Assembly (NCBI GenBank): GCA_025602905.1 | Contig: JAHLKI010000028.1 | Location: forward strand, 62,001-126,000 | Length of the DNA stretch: 64,000 bases | Direction of reading: 5' to 3' | DNA from: Phlyctochytrium arcticum | Taxonomy: Eukaryota > Chytridiomycota > Chytridiomycetes > Chytridiales > Chytridiaceae | Shown here: positions 1-64,000 of the stretch, piece by piece | Position numbering within the stretch: position 1 is the stretch's first letter | How the letters are laid out: each line of letters starts with the position of its first letter | The notes under the pieces: model-generated | Told to the model about the DNA's origin: nothing | Database searches by the model: none | Seen by the model: only the letters and a program-made list of their open reading frames with translations | Position numbers and translations under genes: made by a program

Positions 1-694
1 AATGTCTCCATCAGGAGCAGGTGTTGAGATTTAGCCTGTGATAACATTAGGGAGGGTAAGGGGACGATAACATCACTAGTCATGTTGCGTACCCTTTGAT
101 ACTTGCGGAGGACCTCACGCATATGATCACTATATTGGCGATTGACTGCAGGCCGCTTCCGTGTCAAACCTTGGGCCCGGGCAGCAAGTTATCGAGATCA
201 CTTACCAATCAAGCCCCCACTTCCATCTTCAATCATGTAATCCAAGAAACAATTCTTTGAATGTGAGTAATGGCGCGAGAAGGGTTGTAAACTGAACTGT
301 CGATGCATAAAGATGACGGCGTAGCCTTTCTCGAGAAACACTTCAGCAGAGGTCGCCCCACGGGTTCCGGCACTGAAATTGTCGACAAATCGTACGGTAT
401 TCTCTTCTAATGGAACGGTAGTGCCGCCGGACTAATGAAGATTCAAGGATTAGTATACAGTACCGCTCCAGACCAAAGACAAACAAACCTCCCCACCGTG
501 ACTAGTACGACCCTCCGTCCTTCTGCCGCATGTCGTTTGATGAATTCATCGACTCGTTTCCCCGCACTGTCCAGGGATGCAGGCGGTTTGACAGTTTCGA
601 AATATTCTTCCCATCCAATCCCCGGGGCACTGACAGGCCCGCCAGGAACGATAGGCTCTATCTCGATCGCCGGGAAGGCGGGGTTGGTAGTCAT
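1..694 (-). CDS. CAB2: Phosphopantothenate-cysteine ligase (partial, 3' end off the window)
   Basis: Coenzyme A biosynthesis enzyme joining 4'-phosphopantothenate to cysteine. The start ATG is at 694-692. Exon 1 (694-497) ends in VVLVT and splices over a 65-nt intron (496-432, donor GTGGGG, acceptor CATTAG) into [20 protein letters not shown], then [20 protein letters not shown]. This glycine-rich TSGGT...VRF(V/I)DNFS(A/S)GTRG nucleotide-binding block is the family signature. Further exon sequence ([16 protein letters not shown], then [11 protein letters not shown]) follows a second intron starting near 223, and the gene runs off the left edge. The fungal/animal enzyme is a free-standing synthetase without the decarboxylase half, and the N-terminus seen here fits that. 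The family call is firm; the second intron's exact acceptor is uncertain. Confidence 0.87.
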
Positions 695-897
695 TAGGTA
701 TTGGTGAGGACTCGGGAGAGGAAAGACACTGAGATCTCAACAAAAGTCAAGGATTTGGGTCAACGATGGACGCGGCGGGTGCCACCAGGTTGTTGGCTTT
801 CACATTTCGATGACACACCGAGTCTGCGAGCAAGTCGGAGCAACTTGGCAGATCGACCCTCTTCAGCATCGTACTTGAGCACGCCCCCCCAAGTTCA

Positions 898-1272
898 ATG
901 TCGGCCCCGTCCCCACCTGCAGATACCCTGCTCAACCGTCTGGCTGCTCGTCGACCGCCATCCCTTTCAACGGGCCACAGCTCTGCGCCAAATCCAGACT
1001 CAGAATCATCACCGTCCGACTCGGATTACTCAGACTACTCAGACTATGAGGACGACGAAGGCCACCATCCGGACTCGACGCAAATGCTCGTAATGCTTGT
1101 GCCAGTTGTCATCCCTATGCTGGCCAAAATGTTGGGACGCTTTGGTATGGAACCTTGGCTCTATCTGACACCAATCGAGACCGGAGCGCCTAATCATTTT
1201 ATCTTTTTTGTCTATATAGTCACAATCACCATGATGCGAAAATACTTTAGCCTGAACTGGTACTCAACATGA
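898..1272 (+). CDS. Small acidic protein with one C-terminal membrane helix
   Basis: I do not recognise the family with certainty. The ATG at 898 opens a hydrophilic N-terminus rich in Ser/Pro, then an acidic run with repeated SDYSDY units (about residues 38-55), then one hydrophobic helix (MLVMLVPVVIPMLAKMLGRF). A canonical 75-nt intron (1145-1219, GTATGG...TATATAG) can be removed without changing frame; the spliced end reads GRFVTITMMRKYF and stops at 1270-1272. An acidic cytosolic head with a C-terminal anchor followed by basic residues resembles small mitochondrial outer-membrane biogenesis factors such as Mim2, but this is architecture only. It is transcribed away from the ligase gene, sharing a 203-bp upstream region. 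Confidence 0.5.
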   Translation: MSAPSPPADTLLNRLAARRPPSLSTGHSSAPNPDSESSPSDSDYSDYSDYEDDEGHHPDSTQMLVMLVPVVIPMLAKMLGRFGMEPWLYLTPIETGAPNHFIFFVYIVTITMMRKYFSLNWYST

Positions 1273-1619
1273 GGGAAGAACGAAGCGGCCCCTTTTCGTA
1301 GTTCATCATGGGCATTTATGTGAAATCAGAGATGCCCTCATATACCCCATTAGACGTGACAAAACCAAGCAGCAAGCATATCTTATAGTCCTTGGCGCTG
1401 AACATTGGCTGTATAGCGGGTGTTTTCCCCGTCTTTCTTACTATTTAACCGTATGGAGCGGAACACTGTACATATCTCTTTGTAATAGACGAAGCCTTCT
1501 AGTTTTCATATCGAAGAAGGCAGATTCAGATCCTGGATCTCAGGATTTCTCGCTTGGTCATTCCACTGAAAGTTAGAAAAGCAAGAGTTGACTTTCAACA
1601 CTTTGTAGGAGAAGTATCT
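1273..1619. other. Intergenic, nothing recognised
   Basis: AT-richer stretch with no coding potential that I can support on either strand. It lies between the end of the small membrane protein gene and the 3' end of the protease pseudogene, so it probably holds two convergent 3' UTRs. Confidence 0.5.
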
Positions 1620-4180
1620 TTAATCGTACAACTGTCGCCATTTTTGCGAATCCCGCCAACTTGGCATATCAAAAGAGACTGAGCAACAGCAGTATATTTT
1701 ATTAAATAATGATATTTGCGAGATGGGCCGTCTGTTAATGTTGATCCATTCGCCTTTCAGTCCGGGATGAAGATGCAGGTCAGACAACGGTGGATAAGCT
1801 CGAACTTTTTGCATCACAACGTCGATCGGCGTTACGTATGTGATGTCCGAGCTCGCAGTCATGCCCGCCCCGCCAGTAAGAAGACCGCCGACACGGCCGC
1901 GGCCATCCACAACAATGGAGCCGGAGTCGCCGCTGTCGGAAAAGGCGCCGGAATGATTGTCATAGGGAAGGATAGGCCATTCCTTTGACCTCTGTTCCGC
2001 GAATAGGGGCTTTCCCGAGACTTCATGGCTGTATCCGCGGGTATATGAGCAGACACTGTTCGCAAGACCTACGGTCACCCCTGTCTTGTGCCCGTTTTTG
2101 ATAACTGGCAAACACGGATCGCCGTGCTGATTGCGCAATGGGGGGTTGCGCAGCTCGGCAAAGGGGATGGTGCCCCGAATCCAGCAGAGTTCCTTGGGGG
2201 GTAAGGAGTCTGGCGGCCCTGGGCGGCATTGGCCGTGGCCTTGGGTGCCTTCCCACCTCCGGTACGGGGGTCTGGGGTATCCGATGAGGAGCCGCTCGGT
2301 TTTTCACCGCTAACGAAGGTGATTCGCCCGTCGTTGTTGCGAGATAGTTGGGCCAGAAAGTCCGATCCTAGAGCCTGAAGGGCAGCGAGGGAGAGGGGTT
2401 GGTCGACCCTGTTGAGGGGAGACGTGAATAGGGCCGTGGCGAGGCTGGTCCAAAATTTCCCACCGCGGTATAAACCGTCCCGGAAATACCCCGTCAATTC
2501 TGCGAGGGGTGGGGCCTCACCATTCAGGGCTAAGCCTGACGCCAGCTTGTTGATCTGGGCGGAATAATCGGAGTAATTCCGGCACCTGATGGTCCGAAGC
2601 TTGGCAAGAATGCCCTCGCTAGGATTGCGTTCTTGGAATTGGCGTTTGAGCTGGCTCTCAAAGCCGGCTCTGGTGGTGGGGCGGGTACGGTCGTCTAGTG
2701 ACGTGTACCATGACTTGGCCGCATCCTTAAGGTAGCGACCAATGTATGCGACGTATTCACGGCCGATCCGCTTGGAACCGGTAATCCCCGTGCCTGGATG
2801 GTCCAGGAAGTCGTAGTGAGCCGAGAGGAAATCCCGGATCTTCTCCGGGGTGTTTCCTCCTTTGACCCCGAGTACACGGCTGCTTTATGCAGGGCTCTGT
2901 ACTCCAAGCTGTCAAAAGCATCGCCTTTGGACTTGGGGAGCGGCCGCTGCGCAACGGAGGCATTGGCCCCCGCCAGCTGAGCCTCTAGGTTACTCCATCC
3001 GCATCGAAAACGTCTCCAAGGCAGGGTGCAAGGGGTATGCGTCAGTCATCCAGGGAATAAACTCGTGTACAGGACTATGCATATTTTTCCAATGAAACGG
3101 CAACTCATTGGCTGAATCGGGAAACCGCTTGTCCAACCACTTTCGACCCATATTGCATCTGCCTGTTGGATCGGTTTGACTGGATAGACCTTCTTCCGTG
3201 GCGCATACTTTGGAGGATCCCGTCCTTGCGCCTGCAATGGGAGTTCGTCCGGCTGCAATGCCCGCCCGAGTTTCCGCTCCATTTCCGTCCTCCAAACGGA
3301 TTGCAATGCCGTCCCGTACTTTTCGAGATATGCCATATTCCGGACTGGCACGGCCAGGCCAAGGTCCACATCATTATATCGTCCTTCAGATGGATGCCGT
3401 CCAGTTCAAAAAGGAGGCGTGGCTGCTCAGTAAGGATCCGAGGCGGTACGTAAAAACGAACATTTGTGACGACAGAGTTGATTGTTGGAAGCTGTGACCA
3501 CATGACGAGCGGTCAAGGCGTATATCTTCTCCGGTTGGGAACTGCTTCCCAAGACTAGTCCCAGGGTGCCTGCTGTATAAGGTCTGTTGCAAGCAGTGAT
3601 AGACAGCCCAAGGGAGACCGCAAAGGGCTCGCGAACAGCAGCGGTGGGATCAGAGGTCAGGCTGGGTTCAAGGAGTCTGGGACCGACGGAGCAGAAAACT
3701 TTGGATTCGCGAATCTCAACAACCACATCCGACAGGTCCGCGTCCCGGGATGTTATCAAAATGTTTCGACACGCAACTACAGCTATTCGACCGGCCTCAA
3801 AAGACAGTGAGCCAGGCAGTACGCCGATCCAGAGAATCACTGGAGCGTCCTTCTCTCCGGTGGCACCAATCCGAACGACATCGGTACTAGTCCAGGCGAT
3901 ATTCTCCCGCTCTAGCAGGGAGTGAATCCTAAACGCGAGTTTGTCTTCCTACACCGATGCAATAGCATGATTGCCTACAGCTCGAAGGGTTTTAAGGACG
4001 CGGTAACCTTCTGGTCCAATCTTCAGTTCAAGCGATATTCCAGTGACTGGTACATTCGTGCTGAGTATATATTGTAAGACCCGCAAAGTTCCCACACTAT
4101 TATTGATAGAAACTCCGCTCGAGTACTACGAAATGGTTCAAATGGGCCCGTCGAACTCCATTTTACTGCTCCAAGGATGT
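1620..4180 (-). pseudogene. Decayed trypsin-like serine protease gene, interrupted by a gag remnant
   Basis: Two halves of one S1-fold protease read on the minus strand. The N-terminal half (about 4130-3430) carries VPVTGISLELKIGPEGYR, WTSTDVVRIGATG and the catalytic-His motif ALTARHVV. The C-terminal half (about 2205-1740) carries NQHGDPCLPVIKNG, the catalytic-Ser motif SDSGDSGSIVVDG and GRVGGLLTGGAG. This matches a large uncharacterised fungal family best known from Agaricomycetes. The gene is broken. A TAG at 3951-3949 sits where the family has a Trp (ASV-stop-EDKLAF), the N-terminal frame shifts near 4110, and the middle is replaced by about 1.3 kb of retrotransposon gag. The last codons in frame (1740-1620) no longer resemble the family. 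The family assignment is from memory of conserved motifs. Confidence 0.8.
2205..3490 (-). mobile_element. LTR-retrotransposon gag remnant inserted in the protease gene
   Basis: Between the protease halves, the minus strand encodes a gag-like capsid segment: GREYVAYIGRYLKDAAKSWY, then LKRQFQERNPSEGILAKLRT, then QINKLASGLALNGEAPPLAE and LTGYFRDGLYRGG. W-Y...F...L...F is the retrotransposon-gag (Ty3-like) pattern. Frameshifts break it: one near 2860 joins the SKGDAFDSLEYRALHKAAVYSG frame to the GNTPEKIRDFLSAHYDFLDH frame. Further out (3000-3490) another frame reads NMAYLEKYGTALQSVWRTEM, possibly the gag N-terminus, less certain. No protease, reverse transcriptase or integrase and no clear LTR pair are visible. 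The right junction (near 2205) passes directly into protease codons (TIPFAELRNPPLRNQHGD). GC content is higher than in the flanks. Confidence 0.65.
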
Positions 4181-4655
4181 ACCAGCTTATGACGATGAGG
4201 ACAGATCTTTTTGTTGATTGTTGTGGCTAAACGTTCCGTCAAGGAATTGACAAGGATGGCCAATGGGCCACAACTTCCACAGCATGCTGAGGACAGAGGA
4301 CCTCCCCGCAGCATGGCCCGGTCGCTCGGGTTTCAGATGGTTTTACGCGAACCCTCCAAGAAAGTAGCGAGCCTGATGTAGATGCCATTGAAATTGTTGA
4401 TTTGGGTATCATTTATGTGTTCTTGGGATCGTATATAGGAACTTTGTCATCCCCCAATGAATGAAAACTCTGAAAGTTTAAAAAAAATTCGATTGTTGTG
4501 AGGGTGCGGTGCTTCCCCTGCTCCAAAGCCTTGTGTTGTGGAGTGTTCCAAAAACCGCGGCTGAGCCATTTTCGTATTTAACACTTGGCCCCCATTGCCA
4601 TTTCCCTTACTCCTCAACCATACCCAAATTCTACAACGTACTGATACTTACAATT
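3952..4655. other. Mostly intergenic; 5' remnant of the protease pseudogene
   Basis: The minus-strand protease N-terminus can be followed only to about 4130-4180. Beyond that, up to the secreted-protein gene, I see no coding sequence. An A-run near 4480 and a TATTTAA-like element near 4575 precede the 4656 start and may belong to that gene's promoter. Confidence 0.4.
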
Positions 4656-5208
4656 ATGCGATCTCTCAGTATTGCCCTCATCCTCAGCGTATCGGCAGCT
4701 CTTTTGGCATCATCATCAGCAAGCGGAGCGTCCGTCGCGCGTCGGCAGCAGCAGGAATCAGAACAAAAGATGATTAAGTGTATCGGCGATTATTGCGGAT
4801 GTTTCAGTGGATACTGTTGGAAAAAGGTTTGATCTGTAGATTTGGTTCATGTCCGAAACGGATTGAACTACTACTCCTCAAATCCAAAATAACTAACATC
4901 GCGTTCAGTCTGCCGAAACCAATTTTGATTATGCCCCAAGTACATTCTGTACCAACGACACTGACTGCCTACTTGGCTGCTCCATCAAATCCGGAGAGAC
5001 CATTACACCTTTTGACCAACCCATAGAGTCCGGCCCGGCCATTGGCCGCTGTTACATCCGAGATTTGTCCATCAACCCCCCAGAAATTGAGATTGGCCCA
5101 GACTGCACATCAGACAAACAGTGCTTTACCTACAAGCGGTACATGAACGACAAGCGGCGCCGGTCCATGTACGGCGATTTGACGATCGCCCAGTTTGTGG
5201 ATGTTTAA
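4656..5208 (+). CDS. Small secreted cysteine-rich protein
   Basis: No family recognised. The first ATG (4656) begins a clear signal peptide (MRSLSIALILSVSAALLASS, cleavage after SASG or thereabouts) followed by a dibasic RR that could be a propeptide site. Exon 1 ends ...YCGCFSGYCWKK; an 82-nt intron (4827-4908, donor GTTTGA, branch AACTAAC, acceptor TTCAG) leads to exon 2 (4909-5208), ending QFVDV. About ten cysteines in the mature part (CIGDYCGC, YCW, FCTNDTDCLLGC, GRCYI, DCTSDKQCF) suggest a disulfide-rich extracellular protein of about 157 residues before processing. The CxxDxxC spacing recalls small secreted fungal effector-like or inhibitor proteins, but no function should be assumed. 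A CAATTA context surrounds the start; no other in-frame ATG gives a signal peptide as good. Confidence 0.7.
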
Positions 5209-5663
5209 GATCCAGTAACGCACTAGATGTGTCTCATATGTCAGAACAAACAGTATTATTCCTCTTTTCTCCCCACCACCACACATCCGTGTTTGATTCC
5301 CCGTGTCTACCTTAGTACCATACCTTCCAGCAAAGTCTCATCATCAGTCGTATATAGTTCTTATTCGTAGAAAGACGTTCAATTGCTCGGCCATTTGCTA
5401 ATTATCCTTTATCCTTGGAAATACAATAAAGTAACAGACTTACAATGGATTCCCCTTTTTTTACTTTACCAAATGAGAATGAATTTCCGTTCATTCTGTA
5501 TACGGTATACTATTCAGGATCAAGGTTGATGCCAAAAGTCATCAACTGAGCCCTAACTCGATTTGTAATTGGGAGAAGCGACTCTTGACCTGATTCTTGA
5601 CTCTCTTGACCCATTTACCCATTCTATTCACCAACTGTTAACTCTTACCCAAAAGAAAAGATT
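5209..5663. other. Intergenic, nothing recognised
   Basis: Holds the 3' flank of the secreted-protein gene (AATAAA-like AATACAATAAAG near 5419) and the promoter of CFD1. No coding potential or RNA gene found. Confidence 0.5.
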
Positions 5664-6806
5664 ATGGTCATGGAAACCTCCTCCCACAACCTCTCCCAAA
5701 TCCGGCACACGGTCCTCATTCTCTCCGGCAAAGGCGGGGTCGGAAAGTCCACAGTGACCACCCAACTAGCATTGACTTTAGCCGACCAAGGCTACAAAGT
5801 CGGAGTCCTCGATGTTGATCTCACAGGGCCTAGTCTGCCCAGAATGTTTGGGTTGGTGGATGCCCAAGTTCACCAGGCTTCAAGCGGGTAAAGAGTTCAT
5901 TGATGATACTTTTTGGGTTTTATTTATACTCATGATTTGATTAGATGGATCCCAGTTTATACGGATGAGAGTAGAAGGTTGGGACTCATGTCTTTGGGCT
6001 TCTTGATGCCAAATAAGGATGATGCAGTTGTTTGGCGAGGTCCCAAGAAAACAGGTAAGGCAGTTCATAGTCATCTTTGAAGTGTTCGAAAGTCGCTAAT
6101 GATGATGGTTGTACAGCAATGATTCGCCAGTTTCTTGAAGACGTCGCATGGGGAGAACTAGATTATCTCCTGATTGACACGCCGCCCGGTACATCCGATG
6201 AGCACATTTCGGTCGTAGAAACCCTCCTCAAACGGCCTGCACCCTCCACCTCAAGTCCAGATAGGCCATGGAAACCCATTACGGGGGCGGTCGTTGTGAC
6301 GACTCCTCAAGCAGTGTCGGTTGCGGATGTACGCAAAGAATTGAACTTTTGTAAACGGACGGGTGTGCCGGTACTCGGAGTCGTGGAGAATATGAGCGGG
6401 TTTATTTGTCCACATTGTGCGGTATGTTTTTGGAACATCAAGTGACTGGCTTTGGTAGCATTATACTCACTTTTTGTTTTTTTGGTGTATGTAGGATTGC
6501 ACCGATATTTTCAGTTCTGGAGGGGGAGAGAAAATGGCTCAAGATTTCGGAGTAGGGTTCCTGGGCCGCGTGCCAATAGATCCAACGTTGACTACCTTGA
6601 TTGAGGCGCCGGCCGTCGTACCGCAAGAGGAATCCACGAACCCATCGGATACCCCAGAAATGACAGATAAGCCCAAGGAATCAACTACAAAGGGCGGATA
6701 TGTACACCGATTCAAGGAAAGCAAGCTTTACCCAGTATTTTGCGATGTCACGACCAAAGTCATTAGCGCATGTGAAGGCTCTGCTCCCACCACCATTTCA
6801 GAATAG
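5664..6806 (+). CDS. CFD1: Cytosolic Fe-S cluster assembly P-loop ATPase (Cfd1/NUBP2)
   Basis: Scaffold ATPase of the cytosolic iron-sulfur assembly (CIA) machinery, which works as a complex with Nbp35. Exons 5664-5887, 5945-6054, 6117-6421 and 6495-6806 join in frame. The protein shows the deviant Walker A motif [16 protein letters not shown] near residue 20, [15 protein letters not shown], the Mrp/NBP35 motif [15 protein letters not shown], and C-terminal cluster-binding cysteines in the context [18 protein letters not shown]. It lacks the N-terminal four-Cys ferredoxin-like extension of Nbp35, which fixes it as the Cfd1/NUBP2 type. Odd point: a low-complexity insert ([20 protein letters not shown]) near the C-terminus. 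Start: the ATG at 5664 and a second one two codons on are both possible. All introns have good GT-AG ends. Confidence 0.93.
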
Positions 6807-6888
6807 AACAAGAGTGTCCCAATTTTTTTTTATTGTTTATCTAGCATGTACATACATTTACAAAGTGTTCCCACATAATAAAAGTCTT

Positions 6889-8051
6889 TTACAGTTTGGG
6901 GAAAACAGGAGTCTTTTTGCTCATGGACGCTTTGACTGCGATGGGCAAATCTTGCGTGTTGGTCATGACCGAGTTCCACATGCCGACATAATGGAGTGAT
7001 TCTTTAACAGAATGGTCCCGTGCGTGATTTAGAATGTGTTTGGTGCTCAAGGCAGCAACGGGGGACTTTGCGGCAATGATTTTGGCAGTCTTGAGTGCTT
7101 CGTCTGGCAAACACGATAGATAAGTACAACTTGGGACGGAGAAAAATAACTATGGAACGTACCAAGCAGGCTTTCCCGGGGCAGAATCTTGCTAAAGAGT
7201 CCAAATTGGAGACCTTCGGCGGCAGGAACGTTGCGTGCGGTGAATGCAATTTCGCGGACCCAACTTTCATTGCCCACTGCACATTGCCATCAGAACTGTG
7301 AGCAATTCGTCTACTAGCCATAAGACATACCAATTTTGCCGATGCGTTGTAACGTTCCAACGTCGGCTGCGAGTCCGATATCAATCTCTTTGATGGAGAA
7401 GAACGCGTCGGAACTGGCATATCGAATATCGCACGCGGTAATCAGATCCACGCCTGTTTTGGAAGTGGTGTTCAATGCTTGACGTTATACCAACACTCAA
7501 AGTAAACATGGCATACCTGCCCCAATACAAGCGCCGTGGACGGCTGAAATCACGGGTTTGTAGCAATCTTCAATGGCCGTAAAGGCATTCTGCATCATGG
7601 TGACCAGATTCATAAACTTGAGGGCTTCCCGAGCGGGATCTTTGGGGCCGCTCGACGAGCCCGTCAGAACCGGTGCAAAGGACATGACTATGTTCAAGGG
7701 AGATAATCAGACTCTGATGGCTCGTTGCTCTAAAGCAGAGATTTCCCACGACATACGGTCTAATCCAGCGGTAAAGATGCGGCACTCGCCCCCGGAAATC
7801 ACCACGCAGCGAACATTAGAGTCTTGACGAACAATTTCAAAGACTTGTCGAAATTCTTCCCAGAATCTATTGATCAAGTATATAGAGTTAATGACTGAGT
7901 GTTGGACCATTCACGAGAGAACGTACTCCATGGGCATGTTGTTGAGCTCTGCGGGGCGGTTGAGGGCAACATGAAGGACATGGTCGCTGGCAAAGGACGC
8001 CTTGACGGTCGTGAAAGCCGAGTAGGGTTTGAGCAGATCGTCGGCGGCCAT
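6889..8051 (-). CDS. ECH1: Enoyl-CoA hydratase/isomerase family protein, dienoyl-CoA isomerase type
   Basis: Crotonase-fold enzyme, most like delta3,5-delta2,4-dienoyl-CoA isomerase, an auxiliary enzyme for oxidising unsaturated fatty acids. Six exons: 8051-7927, 7866-7757, 7687-7517, 7453-7331, 7276-7163 and 7103-6889, all GT-AG and in frame. Landmarks: HVLHVALNRPAELNNM (CoA pocket), FTAGLDLMSF (oxyanion loop 1), KPVISAVHGACIGAGVDLIT (oxyanion loop 2), then CDIRYASSDAFFSIKEIDIG with an acidic pair (E and D) where ECH1-type isomerases keep their catalytic acids, and ADVGTLQRI. The extreme C-terminus is PKL, a weak but accepted variant of the peroxisomal PTS1 tripeptide; no obvious mitochondrial presequence is seen. 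The PTS1 role is inferred. Family call strong; isomerase versus hydratase slightly less so. Confidence 0.88.
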
Positions 8052-8445
8052 TATAGTCTTTTGTCGAGATTGTGGGGAAAAGTTGCCCAGGGCAAAATTT
8101 CTACTAGTGACACACCGCGTGAGGGATCAACATTCTGCTGGCCCTGCCCTCGTGAGATTCTCGAGCCGAAACTCAAACGGAACAACCAGCGCAGCAACAG
8201 CAAGGAACAAACCACCAGGAACCAAAATCGTGTGAGAATTCCAACATACTTTTTCATTCCATACAGACGGCTCATCGAGTATACTACCGAGTATCTTGGG
8301 GTTTGATGATAGTTTATTCTGCTGGGCGGAAGATGAGGGATTCTCTGTAACTTATGCACAAATGTACATCTATGGCCTACTTTCAACTATGTAGTAGCTG
8401 ACAATACGCTGGATATACTACGTTCAGAAGCTATGCGAAAGAAAT
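8052..8445. other. Intergenic between two minus-strand genes
   Basis: Contains the promoter of the isomerase gene and the 3' flank of the membrane-protein gene. No coding potential or RNA gene that I can support. Confidence 0.45.
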
Positions 8446-9189
8446 TCAGCGTCGTTGCTTTCCCGAGCGATAGCCTCCTTCCCAGCAGCCCATGCAAATA
8501 GCAATCCACACTATGGCAATCCAGCAAATAGTTGCACCCGCACTGGTTCGCCGTAGCGATGCCTCATTTGCCGCCGCTGAACCTGCCTTTTGCTCCACCG
8601 TATATGCCGAATACTGTCCAATATGGGCCGCAGAGTCCAACACGGGTAAAGGAAGAAGGAGGAAAACAGCAGTGATGTGGAGCACGATCAGCTGTAAGGG
8701 AGATACATGAATGAACAACTAATGTATATTCATGCCAGAGAAGGGACTTACCTTGAACACATTTCCGACAATCACACAGATGATCCAAAAAAGTCCAGCA
8801 TCCTCCTGCTCCGACACGGCTTTGACCACCGCATGAGGACTGCTGAAGCCAGAAGGAAGAGCTTTCATCCCACTACCTCTCCGCTCCAAATCTTTGGCCA
8901 AATTATGAGAACTGTTTGGTCGGGATCGCAACCCCCACCCGCGCTGTGCTTGCTTGATGACCCACTCTTGCAACCGCTTTTGCATCCACCAGCTCCATGC
9001 CGAGTAGAGCACACCCAGGCACTGAAGCGCCACTATTCCGAATAATATCCATAGTAAAGTGGATGAGGGTGCAAATGAGGATTTGGATGAGGCGGGTGCG
9101 GAATACAATGAGTTGGTTGATGAAGGGTGCTTTATGATGGCCAAAAGGAAGAGGCCTAGCTCGATGGGTATCAAGTAGTGCGTTCTCAT
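8446..9189 (-). CDS. Multi-pass membrane protein of unknown function
   Basis: Family not recognised. Two exons (9189-8752 and 8691-8446) are joined over a 60-nt intron with textbook ends (GTAAGT...CTTACAG), giving about 227 residues. Hydrophobic segments: an N-terminal one (LIPIELGLFLLAII), STLLWILFGIVALQCLGVLYSAW, GLFWIICVIVGNVFKLIVLH running into ITAVFLLLPLPVL across the splice site, and a C-terminal one (ICWIAIVWIAICMGCW) before a basic tail (YRSGKQRR). Four to five transmembrane helices with a basic loop (MQKRLQEW...RSRPN...ERR) between the second and third. The in-frame splice and consistent topology support a real gene. No catalytic motif or binding residue is apparent. Confidence 0.65.
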
Positions 9190-10316
9190 GCTTCTCTAAG
9201 CCAGCTTTTTCTTACAACTTCCAACTGTTTTCTCAACACTCCCCGTTTCCCTGCTTCCTTCGCTTGGATTTCAAGCTTCAACTCAAAACTCCGCAAGTAC
9301 TGCGCGCAATTACGTACAGCTCCATTTGTCTGAATGTGGTCTGATGGAAATTTGACATTCCCACAATTTCCCAGCGATTTCCCAGAGTCCCAGACCCTGT
9401 CTCAGACCAGTTTCTTTGGTAGTTTTCTAACATCAATGAGTGTTCAATCTATGCTACAGAGTCGGGTTTATTTAGTTGAATATTGCCAGAATCATCATTT
9501 CCGTCGGGCGGCGCAAATTCTCTCCCTTTCTTACCTTCACTTTCTCTGCCCACCATCTCTTCACGCACTCCATACTCACGGAGGGTTATAGAATGATTTG
9601 ACTAGACCGTTGTTGGAATTCCCTCAACAATCCAGTGTGATATCAATACACTGCTCATTCGGCGTTGACTTATTCAGTTCTTGGAAAACATGAGCATCCA
9701 TACAACCCGTCTCCATTTGTCTGGTGCCAAAATACGCATACATATCCATAATAAGTAGAAAGTCTGTGAAGAAAGCACTATTTTAAACACCAGGAATGGG
9801 TTTAAAATTTTAATCCTGAAGGAATGTACAACAAAACTATGAATATCGGGACTTTGTCGTCCTTTAGTGCTTCTGCGTTGCCGTAGACGAGGAGGTCGCG
9901 AGCATCAACCGTCCCCAAGGCGTTGGCGCACTTCCCCTTCACGGCAACGCACAAGTCGTCCCGGAGTCGTCCACATTCGCGTCTCCAGCAAGTGCAACCG
10001 AAGTACCAGTGAGTAGTATATCGCATATCGCCGTTGGCGTAAAACACCGGTCCTTATCCAGACTTGCTGCGCAAATGGTCACGTGAATCCCAACGTCAGC
10101 TGGAATCCGGCAGGCCTGCAATATGGGTGGCCGAAACGACTCCAGCAAGCAGATAAATTAACGACTGCCAAATTGTGCAAACGGGCAGTAGCTGAGGCCG
10201 AGTGTTAGGATCAGAAGCAGTCAAAAGTCATATTGTGTTTTCCGCCGGTTTATACACGGTCCTTCCTCGGACCACGCATTTCTTGGCGTTCGGTGCTTTG
10301 AACCGCCGCCGCCAAG
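9190..10316. other. Gene-poor spacer; weak minus-strand ORFs only
   Basis: Two overlapping minus-strand reading frames (10148-9939 and 10047-9802) hold a few cysteines. A stretch reading LIYLLAGVVSATHIAGLP on the minus strand near 10160-10100 resembles a signal peptide, but it has no in-frame ATG and hits a stop. I could not splice these into a credible gene. The right end (10200-10316) is the promoter and 5' UTR of the deubiquitinase gene. Confidence 0.4.
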
Positions 10317-13300
10317 ATGGCCACGTCTCGCAACACTATCATGACTATCAAGGAACTCTCCAAGCAGGCAGAGGTCAAGGAGTCTCCGAACAGTTACTCC
10401 GTAAAGACTTGGGCGACGAGTGCCGTGAGCTTGTTTGAAAAGGTGGGTTATACTTGGAGCCAGCAGCCAAAATAAAGTGTGTAACTGAACAGTCTTGGCA
10501 CTATTAGGGAGACTTTGCAAAGCTCAATGGGGACCTGGAAAGAGCCTATGTGCATTACTTGAAGGCCATTTCGTAAGTCTTGTCTCTCACAAGCCGCAAA
10601 CTTTGACTAACTCGTGGATATCAGCATCGTGGTTGATGTCATACCCAAACATCGAGACTTTAAACAATCACAACAATCCGACATGGCATACAGGGCGGCA
10701 CGGACAGTATGTGGCCTTTGTTCAACACTCAATAGGCGTCGTTACTGACTGATCAACATTGTAGAAAGTTGTATCGTACATGTCCACCATGGAAAGTTTA
10801 AAGGCAGAGTTGCAGAAACGCTTTGGCGAGAGCCGGTCGTCTTCAGAAATCAGTTTGCCCAATGTGCCGACATCGCTTCCTAGCAGTCGACGCCCATCAT
10901 CCGTGGAGTCAAGTTCCTCGTCAACGTCTCAGCAAGCGCCGCAACTCTCTGTTGTGCATCCTGAACGTTTACTTGGATTATTGAAAGAGGGTCGGCTGGC
11001 TGTTTTGATTTTTGATATAAGACCCATGGAAGAGCACATTCAGGGGCACATCAAGTGGCGGATGAAAAAGGGCGGCACTGCAGCCGATGGCGGAGTGGTA
11101 CATCTCGAACCAGATTGGCTCTATTCAGAAAGGTACATAACAAAGTGATTGACTAAATTCGATCATATTCTCATGTGCTGTTTCAGAGTAAACTCGTCGG
11201 ACCTGGCAGGTTATCTGACTTCCTTTGGACAAAGCACGTCATTGGCGAAGAATCTTTTTGATTATCGGAACAAGGTTGATCTTGTAGTATATTACGACCA
11301 GAGCTCGTCAACAGCGCAGTCGCAAACTTTGAAGGCTGCTTTGCAGATTTTATATACGAACGAAGATCGAGCGAAACGGCCAAAAATTCAACCGGCGCTT
11401 CTCGTTGGGGGTTTTGACGCATGGGAGCGTCAAATCAAAAAGTCGGGAGAGCGGTTGGGTGATTGGATTGAAATCGGGGAGGGATGCGGGCGCTTCATGG
11501 ACAGCGAAAACGGCAAGCCCGAGAATGGGGATGACACTTTGGGTATTGCCCGAAGTGCCTACGAATATGTACGAACTGACAAAAGTTAAACAGCGCTGGT
11601 ACTCTTTACTTATCTTCATTCTCTATAGGTTGCCAATCGAGATCGTGGGACAGGTAGTAATCAGTTCGTGCAAAAACCCCGGCAGTCTCCTCCACCACCC
11701 TCACATGGCCCGGTGCGGTCCCTTCCGCCCGATCACACAAATAAGCTCACAACACCTCTGAACAATTCAACAAACGTGTCCATAGGAAAGTTATCAACCG
11801 GGGCAATGCCAGTTATTGTTCCTGTAACGCAATCTCAGCACCAGTATTATCAAGCCCCAGCTCCATCTCAATCACGCTTCAACGATCCTTTCTACACTTT
11901 TCAACGTGGCGGGAAAGGGCTTCCTCCGGCCCCTATTGCTTCCTACTCAAATTATTCATCTTCCTCGTCAAGCGCCGCCTACACCAATGGCGTGAAGCCT
12001 CGATCAGAGTCTTTAGGCTATCCCAATGTTGGACACAACTCATCATCACACGCACCCGCACCCGTCAGCTATCCTTCATCCATCTCCCCATCATCTTACA
12101 CTGCCAACAACATACCAGCCAACAACATCCTAACACCGCAACAACGCATGAACCAGGCAACTGGACCCTTACGCCAACGAAATGACATTATGCCCTCCGC
12201 TCCTGCTGGAGCATACACCCCGACTTACTCGCAGCAGCCATACACCCCCAACTACCAAGTACAACCAACTGCACCATTCCCGCAACCCCAACAACATTCC
12301 TATTCATCACCGCACGGCTCCCCCAGCCAAATCCGCAAACCCCCACCCGTCGCAATCGCCCCACCCGCTGTCACAATTCGTCGATCTTCCTCTCCCTCGG
12401 GATCACCTAGCACTGCCCGATTCTATGGTGTCCCGCCAATGCCACCACCGAAATCACGGGCGCACTCTTCGTCCAGCGATAATTTGACTGCAGCCGGTAT
12501 GCAGCTCACTACAAGTACGCTGGGCAACGGTCCCAGCACGGATTTCTTGTCCGCATCGCAATTTGGCAGCTCATTTATGGGAATGGCGGGATTGAAGAAT
12601 CTCGGTAATTCCTGTTTTATGAATTCGGTTATTCAATGTGTAGGGGGTACTGTGCCTCTTGCGCGGTATTTCCTGGATGGCAGCTATCGTAAACACATTA
12701 ACCGCAAAAACCCACTTGGTACACGTGGTGAGGTGGCTGATAGCTTTGCGGAGCTGGTGAAAACTATGTGGTCTGGCCAAGAAGCGGTCATAACGCCAAA
12801 GAAATTCAAGGTAAGGGCTTTCTGTGAGATCTCCAATAACGCGATCAGCGATATAAACTTGTTTTTAGGAAATCATTGGCACACACCATCCCTCCTTCCG
12901 CGGCAACGAGCAACAAGATTCCCAAGAGTTCCTAGCATTCTTGCTCGACTCCCTCCACGAAGACCTAAATGTCGCCCGGGTCGGCACAATCCCGCCAGAT
13001 AAAGAGTCGGATGAAGACGAGGAGAATATCCCCGACGAGATTTTACTGGAGAAGGCGTGGGCGAAATATCGGTCACGGAATTGGAGTATCATTGTGGATT
13101 TGTTTCAGGGCATTTTGCGGAATCGACTGCAATGCCTTACGTGCGGAAAGGTATGCTACCTTTTTTTTGACTAATCAGTGTGTTTTTGGACGGATTGGCT
13201 AACGATTCCACTATTTGTCGCGCAGACCTCGACTACATTCAACCCAGTCATGTATTTCACACTCCCCATCCCAGAACGAAACCAAGTGGGCAAAAAGGGC

Positions 13301-14064
13301 GGGGCAGTCTATCTCCAAGAGTGCCTGGACAAGTACGTGGAGGAGGAAATCATGGAGGGAGATAACGCTTGGTAAATAAACAAAACAAAAGAATTCTCCC
13401 GCGTTTTAGTGTATACTGATTTGAATCCATTAGGAAATGTCCTCGCTGCAAAGTCCTCCGCCGCTCAACCAAACAACTCACGATTGCTCGGTTACCCGTC
13501 ATCCTTCTTGTTCACTTGAAACGGTTTTACTACCAGGGCCCGTTCCGGAATCGGATTGATACCTATGTCGAGTTTCCACTCGGGTATGTATCTTTCTCAA
13601 AACTTACCTTTATATTGGCTGACAACCTGAGTTTTTAGATCACTGGACTTGACCCGCTTCGTAACCCAACAACGATCAAATACCCATGCAGCATCCCAAG
13701 AACCGTTTGTCTACGATCTCTACGGTGTCTCGGTACGTCTCCTTCCTTTCCCATTGCCAAAAAAATCACCCAACTTACCAATTTTATACAGAATCATTTC
13801 GGCGGGCTGAATGGTGGCCATTACACGGCTCAAGTCAAGAACGGGTATAAGAATAACGCCTGGTTCAATTTTGATGATTCGAGAATCAGTCCGGCTGACG
13901 AGAATAGTATCAAGGTAAATGACCTTCCGCGCGCTTACAGTCCATTATTTACTTATACATGGGGTTTTTCACAGTCACCTGCAGCGTATATCCTTCTGTA
14001 TGTCCGGAATATGAGCGGACGACGGACACAGCAGGACTGGTGGTCGGGAAACGCAAGAATGTAA
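10317..14064 (+). CDS. Ubiquitin carboxyl-terminal hydrolase, USP8/Doa4 type with rhodanese domain
   Basis: Cysteine protease that removes ubiquitin, probably from endosomal cargo as Doa4/USP8 do. The ATG at 10317 has a strong Kozak context (GCCAAGATGG). Order of parts: N-terminal USP8-type dimerisation/MIT-like helices (KTWATSAVSLFEKGDFAKLN, DLERAYVHYLKAISIV); a rhodanese-like domain (VVHPERLLGLLKEGRLAVLI ... LLVGGFDAWE) in which the active-site Cys loop reads VVYYDQSSST, so it should be inactive; a long Ser/Pro/Gln-rich linker (about 11668-12560); and the USP core with GLKNLGNSCFMNSVIQC (catalytic Cys), QDSQEFLAFLLD, zinc-ribbon pairs (CLTCGK, CPRC) and NGGHYTAQV (catalytic His). The final exon ends GNARM. 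Introns are all GT-AG, for example ending CACAG at 13973. About 1,000 residues. Confidence 0.92.
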
Positions 14065-14444
14065 CCCAAATGTTGCCTCGAAGTCACTCTCCTCTCTCCT
14101 CGCTGGCGTGTATAACATTGTTTTGCCGCGGGACCAATTTTTGTATATATAAACCAAGACCCTTCTTAGATAGATTTTTTTGTTCCCTGTGGACGGCTAA
14201 GGAAAGCTTACTGTGGTGTTTTCCTTTTTTGATGGGTGAAAGTTTTGTTTTTTTAATGAATTGGCGACAAGAACAACGTCAAATTTGAACAAGGAGCGTG
14301 TGAGCAAGTTGTGAAAACGGTGAAAAGCAGAAGAAAAGTAAAGATTATAGAGATTATAGGTAGTAACTAGAACAGAGCCTCGACCGGGGCGCGTATATAA
14401 AGAGGAAGAGTCGTTACAGGGGGGGATATTATAAGAAAGACAAA
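14065..14444. other. Convergent 3' flanks, nothing recognised
   Basis: Lies between the convergent ends of the deubiquitinase and C2-protein genes. T-rich then A-rich sequence; no ORF or RNA gene supported. Confidence 0.45.
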
Positions 14445-16556
14445 CTAATTCGTACTCAGTTTTTCAAACTGTCTGGACAAAAATTGGCGTGCTGAAGCTC
14501 TCGTTCCACTTGCCCGCAACGGTCCATCATCCGTAGGAACGACGGTCGGCTCTCGTGACGCAACAACAGTGGTATCTGCTGGAGTCAAAGAAGAAGCTGG
14601 AGTCGACGCTAGAGGAGAAAAGAGGGACGTGGGGAAAAGGGATGTCGGGACGGTAGATTTCTCAGCAAAAGCCTTCATGGCGGTCCGGGATACAGCCAGA
14701 TCGGGATCTTCACGGTCGAGAGCCCGGACATTCAAGCCGGGGAAATTGGCTTGCAGCAAGCTGGCCAAATCTGGTAAAAGGGTTTTATCGGGAGCATACG
14801 TCCCCGAATTGTTATCAATCCAGAGCTCCCATTCCAGCGTGGTATAATCTGAAATCAAGTCTAGTTGTTGTTGGAGCGCGCTTTCTGTTGCCGCCGCCGA
14901 GATGAGTCCAGATGATGGGGATGAGACAGGTTGGGAATGGGCGGGCGCCAGTTTGTCCCAACCGACTGTGGGTCGAATATGGAATTCGCCGGCGTAACGC
15001 ACATATTCTGAGCAATTGGAATGCAGGGCGTGTTTGGATGCGAAATCAACGAGAAAGGCTGCTCCCGTTTCTGAAAATCGCCAGGTTTGGTCGTCGATAA
15101 TGTAGGTGTACATGCATGGTTTTGGTATAGGAGGGTGTTGTTGGGTGACAGCGGAGGAGAGGGATTGGGTGGATTGGCGTGCTGGTAGGCTGGGCGGTTG
15201 ACTGGCGGCTGAGTCAGTGCAGGGTGGGGATGGAGGCGTTTGCTGGGATTGGCCTTGCGGGGCAGGTGATGTAGACGCGTTCGGGTTAGAGGCAGCACTC
15301 CACATGAGTAGGTTAAGCATATCTGTTCCGTTGACCAGGATACCACCACCGTTACCCCAAGAACGGGCATAGAGCATGCGATGCGCGGTCTGAATGCTGC
15401 CTCTGACGCTCCAGCTCATAGGTCCCTGAAAGATGTTTTGAGCAGCCTTGTACTTTGTGTTCCAGTGTTGCTTGCGGTCAGAAGGCAGGAAATCTTCAAT
15501 TTGACTCAAATGAATTTTCCAGGTCGCGTAAAGTCGGGCGTCATTCAGACGCGTTAATTGGCCGACGAGCGGTGAGTAGTGAATTGTGTAGCGAAGCGGC
15601 CCACCAAACGAATAGGGTTGACAGTCGGTTCCAGCCCGTTTGTGCTCTGTCACTTCAAGGGTGAGGTAGAATGTTCCGCGAGACTTATGGAGGATTGTCT
15701 GAAGATTGAGGGCCTGACTTACTGCTGATCCGACGATGGGAATGGTAACCTGTCCAGAGAAGAATAAGAAAGTGTTGGCCATAGCAATTCCTTTACTTGA
15801 AGACACAATCGGACTCTAGACGTACCATTCCTACCAACTCATCTGCGGGAAGATGCACATCTTTATCGTACACTGTCAAGTTGAGTTTGGCATCTGCCGG
15901 AATATTGCGAACTACCCATAGTTCGTTCCAGGTGGGGGTTAAAGTGTTGTATATGCAAGTTGAGCTAGCGAATCAAGCGATCAGTTGAAATTTCTGCATA
16001 CCATCAACCAGCGTAAACAAACCAGTAAGAGATAGATTCATCCACATTGGCGCGAAAGTACGGATCTGCCGTGCCGATGAGGTCCATCTTTGGAAGATCC
16101 TAAACAGACAGAAGATATACCATCATCAGTTCAGATGTTCCGGAGAAGGGAGTCTATATGGCTTACCGTGGCTCCCAGGAACCGAAACGTCACATCATAC
16201 CGGGGACCAGTGTATGCGGGGTGGGATACATGATTGGCATCGTACTTTTTTGATGGCGGGCGTAAAGTGGCCGACTCGACAGGCCCGCTGTTGTCTGTAG
16301 GGACAGAGTCGCCGAGGGCCAAGCGCGGTGCGTGTATTTGCGGTAAGGAGCTGTCCTTTTCCGGCGGAGTGGAAGGACGCTCATTCTGATCTTCAGCCCT
16401 GGCTGGAAGATCTGGCCCTCCATATCCATATCCGCCCTGGTGGGCATCTAGATCAACATGGGACACGACAGTGTCAGAACGCGGCGGCAATTCCGGTGGT
16501 GGTCCTTCTCCTTCGGGCAAGGACGAGATGCGCGGTGGTGGTTCGAAGAGCGGCAT
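14445..16556 (-). CDS. C2-domain protein with conserved fungal C-terminal region
   Basis: Probable calcium/phospholipid-binding protein. Start at 16556 (MPLFEPPPRISSLPEGEGPP). A Pro-rich N-terminus of about 110 residues leads into a C2 domain: YDVTFRFLGAT, then over an intron DLPKMDLIGTADPYFRANVD, then over another intron TPTWNELWVVRNIPADAKLN and LTVYDKDVHLPADELVG. The Asp residues of the calcium loops (D in KMDLIGTADPYF; DKD in VYDKD) are present. An intron (15825-15750) separates this from TIPIVGSAVSQAL. The second half has LRYTIHYSPLVGQLTRLN and RSWGNGGGILVNGTD, a region I recognise only as conserved in fungal C2 proteins, and a Ser/Pro-rich linker followed by TTLEWELWIDNNSGTYAPDK. One C2-internal donor (GTTTGT) is weak. 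Molecular role unknown. Confidence 0.75.
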
Positions 16557-17118
16557 GATGTTTGGTTCCCTGCCACGGCAATCTTCACCAGGTTATTTTA
16601 CTCAAATTGTGAAGTGTCCTTTAGAGATCTCTACTTTTATGGCATTTCCGGGAAACACTGTGCCGGAGCTCATGCCAATTTCGAATGTTCGATTCGGAGG
16701 CCAGCCGGTCACCTGACTGCCGTTGTTTCCTGGAACATTTTCCCAGGACTTTTCGTATTTTCCGTCAATCCAGGATTAGTCGGATTGACTAGTCTTTTCT
16801 CGACAGGTTTTGGTTGCAACGATATGTCAAAGGCCTTCTGCATCGTATCTGGCGTTTTTGGTCCCTATTGGCGAACATTACACGCGTGAGAAAATGATTG
16901 GGGTGTATAACTGGTACTAATGGAGAGGTAGAAGGAGAAAACAGAGAGACTCGACTATTTATCACCCAGGACTTTCATTGTGATGACAAAAAGTCAGAAA
17001 AAGAGATGCTATAATGTAAAAATTCATTGGAGGTCAAACCACCAGGCACACTCGTCCTCTACCAACCACACACATCCTGTATTCCCCCCCTCAACTCCCC
17101 ACGGGCATAACTTGCGCT
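16557..17118. other. Promoter of the C2 gene and 3' flank of the SHANK-like gene
   Basis: No coding sequence supported. A plus-strand frame over 16458-16889 is open but has no family resemblance and overlaps the start of the C2 gene antisense, so I treat it as chance. Confidence 0.45.
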
Positions 17119-20100
17119 TTACATGGTGGGGATGGCCAGACCATGGCTGACCAGAGTCTCGCGTAAAAGCCTAATTTCATGATCTGCTCGGGACGCACGC
17201 TCATTCGCTGCCTCGACGCAGTTTTCCAACGCAGTGTAACTTCCCAACAGTAGTTCCAAGTCCACCTCCAGCGGCGCGTCGTCGGTTGACTCTAGTGCAG
17301 CTTTCAGCATCTTGACCACATTTTGGGTCTCCTCTTTGCTCGGACTGGCGGGATACTGTGGACCTCCTGCTGTGCTACTTGCCGCCAGATCAGCAGTATT
17401 GAGTGTTGGAGGTGGACGGGCAGTGGTTTCTTTTTGGGCCTCGGGCTCGACTGGTAAATCTGGAATATTAAAGGGAGAGACTGACGCGATCGTATCGTGT
17501 GGTATAAAGTCCAAAGTTAAACCTGGTTCGGCCGCCTGAGTGTCGACTTTGGGTGGCAATTGCGGCAACTTTGCGTGATCTGATTGCGCAGGTGCCGGGG
17601 GAAGCCGTGGGGCTGGTGCAGACGGGATTGGTGGAAGTGGCCGCTCTTCTGCTGCTTGCTGCGGAGTTGCTTCCTCAAAATGCGATGAAAGTTGCGGTGT
17701 TGGCACTGGCATGCCAGGGTTCACCAAGACCGGTGCCGCAGATGATGGTATTGGAGGCGCGGAATGCGTGGGTGGCCCCGGGGCTCGGAGATGCGATGGT
17801 GGTGGTGCAGATGGTGGAGGGAAGAGAGCTACGAGAGGGGATCGAATGCCACCCTTTGGCTGCTGTTTCGGCGACGGGCTCTGACGCCCCGAGTCGCGCG
17901 AGCCAAACTCTTGTGACCTATGCCGAGGAATCTGAATAGGTAAATTCATGCCCACAGCTGCTCGATTCGGCACAGTGGCAGACGCGGGATTTTTGGGGGA
18001 AGAGCCTTGATGCTTGTTGGCCGTGTCGCTTGCTATCGTCTTTGCCGCCTTCTGAGCATCAGCATCAGCAGATGGGGCTGAGGGGGCTTCAGATGTGGAA
18101 GGTCCAGCAGGCGCAGCACCAGCATCGCTGGCAATCGTTTCGGAGCTACTTTCGTTGTTGATAGCACTCTCCTGTGGATTGACTGGTTCAGTAGCATTAT
18201 CTTCAACTGGATTGGCTGGACCACTGGTATCGTCGGCTGATTCAGTAGTTTTGGAATCTTCTTCGCTCTGCTCGCTCACTGCCGTATACGATCCACCAGA
18301 AGTTCTGTCACCAGCTACTCCAGCCGGCTTTGGGCCCGTGGGAGGCGGGGGTACAAATCCGACTTTTTTCCGTGCACCACTCGAGGCAGCAGCTCGTTTA
18401 CGCGTTGAATCTCGTCGAGTCGTGCTGCCACTGCCGTTGGTGGCAGCAATGGCTAAACCCATACTCGCAAAGGACGGCGAATTGTCCAGCGGACCTCCCG
18501 GATTGTTGCTGGCAAATGAGATACGTCGCGTGTCAGTATCACTTATGGACTGGCGATTGGATGCGGTGAAAGTATCTCTCCTGCCCAACGTTGAGGATGC
18601 TATCATCTTCTTTTAGTACACTCTAAAATCCCATATTTGCCCGTCCACCAACTTGCCTGTGTTATTGAAGGTTGACATTGAGAAGTCTTCCATTTGTGGT
18701 TTAGGCGGGGGAGGAACTGTGAAAGGGAAACAAGTGTTACCGCTTTACGAATAATTTGCAATCGTGTACGCATACTCACTGATCATATCATTGGTGAATT
18801 TTTTGAATAAATCGGCAATGTCAACATTGCCACTCATGGTGGCCAGCTGCACAGGTGTCTGCCCGCTTTTATTGGCCTTTTCTCGATCACATCCCCGCAT
18901 AACCAACCACTTTGCACACTCTTTGGCATTTCGGGTAGCAGCTACGTGAAGAGGCGTGTTGCCTACTGCATTCACAGCGTTCAGATTGGCGCCATAGTCG
19001 ACAAGAAGTGAGGCAATGACTTCGTGATTGTTGAAGCAGGCGATATGGAGAGGCCCCTTGCCGGTTTCATCGGCCACTTCCGTGTCGGCTCGGGCGGCCA
19101 GTAGGCGCAGCACACAGTCCTGGTAACCCCCGTTCGCGGCGTAGTAGATCGGAGTGAGATCCTGTCCATCTAAACAGTTGACCCACGCCCCGTATCCTAG
19201 CAGCGTCTGTTTTTCAACGAGAATCAGCAAAACATTTTGCAAAGTGGTTAATGGCTAATCGCATTCGTACTTGTAGCGCAGTAACTTTGTTATTTTGTGC
19301 AGCCAAATGTAGGGGCGTTTTCCATCCATCCTTTTTGCCCAAACGGTAATCCAGTATAGCGCCATTATCCACCAGCGCACAAATCATCTCTCGGTCGTTA
19401 TTGGCCACAGCAATGGACAGTGGTGATTCTGCAAGCTCAGGTCTTCAATTTCCCATGGTCTTGAGAGCAAAATGGAAAGAGAGATATACCTCCAGTTTCA
19501 GTCCAAAAGTTTGGATCTAATCCCCGAGTGCCCTTTTCTTTGACTTTGTCCACAGCTCCTTTCTGTACTTCTTCAATAAACTTTTTTTGCTTTCTCTTGC
19601 TGTTCATGGAGGGGGATCCACCGGGGACTTCCGCGTCGGTTGCTGTCGAGGTTTGAAAAATTCGGTGTTTGGGAACAAATTCCAACAACGTCTGTAAAAT
19701 CATTCCGAAAATGCACAGGATTAATTTCATCAGAACGTATACATACACGGAAAATCGCTTTTCATCCTCCAATCCACCACACTCACATTGCTGTCGGTCA
19801 CATACGCTCCAAGTGGCAATCGCTCCTCCAAAAACCGTCCTGGTTTGCCCGTTTTCGGATCTGGTGGCAAATATAATCCATAGTTCAACGCATCTTCAAT
19901 CCCCGACGCCATCTTTTCCATTGTCTGCTTTTTGATGTTCCATACGAGCTCCTTGGTGCTGGCCTTGATTGCTTTTTGCCAATCATGGGATGGCAATGAT
20001 ATTCGCAGGACAAGGCTGGTTGCTGCTGGTGCTGCGGCCTGGGTAGAGGGGGTTCCGGGAGTGGTGGGAGTGGGTATCCCCGGTGTCCCCGGGGACGGGG

Positions 20101-20119
20101 TAGCTGGGGTGCCAGGCAT
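17119..20119 (-). CDS. SHANK-like protein: SPN (FERM F0-like) domain plus ankyrin repeats
   Basis: Exons 20119-19787, 19691-19490, 19428-19271, 19206-18780 and 18716 onward join in frame. A Pro/Thr-rich leader (MPGTPATPSPGTPGIPTPTT) precedes an SPN-like domain: DALNYGLYLPPDPKTGKPGR, FLEERLPLGAY, LEFVPKHRIFQ. Then come a helical linker (KKFIEEVQKGAVDKVKEKG), GLDPNF, and about six ankyrin repeats (GWKTPLHLAAQNNKVTALQ, LLGYGAWVNCLDGQDLTPIY, ADETGKGPLHIACFNN, VNAVGNTPLHVAATRNAKEC, NKSGQTPVQLATMSGNVDIA). This follows metazoan SHANK order: SPN, linker, GLDPNF, ankyrins. After VPPPPKPQMEDFSM, a 39-nt intron (GTGGAC...AAAAG) would join the long Ser/Pro-rich frame 18606-17119, which ends in a coiled coil. 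If that intron is wrong, 18606-17119 is a separate gene. No PDZ or SAM domain is seen. Likely a cytoskeletal scaffold. Confidence 0.75.
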
Positions 20120-20998
20120 GAGTTTCTCCCGAGGTCAGTAGGTTGATCGTTTGAGGAAAGGTCGGAAACAATTTTGATGGAACGTTGCACTTGCAATTAC
20201 TCCCACGATCCAGATGAATTAAAGATTGGTTGGCCGTTCGTTGGTTGCAGAAGCATCCGCTTGTTCACTCAACTTTAGCCTCGCTATGAATAGTAACAAG
20301 AAGGTCTGAAAACCCTCAATGCCCCGTAATTATTCAACAAACTATCATGTTCTGCTGCGAATGTTCATGATGTCAAAACATGTTCACATTAATCTCACTC
20401 TGTTAGTAATTCCTCCGGCTTTTCGTCACATTTTGCAACCATGGCCCACAGCAGAAAGATCGCAAGCGCCCAAAACGCAAAAAAAAAACAAACATTTAGA
20501 GGTTGATGTCCGACATCCTTTTGCAATCTTGTGAGTAGTTACTACCCTAGAAGTAGTTCTTATTTCTTCTGAATTATTGGGTCGTAAACTTGGAGTCTTG
20601 GAGACTGAGCCGCGATGTCCAGTGGGAAAATTCAAGACTACCGAATGTTACACAAGCTATATACTTTCCTCGGATCTGCATCTCATTGCTTCTCTGTTCG
20701 TTGGTTTTAACAATCACAGACCTGGTTGTTGCAACACTTCCAATATTACAGCCAACAATTCTGAATATGTAGTCTCTGATTGATAAGTTTTGGCCGACAG
20801 GCATTTGACAAGTCGCAAGAAAGATAACCTTTAAGGTTAAACTGTTAAGATGCGATAGACTCAACAAAGCCCTTCCACCATGCCGGATTACGTTGGTAAA
20901 ACCCCCAAACAACACTCTGGGGCCACTATAAAAACCTAGCAATCTTCCCAGCACATCTGACGGGATATTCAACCTTTGTGGGGAAATCAAGCAGTAAT
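20120..20998. other. Divergent promoter region, nothing coding
   Basis: Separates the SHANK-like gene (leftward) from the p24 gene (rightward). Short overlapping ORFs on both strands show no family resemblance. A CTATAAAAACC element at 20925-20935 is a plausible TATA box for the p24 gene starting at 20999. Confidence 0.5.
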
Positions 20999-21789
20999 AT
21001 GGCAGCTTTCGGTGTCTTTCGGATTCTGGCTACGCTGATCGCTTTGGCCTTCAGTTTACGAATTGAGCAGCATGGGGTGCTGGCCACCACGTTGACGTAC
21101 GTTATGCGGCCCAGCGAGAAGGCATGTTTTTATGCCCAAGCACAAGCAGGCGAACGACTGGCTTTCTACTTTGCGGTAAGCAGACTGATCGACAAGGCAC
21201 TTGCTAGCGAGACTAATCTCGGATTCATTCATAGGTCCAAAGTTTTGGGGGCTCTGGGATTGATTATGAGGTGACTGGCCCGTCAAGCCGCAACAAGAGC
21301 ACCTCCAACGTCAACAAGTCCAAGTCAAAGAACGAGCCTGATGTGTTGGCGAGCGGGACTCAAGAGCGGCTGGCTGAATTTGTTCTGACTGCCCAAAATG
21401 CCGGTGAACACGCTCTTTGTTTCTCCAATCCCAAATCGTCGTATTACAAAAAGACGATTGATTTTGAGATTACGACGGAAAACGAGCGCCAGCCGCGGGG
21501 AGTGGCCCCGGCGGTCGAGGAAGCGCTAGAGACGGTGGATGAGATGCGAGAGTTAGTGCAGAATGTATCACGCAGCCTGCGGGGCATTGAACGTCTGCAG
21601 CGACACCTACGGATCCGCGGGCAGCGGGACCATCAGACGGTGAGCAGCACGCAACGGCGGCTGTTTTGGTTTGGCTGGGGCGAGGCAGCGCTGGTCGTTG
21701 CCGCGGGTTGCGCCGTCGTCTTTCATCTCGAGCTTCTCCTGGCCGCACCGCCAAAACAACGCCGGTCTTCCAGTCACAACCAACTTTGA
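20999..21789 (+). CDS. p24/emp24 family cargo receptor
   Basis: Type I membrane protein of COPII/COPI vesicles. The ATG at 20999 (MAAFGVFRILATLIALAFSL) starts a signal peptide; an earlier in-frame GTG is not needed. The GOLD domain follows: LTYVMRPSEKACFYAQAQAG and ERLAFYFAV, then after one intron (GTAAGC...CATAG) QSFGGSGIDYEVTGP, LAEFVLTAQNAGEHALCFSN and KTIDFEI. The two cysteines that form the GOLD disulfide are present (ACFY and LCFS). A coiled coil (VDEMRELVQNVSRSLRGIER) and a C-terminal membrane helix (GEAALVVAAGCAVVFHLELL) follow. The tail is APPKQRRSSSHNQL, lacking a classic KKxx end, so retrieval would have to rely on partners. The luminal insert SSRNKSTSNVNKSKSKN is unusually polar and carries N-glycosylation sequons. 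Confidence 0.9.
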
Positions 21790-23150
21790 GCCTTCATTGG
21801 ACAAAAAAAAAAAAAAAAAAGAGCACATTTTGTAGATTGAATCATAGCAAACATGAGTTTTCTTCCTTTTTAATAGTGATATTTTGCAATAGCAAAAAAG
21901 GTGGATCCAAAAATTAAATAGTCCGCTTAGTAACGCTCACGCACAGGACTCTTTAGTAAAAGGCGAAAGGGTCATTTGTTCTGAGTGAACGTCGCGGATG
22001 AAGGAAAAACCAGGAGGGGAAACGGGAAGGTCGCCTTTATATACCCGCGAGGATCTAGTGAGGCGCAGCCAGTGTTTCTGATTGGTCGTCGCTGTTGCTA
22101 TAGCAGCCCATAAGCGGGGCTTCAAACGCGTCGACATCTGCGACACCCCAGGCGACACCCAGACACCCGGATTTGACCCGGTCGACAGTCCAACAGTCCC
22201 GTAAGGCAACGCTACCACCGAGGAACATAACGAAAAACTGAAGGTCTGTGCCTGAGACGGGAAGATGCCGCGGCTGGGTGGGTCGAGCGACAAAGGTGAC
22301 GGATTGCCCAGTCTGACTGAGAGGGTCCAAGCGCCATAGGTGATAGATCTATCCAGTCCGATTGGCAGGATCTAAGCGTCTCTTTCAACAAACCGTCATG
22401 CACTTCATCATGCACTCTTTATATTCTCACTGACCACCTCTGTCTCTCCTAGCGTTTATTTAAGGCCCCTCTCTGCGTTTCATCGATGCTATGGCTCTCT
22501 TGCCCTATATCCAGCATGCGGCCGCCGTGTTGACAGGGAAGCGACGTGTAGCTTGCTGTAAGGATTACAGTAGCAGCCCCGGGTCAGGCACATTTGCAGA
22601 AAATACGCGCACGCTGATGATGCATCTATCTTCGTTATTCAACTGTCCTAACCCATTGCGCACTCCCCGAGGGAGTTATCATTTCGCCCGCACCCACATT
22701 GTGGAAGAAAGCAGCAGCAGCCGCGCATTCCATGCGAAACTGTACATATCACAATGGTGTTCTAATTACCAAGGTAATCTCCACCTACTGTAACGATTAT
22801 TGGAGATGCTTGTCGTCGTGCGCCAGAGGTTTCCATGTACAGCATGGTATCCCTGTTAGAATTTGCCTTATTCCGGGCATGTTCATACATGAGCCTGTAT
22901 AATTCTGAGGAAAGCCATCAGTAGTCATCTACCGGGATGTTGTATTCAAGTGTTAAAGTAATCTACCAATAAGCGCTTTTGTTAGGGAAGGTCATGCAAC
23001 GCCTGTCTGGGTGGATGCGAAAGACATTTCCTTTTGGGGGCACGTTTAGTAGAAGTACAAACTATGTTACAAAATGACAAAAAGGCCGTGCTTGAAATGT
23101 ATGTGCAATATGTAAAGAGGAGATGGACGCGAATGACTATGTAATACCGA
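21790..23150. other. 1.4 kb with no supported gene
   Basis: Begins with an 18-20 base A-run at about 21804-21821, just downstream of the p24 stop. A GC-rich block near 22140-22200 has short repeated gacaccc-type words. Plus-strand frames at 22491-22793 and 22699-22902 are open but have no signal peptide, family resemblance or convincing splice partners. No tRNA or snRNA recognised. Confidence 0.45.
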
Positions 23151-26100
23151 CTACGTCCGCCTCTCTCTCATCGAGTTTTTCATGTCGGTCACCTCATAAT
23201 TGACTTGCCGCAGTCGGTCCAAAAGGCTGGATTGCGTAGCGAGCAGTCCATGTGCTTGATTCGAAGAAGACTTGAGAGATGTGCTGGTATCGCCTTCGTA
23301 CTCTTCTACCAGCGTGGGTAATGGAGCGGTAGGAGGACGGGACCCATCTACCTTGCCTATGCTTCCATTGGGTTCTTCGCGTCGCTTGGGTGGTTGGGGT
23401 ATTGATGGTGATGTTTTCCCTTCGCCCGATCGAAAAATGTTGTAGTCAGCCTCTGACGGCTCCGCATCCCTCGTTGTCGATAACCAAGGGATAACATCTT
23501 CTCCGCTGCCACCCGGAATAGCCGCGGTAAGGTCTTCATTGTTATCCCGCATGACACGCATAAGGCTCTTGATCAGATCAAGATACTCTTTCCTCTTGCG
23601 CTCTGCAACAACACTCGTATCATCAATGGATGACGCGTCAACCGAAGGAGAGTGGGAGTCGGTGGCGGGCACCTTATCCAGCGCGGCCAGATCCTGCCTT
23701 GCTTGCTTTATTGATAGTAGCAGCATCTCAAGGGATGGCGTGGCTGACAACGGCGGACCCCCTGAGCTAGAGGGGATGGATTTGGGAGATGTATGAGATT
23801 GAGGGGACCTGCTGCTGCTACTAGGCGCTTTGCTGAAAGATGAAGGGGAGTGATTGTCCTCGGCGGCTCGTGGTATAACCAAATTGGAAGGAACATTGAC
23901 TTTTTGATCCCGCGTTGGTTTTAAAAGTCCAGGTTGAGTATCGACATTCTTGTTGCTCTCGCTGACTGCAGATCCGCCACGTTTCAATAGTAATATTTCT
24001 CGAACAAACTTTTGGTTTTCTTGCTTCATATCCAGCAACACGTCCCGGATCAATCCAAAGTACGCCTTGAACCGGCTAGCCGCCAACGTCAATACCGATA
24101 AGGCGCGTTCAGCTTTTCTCTGTAAATCGGCGTGCTTCTCAGAGATATCAGACACAACCGACCCAGACAAGTCTAAAGAAGAGACACTGCTGCTGGCCGA
24201 TAATCGCATGGTTTCGTCAATCGTTCCCGGTTCGGTCGCGTAGGCCGCTGGCAGCCGCGACATGACGGTGGGGTCCAATTCACTAATGAGCCGCTGCATA
24301 CGACCCAGTAAGCCAACGTTATCCTCTTCTGACCTCTTCTGATCATCCTCAGTCGAATTGAGCGATTCCTGATCCCCCGACACACAGCGCTGACCCAGAA
24401 ACAGCACAATCAATTTTCGGACCTGTTCCACATCCTTTTTACGCTGTTGAGCCAAATTCTCAGCACTAGCTATCGCCTCTTTCAGCTCAGCTGCAATCTC
24501 TCCTCTCTTCTCCAGAGCCTGCTTCAATGCTTCCTCCTCCTCAGAAAAGCGATTCTGTAAAGCCAACAATGTATCTTCTTGACTATCTAGCCGTTGTTGC
24601 AGATTGGCATTGGTGGATTGGAGAGCCGTTTGAGATGTCTTGAGCTTGTGAATTCTTTGCTTGGCTGCGTACAAAAGCCGGCTCAGAAGTGCACTGTCTA
24701 GATCCACATCCACTTCAGATCCATCATATACTGTTGAAAGCCGAATAAGAGACTGGCGACGCTTTGCATTTGGCGCGTGGGAGCCTGAGGCAGTCTCTGT
24801 GCCTGTCTGACTTGCCAGCTGAAACTGTTGCAATAAACCTTCGAGCGTCACGAACCCCGTGCCAGGTACCGATGGAACTTTCTTTCCATCTCGATCAGGT
24901 GCATAGATGGTCGACGCCAAATGATCTACATCGGAGCGACCAGCCGCCTGTAGCGCAGCCCTTCCGGCCGTCTCCCACAGCATATTCCGCCTCTGCCGTA
25001 TTTCCGACAGCCGTTTTTGTATATCCTCCCGATCATTCTTGAGCCGGCGTGTTTCGGCAAGCAAAAGGTGTTCATCCCGATTGAGATCATTGAGTATTGG
25101 CTGTATATTGTCTGACGCATCCTTGATCAGCAGCTTCTTGCGCTTGTTCCGGACCTGTTGCAAGGTTACTTCCGCATCTTGTAGGTCGGAGTTAACGGCT
25201 TCCATGTTGGCCCGCAAGATGTCAAGGTGGAGGTCCAGCTCAGCCAACTGGATGCGAACATGAGGTTTGTCAGAGCGTTTGGGGGTGGGTGGCTCATGAC
25301 CATTCGCGTTTCCAGCCGTAGCGGATCGGGGTAAACTACTGCTACTACTTTCATTACTTTCAAGCTCCCATCCTTTTTGCGATCCGCCGCTACTGTCTCG
25401 CGCCGACTCGAGCTTCTCTATCCGTCTCTTTTGTTTCTCAACTTGCTCAGACATCTGGGCCGCTCTGGCCAAGGCCTTTTCATACGCTGCTTGCGTGAGA
25501 TTTTGCTGCTCCAAAGCCGCCTTTTCGCGGGCTTGACTTGTCGCATAGGCTTTTCGCACAGATTCAAGCTCCATTGCGACTTTGGCCGACTTTGTTCGTT
25601 CAACGGAGAGAGAGTTTTCAAGAGAATTGACATGGGCCCGGTACGCAATATCTTTGCCATCTCGACTGGCTTGCAAATCGCTAACGAGCCCTTGCAGCTC
25701 AAGGGTCCGTTTCTTGTGTGCCGTCAAAAGCTCCAATACAGACTCCATGACTGGGTTGACCGTGTCTTGGGTAACAGACTTGCCAGATTTTTGGAGATTT
25801 CTGATCATACTTTCGACTTTTGAAGTGAGTTGCCGAAGGGATGTGTCCCGTGTTGGAGCTGAAGGGCGAGGTTCTTCATTTTTGCTCGCGGTGAGATCCA
25901 AACTAGACATGGACGATGAGTTGGACAACGCGGATGGTTTGCTGGGCGCAGAGTTTGGTTGAGAAGAACCCGGATTATTAGGTTTATTTGAGTCCCCAAT
26001 ATTCACCTGCACAAAATGATGTAAGTCATAATAATCGACTCAAGATACTGCGGTATATGTTACCATTGATGATACGGCGGGATGCGCTTGCTCTTGACCT

Positions 26101-27900
26101 TTGCTACTTGATGTTGCGGCACAGGCACCTTGAAGTAAATCCAGACATTCCTGATCAACAGTCATATCCGAAGGTCGTTTGCCCTTCCGATTTAGCACAG
26201 TAGGATCCGCGCCAGCTTCTTGAAGGAAGATGCGCACTAGCCCAACTTCCCCAAATCTGGCAGAGAGATGCAACGGGCGGTTTCCATCGAAATCTGCTAC
26301 ATCTACACCGGCACCTTGACTGAGAAGAAATCGGGCAATGGCCAAGACTGCAATCTTTTGTTCAGTGGTTGGCTTGGGTTCTTCGGTCGTGCCACTGCCT
26401 CGATAGGGCTCCTATAAAGACATTCCGTAAGCCAAAAATTATCACTCAAATTGTCTATCACATACCCGTGAGAGATAATGTAGTGCAGTTTTGCCGCTAC
26501 GATTATTGGCGGCGTTTATTTCCGCTCCAACAGCAATCAAAATCCGCACAATGGTCTCAGTTTCTGGATGCCGTATGGGTCGTGCGCGAACCGCATACAA
26601 AAGCGGGGTAAGCCCATTGGTGGGATCAGCTTGATTGATTTGTTCCGTGGTGCTGGTGTGAAGTACTAGCTGGAGAGCATGCAAATCTTGCTGACGCAGC
26701 GCGGAAATCAAGCTATGTTGATTAGGGGGAAAGTGAGGAGAACCGCCGGGGGTTTGTTCCAGTGGTGTCTGGGCACCACTGGCATTGGCGGATGAAGGAA
26801 TGGATGCATCAGGTAGTGATGGTGGAAGCGGCCAGGACGCAATGAATGAGGCGAATGCTGCTGGAAAAGATGGGTACTTTCTGCTCAGTTCGGCAAACAG
26901 AGTTCCAGGAAGAACTTCCTATCAGAGAGTTGCAAAGTTAGCCACTTTCAACATGACGGGGGCAATAGTTCTGCGACGAACCTTGCTCCCAAGATTCTTC
27001 AACCTTGACTTTTCAAGCAATCGCTTGATATCGGGATATGCATGTGCGTACTTGACGGCGGTCCAGCCATTGCCATCTTTGATATCAATGGCAGCACCGT
27101 AGGCCAACAAGTCCTTTGTCGCTTCTACATGTCCATCCCGCGCGGCATACATCAATGCAGTTGCACCTGTCAAAAGTAAAGTTCGAATCAATCATCGGCA
27201 CTGGAGAACAGGACGCGAGAGGCTTCCACGCACCATTTTTATCGCAGGCATCCACTGCCGCCCCGCCGTCAAGGAGTACTTTGACCATGCTGGCCTTGCC
27301 TAGGTATGCTGCCAGGCACAAGGGGGTAATTCCTCGAAGGGAAATTCCAGTTTGTGGTTGGTTTACAACTTGGTCAAAGATTTGACGGGTTGGGTCGACT
27401 GACAGCAGTTGCTGAAGGAGGATTTGGGCAATGACTAGATGCTCCGGACGGCTTTCAGTTAGGTCTTTGTAGTTGATGCTGGCAATGTCCAGGGTGTCGA
27501 AGCATCCGTAAATCGCACATATCAAGGCAGATCTGAATGTATTCGATACGAGATTAGTGAGAATAAACAAACGACATGTTGGCGCATATAAACAAAAGTT
27601 TGCTGCCTACCTTCCTCGTCCATCTTTGCGATGTACCTCTGCCCCTGCCTCCAATAGTAATTTGACCACCGAAGTCTTTCCGGCAATGACTGCGAGATGT
27701 AGAGGGAGCGCGTTGTACGAGTCGGTCGAGGGTGAGCTTTTGTCGGACTGGCTGGTACTAGTGGATGCCGGTGCAGCTGCTCCCTCTGCAGCGATCCCGG
27801 GTGCGTTCCATAGCACTGTTGCATTTGGCTGTTCGCCTCCCCGCAATGCGGCTCGTGCTGCTTCTAGATTGCCACTGGCTGCCGCTGTCGCCAAGCTCAT
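23151..27900 (-). CDS. Large ankyrin-repeat and coiled-coil protein
   Basis: No named family recognised. The start at 27900 (MSLATAAASGNLEAARAALR) opens ankyrin repeats spread over several exons: ALPLHLAVIAGKTSVVKLLL; GITPLCLAAYLGKASMVKVL; TALMYAARDGHVEATKDLLA; GLTPLLYAVRARP; SGKTALHYLSR; GNRPLHLSARFGEVGLVRIF. Introns are GT-AG; the last (ATG|GTAACA...TGCAG|GTGAATATT) joins SSM to VNIGDSNKPNN and opens a single exon of about 950 codons. That exon is Ser-rich, then strongly coiled-coil (EALKQALEKRGEIAAELKEA; ERALSVLTLAASRFKAYFGL), then Ser/Pro-rich, ending TDMKNSMRERRT. Total about 1,550 residues. The architecture resembles scaffold or trafficking proteins. It and the SHANK-like gene are both minus-strand ankyrin genes flanking the p24 gene, but their repeats are not obviously recent copies. 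Confidence 0.8.
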
Positions 27901-29014
27901 TCCTTGCGCGTCGGAGCACCGTTTCCTTCACGCGTAATCACCGTCGTCCAAGCGAGAAGTTCGTATATACAGGCCCGGAAATTGATCAATGCTGTATATA
28001 CCGGCAAAAAAGTATCAGCTCTCAACGTGAGCGAAAAATGTTGATAGTGATTAAGCTCATCGGTTGATGTGGTGGTCCCAGCGTAACGTCGCCGAAATGC
28101 AAATAAGGGACTTTAGAAATGGATGTGATTCTGTGAGCCTAGTCCCCGCCCGATAAAACGATATGACAAAAGCGCTTGTGAAACTGGGCTAGCTCCTATC
28201 AGGGAGATCTATACGATGACTACGACACAGGAGTCGACTTGGGAGGGGACTATTACTGGGTGCTGTCAGTGCCGGTAAAAATGTCTGAACTTGTTGCAGC
28301 GAGGCATTACCCAGGATGGCTCCAATCGGAGTGTGTGGGAGACCGCCCAGTAAGCCTGGCCGGTTACTGGCCGGTAGAGCGACACAGCTCAGAGGGAGCC
28401 GTAGCTGTATATGCTTGACATGTATATATATACCTATGCTTTGCCGGAAGTCTGCCAAGATTTCTGAAAGGGCGGGACAGGAACCGACGCGTCGTAACAT
28501 TCCCAGTTGCAGTCTGGGTGAACCATCCAACACCTAATCCCCCAATCCTCGGCTTTGAAAAAGTGATATACCGGAGCATTATTATTATGATAGGGATCAT
28601 CCGAGCATGCCATCTCTCATTCTGCGCGTCTTGCAAAAGCTACTATATTTGACCGTTAACATAGCACCCTTCCAAACTAGGACCGCACTTTCTTGACTCT
28701 GCACTTTGACCCCCGGCCACCCCCCGAGAATAATGCCCCGACCGAGAATCTACAGATGCCTCTCTGATGCTTGATCACACTCTCGACTTTTGCTGCGCTA
28801 GGGAAATGCCCAACGCGCGAAACACACGCGTCCGGACAAATGCCCCCTGATGGGTCGGCGGCTAGGGCTGGACAACCAGGGGTCATAGGCCAGCGACGAT
28901 CCATCCGCCCCGGCCCGACAATCATCGCAGACCATCCATCCATCCGCCAAAACAGCCGCCATCCATCCATCCATCACCAAATAACATCCGTAAACCACCA
29001 GAGAGGCCGCCGCA
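27901..29014. other. Divergent promoter region of the ankyrin/coiled-coil gene and CCT5
   Basis: No coding sequence supported. Short TATATA-rich words occur at 28423-28434. Next to CCT5, imperfect ATCC repeats (28931-28980) lie within about 85 bp of the start codon and are probably part of its 5' UTR or promoter. Confidence 0.45.
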
Positions 29015-31209
29015 ATGAACGGAATGGACGCAGTGTATGCTCAGGACGAGTACGGCCGGCCAGTCATTATCCTGCGCGAACAGGGCAAGAAGTCGCGGAT
29101 CAAGGGAATTGAGGCTCAGAAGGTACGGATCTCAACCGCTGATAGACAGCAGGAAAGGCCGTTATGGGTGGTTCAGAGAGCTCTGAAATTCTTGAGTCTG
29201 GCCCTGCAAGTTATATGGTTGGACAATCGGACAAACGCGAGATGGCTGCGCGCCAGATCTTGAATCTTGAATGTGAAGATCACCTTCCATCTCACTGGGA
29301 CTGGATGTATTCGGACAGCCAATATTCTCTGTCGTATATCAGACTCCAACTGACCAGTCTTGCTTTCCATTAACAGAGCCATATTCTTGCTGGTAAAACC
29401 GTCGCAAATATTGTAAAGTCTTCCCTCGGACCTCGAGGTAATGCTGACATATACCACCGGAGGAAGTGCCATTTTACTTACTTTACATTCTAGGTCTGGA
29501 CAAGATTCTCATCTCACCCGATGGCGACATTACAATAACAAATGACGGAGCGACAATTTTGGGCCAGATGGAGGTTGACCACCAAATTGCAAAGTTGCTG
29601 GTCCAGCTTTCATCCAGTCAAGATGACGAGATTGGTGATGGCACAACGGGTGTAGTTGGTAAGGAACACTATCCCAAATCTTAAATTTCTGGCCCTGTGG
29701 AGCTCATCTTTTGTGCTGTAGTTCTTGCCGGAGCACTCTTGGAGCAAGCCGAGGAACTTCTTGACAAGGGCTTGCACCCAATCCGAATTGCTGACGGTTT
29801 CGAGCGGGCTTGTAACGTAGCTGTTGAGGAGCTGGAACGAATCGCCGACGAAATCAAGGTTGACAAAAACAACACGGACGTGCTCCTGCGAACAGCAAAG
29901 ACATGCTTGGGATCTAAAATGTACGTCCAGATTAAAAATGCACGTATCTTAACACCATTCCCTAACCTTGAAATTCCTTAGTGTTTCAAAGTGCCACGAT
30001 CTTTTCGCACAAATGGCTGTTGATGCCGTTTTGTCCGTAGCAGATTTGGAGCGCAAGGATGTTGATTTTGAGCTTATTAAGGTTGACGGAAAGATGGGAG
30101 GATCGCTTCAGGACTCGAAGCTGGTATACGGTGTTGTTGTAGACAAAGACATTTCCCACCCCCAAATGCCAAAAGAGATTCGTGATGCCCGCATCGCTAT
30201 CTTGACATGCCCATTCGAACCCCCAAAGCCCAAAACCAAGCACAAGTTGGACATCACATCAGTCGAGGAGTACAAAAAGCTTCAGCAGTATGAGAAGGAC
30301 AAGTTTGCCGAGATGGTCAAGCAGGTTAAAGACTGTGGAGCCAACCTTGTTATTTGCCAATGGGGTTTCGACGATGAGGCCAACCACTTGTTGTTGCAGA
30401 ACCAGCTGCCAGCTGTGCGATGGGTTGGAGGACCTGAAATCGAATTGATTGCCATCGCCACCAACGGACGCATTGTTCCACGATTCGAGGAATTGTCCAA
30501 AGAAAAGCTCGGAAAGGCTGGAATTGTTCGTGAAGTCTCGTTCGGAACCACAAAGGACCGCATGCTTGTCATTGAGGAGTGTGCCAACACTCGTGCCGTG
30601 ACAATCTTTGTCCGAGGTGGAAACAAGATGATCATTGATGAGGCTAAGCGCAGTTTGCACGATGCTATCTGTGTTGTCCGCAACTTGGTCCGTGACAGCC
30701 GTATCGTCTACGGTGGTGGTGCCGCTGAAGTCGCCTGTTCTTTGGCTGTTGCCCAAGCCGCCGACTCCATCTCCACCATCGAGCAGTACGCCATGCGCAG
30801 CTTTGCCGCTGCCCTAGATGCCATCCCCATGGCATTGGCTGAGAACTCTGGTCTTTCCCCTATCGAGACCTTGGCGGATGTCAAGTCTCGTCAGGCCACA
30901 GAAAAGAACAGTCGCCTGGGCATTGACTGCAACATGACGGGATCAAACGGTATGTACCATTCTCAACTGCTTTCCTTTTGAATCCCACACTCAATTGTCA
31001 CTGTTTTTGTTTGCTTTCAGATATGCGTGAGCAATACGTATTTGACCCATTGATCTCCAAGCGCTCTCAGTTCTACCTTGCCACCCAGCTTGTTAAGATG
31101 ATCCTCAAGATTGACGATGTAAGTGCTGGTCCCGAACTCTCCTTCTTCGAAACTCCTTTTAACCTTCCAATCATAGGTCATAATGCCTGGTGAAGTTGGT
31201 CAGGAGTAA
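29015..31209 (+). CDS. CCT5: T-complex protein 1 subunit epsilon (CCT5)
   Basis: One of eight subunits of the cytosolic chaperonin TRiC/CCT, which folds actin and tubulin. The ATG at 29015 ([20 protein letters not shown]) gives the usual N-terminus. ATP-binding motifs are intact: [49 protein letters not shown] large central exon (about 29982-30950) carries [20 protein letters not shown] and [20 protein letters not shown], typical of the epsilon subunit. The C-terminus is [14 protein letters not shown], ending at 31209. At least six GT-AG introns cluster near the 5' end, with one before [10 protein letters not shown] and one before VIMPG. No disrupted residue seen. Length about 540 residues, as expected. 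Confidence 0.96.
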
Positions 31210-31453
31210 TCTCCCAGTATATAGTAATACTCTCAACCTCTTGCAAATGCGCTGCTACAGTACATTTCCTGAGTTGTGAAAGGAGCTTCCCCCTCCATTG
31301 TACAGAAAAAGATGAATGTAATTTTGATTGTGAGATATGTTTTCCTTGGTTCGTTCGACGCGTATTCCAAAATTGGGTCTGTGGAACGGTGTTGGGTCAA
31401 GCTGGACAGAATCACTCCGCCCCCTGTTTTTCCAATTTCCCAGATTCAACGCC

Positions 31454-32781
31454 ATGACTCTGGTATTTGCAGAAGGAGACCAAGTACTCTGTTTCCATGG
31501 ACCACTGTTATACGAGGCTAAGGTATCCTCTGCTTTCATACAACTTTACGCTGAAAGAATTCTGACTGAGCGGCGGGAACTGTTGATTCACCAAGGTCTT
31601 GAAAGCGGAACACTGGACAGATAAAGCCAACCACGAAGACGGACCATATTATTTCGTACACTACAAAGGATGGAAACAAACGTGAGCACTTTTCCTGGAC
31701 TTTTGGGTCGTCGGTTGGGGGTGTCCGAATGCCATAGAGCAAAAAGAACAACGTCCTGATCTCTTTTTCCGTCTCTTCCATCAATTGTTTACAGATGGGA
31801 CGAATGGGTCCCAGAATCGCGAGTTCTAAAGTTTTCGGACGAAAATTTGAAACGACAGGCAGATTTGCGAGAGACACTGAAAACAAAGAAGGCAAAGGAG
31901 CGGTCAAGGGCTGCACAGGAGAAGGAGGCGGCGGGTGGAACTCCTGAGAAGGGACGAAAACGACCACGGGAGTCTATGGCGGATCAGGAGGAGGAGTATC
32001 TTCGACGACCGGAAGTGCGGATTGCGATACCCGAATTACTCAAATGCCAATTAGTGGAAGATTGGGAGAACGTCACAAAGAATCAAAAGGTAAAACTACG
32101 TCCGATTTTGACATTACAAGCTGACGGCTGAACCGACTTCTGTGCAGCTGGTGCGGCTTCCACGCGATCCTAATGTGATTGATCTGCTGAAGAAGTATGA
32201 AAATTCATTCAAGGATGGCAGCCGGAAAAGCAACAAGGACAAGTAAGCCATGCATCCAAACTAAGCTGAATTTTGGTCTGATTATTCTTTCTCTTCAAAG
32301 GAATTTGGATGCGTATTTGGAGGAGCGTTTGGAAGCGATACTAGACGGCATGCGCGTTTACTTTGACCACGCCCTTGGAAATCTGTTACTGTACCGATTT
32401 GAGCGTCAACAATACGTTGAAGCCCGGAAAAAATACCCTGACACCCCAATGTCTGAATTATATGGAGCCGAACATCTTCTCCGCCTGTTTGGTAAATACC
32501 GTACAGAAAAGTTTAACACGCCATGCCTGTCACTGACATTTCGGCTAGTACAATTCCCTAGTCTTATTGCACACACAAATATGGAGCAAGAGGCCGTGAA
32601 CATCCTCAAGGATCATTTCGCACGGTTTTTGGAGTAAGTCTTCATTCAACTGTGTATTTTGGTCGAAAAATGCTGACAGTTGCGCGACAGGTGGATGGAG
32701 GAAAATTACAAGACCATCTTCATGTCTGAATACGATAATGTCAGCCCCCAGTACATTGCGCAAATGCGATTGGCCGGCTAA
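31454..32781 (+). CDS. EAF3: Chromodomain and MRG-domain chromatin protein (Eaf3/MRG15)
   Basis: Reads methylated histone H3 and belongs to the NuA4 acetyltransferase and Rpd3S deacetylase complexes in other fungi. Start MTLVFAEGDQVLCFHGPLLY at 31454. After one intron the chromo-barrel domain continues as GPYYFVHYKGWKQT and, after another, WDEWVPESRVLKF. Aromatic residues of the methyl-lysine cage (Y, W, W) are present. A basic, Glu-rich linker (RETLKTKKAKERSRAAQEKE) precedes the MRG domain: VRIAIPELLKCQLVEDWE, VRLPRDPNVIDLLKKYENS, QYVEARKKYPDTPMSELYGA, EHLLRLF joined to VQFPSLIAHTNMEQEAVN, then HFARFLEWMEENYKTIF. Stop at 32779-32781. Small introns throughout. It lies 244 bp downstream of CCT5 on the same strand. 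Confidence 0.93.
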
Positions 32782-33306
32782 TGGATTTTCACCACCGCAA
32801 CAAAGTTACGCGTTCAAAATATTTCGGTTTCTGGAGCATAAGGGTGAGATTGGGGAGGATCGCGGGGATGCAACTACAAGATCATCCCATTGTTGTATAG
32901 GCGCTACGGTAGCGAGCGTGCCACTGTTATTATTGTAGATGATTCGATACCTTCCGTTATTTTGTACGGCATCAGATCTGCCTCAAAGAGCGGATGGCTC
33001 CAGATACGATTACCCTCTACGCACTGCGTATTTATCAATTGAACTTATACAATTCCTGGAATGTGACAATGTGCATAGATATCAGTAAGGCTGTACAAAA
33101 TTTGGCAAAGAGCGAAGGGAATAGATCTGAGGAAAAGATATTTTGGAAACTTTTTGTTTGTAACGGTTTTCCCAAGCTTGTCTTTAGCTCCAACTGGTTG
33201 TCATCCTTCTCGTGCAGGTCGCAGCAGAGTGCCCCAAGAGTGCCCAAAGCCATAACCACATAAAACATAGCGCTTCACTTTATATCGGATCTTGGATCTA
33301 TAAACG
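32782..33306. other. Intergenic between two plus-strand genes
   Basis: 3' flank of the MRG gene and promoter of the GPATCH11 gene. An open plus-strand frame at 32994-33263 has no recognisable features; I see nothing else. Confidence 0.45.
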
Positions 33307-34359
33307 ATGGCGGAACAGAAGCAAAAATCAAATATTGGTGCATCAATACCGGACGACGACGATGATGATGATTACATGTCGGATGCACTACTACTCCAAG
33401 CGGCCTCTCAGCCTAGCAAACCTGCGAATCTTAGCTATCATGAGCGACGCCGGCGCACATTGATGGAGCAGAAACAAAAAGGGCAACAAAAATCATTAAA
33501 GGAAATAGGTAATTTGGCATTTTATGTTCGACCGAGTTGAGGCATTTTACTAATTAAGGGCATGACAGAACGGGAAACCCGGGAAAAGGGACTCGCAGAG
33601 CATATTCCTGAAGAAAATAAGGGGTTTAAGATGTTGGCCAAAATGGGTTTCAAGTAAGTCATCTATCAGGCGAAAAGCTGTTCTATGCCAACGCTAATAG
33701 TGCAATAGGAAGGGAATGGGGCTCGGAGCAACACCTGAAAGTGCCAGTGCAAAGCCCATTGACGTTACAATGCGCCAAGGTCGACTGGGACTAGGTCTGG
33801 CCGACCCAGAAGGCGTCAAACGGCATCGGGATGAAGAAGAACAAAAAGCGATCGAAAGCTTACAGAACGAGCAACGGCAAGACTACCGGGGTTTAATGAA
33901 TCAGAGATTTGCGGAACGACAATTGTTGAGCGATGTTCGCAAAGCCCGCAAAATGTGTGAGCAGTTGGATGAGGCCAAGGACTTGCCACGGAGCGAGTTT
34001 TGGTTCCCGGAGCGAGTAGTCAAAAAGAAGCATGATGAAGTAGTAGAGGAACTGGATGAAGATGGCAAAGTTATACCCGAATATGTTCGAGAAATACGAG
34101 ATGAAGAAGAGGATGAAGAGGAAGAAGAGAAAATTTCAGAGTTTGATGCCATGGAGGTGAGCGCCGTGTCACGCTGAACGTCCATGAATGTAAAGTCTAA
34201 CATTTGTTGCTAAACCAGCCTACGTCGCAGCTGATAGCTGTAAACCTCTATTTGCGGACCATCCACCACTACTGTTTGTGGTGTGGTTCTGTTTATGCGT
34301 CCGTGGCAGAGCTGGAAACTGAATGTCCAGGCGCCACGAGAGATGATCATGCTATATAG
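33307..34359 (+). CDS. GPATCH11: G-patch domain protein, GPATCH11 family
   Basis: G-patch proteins bind and stimulate DEAH-box RNA helicases. Start at 33307 (MAEQKQKSNIGASIPDDDDD). The acidic opening leads to YMSDALLLQAA, then a basic helix (YHERRRRTLMEQKQKGQQKS). The G-patch is split by an intron: KGFKMLAKMGFK joined to KGMGLGATPESASAKPI. Then come QGRLGLGL, a helical region (ERQLLSDVRKARKMCEQLDE), an acidic stretch (RDEEEDEEEEEKISEF), and after the last intron (GTGAGC...AACCAG) the family's C-terminal domain LRTIHHYCLWCGSVYAS...CPGATRDDH, whose Cys/Cys...Cys/His set looks zinc-binding. Stop at 34357-34359. The order of parts matches animal GPATCH11 over its whole length. Confidence 0.9.
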
Positions 34360-34720
34360 AACAACAGCACCTCTCGGGAGAGCTGCAAATCCCAAAATCG
34401 GTCGAATTCTGGATGTCTCTCGGGCTCCTCCCAACATAGAGAAGGTCCGAGAGGAAAGGCCATTCAGATCTTGTCGTGAACGTGTATGCCATTAATGTGG
34501 CCAGACATGCATCACCAGGATCGTTGCGAATGGTTTTTGGATCTATCAGAACTTGTTTGGCAACGTTTCAGCACAATTGTTCTCAACTATGCGCTGGGCG
34601 ACTACAAACGTTTTTCTCACGCTCTCCTCCTTGAAAAAATGCGGGTCAGCAATCAATTTTGGACTTGGGAATCACATAAATTATCGCAAAAAGAAACACA
34701 TTCTATTGTATAATTTTAAC
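34360..34720. other. Convergent 3' flanks
   Basis: Between the convergent GPATCH11 and CWC2 genes. No coding or RNA feature supported. Confidence 0.45.
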
Positions 34721-36344
34721 TCAATCATCTCCTTCCTCGGCCTCACTTTCGCTCGCATCAGCACTACCGCCTGCGGCAGCATCCACCACAGTGACCTTCA
34801 CCGCCACAGCTTCAACAGCAGCTGTTTCCGGTGAATTGTCCGACTCATAATCTGCGTCTGTTGGCTTTTCGGTTTCCGCCTGTCCATTCTGTGCGTTTTC
34901 GGTCTCCGACTGTCCATTCTGCGCCGCGAACCAGGTTTTATACGTCTCCTCATCATATGTCCCTTGCTCCAGCGCTTGCGCTGCTTCTGCCTGTTGCTGG
35001 TAATATGCTTGCCAAGCTGCCTGGTGATTGGCCACATCATCTACACTGCCAGTATATTGCCACTGTGTTCCATCCCAAGTCCATCCATTTTGTGATGTCT
35101 GATCGTTCTCGTACACGGCCTCACTGGCGTCGCGAAGAGAGGCTGCCAGGTCACTTTCTGGCTCCAGGCGCTGAGCTTTTTGTGGGGGTTGTTGCACGTC
35201 GGTATTATAGTAGTCCTCGTAATCAAGCACGTTTCCCATATCACCGATTACTGGCAGCTTCTCCTGAAGGGCTTCAGCAATGTGCTCCTCAGCTTTCCTT
35301 TTCTTGAAATCCTTGACGCGAGGATTTGGGTCTTCCGTTGCCCAGCGCACGTTCAGGATCTGGAATCTGCGTCAAAATAAAGCAATGACAACACTCTGAA
35401 AAAATGGTTACCTCATTACTCTCCAGTGACTGTCCATACATTGCCTCCCGAGCAAACTCGGCGTTTGCGCGATGCACATATCGTACAAACGCAACAGACT
35501 TGTGTGGTAATATGTTGACTGCCAGTAGCAGTGTTAGCTTCGTGTGCTATACTCGTCTTAACCAAAACTTACTGTGTTCAATTTCCCCCCATTCACTGAA
35601 CTGCTTCTTCGCCACTTCCTGTGGATACGAACACAATTAGTAACGAGAATGATAGGGTATCTAGAAAATTACCGTACCTCCATCGATGATTGTGGTGTCT
35701 TCATGTTTCCGACATACAGTGTCCGATTGTCCCGCTCAAAAGATCCCACTATAGGTTTGTTGGTCAAAGTTTCCACCTCTTTCACGGTTTCCTTTCCTAC
35801 CTCCACCCATATCATCCCGATCCTCTCGAAATCGCTCACGCCCAAATATATCATGCGCTTGTGTCTCCCGGTCCGTTGGAAGTGGTATCCGATGCCAATA
35901 CTAGAATCTTTGAGTAAGATATATAGCAGAGGGACAGTACGCCTGCGAGTTCTCACCGTGCACTGATGACCCTTCATGCAACACCCTCGTGCAAAGTGTA
36001 TACAGAATGCCGATCCCGTAGTCGCCTTTGTGTATCCCATATCTCTAGATAGGCGGCACCTGGTTTCTGCCTTTTCCAGTCTAATACGCATAGCTCAGTT
36101 ATTGTCACAGCATCATGGCCTCCTCTCACGTACGCAGCTCTTCGCCGGCCTTCTCCAGTCCATCGATTGTACCAAATATTGTAGGTACCAGCCTGGTCTG
36201 CAGAGACGGTCGCTTTCACAGGCGCGAGGACCTAAGATAAAGGAGACAGAAATTGGTCAGAAACAAGCTTTACAGACAGACATTTCCAAAGCCTAGTGGC
36301 CATTGATATCCTACCTGCTTGCGGGCGGGCCTATCCATAGACAT
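34721..36344 (-). CDS. CWC2: Pre-mRNA-splicing factor Cwc2 (RBM22-like)
   Basis: Spliceosomal RNA-binding protein of the Prp19 (NTC-related) group that contacts U6 and the catalytic core. Exon 1 (MSMDRPARKQ) starts at 36344. After introns come the Torus-domain region TYNIWYNRWTGEGRRRAALE, KAETRCRLSRDMGYTKATTG and a CCCH zinc finger (FCIHFARGCCMKGHQCTYWH) that continues RIPLPTDRETQAHDIFGRER. The RRM follows: NRTLYVGNMKTPQSSM (RNP2), a middle exon with FSEWGEI-like sequence, and an RNP1-side segment YVHRANAEFAREAMYGQSLE leading to ILNVRWATEDPNPRVKDFKK. The C-terminus is Gln/Glu-rich with NGWTWDGTQWQYTGSV and ends in an acidic tail (SEAEEGDD). The zinc finger spans an intron that must be removed exactly to keep CX7CX5CX3H; it does. 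Confidence 0.92.
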
Positions 36345-36499
36345 TTTTGTGGCAGAACTGTGTTGAATGCCTTTGTGAGGTGATAGAGCTAGCTTGTCGT
36401 CGACTCGTCGACGAGCTCCTGGAGTTGTTGCTGTGGCAACACTGATGACACTCCAGAATTGACAATTTCAACTGGCCCATAAAATATGAAGGTCGATTG

Positions 36500-39400
36500 A
36501 TGACACTTCTAGAAAACCAGCTGAGAGTCGCTGCCTTGCTAGCCGGGCCACAAACTGGTAGGCGGAACTTGTATATTCGTAATACGGAGTCTAAGGAATT
36601 GTGAAGGAATTACTAGTACAAGTGCTGCAAGGGATGCGGGCCAGATATTAGAAGCTCGACTTCAAGCTGCTGCCCAGCTTGATACGCTGCATATTAAGGA
36701 TAACGATCCTCGAGTTCGATTTGTGAAAACCGCTCTAGCATGTATTCAACGGATACAATCGTGCATGCTTGCACTCCATGTTACGGACAACTTGATTGGA
36801 GCTATCGATCTTAAGCACATCAACACACTCCTGCAACTTATCATATATCTCGGAATATATCCATCGCTCGAGCAGAATGTTGGGGTTCCTCTGTCGAAAC
36901 GGACAAAGTTTCCGCTGATGAGTTTGGAAGGTTTGCTTGCCATTTTGTCTTCAAATTTGGGATCCATTGTTTATATGTGGATGGTAGAAGATGCACCTGC
37001 TCCGGCAACGAATCTGAATCTGCTGGCAGATGTCTGCATCAACTTGGCAGAAGTTGCAGTCACGCATGAGCGAGCCACAGTCATCTCCACGCTGGTGGTT
37101 AGCAAACATCTCATCGATATATATGCAGGATGCCTGCAAATTATGTATCAAGCTCCACTTGTGAACGATCTTATACCAACTGAAGAGATTGCGGCGGTGC
37201 AGGTTAATGTCAAGGCGCACTTTGATATATTGGTCAAAAAGTGTGATGTTCCATGTGGTCCCTTTGTACCTCACAACTGACTGCAAATCCAGCATTCCCT
37301 TGACGGTTTCTTTCGAAACGTTCCTATCGTTACTGCGAGCTAGCCCTCCAAACTGGTTGCGCAGCCAGTTAACTCGCGCTCTGTCCGATATCATCATGAA
37401 GCCGGGCGGTGTGCGGGCCGTCTTCGATTGCCTACTTCCCGACTCTGCTGCGACAGGTATGCCATTTATACCCCCCAAACTGCAGGAGATTTCATTGATT
37501 AACCTTCATGTGGCACATAGGAAAGCTAGAGACCGCACAACTGCAGCATATTGCGCAGTTAATCACAAGCGTGCCAAAACATGTTACCAAAAAGGTAGGA
37601 GCAAATCACCCATCCTATCGAATGTCCACTCATCTGGAGCATCGACCTAGGACTACTTCAAATGCATATGTCCGCAACTTTTGGAACAGTTTATCACAAT
37701 GCCTGAGTCTTCCCCGATCTATTTGGCTGCTACATTCTCTATCATCCATCTGGTTAATCGGCACCCAGTTATTGGCAAACGCCTTTTAATCAATCCCCTG
37801 ATTTCTCCGCTCATGGCATTTTACGAAGGGGCCGCTATTGCAAACGAAACAGAGGACCAGCTTCAGAAAGCTACTCGGTACACACAATCTTCTCGCGATA
37901 TGGAGATTTGCTTTTCTCACTCGAATCTGGTAGGAACTTGAAGAAGGACCTGGACGACCATCCAATCCTTGTGGACGAGGATTCTGTACGTGAATCCGTT
38001 GCACACGTTTGTAAATTATTTGAAGGCAATGAAACTTGCAGTGGTTTGGTACACACGCTTTCAAGTGGTAAGTCTATTGTGTGAGCTCATCCATTAAGGC
38101 AGGTAATGAATTTTCAACCAATATAGTCGTACCACCCCTGTACTATATATATGCTTTTGCAAGCAAGAGCGGCTCGGACTTGCTTAACTCAACCAGAAAG
38201 GCTCTCATCACTTACTTTCGGGCTGCGTTTGTTGAAGAAGCTGCCGATATTGTGTGGAAGACTGTTGCGCTCGTACCGAGTCAATCTCCTACAATAGTCG
38301 TTGCCGGCGAGACGGGGGGAGTGGCATTTGCTTTAGGATCCGGAGAGGATTGGTCAGTCAGTTGCGGGGCCCAAGAACACCTCGAAATGGCTCTAAAGTT
38401 TTTGAATATAGCGTCGAAGTGGACCTTCAGCAACTTTTGGAATTTTTGGACGCCATTCAGAGAGAAGAGCTAGTTGCCGCCCTTTTCATTCATCTCCTAG
38501 AAGTACGATCGCGCAGCAGTCCCGAGGAGGGAGTTGCGGAAATTCGTGAAGAAATCGACCGTGCAGAGTATGTCTGTAACCACTTATTACCAACGAAACA
38601 TTGATTTCTGATTATATTACGACAGAAAGCACCTTGCTATGCACCTGATTATGAGCATCATGGAGCGATACGGGGAGTCAGTCTTGAAACAGCCATATCA
38701 CATTCTCAACTTTACAAAAAGCATGCTCGTGGCAGAAGACGACATCGAGACTTTGACGATGGGGTTGGGATTGCTGACCGCAGTGCTTGGAAACGGTGCG
38801 AACTCTCTCTTACTCTTTGGGGCCCCTCTTTCTTTTGCTAAGATTGCGCCGTAGACGAAGTGTTCCAAAACGCCAAAACTCGGCCTATCGTGAATGAAAT
38901 CACGATTCTGGTACAGGCATTGGCGTCGCATGACGTTCCTGAGATTGCGGAGATGGCAACAGCAATTAAAAATATGATCGCGACCAAAAATATGCTATTT
39001 GAGATTATGGGTACGATCCCTGTTCTCAAGGTTCTGACACACTAACGGACTTATCGCGTTCAGATCACTCCAAGGAAGAAGACAACAGTGGACCATCGCG
39101 ACAGAGTTCAGCAGATGTTTTGCGTGAATGTCTGGCGGACCTTCAAGACGATCTGGTACCCGTTCGAGCCCATGGGATGTTTCACCTTCGCAACTTGATT
39201 CTTGAGGCGGATCCCGTGGTCGAGGAAAAGCTGGACTCCCTCACCACCGCTATACTAGATCAAACCGACCATCCGGATAGGTACGTGGGGGGCCCAACCG
39301 CGAATGCGATTATGATCTAATGTTTGATAGTTTTGTGTATCTGAATGCCGTCAAGGGACTATCTGCACTTACCGATGTCTACCCGAAGGAAACCCTTCAA

Positions 39401-40032
39401 TCCATTGTTGCCAGGTATACGGACCAGTCTTACTCACTTGATATTCGCTTGCGCGTTGGGGAAGCGCTCTTGCAAACAATACAGCGTTGCGGAGAGGTGT
39501 TTCCAAAATATGGTGAGGGTGAAGAGATAATTTTTTGCTGGTTCTGTGCTGGCCCTGACACTTACGAAAAACCAGCTCCGGCGATCTTGGATCCTATTCT
39601 CAGAGTTCTTCATGACACTACCACCGAGATCCGATCAAGTGCGCTCTCTCTTTTGGCGTGTATTGCCGAGACGGCCCCATTGTCACTTCTACCGTTTCTG
39701 TATCAAGTTCTCAGCTATCTCAAAACCGTGTTGGCGACCGGCAAAGAACCCGTAGAAACTCGAAGAGGTTCGTATAGTTCCCGACAGAATATGACCTACA
39801 CTCTAATTATTATTATCTTAATTCAGGAGCTGTCGTGGCACTCTTGTCACTCATTCGAGGATTAAACACGCAATTACTGACTTCAGAAGTGATACCTCAA
39901 AGCACGCTAAAAGAGATTACAACGCAGCTGCGAAACACGTCAGAACTTGACCCAGATGATCTCACAAAAGGTCATGCACGTCGGGCGTTGGCTGATCTGA
40001 AAGAGATCGTTGGTTTAGTACTTGGGAGTTGA
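36500..40032 (+). CDS. RTP1: RTP1/TANGO6-family HEAT-repeat protein
   Basis: Homologue of yeast Rtp1 and animal TANGO6, cytosolic alpha-solenoid proteins needed for nuclear import of RNA polymerase II. Start MTLLENQLRVAALLAGPQTG at 36500; a 49-nt intron joins it to ITSTSAARDAGQ. At least nine further short introns can be spliced in frame (for example LVKN|IPLTVSFETF; KHVTKK|DYFKCICPQLLEQF). The C-terminal part is most diagnostic: DVLRECLADLQDDLVPVRAH and GMFHLRNLILEADPVVEEKL (RTP1_C1), LDIRLRVGEALLQTIQRCGE, and PVETRRGAVVALLSLIRGLN (RTP1_C2), ending LADLKEIVGLVLGS at 40032. Some middle exon borders (38060-38640) are my best reading only. Divergent from CWC2, with 155 bp between the start codons. 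Confidence 0.85.
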
Positions 40033-40282
40033 AGATTGCCCTCTGTTGCAATATTCATCTGTCTCATATTTGTAAATACCACATGTTTTAGCCTGGGTCA
40101 AATGAAAAGACTTCAAGGGAAGAAATGGTGGAATCTCCAGTGTATTGTGTCAGTATGCATATGTGACAGTAGCTACAACAAAATGCTACATTTCTAAAAT
40201 GGTAATGTGTAAATGTACAATGAATAAGTTACAGTTTGTCTAAAAGTCCAAAATTGGCGGTCGCAATATCATGTTTCAGGTG

Positions 40283-42167
40283 TCAGTTTGCGCTGAATTT
40301 AGCCACAAAGGCCATAGGAATCCATCCAACCTCTGGTTTCAGTGCTGGTCCGACCTGCGGCTGTGGGGCCTGTTGTTGAGGTGGGCCACGGCGAAATCGG
40401 TCAACGAATCCTTTGGCCGTAGAATTCTGTGGGGGAGGTGAAGGAGATGCAGAGGGAACTAGTGTGCCGTCGCCTTTGCGTTTTCTCTGTAACTTGGTGC
40501 CATATATCCATGTCCCTTGTCGTTTGCGGACTTCGATCACGTCGCCCTGTCAAGTAATGATGTTAGCATACTCTTCCCTATAAGAAACATCGAGAGTACA
40601 GAAACTGACCTTTAGGAGCGACATCTCCTTTGAACTGCGAGCGGCAAAGTCGTGGATGGCATACACAAGATCGGCTTTGGAATGACTATGTACCACACTG
40701 ACCAAACTTTCCGATGCACCCACAACGCTGCCCATCTGGCTCTCAGCATCGCCATCGCCATCCGGTACGTACACGGCAGGATTGCGGGGAACAGCTTTAT
40801 GCGGTTGCACGGGCTCGGAAACAATTTGATTTGTCGCAAAAATATCGGGATAGAGGGAGGAGAGAGATAGCGTGAGATTGGGTGATGTTGGGGTTTCCAG
40901 CGTGCCGGAGGAGACGGTGGCGATTGGGGTAGCTGTAGGGAACATGACTCGCCGCGTGCCCTTCTCCGCCGCGCCGACCGTAGCAGCGGATTTGGACTTG
41001 ATGATGGGACGCGGTGGTTGACTTGGCGTAAAGCTAGTCTTTTCTACCGTATCACCCAAAGAAACTGAAAAGGCCGGGAGAGACAGCTTGGGAGCTCCAG
41101 AACTTTGTTGAACAGTACCGGTGCGTGATGATGGGAGGGACGGTGATCCTGGCCCTGTGGAAGTTTGCGAGGCTACAGCGCCAGCCAGCTTTGCAACCGC
41201 ACGACCAAGGCTGTTGAACCGGGCTGCGTCCTCCACTTGTTTAGAGTTCGTTTCCGTGTGAAAATTTACATTGCTGTCCAGCGACCCACGCCGAGCTGAA
41301 CTTTGCGCTTCTGCTGCGCTTGCAATTTGATTGGAAAACAACGTGTCTTTCAAAATGGCCGCCCCGGTGCCTCGTCCAGGTGTCTCGCCCGAAAAATCGT
41401 CAGCACAAGCGGCAGCACCCGCTACACACTGTCCAAAAAGTAACGCTTGGCTTTTTAGCAACTTGGCCCATTGTTGTTCCATGGCGCGAAGATTTCGAGC
41501 CTCCTCGCCCAGTATAACGTTGACATTGGCATGTTTCAATTCCTGAAGTTCACGCGTATACATTGCAAGTTCCTTTGCGGCTAGCTGGCCTTGTTCAGAT
41601 GACTTGTTTCTTCGCTTTCGAACTTCGCCCTCTGCTTTTTTGATCTTTTCTTGCAATTGTTTGCCCATATAAGCTAGGCGCTTTTCATTTGACTATACAG
41701 GCGATTTCATCAGACATGGTTTCGATGGGCTCAGCTTAGACTTGAATATACATACCACAACAATGTTTGCGTGTTCCTCAATCCCTCTTTGAAACGGATC
41801 TTCAAATTCCCGCTGAACTCGGTCCCCAAATTCCCGGATGCGTTTCGACATTGTCAAATGCAATTCGCCGCATACATTCATTCCGTCTGGAGCGGGAAAA
41901 GGTTTAGATTCAAGGATTCGGTTCAATGATAACCTCAGTAAACAAACCTTGTCGGACTCCTGAAGGGTTGCTGCGTTCTGCCATTTTCACCGCTCGACAC
42001 CGCCCAAGATCGATTATGGCTTCGGACATGTCCTGCATAGCACCAGCCAATGTCCATAGTGCCATTTTATATTTCGCGGCTGTTTTGAGGACCAGCTGTG
42101 AACGGACGACCGCATCTTTGATATCCTGTCGGGAAATGGCGCCATTCTCGTGCAAGCGCTCCAACAT
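40283..42167 (-). CDS. BAR/I-BAR-like plus SH3 domain protein
   Basis: Probable membrane-curving actin/endocytosis adaptor. Start MLERLHENGAISRQDIKDAV at 42167. A helical bundle follows (LVLKTAAKYKMALWTLAGAM, QDMSEAIIDLGRCRAVKMAE), joined over an intron to DGMNVCGELHLTMSKRIREF and GDRVQREFEDPFQRGIEEHA, then over another to SNEKRLAYMGKQLQEKIKKA and the long coiled coil ending EARNLRAMEQQWAKLLKSQ. This reads as a BAR-superfamily domain, IMD/I-BAR-like in helix spacing. A Ser/Pro-rich middle leads to an SH3 domain (ADLVYAIHDFAARSSKEMSL, LLKGDVIEVRKRQGTWIYG, VGWIPMAFVAKF) that is interrupted by a Pro/Gln-rich insert (SPSPPPQNS...PPQQQAPQPQ) before its last strand. The SH3 ALYDY motif is varied to AIHDF. 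Exact BAR subtype uncertain. Confidence 0.78.
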
Positions 42168-42797
42168 GATGCTGCCTTATCTCTGTGAAAGTCCCCCTCC
42201 GCACTCTATGTTCCGCCGTCTAAGTATTCGAGCGAGTTTCTTGTTCCAATTTGAATTTAGGCTGGCGGTCTACAAATTGCTCGTTGGTGGCAAAAATGAT
42301 GGCATACAAAGCCGGAGTTCAAGTCCTTCGTAGTTTTTGAGTGCCCGATGCTCCTTTGTATATGATACTTTCGTTGCGGTGCCTGGGCCAGACCTGCTGA
42401 ACCTGGAAATGTCTTGTCTTTTGCGAAATTCGTAGCTGTTTCCTGTGTTCCGCGCCGCCGTTCCAAATTCCCAAATGAAAGCCATTTGTCCCGATATGGA
42501 GTCAGAGTCGAATGTGAAATTTGATCCAGTTCCAGGGTGGCCGCAATGGCGGATGACAGCTGTCAGATGCTGCCAGTTAGGCATTATATTCAGAAACTTT
42601 TAAAAATGTATTACAGTTAAGAATCAGGTTTAATAGTTTAGATTCGTTAGGTCGATAGTATGGGCCGTCTATTCCTCTCTCGTGATATTTCCAGTAAAAT
42701 GCTGACGAGGCCGCAAACGATATAAAATGTACAAACCCATATGCTTTTCCAGGTTGGTGAATGAAGTGAACAAAACCATTTTTCGAATCCAGTCCTT
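42168..42797. other. Intergenic, nothing supported
   Basis: Promoter side of the BAR/SH3 gene and 3' flank of the next minus-strand gene. Minus-strand frames at 42584-42270 and 42924-42577 are open but overlap other frames and show no domain. Confidence 0.4.
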
Positions 42798-43621
42798 TCA
42801 GAAAGTCGTGCATGTCCGTTTGTCGTCTAGTTCGTGCAATAACCAACCCAAACAATCCGGCGCTCGGGCGACTGGTTTTCGAGACAGCGTCAAATATCGT
42901 CGTTCCCTTGAACGTTGGGTACATGTCGTCAAGATTGATGGAAATTGCAGTAAGAAGCTCATCAGCTGATCGGAGGTAGGTTTGCCGCCGGACTCAAGGA
43001 GGGCAAGTTGCAAGACAGGATCGTTACAACTGGCCAGGGCAGCCATTAAATTGTCGTAAAATTCCTTGCGATTGTCGATTAGGCACATGATTGTGGTAGG
43101 CACGTGCTCGGAATCAGGCTCTTCCGGAATCAACTCCTAGGACAATATGTGTTCACAAGCTTTGAGAAGAATCTTCCTATCGGATCGGTGTGGCATGATT
43201 GAGTTTTGACAGCACTACTGTATTGATGAAACATTCGAACAGAACCAAATGACGACGTAAAGTTACACAAGATGATTATAGCGAACGAGTTGAATGGATT
43301 GGCGACGGAAAAGAGCATCAAGAGGGAAGGAAGAGGCCAGCAAGATGAGAAAAATGAAACGTGAAAAGAGAACGACCGCCCACCTACCAAAGTAATTATT
43401 GCCGCCTTCACTGACAGCCCTGTATCAAAGATACACAGAGTTATGCCCCATGAACGAATCTGGGACATTTCACAATCGTAAAGCATTTTTTGAGGGAATG
43501 GTGTACGTATGTGAGAGGGGTTTTGACGGAAAAAGGCTCTTAAAAATAGGAAGGTGATGAGTTTCTTTGACAGAGTGAACTCAGGTCTGGCAGTGAACAT
43601 ACCATAGGCCAGTTCCTCCAT
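42798..43621 (-). CDS. Small conserved-looking protein of unknown function
   Basis: Family not recognised. Exon 1 (MEELAYG, start 43621) ends at a strong donor (G|GTATGT). An acceptor near 43412 (GATACAG) continues LSVKAAIITL, and a second intron (GTAGGT...TCCTAG) leads to ELIPEEPDSEHVPTTIMCLI and DNRKEFYDNLMAALASCNDP, then VLQLALLESGGKPTSDQLMS and FLLQFPSILTT, running to a stop at 42798. Helical, acidic, no membrane segment, about 130 residues. The spliced part up to SILTT looks like real coding sequence. The last 35 residues (Arg-rich) may be out of frame if a further intron exists. Confidence 0.45.
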
Positions 43622-43879
43622 CGTTTTGTATTGGTTCCTACCCAGTTGGTTATCGACGTCTCAGCCACAGGCTACCAATGTTCCCACGCCGGAAGGGTGT
43701 TTAGCGACTCCCTTCAATTGAAGTCGGAAATTCGAAGGGTGGGCACGAGCTCAAGAGACGGCCAAGTCGTCGTCGGTGTTCAATGATAGGAGGATGGTGC
43801 CAGGCCCTGGAAGTGCGGTCTTGGGTTGGGTGCAGTGAAGGAGGCGGAGGAAGGGGGGAGGGGTGTCATCGTGGGACCT

Positions 43880-44031
43880 TCAGGGAGCCCTAAAAATATC
43901 AAAAGTCAGTAAACAGTCTGGGAGAGAAAAGACGCGTTCTTAGATACTCACATTTGTTCAGAGTTGGGGACGGCGGAGAAGGCGGTGGGGAACCTCTCCC
44001 AGAGCGCAGACTCGAGGGCCTGATATGGCAT
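43880..44031 (-). CDS. Possible 29-residue two-exon mini-protein
   Basis: Not recognised. From an ATG at 44031 the minus strand reads MPYQALESALWERFPTAFSA and VPNSEQ, then a clean 62-nt intron (43951-43890, AT|GTGAGT...TTTTTAG|G) leads to MAP and a stop at 43880. The two exons sum to exactly 90 nt. A TATAAAAG box lies 64 bp upstream of the ATG and the 5' UTR is CT-rich, as in strongly expressed fungal genes. It could be a genuine micro-protein or an upstream ORF on the transcript of the 43621 gene. The case rests only on splice signals and the TATA box. Confidence 0.35.
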
Positions 44032-44094
44032 GGAAGAGTTCTGGAGAGGTGAAAATTGGTTAAAGAGATGGAGGGGAAAGCGCGGCAGACGCGG

Positions 44095-44102
44095 CTTTTA
44101 TA
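44095..44102 (-). promoter_or_regulatory. TATA box
   Basis: TATAAAAG on the minus strand, 64 bp upstream of the mini-protein ATG and followed by a pyrimidine-rich leader. Confidence 0.5.
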
Positions 44103-44256
44103 GCATGGGGCCAATCAGCAGCGAGGAATCTGTCGGTTACCCACCTTGACCGTTTCCCCCACACATGCTTTGTTGTATCACATCATGTATCAGATCGCAA
44201 TGATGCGGGACAATGATGCGGGAATCATTTGTGAACGGCTAACGCTGTACTCGAGT

Positions 44257-44651
44257 AATGTGTGCTCAACTATCTGGGCGTTGGCACACCTGTCAGTGGC
44301 AGACGCGAATCGGCCAAATTTCGCCCCCAATTTCGCAACTATCGTGCAAGTTTCGCACTACGATGGAAATGCTGGTAATATCGGGATGTTGTCGTTCAAC
44401 CCAGAAATCTCCAATTGGAGACAAAAGTTTTGGACGGGCAGATGAAGCAATGTAGCTCAAAGTTGAAAGTCGCAAACATCATCGGCGGAGATCCAAGTCT
44501 GACAAGCCACATTACGGCAGTAACTTGGTGTCAACTCGGGCCACGATGGATGTGGGAATCATGTGTGAACGGGCGGACGGGCTGTGTGAACGGCTAAAGG
44601 TGTGAATGTGTGCTCAACTATCTGGGCGTTGGCACACCTGTCAATGGCAGA
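44257..44651 (+). repeat. Pair of direct repeats upstream of the Fanzor gene
   Basis: A 47-bp word containing CTCAACTATCTGGGCGTTGG occurs at 44257-44303 and again at 44605-44651, 348 bp apart, with one mismatch. A looser copy pair (GGGAATCAT-T/G-TGTGAACGG) lies just upstream of each. A shorter GGACGCGACAC repeat (44670-44701) follows the second copy. No ORF explains them. They look like internal repeats of a mobile or formerly mobile segment. Confidence 0.6.
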
Positions 44652-44699
44652 TGTGACACAGGGTCCTTTGGACGCGACACTGGGCCCTCTGGACGCGAC

Positions 44700-45460
44700 A
44701 CCGTCACAAAATGGGGTTTTTGGTTTTGACAGCCGACTATGATGGGATGTATTAGTAAACACACGGGATGGATGAGAGAGGTCCGGTGCTTTCACATAGA
44801 CATTTTTATTAATGAGTGTCCAAACTCCATCAGAATCAAGTGCCCAAACTCCATCATAATCATAGTCAACCACCACCACCCCTTTTGCCAGTGCAAACCC
44901 AAACCTAAACGCACAAAACGAAACGCCCTGTGGAATGTCCCCACGCGTGTGTGGCAAATGAGCAGCTGTCGGTGTGTGCGTGGAGAGAGTCAAGACGCGT
45001 GTTGCTCTTGGAGCCCGCTGAGCTGACTGACGGCTGTGTGTGGTTCATTTGATTGCAGAGTGACATATTCCCTTCCCTCTGCTTCCTTCGTTCTTCTGCT
45101 CAGGCACTCACTCACTCGAACACGTAGGTTGAGAACATGTTTCCCAGATTGGCCGATATATTACCAACTTTTTTTTGTCTAGTTTGTATCCCCTCTCCCA
45201 CATCGAAAACGTACCCTCATTCGTGTCCTTTGATCACTTGCTATGTGACATCTTGTGATCTGTCAGTACAACAGTAGTGGCCCCGAGTCCTGAGTCCTGG
45301 TTGGAGCGGGTTAGCTAGCCTAGTTATTCTGCCGAGATCGCGTCGGAGCACAAAGGTCGTGGGAACTTCCACAGCACTGTTCAGCCACCGCGACTCCCCG
45401 CACGCTTGCGGAGTTCTATTATTTAAGTAGTTTAGCCTGGTCTCCTATTGTAATACATCT
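44700..45460. other. Gene-poor 5' flank of the Fanzor locus
   Basis: No supported gene. It contains a near-duplicate pair (CCAAACTCCATCAGAATCA / CCAAACTCCATCATAATCA at about 44819 and 44845). A palindromic word, TTAGCTAGCCTAGTT, lies near 45310; a similar TTAGCTAGC...CTAGTT word lies in the Fanzor 3' flank. The left end of the Fanzor element, if it has one, probably lies here, but no clear terminal repeat or target-site duplication is visible to me. Confidence 0.35.
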
Positions 45461-45470
45461 TATAAAAAGG
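45461..45470 (+). promoter_or_regulatory. TATA box of the Fanzor gene
   Basis: TATAAAAAGG, 112 bp upstream of the Fanzor ATG at 45582. The spacing suits a start site near 45490. Confidence 0.5.
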
Positions 45471-45581
45471 TAGCCTGGGTCCTCCCCGAGGAAGAGAACC
45501 CAGACCCTGACCGCCTATAATATATCTTGTGCGTCACCCATATTCATCGACCCCAGAAAGTCTGTCCTGTCATATGTTACC

Positions 45582-48500
45582 ATGTCTCGGAAAGGAAAGG
45601 AACGAGCGACATCACCACCACCAACAACCCATAAGCGTCATGACCCCTCTCTATCTCCGGGCTTTGGGGAGGAAGAAATTGATTTGGCGATGCAGAGATC
45701 CAGAGAAGGTATTCATGTGATATTTCACTGTTCTCTGATGATCCATTTCTCACTTGGAATGTCGCAGAATTTCGTCGAGAGGCAGGTCAGTCATCAGCAA
45801 CAACCGGCCAAGGTCAGCAAGGTTCGTCCTCCGGCATCCGCAAACGAAGAAAATCAGTTTCTCCTGAGAGCATTGGAAGCGACAGAGAAAGGACCCCACC
45901 GGAACAAATCAGACGTGGAGATATCTTGATGTCCTCGCCCTATGGACAAGCCGATCCGCTATCTCGAATTGGTGAGTTGATAAACACTTTTGACGTTGAC
46001 ACTTTATTGCGCAAGATATTGACTGGGCATTTCACTTTCCAGTCAACCGACCGCAGAATGAATGTTTTTGTCGTCTGCTGGATCCAGCGGTAGACGAGAC
46101 GGAAATCCCCACCCATAGCCGCGCAAACTTTGCCAAATGTCGCTTCAAGGGTCGTCCGAAAAGTGAGGTTGCTGTGAAACGAAAAGAGGCGAACGAGAGA
46201 CAAGTGCAAGTTCTCGCTCATTCGGAGATTAACACTATAGTCGATGAGTCCAGTCCATCAACACCCAAAAAGAAACGCATCGTTGGCAAAAGGACAAAGA
46301 GAGAAGAAGTCTCTTTGAGCTTGCGCTTTGGGAATATTACAAACCGGACACGCCACAAGCGCCCAAGGAGAAGGGCCGCAAAAAGAAGGGCGGCACAAAG
46401 CAAGGTCGAAAGACAACGGGAGGCTCAGGTGGCGATGGCGATGGTGGTCCTGATGATGATGCTGCTGATCAAGATGGAGATGGGAGCAACGCCATTTTTG
46501 CCATCAAGATTGGGCTCGCGCCAGTCGAAGGAGGTGATGCTACTAGGAACGGAATCGCTCGCCATGATCAAGTCGTGGATGTCCTGCGCGACGCGGTTAA
46601 AAGGTAAGCAATCCAAAGATACTTTTTAGTCACAATTGATCCTAACCCAACATCTGTTGCAGATACAACCAGATCCTCTTTGAGGGTCATCACCTTCTGA
46701 CCATTTATGCCTTGATACAAATGACCAAATCCAAACGGGATCTTCCGTTTACATCGGTAAAGGACCTTTCCTTCCTGGTGCAAAAGTGCTATCAAGCAGT
46801 CTCCACCATCGGTGAGCAGCATCCCAACACCGACGCCTCCGTATTTCATGACATACGACTGTTGGAAGCTTTCCAAATGTATTGCCAAAATCGTCCACAA
46901 AATCTGCCATGGGCGGATCGCAGAGACATCGACAATGCCCTGACGTATGGAGCGATCTCGCATGCGGAGTCGACGAGAAAGCACGTTGTCATGCATTTGG
47001 TCGAACGGATAACAAGATATTTCACTATACGCCTAGACTCCGAGTTGGCCGAATGTGCGGACCTTGCGGGGAAGTGGATGCCCTCCGACTGGAAGTTTTT
47101 GGCCAAGCGGATGGCCAATCGTTTGACGTACAACGAGGCGCAAGCCTTTGTTCTGGCCCAGGCAAACGGAGAAGACCCTCCCGCAGTACCGAATTGGAGT
47201 AAGCCGTCAAAAGCCGAAGAAATTTTGGGGAAAGGCCGTGTCACCACAGCAAAGAGGAGAAGCAAAGATTCCATCAGGCGCGCAGCACTGATGGGAAATA
47301 CGTTAGTTTGCGACAAGGTTTTCCAAATTTTCAATGATATCGCCGGACGGGTAGAGAGGGATGACCGAACCGCCCTTCCGATTTGCCGCTCAAAAATGGG
47401 TGTGGACTCAAAGTGGGGCGCATCATACTTGGGGATTCACATATTCATGTTGCGAACGTTGGAAGCACTTGGTCAGGCCACATCTTCTGGCGCAGGATCA
47501 GGCAGTTCAGCACCCAAGGAACGAGCGATCAAAAGAATCTCTCGGGCGTGGGCCATTCGTGGTGTCAAAGATTTGCTACGAAAAGAAGATGGGACCACTG
47601 TTGACATCTCGCGACGAGCTGTAAGTCGCCTGGCCGCGGCCCTACAGCGAGCCGTGAAGGATCCGAATTCACGAATTTCCGATTCTTTGTCAAAGGGCAT
47701 CAGTCGCGGCAGGCAGAAGCACCGTCGCGCGGAAATCTCATTGGATTTGATCACCAAAGCGCGCACAGTAGCCCAAGCAACCCAAAAGGCCATCACGGAC
47801 GGCACTTTGATGGAGCCAAGTTGGAAATAAATGTTGGTGCAAAGCAAAGCAAAGCTTTGGACCCTATTGCCATTGTCGCATTTCGCTCCCCAAAACATGC
47901 AAATCGATACCAAGGATTTGACCAGCCTTTGGCGCCGAATCGACCCATCAGTAGGCAAAAGTTATAATGGTCGAAATGTGCCACCCGGCGCCTGGAAATA
48001 CGGGATTTGGATCGAGTCATTCAAGTTGGACCGTTTGCGGGGGATTCAAGTCCCTTATTTTGAAGCCTGGTAAGTCATTTCCGGTATCGACTGTCACTAC
48101 TGCAGAGCACTAAACCGCAGATTCTTTTACTATATCAGTTTTGCTCGCCCGCCGCAATCCCAGAATCGGTTTTTTCGGTTCTTCATGGAGGCGGATGGGC
48201 ATTCGTGCTCATTCCTCTGCGATCGGCCCGCAAACCCAAACCCAACCTTACTCACACCGGCTAATGTCAGAATGGATTCCAACACGATTTTCAAGTCTGT
48301 AGACCCGGGAGAGACTGACATCGTGATGGTTTACAAGCCCGATCTCGTTTTCAATCCAACGGACCACAATAGGAAGGCTACGATGCCACACTTTGTAGTG
48401 GATTGTGACTCCCGGAACATCATCGCCGCTTTACCCAACAAGGCCGACGCGCGTAAACAGATGCGCCAGCAGAGTGGGCTGCGGACAACCCACGTTTCTG

Positions 48501-49312
48501 GTGCCGAGTGGAGACATCTTGCGGGGTACAACCTGAAGAGCAGGCTCAGGGAAAAGAATATCTCTGCCGAAGTCAAAACGATTCAGACAAATTTGGGAAG
48601 CGGCAAGACAGCCTCTCTCCAAGTGTTCCAAGCGTACTCACGGCAGACCCTCTTCCATTACGACACCCTCCGTGAAGCTCATAGCCAAGAAGCTGCCTGG
48701 CGATTCTACACCTATATCCGCCGGCAGAAGGCCCTGCACAGCATAGCTTTGAGGGTCAAGGGTCCCGAAAACAGCAATAAACCGCGGAATGAGATTGTGA
48801 TTGCTTTCGGGGCAGGTCAGTTCGCAGCCACCAAAGGTCGACGTGGAGCACCGACCAAAACAATCATCAAGGCTCTGAATATGGACATGACGGTTGTGAT
48901 GGTAGACGAGCATCGAACATCCAAAGTCTGCTTCAAGTGTCGAGTATCATCCCCTCCCGTACCCATCAGTGACGATACCGCGTCTCAACAACCGTCTCAA
49001 GAAATTGTGGTGGCATTTGAAGAAGAAGACTTCGGGTTCGGTGAGCTTCAAGAAATGGAGGGCGACGACGACGCCGACGACAACACGACTACAGAAGTCA
49101 AAGAAAACCAGAAATGGGACTTGCGACCAATGTACGAGACGGCGGGTGACAAGACAAGCTCTGAAATTCACGCTGTTCGACATTGCGACAGATGTCACAC
49201 TACGTGGAACCGCGACGCTTGTGCCTCAGGCAACATATCCTTTGTCTTCTGGCATGAACGTTGCAACGGTAGTCGGCCCCTAGGCTTCCTTCGTACACGT
49301 TCCACTTCTTGA
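45582..49312 (+). CDS. Fanzor, eukaryotic TnpB-like RNA-guided nuclease
   Basis: Proposed exons: 45582-45708, 45768-45971, 46043-46203, 46254-46603, 46663-47767, 47855-48069 and 48139-49312 (about 1,111 residues). The N-terminus is Ser/Lys-rich and basic (KRRK, RKKKGG), nuclear-type. The middle is helical (WEYY, HDQVVDVLRDAVKRYNQI, EEILGKGRVTTAKRRSKD). Then come the family motif LLPLSHFAPQNMQID and the RuvC region: Asp in FKSVDPGETDIVM (48302-48304), FGAGQF...KGRRGAPTKTI, the rearranged Glu in MVDEHRTSKVCFKC (48908-48910), zinc ribbon CFKC ... CDRC, and Asp in TTWNRDACASGNI (49214-49216). About 80 acidic residues separate the cysteine pairs, unusually long. An in-frame TAA (47828-47830) must be removed by an intron with a poor acceptor (47768-47854), or the gene is broken there. 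Fanzors of Spizellomyces and other eukaryotes are known RNA-guided DNA endonucleases. Confidence 0.88.
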
Positions 49313-49626
49313 TTGGTTGTCTTTATTGTTCACTCTCCTCTTACAATCCCCTCATTCTGATTCCGAGCATCCCTCGGAAAATTGGAGAACTCATCCATCC
49401 ACATCAACTCCAAAAGTAAACCCATGTTTTATCCTGTCTTGTCAAAGTTTTCAATATCATTCTCTCAGTTCAAAATTGAGTCCTGTCTTGGTTTTCTAAA
49501 GTTTTCAATATCGTTCTCTCACTTCAAAATTGAGTCCTGTCTTGGTTTTCTAATTTTGTATAAGTTTCAAAACGTCTGAATCTCGGCTATCTTGACTGCA
49601 CTACTTGAATTAGCTAGCATACAAGG
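49240..49626 (+). ncRNA. Candidate Fanzor guide (omega) RNA region
   Basis: In known Fanzor and TnpB loci the guide RNA overlaps the 3' end of the nuclease gene and extends past it to the element's right end. The 314 bp between the Fanzor stop and the end of the neighbouring transporter remnant has no ORF, carries a 54-bp tandem duplication, and holds small hairpins (CTCA...TGAG around TTCAAAATT in each unit). The location is predicted from that precedent only; neither its ends nor a guide segment can be fixed from sequence alone. Confidence 0.3.
49446..49553 (+). repeat. 54-bp tandem duplication in the Fanzor 3' flank
   Basis: Two abutting units, 49446-49499 and 49500-49553, differ at only two positions. 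Each begins AGTTTTCAATATC and ends CTTGGTTTTCTAA. A partial third copy of the unit's end (TCCTGTCTTG) lies just upstream at about 49433-49442. Confidence 0.9.
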
Positions 49627-49709
49627 CTAGTTCACTACAATCTCAGAGTGTGGAGGTGATTGTCCTTGCTCATGGTTGGCTGTCCGGTCGTTAGAGACGG
49701 TGATAACTG

Positions 49710-50490
49710 TCACATCTCTCTTCTCATGGCCATGCTGAGACCCAAGTGCCGTTGAAGAATCCGAGCGAACCAATCCTTGCTCCTCCAAAGTGTTGGGATC
49801 AGTGACAGTCTTGTCGACATCCATCGCATCGCTTGATCCACATTTCGAAGCCCAGAAAATCGGTATACCATAGCACTGACGATAAGCATCAGCATAAATG
49901 TCGCAATGATAACAAAGCCTATCGTGTCGGAATTCTCGCCTACTCCCCCAACTACATCCCAGATGCCTCCTGATAGCTCATACTTTTCACCCACAATGCT
50001 AAGAACCTGAATGATTCCCACAATAAAGGCAATCAGGACTGACAAAAGGGTAACGATAAAGTTGTAGTAACGCTTCTTTGCGGGGTGGATATTGGCCCAT
50101 GCATACACTGCCAGCTGGATACATGAAAGATGATGAGAATTGCGATTAGGGTGGAACCGACACCTGCAACTTACCATGGCAATCCCGTCCATTGTGTCAA
50201 TCAGTGTCATTCCAGCTGTAAAAAGTGCAGGGAGAAACAAGACCAGACCCAGCGGCATTCCACTACCCGCGTGAGCAGCACTGATGGCTAGCAACGAAAT
50301 TTCAGTAGCTGTGTCAAATCCTAATCCGCTGAGGTACAATAGATGAATGAATTCCGGCAAGATAAACAAACGAGGGGAATGACTTACAAGAGCAGTCCGA
50401 GAGGATACATTTTCCAAGGAGCATTGATGAAATTGTAAACCCACCGGAACCACCGACCGATGGACTGAGAGCAGATTGTATAGGGAGATG
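49710..50490 (-). pseudogene. 5'-truncated nickel/cobalt transporter (NiCoT family)
   Basis: The C-terminal half of a high-affinity Ni/Co permease. Segments: RWFRWVYNFINAPWKMYPLG, then after an intron GLGFDTATEISLLAISAAHA (the family's LGFDTATE signature), LFLPALFTAGMTLIDTMDGI (second signature), then after another intron YAWANIHPAKKRYYNFIVTL and transmembrane helices to MVYRFSGLRNVDQ. The N-terminal half, which should hold the metal-binding HX4DH motif (HAxDADHI), is absent. Only about 330 bp separate this fragment from the ATG of the divergent neighbour, and no frame there resembles NiCoT. Past the last helix two frames compete: one stops at 49710, another stays open to a stop at 49627, another hint of decay. 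It cannot encode a working transporter as seen. Confidence 0.65.
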
Positions 50491-50714
50491 GCCCCACACT
50501 TGTTTTCCACACAATGTTGGCGTACTTTCTCCAGCTGCAATTTCAACCCCCACATATGCCGTCGTGCCATCTCGGTCTGGGTCTGTCTGTCACGTCCCGT
50601 CCGGATCGTAGCGGATCGCCTTCCCAATTGTCGGGATCTTCAACCCGATCATGAAGGAGCGCGACGCCGCCGCCGGGATGGAATTTTGAATTTGTCATCG
50701 AATTTGCGCAGCAC

Positions 50715-50723
50715 TATATAAAT
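50715..50723 (+). promoter_or_regulatory. TATA box of the acyltransferase gene
   Basis: TATATAAAT, 104 bp upstream of the ATG at 50819. Confidence 0.55.
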
Positions 50724-50818
50724 CCCGACGGCAGCTTCTTGGGACAGAAAGGCCTTGAAGAACATTGTCCTTCTCCCAAAAGCTGCACTTTGGCCACCGG
50801 CTGCCAACCACCCTCGCC

Positions 50819-52638
50819 ATGGCACGAACCGTGTGCTCCGCCTTCAGGCAGAATGGCCCCATTGACGAAGAGAATCAGCAGCAGCAGCAGCCTCCAGACA
50901 CCCATGGCGCTGCTTCCGACGAAACTAGCCCATTATTGGGACGAAGAGCCGTAGCTGCTACCAATGCCGAGCCTGTTCCCAACGTTGCCCCGGCCAAGCC
51001 TGCTCGTCTGCTGTATTTAGATCATATTCGAGGACTCCTGATGATTTTTCAGTCTATCGATCGTACGTTTCAATGCTCTTCTCTCGCATCATAACCAACC
51101 CCCACTCACCAATACGTTACTGTGTATATGGTAGATTCACGCGGGATGCTTTCACGTATCAATATTCCTCACGAAGAGTGGTGGAATATGCCGGATTACA
51201 AGGGCAACCTGTACCATTGGTTTGTGCGATTTCTCACTGCTCTATGTGCACCAGGTCCGTACTCCTCATTCCCCTGAAGACTATGATCTTTTGCTAATAA
51301 CATGTTTTATGGCAAATAGGGTTTATGATGACGATGGGATGCGGAATCCTTTTGTTTACAATGAGTCGTCGGAAACTGGGCTGGAAATGGAGCTCAATTA
51401 TCAGGCATTTCTTTATTAGAGGACTCGTCCTGGTCATTGTCAACTTTGCCATGACTGCCGGTAAGTGTTCTGCACCATAGTAGGATCAACAAATCACTGA
51501 CAAAGTGTAGGTTATGGAATCTTGTTGACGGTTCTTTTTGCGCTCGGCGTAGACATGTTCCTGGGCGCTTGTATATTAGCCCTAGAGACGGCGGCCACTG
51601 AACGTCTGGCCGCAAAGTTAGAATCCCGCAACCCCGATGCCGACTCGGCTGCCTCTGACCCCCACAAAAAGGCCGCCTTTGTTTCCATCTCCTTCTACGC
51701 CCTCTTTGCTGCCGTCATTACTTCTCTGTCCAGCATCTACACCCCTACACCAGAACATACCGCCGACAACTACAACATTGTATGGAGGACGCTGTTCTTG
51801 CCCTTTCCCAAAAATGACAAATCTGCCGTTTATGACTTGTACCCGCCCGTGCCGTGGTTGGGCATGGTGCTGTGGGGCATCATGCTGCAAAGGCTGATTA
51901 CAGTTTTGAAGCTGCGATCGCGGGATACTGCCATTCTGCACCTGGTCAGCCTCCCTTTCACTCTAAAACTTTCTTCCTCATTGAATTATTAAATCTCGTC
52001 TAATCTTAGGCACTGGGAACCATCCTGTGGATTATATTCATTCCCGTGCGTCTCATAAACGGTTTTGGTAACATCAATCCTGGCCAACTGCACCCCAGCC
52101 CCCGTCACTCATTCATCAACTTCTTTAATCTCACAAAGTATGTCTTTGCAATCTTTGATTTACAAAAGAATCGTTGAGCTCATGGAATCGTTTAGGTACC
52201 CACCATCCATTGCGTACACGACCTGTACCATCGGAATCGTTCATCTTCTATGTGCATTCTTTATTACCGCCGAGATCAAGTTGAAAAACACGGCATGGTC
52301 ATCGCCCAAGAACCCTTTGAACGTCTATGGAACGTCCGCCTTCTTCTTTTGTAAGTGTTTTCCTCTGAAATCCAAAAGAAAAGAAAATACTCACATTTGG
52401 CGCAGATCTGTCACACTTTTACGTTTATCAGGGTATGGCAGTACTTCTTCGCCTTGTCGGCGCACTGCCCGAAAACAAGAATGGCCTCGGCTTCGGGGGC
52501 GACCAAAGCGGAAATCTGCCCGACCCCTGGTACTGGCTGACCTGGGTGGTCGGTCTGGCCATTCTGTACCCCATGTGTTTTTTCTACGGACGTTTCAAGC
52601 AGAGCCGCTCACCTAATTCACTCTGGAGATTGTTCTAG
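50819..52638 (+). CDS. HGSNAT-like (DUF1624) membrane acyltransferase
   Basis: Polytopic membrane protein related to heparan-alpha-glucosaminide N-acetyltransferase. Start MARTVCSAFRQNGPIDEENQ (50819). A cytosolic leader (poly-Gln; ETSPLLG, a dileucine-like sorting motif) precedes RLLYLDHIRGLLMIFQSID, the conserved D-x-x-RG(L/I)xx block of this superfamily. After introns come HSRGMLSRINIPHEEWW, a His-containing segment in the position of the family's catalytic His, HWFVRFLTALCAPGFMMTMG, FFIRGLVLVIVNFAMTAGYG, ILLTVLFALGVDMFLGACIL, a luminal or cytosolic loop, PPVPWLGMVLWGIMLQRLIT, LHLALGTILWIIFIPVRLIN, KYPPSIAYTTCTIGIVHLLC, YLSHFYVYQGMAVLLRL and WVVGLAILYPMCFFYGRF. About ten helices. Fungi lack heparan sulfate, so the acceptor is unknown. 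Stop at 52636-52638. Confidence 0.8.
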
Positions 52639-52799
52639 TTGATTTGTAGTTTAGAACTGGTGCGCGCCCACACAAGAGTATTTACATTATTTTTTGGCCA
52701 ACTATAGAGTACACATGACAATCTATCTTCTTTCTGGCTCACATTCACATATTAAATTTACTATCAGAGGGATGGGCTGGGAGGGCTTTGTCTTGTATT

Positions 52800-54673
52800 T
52801 TACATGGCGACATGGAGGGGTTTCCCAGCCGGTGGCTCCCTCGCTCTCGTCTTGGCGGGATTCTCTTCTGGTTGCTGCTGATCAGGCGGTCCAACCATAT
52901 CTCCAGCCCCTCGTGGAGGAAGAAATTTGCGTCGTGACGATGTCCCTGGCGACGCAATAGATGTCACATAACTATTCTCCACTGCAGACTGTCCACCATA
53001 TCCATGGGGTAAAGCCGCTTTCCGGCTCTTGTTGGCCAATCGATTCACGTCCCCTGCACTGGCCATATTGCTGATATTGTTGTTCAAATTAGGTCCTATG
53101 CCCACCATTCCCATAGGTGTCTTGTCGTTGTTGTTGCCCTGATTGTCGCCTGCCGTGTACGGGTACGATGAAGCGGGCAACGACGCGGGTGTATACCAAC
53201 TATCGGCAGCTGGGTTGCGGGTGAGCCGGTCATTTGAGGTATTGGTAGTGTAGCCACTATTAGAGGTGGGGGGTAGCCGGACCGAGTCACTAAACGTGTT
53301 GGCGTATTTGGAGGAGAGGGAGTTGGTGAGCGGGAGCACATTGTTGCCAGAGGATGGGCGAACACTTTCTGTTTCCGGCTCGATGGATGACATGAGCGGA
53401 ATATTGGAGGTAGGGGAGATGACGGGGGCTCCGCCCGTCTGTAGAGATTTTGCCCTGGTGTATACAATGCCACCCAAGAAAGCTATGAAACGGTCCGGCG
53501 TTAGTTTAACTTTTCCATTTTGAGTCCAACAAAGAAAGAACCAACCTAAAATGACACCTGCTACACCCCCCGCCGTCACCGGATCCTGGAAAAACACCAT
53601 TCCAGCGACCGCAATCGGCAACTTATTGAGCGCCCCAACCATACTATACGTAGTCGAACTCGTGACGCGCATACACCACGCGGTCCCATAACTTATTCCA
53701 AAACTGCTGATGCCGCTAAGGGCAATTCCAAAAACGAGGCCGTAGAGCTCGCCCCGGTTGGGGTTGGGGCCACCTGCGGCGTCGGGGGCGAGGTACTGGT
53801 CGTAAAAGACTGAGATTTGTGACGACTCTACTAGTAATGAGCCGACCAAAAGGATGGGTATCGATAATAAATCTGGCAAAAGTTTTTCGGTTACACGGTG
53901 GGAATATGCTGGGGGAAGCATCAACAACTTACTATTATAAAACACAGTGTCAAATTCTTTGAATCCGACCTGCTTGATTTTGAATTTCATCAGGAGGGCA
54001 AACCCCGCTGTGGCCAGACAATTAAGCATCATCCACCCGTACGCCACGGCCCACGTAACCTGCAGCGCCGCAGCTTGTTCAGCAGCCGCATCCGTTCGCA
54101 TGGGCAAAACCGGTCCCCCCCTCCCCCGCTCCCCCCGTATGTTTCAACATCTTGCCATTGGCCAAGTCGGACCAGGCAGCAATCAGCGAACTGGCCACCA
54201 TCATGCTAAACGATAGCAGCATGGGCCGGGAGACGGCGGCACCCTTGAGTAGGAAACGCTCCGAGTAGGCAATCAAGATAATGGTGAGATTCTTAAAGAT
54301 GGTAAAGAGGGGTATGGAGAGATACTGGAGGGCTTTGGATCCCGTATAAATCATGGCTGCGAGCGACATGGATACACCCATCCCTTTCGCAATTTATATA
54401 TGAGTTTCCAATAGATCAAAATATTCAAATGACAAACAAAAACTTACATCGCTTGGCATCCTCAGTCCGGAAATTTCTCCGTTTAATCATGCCAAACATC
54501 CTAAACCCTTCGAGCATGGCGACGCAGACTGCCGATTGTATAGCGAGCAACAGCAAGTTCATCCGAAAACTGTAATTGGACAAGACAATCTTGTTGGTGA
54601 CTGTCATGAGGATGGAGGAGAGGCAGTAGGCCAGGATGGCGAGGGCCACGGGATTAACGTGGGCCGTCACCAT
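52800..54673 (-). CDS. VRG4: Nucleotide-sugar transporter, GDP-mannose (Vrg4) type
   Basis: Golgi transporter bringing GDP-mannose in for glycosylation. Start [20 protein letters not shown] (54673). Segments: [60 protein letters not shown] (FKNLT is the Vrg4 nucleotide-binding motif), [56 protein letters not shown] (after intron removal), and [20 protein letters not shown] (second signature, GALNK). Two oddities. At 54114-54136 G-tracts on the coding strand break the reading frame between [11 protein letters not shown] and [12 protein letters not shown], which could be a missed intron, an assembly error in the homopolymers, or a real frameshift. And the C-terminal tail, about 230 residues after the last helix, is Asn/Ser/Pro-rich, far longer than usual. 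Ends HVAM. Confidence 0.83.
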
Positions 54674-55128
54674 GCTGCTTTTCGTTCAAGTTGATTTTGC
54701 GTTGGAGGGAGGAGTATAGGTAGATAGATAGCTTCCAAAGAGTTGCCCGTTGAACGTCAAAATGCCTCAATTGACGCACCGATCCTCGCAATGGCCGTCC
54801 CCGCTGTCTGTGAGCATCCGCCTTTTGCCAAGAGACTGTGTGTATAGAGATTCCGTGCGGGTGATCTGTGGATGATTATACGGTCCGTTTGTCGGCTGTG
54901 GTGGTTGGTCCGCCGCGAAATCTGTGGTCAAAAACGCGCTGCTGCGCCAACTTCGAGCTCCGACCGGTTTTTGTTCCATCTCGCGGGGCGCGGCTTCGAA
55001 AATGGGCGTGAAATTGCACAGAAAGAAAACGAAACCAAGAAGAATATTCTTATGAGATTTCAAAAACACACACATGGCAAACAAACAAAAAAATAATGTA
55101 GAGAGAAAGGAAACAAGAGCAAAACAGA
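54674..55128. other. Intergenic between two minus-strand genes
   Basis: Promoter of the transporter gene and 3' flank of the first FOX2-like gene. No coding sequence supported. Confidence 0.45.
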
Positions 55129-57410
55129 CTAGAGTTTGGCGTTGGGGGCAACATTTTCAAAGTTGGCCTGAACAGCGCCAAAGGACTCTTGGGTGTTGGT
55201 GGGGTGGGTCGCTCGGCCGTCCTCGAAATTTGTAATTTCAGACCACTTGGACGCAATGTGTTCTGGCAACAGGGGTCGGTTGACTGGGAACCCGACTCCG
55301 CCCGTGCGCTGCCATCGGACCTTGGCACTCCACGCCGAGCCCACTTCGAAAATTCCACCCGTCTCTGAATTGGTGTCGTGGGCCAGGTAGGCAACCAGCG
55401 GTGACACGTATTCGGGCTTGAGCGCCTCAACCATCTCTGGGGGCATCACGGTGGCCGTCATACGAGTTCCAGCGTTGGGTGCAATAGTGTTGACAACAAT
55501 GTTGGCGCGGGCGCCTTCCAAAGCCAGCGTGTTGCTGAAAGCAATGATACCAGCCTTGGCAGAACTGTAGTTTGCCTGACCAAAGTTTCCGTACAATCCA
55601 ACAGCAGACGTCGTGTTAACGATGCGTCCGTACTTTTGCTTGAGCATGTGTGGCCACGCCGCCTTGGCCACTTTGTAGGTTCCACGCAGGTGAACACGCT
55701 GAACCAAGTCCCAATCAGCATCAGTCATGCGCGCAAATGACTTGTCCCGCAGAATTCTGATTGAAATAGGTTAACAAAAGGCAACCAAAAAGCTTGACAC
55801 AGGTCAAAACTCACCCAGCATTGTTTACTACAATGTCAACACGACCAAACGCCTGGATGGCCGTCTCAATAATCTTTTCACCATCCTCGACAGAGTCGTG
55901 GTTGGCCACAGCTTTGCCACCGGCCTCCTTGATCTCCTGAACAACCTTGTCGGCGGCTGAGGCTTCGTTACCCTCACCCTTGAGCGAGATGCCAAGATCA
56001 TTGACAACAACGGATGCACCAAGCTATTCTCTTGGTCAGCATACATGACAGGAATTGATAAAAACGAGATCTTCCCGTACCTTGGCAAAGAGCAAAGCGT
56101 GAGCGCGTCCAAGACCGTTACCAGCACCAGTGATGACTGCAACCTTTCCATCAAATCGCAAGTCACCAGATGGGTTCGTCTCAAGCCCTTTGGCGCGTTC
56201 CAACAATCCAACCCAGTCAGTGTCCATCATTGATGTAGGATAGACTGGTTTGCTAAAGTCGGTAATTTCGTCCCATTTGGCCGCAACGGATGCAGGTGAG
56301 AAGCTAGAGTCGGCCTTGAAAACAGCACCAGGGGAGCGCTCCCATCGGAGTTTGGAAACAAATCCAGCGCCAGCCTCAAAGATGGAACCGGTTTCCATTG
56401 TTGACTCGTGGCAAAGGTACGCGACGACGGGCACAACAAATTCGGGTTTGAGCGCAGCGAGCATCTCTGGTGGCATGATAGTTTCAGTCATGCGAGATGC
56501 GGCAAGTGGGGCAATGGTGTTGACTCGAATGTTTTTCCTCTCTCCCTCGCGTGCAAGTGTGTTGGAAAAGCCAAAGAGGGCAAGCTTGGCTAGAAATGAA
56601 ATCAGTCAGCCATAACTTCTAGATATCCTCAAAACCAAAACAAACTGACCAGCGGCATAATTGGCCTGTCCAAAGTTGCCGTAAATTCCGGCAGCAGATG
56701 CAGTGTTGATAATTCTGCAGCACAAAAAATGCGATGTCAATATTCAACCACAAAATGTGTCTCGGGACGGAAGGAAAAAACCAACCTTCCGTAGCCGGCC
56801 TTTTGCATGTGAGGCCAAGCGGCTTTGGCGACTTTGTAAGAACCACGGACGTGTACTTGCTGGACAAGGTCCCAATCGGCGTCCGTCATACGGGCAAAAC
56901 TCTTGTCACGAAGAATACCGGCATTGTTGATGACAACGTCAATTCGGCCAAATGCGCTGATGGCAGTCTCCACAATCTTGTCACCGTCCTCGACAGAGTC
57001 GTAGTTGGCCACGGCTTTGCCACCAGCCTTTTTGATTTCGTTTACAACGACATCTGCGGCCTATATACCGTCCAAGCATGAGATACTCTTTTCGCAGAAT
57101 TGTTGGACACATTTGTACAAGACGCACCTTGTGGTCACCTCCCGCATCACCCGCTCGGCTAGCTCCAAGATCGTTTACAACGACGGAAGCACCGCGCGAG
57201 GCAAAGAAAGTAGCATATGCCTGAAAACCGGTCAGACCCTACATCCCGGTTTTCTATGGAATCACAACGCAAGTTCTACCTTTCCCAGTCCTAAAAAGCA
57301 ATGCCTAGTGAGCTATTTGCGCGCGTTACACTCCAAAGTAAACAATAGTTACCTCCACCGGCACCAGTGACAATCACGACGCGGTCGTCAAAGCGGAGTT
57401 CGCTGGCCAT
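55129..57410 (-). CDS. FOX2: Peroxisomal FOX2-like double short-chain dehydrogenase
   Basis: Two tandem 3-hydroxyacyl-CoA dehydrogenase (SDR) domains like the N-terminal half of fungal Fox2, which oxidises beta-hydroxyacyl-CoA in peroxisomes. Start [20 protein letters not shown] (57410); an intron follows inside the nucleotide-binding loop. Domain [54 protein letters not shown] (Tyr-x3-Lys). Domain [61 protein letters not shown] and [17 protein letters not shown] (Tyr-x3-Lys intact). The C-terminus is NAKL, a PTS1 peroxisomal signal. The hydratase-2 (MaoC hotdog) domain of yeast Fox2 is missing, so that activity must come from another protein. A TATA box lies upstream at 57517-57525. The paralogue lies immediately upstream on the same strand. 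Confidence 0.9.
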
Positions 57411-57516
57411 GTTTTCGTGGTTCGTAGTTGCTAGTTTGATAAGTTTGTAGTCTAGTTGTTTGTCGTAGATTGCTTGTAGATTCTGCTGGCAATGGGGAAA
57501 TGGCGAGAGCAACGGT

Positions 57517-57525
57517 CTTTATATA
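57517..57525 (-). promoter_or_regulatory. TATA box of the first FOX2-like gene
   Basis: TATATAAAG on the minus strand, 107 bp upstream of the ATG at 57410. Confidence 0.55.
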
Positions 57526-57725
57526 TCGCATGGGTAAAGCCGGGAGGCGTTTGATTATCACGCGACGGCATTTAGCCGAGCAGACGCACGTGTCAGCAGC
57601 GACTGTCATAATTTTGTTGGCCCATTTTTGACATGCGTGGACGCGTCTCGCGATTTCCTTATATATACAGATGTACAGTAGCTACAGTACGCGACACTAG
57701 CTAAATAGGTGTGCGAGGCTAATAG

Positions 57726-59919
57726 CTAGACGGGGGCTAGTATGGCCTGGACAGACTCGGTAAAGGAACTGGGATAGGTCGCTCGTCCATCCTCAAAGTC
57801 ACTCAGCTCTGACCACCGCTCGGCAATGTCTTCGGGCCACAGCGGGCGATCGTTGGTAGTCGAAAACCGTACACCCCCCGTCCGTTGCCATCGGGTTTCA
57901 GCCATCCACGTTGATCCACCCTCAAACAGACCTGCCCGTCCAGAGAGTCGCGAATTGAGGGCTAGGAACGCGACAAGGGGTGAAATATGGGATGGGGAAA
58001 AGGATGCACCGGGAAAAGAAGAGGGAGAGGTGTTCATGCGAGTGGCAGCAGTGGACAAAATTGTGTTGACCAGAATGTTGGAGCGGTGTCCTTCCAGCGC
58101 CAGAGTATTACTGAACCCAATGATTCCTGCACTGGCGGCACTGTAATTTGCTTGGCCATACTTGCCAAATAGCCCCACCGCAGCACTCGTATTGATCACT
58201 CGGCCAGAATTCTGTTGAACCATAAAAGGCCACGCAGCTTTCGTGACCTTGTATGTTCCACGTAAATTGACGGCTTGAACCAGGTCCCAGTCTTGGTCAG
58301 TCATTTCGGCAAATGGTTTGTTGCGAACAATGGCGGCATTGTTTACGACAATATCTACCCGACCAAACTTTTTGACTGCCGCGTCAATGATCTTGTCGCC
58401 TTGCTCTACCGACTCGTGATTTGCCATGGCCTTGCCCCCTCTGTCGCGGATTTCTTGAACGACGTTATTAGCAAGCGCAATGTCTTTTCCTTCGCCATCG
58501 AGTGAAGAGCCAAGATCATTTACTATTACCGATGCCCCTCGCTGGATATGTAGACATCAGCATCAATCTACAGCATGGGGAAATGTCAGAAAAGTCGCTT
58601 TACCTTGGCCAAATCGAGGGCGTGAGCTCGCCCTAGCCCGTTTCCTGCACCTGTTATCACCGCAACCTGCCCGTCAAGACTTTGCTTGCTCATAGTTTCT
58701 GCATGGTCCTGAACACGCGTGGCGCGCGCCAAGCGCTTTACCCAGTCAATATCAGCAGACACCGGGTGATGTGCATTGTGAAAGCTCGTGATTCGGTCCC
58801 AATTCGCTTCGATCGAGCCTGGCGAAATGCTGGCGCCAGACCCAAAGACGGCTCCCGGTGACTGCTCCCATCTCAGCTTTGCCACAAAGCCCGCCCCGGC
58901 TTCAAATAAGGATCCCGTCTCCTTTGTTGTCTCATGGCACAAGTAGGCAACAACGGGGACCACATATTCAGGTTTGAGGGCAGCCAACGTTTCCGGGGGC
59001 ATAATGGTTTCGGTCATACGGGATGCAGCGAGGGGCGCGATCGTATTGACGTGGATGTTATTCTCCAGTCCTTCGAGGGCGAGCGTCTTGGACAGACCAT
59101 AGAGCGCCAGCTTTGCTAGACGTGGGTAAGCACTTGAGCCAACCCATCTTCATGAAGCTCGCCATGCATACCTGCCGCATAATTGGCCTGACCGAAATTG
59201 CCGTAGATTCCAGACGCGGATGCAGTGTTGATGATTCTGGACATGCAAAATTGGTCATTTCACTGAGCATGGTATATAAACAAAGCCCATGATCAAACCT
59301 TCCAAACCCGTTCTTCTGCATGTATGGCCATGCAGCCCTGGCCACTTTAAACGATCCGCGGAGATGAACTCGGTGCACCAGATCCCAATCATCGTCCGTC
59401 ATCCGCTTGAATGATTTGTCGCGAAGAATTCTGCGGGACCAGAATATATGCCCATTCAGTTACGACAGCGCCATTCAGCAAGAAAGAGATAGAGACCCCG
59501 CATTGTTGATGACAATATCCACACGACCAAACTCTTTGATGGCCGTGGCAATGATTTTGTCCCCATCTTCGACCGAATCGTAGTTGGACACGGCGTGGCC
59601 CCCACTGCTTTTGATCTCATCCACAACCAAATCCGCCGCCTATTTCCGATGTGTGAATAACCTTGAAGTGTAAACAATCAAGATACAAACGTACCCTATG
59701 ATTAGCCCCGGACCCAGTCTGTCCCGTCACACTTGCTCCAAGATCGTTCACCACCACTTTGGCACCGCGCGAAGCAAAGAGCTTTGCGTACGCTTTGCCT
59801 AGCCCTGCGACAACAAAACCACCTGTCAATGCTGACTCTTCAAAACCGACAGTGCCAAAAGTACCTCCTCCGGCACCAGTGATGACAACCACCCTGTTTG
59901 CAAAGTGCAACTTTGGCAT
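57726..59919 (-). CDS. Diverged FOX2-like paralogue lacking PTS1 and one catalytic Lys
   Basis: Tandem duplicate of the preceding gene with the same two-SDR layout. Start [19 protein letters not shown] (59919). Domain A is complete: [43 protein letters not shown] joined over an intron to [20 protein letters not shown] (Tyr-x3-Lys kept). Domain B keeps [40 protein letters not shown] and [20 protein letters not shown], but the next residues are AASAG, so the catalytic Lys of Tyr-x3-Lys is Ser (codon at 58133-58131). The domain B tail is also diverged ([20 protein letters not shown]). The C-terminus is VQAILAPV, with no PTS1. So domain B should be inactive and the protein may not enter peroxisomes on its own. 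Intron positions match the sister gene. Confidence 0.87.
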
Positions 59920-60122
59920 ATTAATAAATCGGATCTTGGATGCTCAATGCCAGCGGACAAGCGGAGTTTTCTCAAAAACGCGATTTCTTGATGATGTTTG
60001 GGCAACCGTGGCACCCCTGAGCCTCACGGAAGAGGAGTTTCCCAAATTGCGCTTGCGCACAGTCTTTACTGGTCTTTATAAAGGCGGCGACGGGCAAGTA
60101 GAGAATCGAGAAAAGTTTCGCA
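59920..60122. promoter_or_regulatory. Shared bidirectional promoter
   Basis: Only 203 bp separate the start codons of the FOX2-like paralogue (leftward) and the HAD phosphatase (rightward). TTTATAAAGG at 60073-60082 is a likely TATA box for the rightward gene. Confidence 0.5.
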
Positions 60123-61045
60123 ATGGACGTTTCGCAGATCAAGTTGGAGGATGTGCACTTGGTTGTGTCAGATGTCGACGGCACCCTGCTCGACTCGGCC
60201 CACAAGTTACATCCCCGCACCCGGGATGCCATTCTCAATCTCCGCAAACACCACCCTCACATCCCATTTGTCGTTGCGACGGGGAAGCCTCATGCTGCAG
60301 TCTCTGCGGAACGGGCCGAGCTAGGACTTGGCGATCTGGCCGCCATTCACTTGAACGGAAGTCTGATTTACAATGGTCAAGAGCTCATGCGGGAGGACTC
60401 TTTGAGCATTCCTCTGATCCAGCAGATTCTGGAAAAGGGCCGACAACTGGGAACCCAGCTGTTCATCTACGTTCAGAATAATGTCTATGAAGTGATTCAC
60501 GACCCTACAGGTCGAGATGGCAAATCATGGATAGATGTATTGGCGGCTTACGGGGAGGACGTTCGAGCGGCGCCGGAAGGTCTGCTTGACAAAGTCTTGA
60601 TTGGTGAGGTCAAGGCGCAGAAGATGGTCTTTCTGGCTGCCGAGGAAAACATTCCAGGTAAGTCTGGGGGTTTGGGCCGTGACTTGAGGAATTTCCGGTC
60701 TGATTTCGATCTTTTCCCTTTCTAGGCGTTCAGGCCATGCTTGATTCGTTCCCCGCCTCATCCTTCAACGTCATGCAAGCTCTCCCTTTCGCAATAGAAG
60801 CAATCTGCAGCACATCATCCAAAGGCACTGCTCTGCAGATCCTTATTGACGAACTCAACATCAACCCCAAAAACGTCCTCGCATTCGGTGATGGAGGCAA
60901 TGATGCAGATATGTTGGCGCTGGTAGGGTATGGGGTAGCTATGGCGAATGGCATGGAGGCTGCACTGACAAGCGCAAAGTACCGGACCCTATCCAATGAT
61001 GAAGGCGGTGTCGGATTTGCGTTGGAGCAGATCTTCAAATTTTAA
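60123..61045 (+). CDS. Cof-type HAD-superfamily phosphatase
   Basis: Mg-dependent phosphatase of the type IIB (Cof/YbiV) group, usually acting on sugar phosphates or related small molecules. The ATG at 60123 reads MDVSQIKLEDVHLVVSDVDG. Motif I is SDVDGTLLDS (nucleophile Asp and general acid Asp). Motif II is VVATGKPHAA, where the usual Thr/Ser precedes Gly. Then IHLNGSLIYNGQ (the family's NGA/NG turn) and a cap domain; the motif III Lys is in SSKGTALQILIDEL and motif IV is FGDGGNDADMLALVGYGVAM. One intron (60658-60725, GTAAGT...TTCTAG). Ends EQIFKF at 61045. About 285 residues, normal for the family. Substrate cannot be told from sequence. Confidence 0.92.
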
Positions 61046-61454
61046 AACTAGTTCCCAGACTTTTCTATCCTAGCCTTCGGATACAGTAATTTATTGTAGC
61101 ATTTTGTGTTCATAAATTATGCCTTCTGCCATGTACCTAGAAATTTAATAGTATTTCGAAAGGGAAATCATCTCTCGACTACTTCACACAAGTCTCACTT
61201 ATGCCTCCACCACATTGACGGCAGGATAAGTGGTCTGCTGCGGCGGTCGCACATGACAATGCATCTGACACTATGGTCCTGTCAAAATAAAATTGCTAGA
61301 ACATAAATCGTATTGTTACAGACTTGAGTAACAAAGTCAAAATATTTCTTGGTCAGTAATTAAATACAATTTAACCAAGCCCTCAACCGGCGACATAGGA
61401 AGACTACTGGAGGGAGAATGGGCGCGCTCTGCAGTAGTCTTCCCGTGCTCAGGT
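61046..61454. other. Convergent 3' flanks
   Basis: Between the HAD phosphatase and the HNH-domain gene. An inverted word pair (GGCGACATAGGAAGACTACTG at about 61389, with AGTAGTCTTCCCGTGCTCAG at 61432) could form a hairpin of about 9 bp (GAAGACTACT/AGTAGTCTTC), perhaps a 3'-end structure. No ORF supported. Confidence 0.4.
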
Positions 61455-62290
61455 CTATGTCGGCGGCATCATGCGGAAGTCGATACCATTCTCAATCCGA
61501 TACTCGTCTTTGAGCACCCTATATACGCTCGCAGGTCAAACTTGTCGCCCCCCCTTGCGGGTGTCTTGTCCACCACTGGCTCCATGGCAGTGCTTCAACA
61601 ATGCAGCCTTCAGGTGGAACCATAAGAGCTTCGCGGGCGGGAAACCATCTTTCCAAGTGCCGCCGCTGCCCCGCACGCCGTCTGGAATGGCGAGGGCCTT
61701 TCCAATGATGTCGGCGGGGGAGTCTTCAGTGATGGGTACGACTACCCATTTGCCTTGGTCCAAGTCCACTTCGTCTCCGCAATTGGCCCACACCCCGGTT
61801 TTCCTCCATCGGAACACAACTGACCAGCTTCCATTGTCGAATGTATCATGCAAGGTGCTGCTCAGGAAAAGGCCTTTGGAAATGTCGTCCAGGCCCAGCC
61901 GAGTTGAAGCCAGGATGTCTTTCACTTCCTCCGGCAATCCGTCAAGGCCCCATTTGCTCCAGGAGAAGGGAACAATGTATGCGCCTACGAGGTGAGCGGG
62001 GTTGGAATCACCGGTGAGGATACAGGAGCGGTCTCGCATGGCGACATGAACTGCGAATTTGGCAGATTCCCGCACCACCGCCATCCTTGCACCTCCTTCG
62101 TCCGTCCCTTTCCCTCTCTCCCCAATCGCGGTATGAGACTTGCCGTGTTCAAACACTGTCGTGGCGCTGGTGGTGGAGAAGACATCAGGAGGGGGAAGAC
62201 AAGGTTAATAAGTTGCTTGCCTATTGGGTACTCAACGACGAGCATCGGTCCGAGATTGACTTTGAAGTTAGCAAGATCGCCGGCTGACTG
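61455..62290 (-). CDS. HNH_2-type domain protein with degenerate active site
   Basis: Fungal proteins with an HNH endonuclease-like domain. The core reads AVHVAMRDRSCILTGDSNPA, HLVGAYIVPFSWSKWG, LGLDDISKGLFLSSTLHDTF and DNGSWSVVFRW, matching the RD-x-x-C-x-(V/I)-T-G ... A(A/H)HI(V/I)P ... DDxxNGxxLxxxLHxxFDxG pattern. The first His of HNH is Tyr (GAYIVP) and the Asn is Lys (DISKGLF); only the last His is kept, so nuclease activity is doubtful. An intron with a TATTAAC branch (62248 to about 62198) can link LANFKVNLGPMLVV to ATTVFEHGKSHTAI. Downstream, VLKDEYRIENGIDFRMMPPT ends at 61455 after an intron near 61545-61515 whose phase I could not settle, beside a G-tract. N-terminal start not determined. 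May be a decaying gene. Confidence 0.55.
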
Positions 62291-63340
62291 ACAGCTGTGG
62301 TAGCGTCGATCTCTTTCGTAGTTCGATCCCAGCGCGGAGTCCGCAGGTGAGTCGTGACGCCAATGTCCCTGCACCACGATGAATACTTGTTAGCAGTGTA
62401 GCAAACAAGTGATGGCCCCCTCCTCTGAGGACGCCCTATATAAACTAAACTCCTGATTCGTTGGGCCCAACTTCAACTTTCGGATCACAGCAGCGGGTAA
62501 TCTTTGACATTATTTTCTTGTACCGTTGCATTGCTTTCCATTGCCATTACTCTTACTTTGCTTTCCGCCAATGCTATTGTCACTACTGTAGCTTTGCCTT
62601 TGCCGCTACATTTGCCCTCTTCTGTACTCCTCTTGCTCTGTTGCCGGCTCGCTCGGTGCCACTACTTAAGTGCCTTGCTTGCGTTTATTGCCCTCTTCGA
62701 CGATGCCATTTACCCTGTCTGCCATTGCTGTTGCTCTCTAGCTTTTGTTAACACCGTGAAAATATGCCGAGGTCTTCGCAAATCAATCTGCAGCTGTGTC
62801 GTCGGAGTTCAGGTCAGAGTTCAGGTCGGAGTTCGCGAAACAGCTACGAAACTGTTTAATCAAGACAAATTCGGCTTAAATGAGACAAGTCACATGACCA
62901 ACTCGCGACCGACGAGCCCATTTTCGCATTGCGATACAATTGATTGAAGCCCTCTCATCTCCCACGCCAATACAGAGCTTTTGGTAAGTGAGGATCCAGC
63001 TACTGCCCCATTGGACGAGACGTGAACGGTGCGAGGATTCTGGATGACGGATGGATGCAACTTTCCGTGGACGAACGGCGAATCAGAATGATGGATGGAT
63101 GGATGGATGGATTAGCAGTAGAAGTGAAAGTGCACTGAATGGTGGAATGCGTGGAATTGGCAGAACCTAACGACTGAAAGAAAGAACATGCGCAATTGCT
63201 AGCCTGGACTGCGAGGGGATTGGAAATGTGTTTGCTGAGCGGCTTCGGCCAACAACGACAAAGGCCATTGTCAAAATCTGTCCACCCTCGATCTTATCGG
63301 CTAACATGGTTCTCTACTTTCAGGCCGGAAACTCTCAGTC
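62291..63340. other. Gene-poor spacer and RPL9 5' region
   Basis: No supported CDS; frames at 62461-62947 are C/T-rich and show no family. CTATATAAAC at 62437-62446 is a TATA-like, nearly palindromic element. Just before RPL9, a branch site (GGCTAACAT, 63299-63307) and acceptor (CTTTCAG, ending 63323) show a 5' UTR intron ending 17 bp before the ATG, common in ribosomal protein genes. Confidence 0.5.
63091..63112 (+). repeat. ATGG microsatellite
   Basis: About five and a half copies of the tetranucleotide ATGG, probably in the 5' UTR intron or promoter of RPL9. Confidence 0.8.
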
Positions 63341-63965
63341 ATGAAGTCCATCTCTCAAGAAACGGATGTTATTATCCCTGAGGGCGTGACTGTTGATGTC
63401 AAGTCCCGTCGTGTCCGCGTCAAGGGCCCCCGTGGTACCCTTCACAAGGAACTGAAGCACGTCAACATGGAGATTACGCGCATCTCCGCCACCAAGCTGA
63501 ACATCAAAGTTTGGCACGGTGTCCGCAAGCACAACGCTTGCATCCGTACCATCGCTTCCCACATCAAGAACATGATCACCGGTGTCACCAAGGGATTCGA
63601 GTACAAGATGCGATTCGTCTACGCCCATTTCCCCATCAACGTCAATGTAGTTGACGATGGTTCGGAAGTTGAGATCCGTAACTTCTTGGGAGAGAAGCGA
63701 ATTCGTCGCATCAAGATGTTGGGTGGTGTCAAGATCGAGCACTCCACTGCCCAGAAGGATGAGATTATCTTGACCGGAAACGACATTGACAACGTTTCTC
63801 AGTCTGCCGCCTCCATCCAGCAGTCCACCAACGTCCGTAACAAGGATATCCGTAAGTTCTTGGACGGTATCTACGTTTCCGAGAAGGTAAGCTCAATTCT
63901 CCCATTTCTGAACATGAATGCCATTATTAACTCTTTCTCAATAGGGTCTCTTGGTCAAGGATTAG
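63341..63965 (+). CDS. RPL9: 60S ribosomal protein L9 (uL6)
   Basis: Component of the large ribosomal subunit near the sarcin-ricin loop. The ATG at 63341 reads [20 protein letters not shown]. Family hallmarks: [77 protein letters not shown], then [15 protein letters not shown]. One intron in the coding region (63887-63944, GTAAGC...CAATAG) precedes the last exon, GLLVKD, stop at 63963-63965. About 188 residues, normal length. Codon use is strongly biased toward C-ending codons (ATC, AAG, GTC), unlike the neighbouring genes, as expected for very high expression. Complete within the window. Confidence 0.97.
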
Positions 63966-64000
63966 ATTTGATTTGGGGGGTTCCGGGAGTCTTTTGTATC

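Follow-up and report, generated by a model that had tools for sequence, protein, structure and literature searches.

A probably inactivated and decaying Fanzor1 paralog within a large chytrid subfamily

Our analysis implies that the Fanzor gene at positions 45582-49312 (plus strand) of the window, which is the whole 64,000-nucleotide stretch C28:62001-126000 of the Phlyctochytrium arcticum genome (31.5 Mb, 91 contigs), is with good probability an inactivated and decaying paralog within a large chytrid Fanzor1 subfamily. The inactivation is backed by an in-frame TAA stop codon, a change of the reading frame, the decay of the sister copies and the replacement of the TDG motif by ADG. The finding corrects the initial annotation, which had presented an intact gene and nuclease and overlooked both the TAA and the frame change in exon 3, and it draws attention to a paralog on contig C1 that is apparently open. 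The presence of open and decayed copies in one small genome is an aid to asking what role Fanzors play in their host and in what manner they are lost.

The gene is composed of five exons and four GT-AG introns of 59-71 nt (Table 1), which agrees with the multi-exon layout proposed initially. The N-terminus of the C1 paralog (locus L009, C1:1597000-1604500, minus strand), MSGKGKRRATSP, is similar to that of the window gene, MSRKGKERATSP, and the start codon at 45582 is therefore supported. The fourth and last intron is the same in the public gene model P0004, which holds only 448 C-terminal residues, begins behind the in-frame stop and matches the exon-5 product of the window gene with 100% identity. 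The exon lengths total 3,473 nt, which is no multiple of three, because the frame changes within exon 3.

Table 1. Features of the Fanzor locus and its surroundings (window positions; for the clade-B block, positions in the loci named)
Feature	Position	Strand	Basis or remark
Upstream repeat, shared with C12 and C4, where it likewise precedes Fanzor pieces	43216..44103		same relative order
Solo LTR, 331 bp, TATA box at 45461; flanks TGCTA / TGTTA (4/5 alike)	45244..45574		~78% identical to LTRs of the C5 element
Exon 1, with start codon	45582..45708	+	borders; N-terminus alike in L009
Exon 2	45768..45971	+	intron/border analysis
Exon 3, holds frame change	46043..46603	+	borders; codon-usage scan
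Frame-change zone: frameshift or weak intron 46204-46253	46204..46345	+	codon scan, intron candidates, alignment
Exon 4, REC/WED part, holds in-frame stop	46663..48069	+	borders
In-frame TAA stop	47828..47830	+	C12 has sense codon there
Exon 5, with the RuvC domain, the zinc ribbon and the terminal stop	48139..49312	+	SpuFz1 match, PF07282, motifs, public model P0004
ADG replacing TDG of Fanzor1 WED	48191..48199	+	TDG in L009, P0002, P0003, P0011
RuvC-I Asp codon (DPG)	48302..48304	+	motif
Alternative catalytic Glu codon	48908..48910	+	motif; aligned to SpuFz1
First CxxC (CFKC)	48929..48940	+	motif
81-residue insert between CxxC pairs, partly acidic	48941..49183	+	motif spacing
Second CxxC (CDRC)	49184..49195	+	motif
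RuvC-III Asp codon (WNRD)	49214..49216	+	motif
Last 42 nt similar to C12 past stop codon	49313..49354	+	alignment to C12
Truncated copy of NicO nickel-transporter gene	49581..50462	-	98.4% identical to C28:193209-194086
Clade-B 3' block	L010 4806-4848 (rc); L013 4454-4496; L015 4045-4084; L016 4249-4288 (rc)		same end base

The sister copy on C12 is 91% identical over the stretch around the TAA and has a sense codon there, and the paralog L009 has no intron at this position. The sole in-frame GT-AG candidate of 40-120 nt across the TAA (47768-47854) was rejected; its donor, GTAGCC, is poor and its acceptor is AAG. An assembly error or RNA editing may lie behind the TAA.

For the first part of exon 3 the codon-usage scan mostly favoured one frame, and around 46345-46400 it favoured another; the scan is noisy, as the first frame again scores higher at 46420-46465. 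After the examination of 27 intron candidates for the frame change one weak intron of 50 nt (46204-46253) remained, with a GTGCAA donor that is unlike those of the other four introns. The alignment score is 205 with this intron and 208 with a frameshift. Locus L009 has a single open frame across exon 3 and no intron at the equivalent position, and therefore a frameshift is the simpler reading. Only one lesion, the TAA, is certain, and the frame change fits the weak intron almost equally well.

One could argue that the locus still encodes a full-length working Fanzor, the TAA being a sequencing error, an edited position or a codon that is read through, and the frame change being a fifth weak intron. 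Excision of 46204-46253 does restore the frame and aligns about equally well, one stop only is found in ~1,140 codons, the RuvC exon with its catalytic triad is otherwise uninterrupted, and the dN/dS values lie below 1. However, this intron would have to use the deviant donor and has no equivalent in L009, no plausible intron removes the stop, and the TDG motif has been lost. Thus it is unlikely that the gene is still working, and we prefer to regard it as an inactivated paralog.

Judged by its sequence, the window gene is a real Fanzor1, in agreement with the identity assigned to it initially. Exon 5 alone matches the Spizellomyces punctatus Fanzor SpuFz1 (8gkh) with an E-value of 4.6e-5, the only PDB match with a single-sequence query, and a four-sequence profile gave 2.6e-9. 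The Pfam family PF07282 is matched at 27.1 bits, just above the cut-off of 26.3, and the motifs stand in order; the exon-4 part gave no meaningful match in Pfam or PDB. The SpuFz1 alignment is limited to exon-5 residues 93-271 and therefore includes the Glu and not the two catalytic Asp, which were assigned from the motifs and from family alignments. All motifs that had been quoted (the DPG Asp, the Glu by the zinc ribbon, the WNRD Asp, the CxxC pairs and the LLPLSHFAPQNMQID block) are present in the sequence, the LLPLSHFAPQNMQID block after 47831, just behind the in-frame stop.

Among the features of Fanzor1, the RuvC D-E-D triad is recognised by motifs and spacing, RuvC1 carries the DPG named in PMC10711439, the Glu is placed six residues ahead of the zinc finger as published (E, six residues, CFKC), and the zinc finger (CFKC, CDRC; PF07282) lies between RuvC2 and RuvC3. 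The TDG of the WED domain, called characteristic of Fanzor1 in the same paper, is ADG in the window copy; TDG is read in the C12 alignment as well, and the comparison indicates that the motif is kept by the family and lost in the window copy. The gene also falls outside the spacing of a published screening pattern, which in PMC10711439 allows 120-160 residues and, between the CxxC pairs, 12-18 residues (201 and 81 in the window gene); this pattern is a search filter and no definition of Fanzor1. The DPG and the Glu beside the zinc finger do not fit a canonical TnpB, which has a D-hydrophobic-G motif and a Glu located ~50 residues before the zinc finger according to the literature.

The window gene and SpuFz1 (PDB 8gkh, 9ceu-9cez) share the Glu region by alignment, the same kind of D-E-D triad (D383, E541 and D606 in the published SpuFz1 description) and a chytrid host. 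However, SpuFz1 is described as the product of one ORF within a 2.1-kb element that carries inverted repeats, whereas the window gene has five exons, an open paralog of 1,130-1,156 residues and no convincing element ends. The D-to-E spacer is 201 residues long in the window gene and 201-211 in five family proteins, compared to 154 in P0011 and to 157 by the published SpuFz1 numbering. A partly acidic stretch of 74-100 residues separates the CxxC pairs in the window gene, P0002 and P0005, the three in which both pairs were seen. The RuvC of the family is enlarged by ~50 residues, and its zinc ribbon has an acidic insert, the latter being a concrete structural difference for testing. PMC10711439 mentions that some Fanzor1s reach ~800 residues via REC, RuvC and zinc-finger insertions, the length given there for the longest ones and exceeded by the C1 paralog. 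PpFz1 from Parasitella parasitica has a likewise enlarged RuvC, with a ~100-residue FRI insertion according to PMC11423790; compared with PpFz1, by that description only, the window family has a second insert inside the zinc ribbon. Large Fanzor1s with insertions are thus published, therefore the kind is known and the chytrid family is a large example of it.

To the same family belongs P0002 (HK104_006022) from Borealophlyctis nickersoniae, which is 35% identical over 97% of the searched region and open over 1,026 residues. The acidic zinc-ribbon insert is found in P0002 and in the hypothetical family proteins P0003, P0005 and P0006, all of them from other species or paralogs. The P0011-like Fanzors (559 aa; related pieces at the second locus on C2) have the same D-E-D motifs, the alternative Glu and TDG, but differ in their shorter D-to-E spacer, in DPN instead of DPG and in forming a separate branch. 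The open-licence literature gave no paper treating P. arcticum Fanzors by title or abstract.

A translated search of the genome with exon 5 gave 30 matches at no fewer than 14 separate Fanzor places including the window (at least 13 others). A DNA search added Fanzor fragments on C4 and C22, which a protein search with P0002 did not recover, and at six further Fanzor loci the matches are split across several frames. The tree of the RuvC region was built from 21 of the 22 sequences collected, C14 being dropped for fewer than 90 aligned residues and P0004 and P0005 being omitted as duplicates; the branch of C32, C8, P0011 and the second C2 locus served as its outer group. The window gene is grouped with C12 and C48 (support 100) and next with L009 (99), while clade B consists of the copies on C2, C7, C13 (two loci) and C15 (support 99), with C6 joined weakly (68).

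Both sister copies of the window gene are decayed: C12 has 16 gaps that are not a multiple of three (introns included) and 3 stops in 637 aligned codons, and the C48 fragment has 2 such gaps and 1 stop in 155 codons. Compared with C12 (637 codons) the window gene has a dN/dS of 0.52, and compared with C48 (155 codons) one of 0.65, as would be expected if constraint held part of the time; against L009 the synonymous sites are saturated. Domestication of the window copy, suggested initially, is unsupported because its frame is interrupted and its nearest sisters are decayed. L009, in turn, is apparently open across five exons; its exact length is uncertain, ranging from 1,130 to 1,156 residues with the splice sites chosen in the top-ranked among 270 splice chains, and its public model P0005 holds 409 residues only. 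A second Fanzor C-terminal piece lies ~500 bp behind L009.

The clade-B copies on C2 and C13 have ~6.1 kb in common at 98-99% identity, including upstream coding DNA that we take to carry RCC1-type repeats. The common stretch ends within the C13 Fanzor gene, and at the ends of the duplication inverted matches of 8-12 nt only were found. We rejected a transposon and read the stretch as a segmental duplication because of the RCC1-type repeats upstream and the end inside the C13 Fanzor gene. Probably the Fanzor copies of this genome multiply at least partly by such duplication of segments and then decay. On C2, the clade-B gene carries at its end an inserted repeat of ~235 bp, for which C7 has the empty site; among the matches listed for this repeat 38 of 40 rows match (40 of 62 candidates scored).

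The solo LTR in front of the window gene ends 7 bp ahead of the Fanzor ATG. The TATA box that had been credited to the gene does exist, but it lies within this LTR. The related C5 element has two LTRs that are 98.5% identical to each other, and according to PMC10432273 Fanzors of S. punctatus also have Gypsy/Ty3 insertions nearby. The initial placement between housekeeping genes is not borne out on the right side, where a truncated transporter-gene duplicate lies, without the N-terminal half of NicO; its counterpart lies 82 kb off on the same contig, at a locus that also has this half. The interval from the Fanzor gene to the transporter fragment contains two tandem 54-nt repeats, 96% identical (49444-49551). 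The upstream ORFs gave no Pfam match among four tried. Locus L061 (C1:680551-681421) is a Fanzor-less relative in which the window pieces 43216-43581, 44038-44241 and 44863-45145 are joined, at 91-99% identity.

These surroundings bear on the notion that the Fanzor gene sits inside a DNA transposon, with a left end at ~43216 and a right end at ~49354, and is thus a mobile element. The left boundary sequence is exact at three places (window, C1 and C12) and has two mismatches on C4, the C1 relative is without Fanzor, the similarity to C12 ends 42 nt beyond the stop codon, and a perfect 13-nt inverted pair (43105-43117 / 49357-49369) brackets the gene. However, this pair is at chance level (~0.55 such pairs expected), is absent from 12 of 12 related loci scanned (up to one mismatch) and does not coincide with 43216. 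Additionally, nothing from the right side is found on C1, and the related C2 and C13 copies lie within a duplication that includes another gene. Convincing terminal inverted repeats were found neither in 43500-51500 nor in 42900-51500 (longest 25 of 59 pairs in the latter). We consider the mobile element rather improbable, and the recent mobile insertion suggested initially is unsupported because the nearest copies are 82-92% identical and the terminal repeats unconvincing.

Returning to the inactivated paralog, working members of the family would, by analogy with SpuFz1, bind an omega (guide) RNA, open double-stranded DNA that matches it and cleave this DNA via the RuvC D-E-D triad. At most, a C-terminal fragment would still be made from the window copy, lacking the N-terminal part and most of the REC part; such a fragment is unlikely to be functional, and most likely the copy has no present-day role. 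That the publicly predicted 448-residue product is a functional shortened protein is highly improbable: it exists as a gene model with an open RuvC and zinc ribbon, but it is without the REC part, which according to PMC11423790 holds guide and target in solved Fanzors, and gene finders begin behind a stop by construction.

The support for candidate guide RNAs is weak throughout, and an Rfam search gave nothing relevant to omega RNA. The stretch 49160-49300 of the window folds better than its shuffles (z -2.46, 1/200), and the stretch past the stop codon has no folding excess over shuffles (z 0.02). In the folding scan the window stretches at 49200 and 49160 were third and fourth lowest of 72, L009 5320-5459 was lowest or tied of 35, and L010 4720-4859 was second of 23. 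A hairpin on the minus strand at 43391-43424 is also found upstream of the clade-A loci C12, C4 and L009, and the C1 relative that lacks a Fanzor has it too; the hairpin has a z of -1.51, a two-sided change in 1 of 14 pairs (5 sequences) and a covariation term of -0.08.

This hairpin is somewhat similar to a 40-nt block that stands just after four clade-B Fanzor genes and has the same end base (..ATTACT) in each; only three of the flanks are independent, because C2 and C15 share DNA further on. The block may represent the 3' end of a guide RNA, but its folding does not surpass that of shuffles (z +0.93), and it has a two-sided change in 1 of 6 pairs (4 sequences). Searched genome-wide with up to 3 mismatches, its pattern matches the C2 and C7 copies only, and therefore gene-less copies of the block were not found.

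A further reading, to which we give little credence, is that the lineage of large chytrid Fanzors has left transposon life, with ~1,150-residue genes, conserved introns, an acidic zinc-ribbon arm and no transposon ends, spread by segmental duplication and taking their guide RNA from a short hairpin block, which would lie directly after the gene in clade B and upstream on the opposite strand in clade A. Elsewhere in the window, a U5 spliceosomal RNA is found at 21888-21999 on the minus strand, scoring 76 bits where the gathering score is 40.
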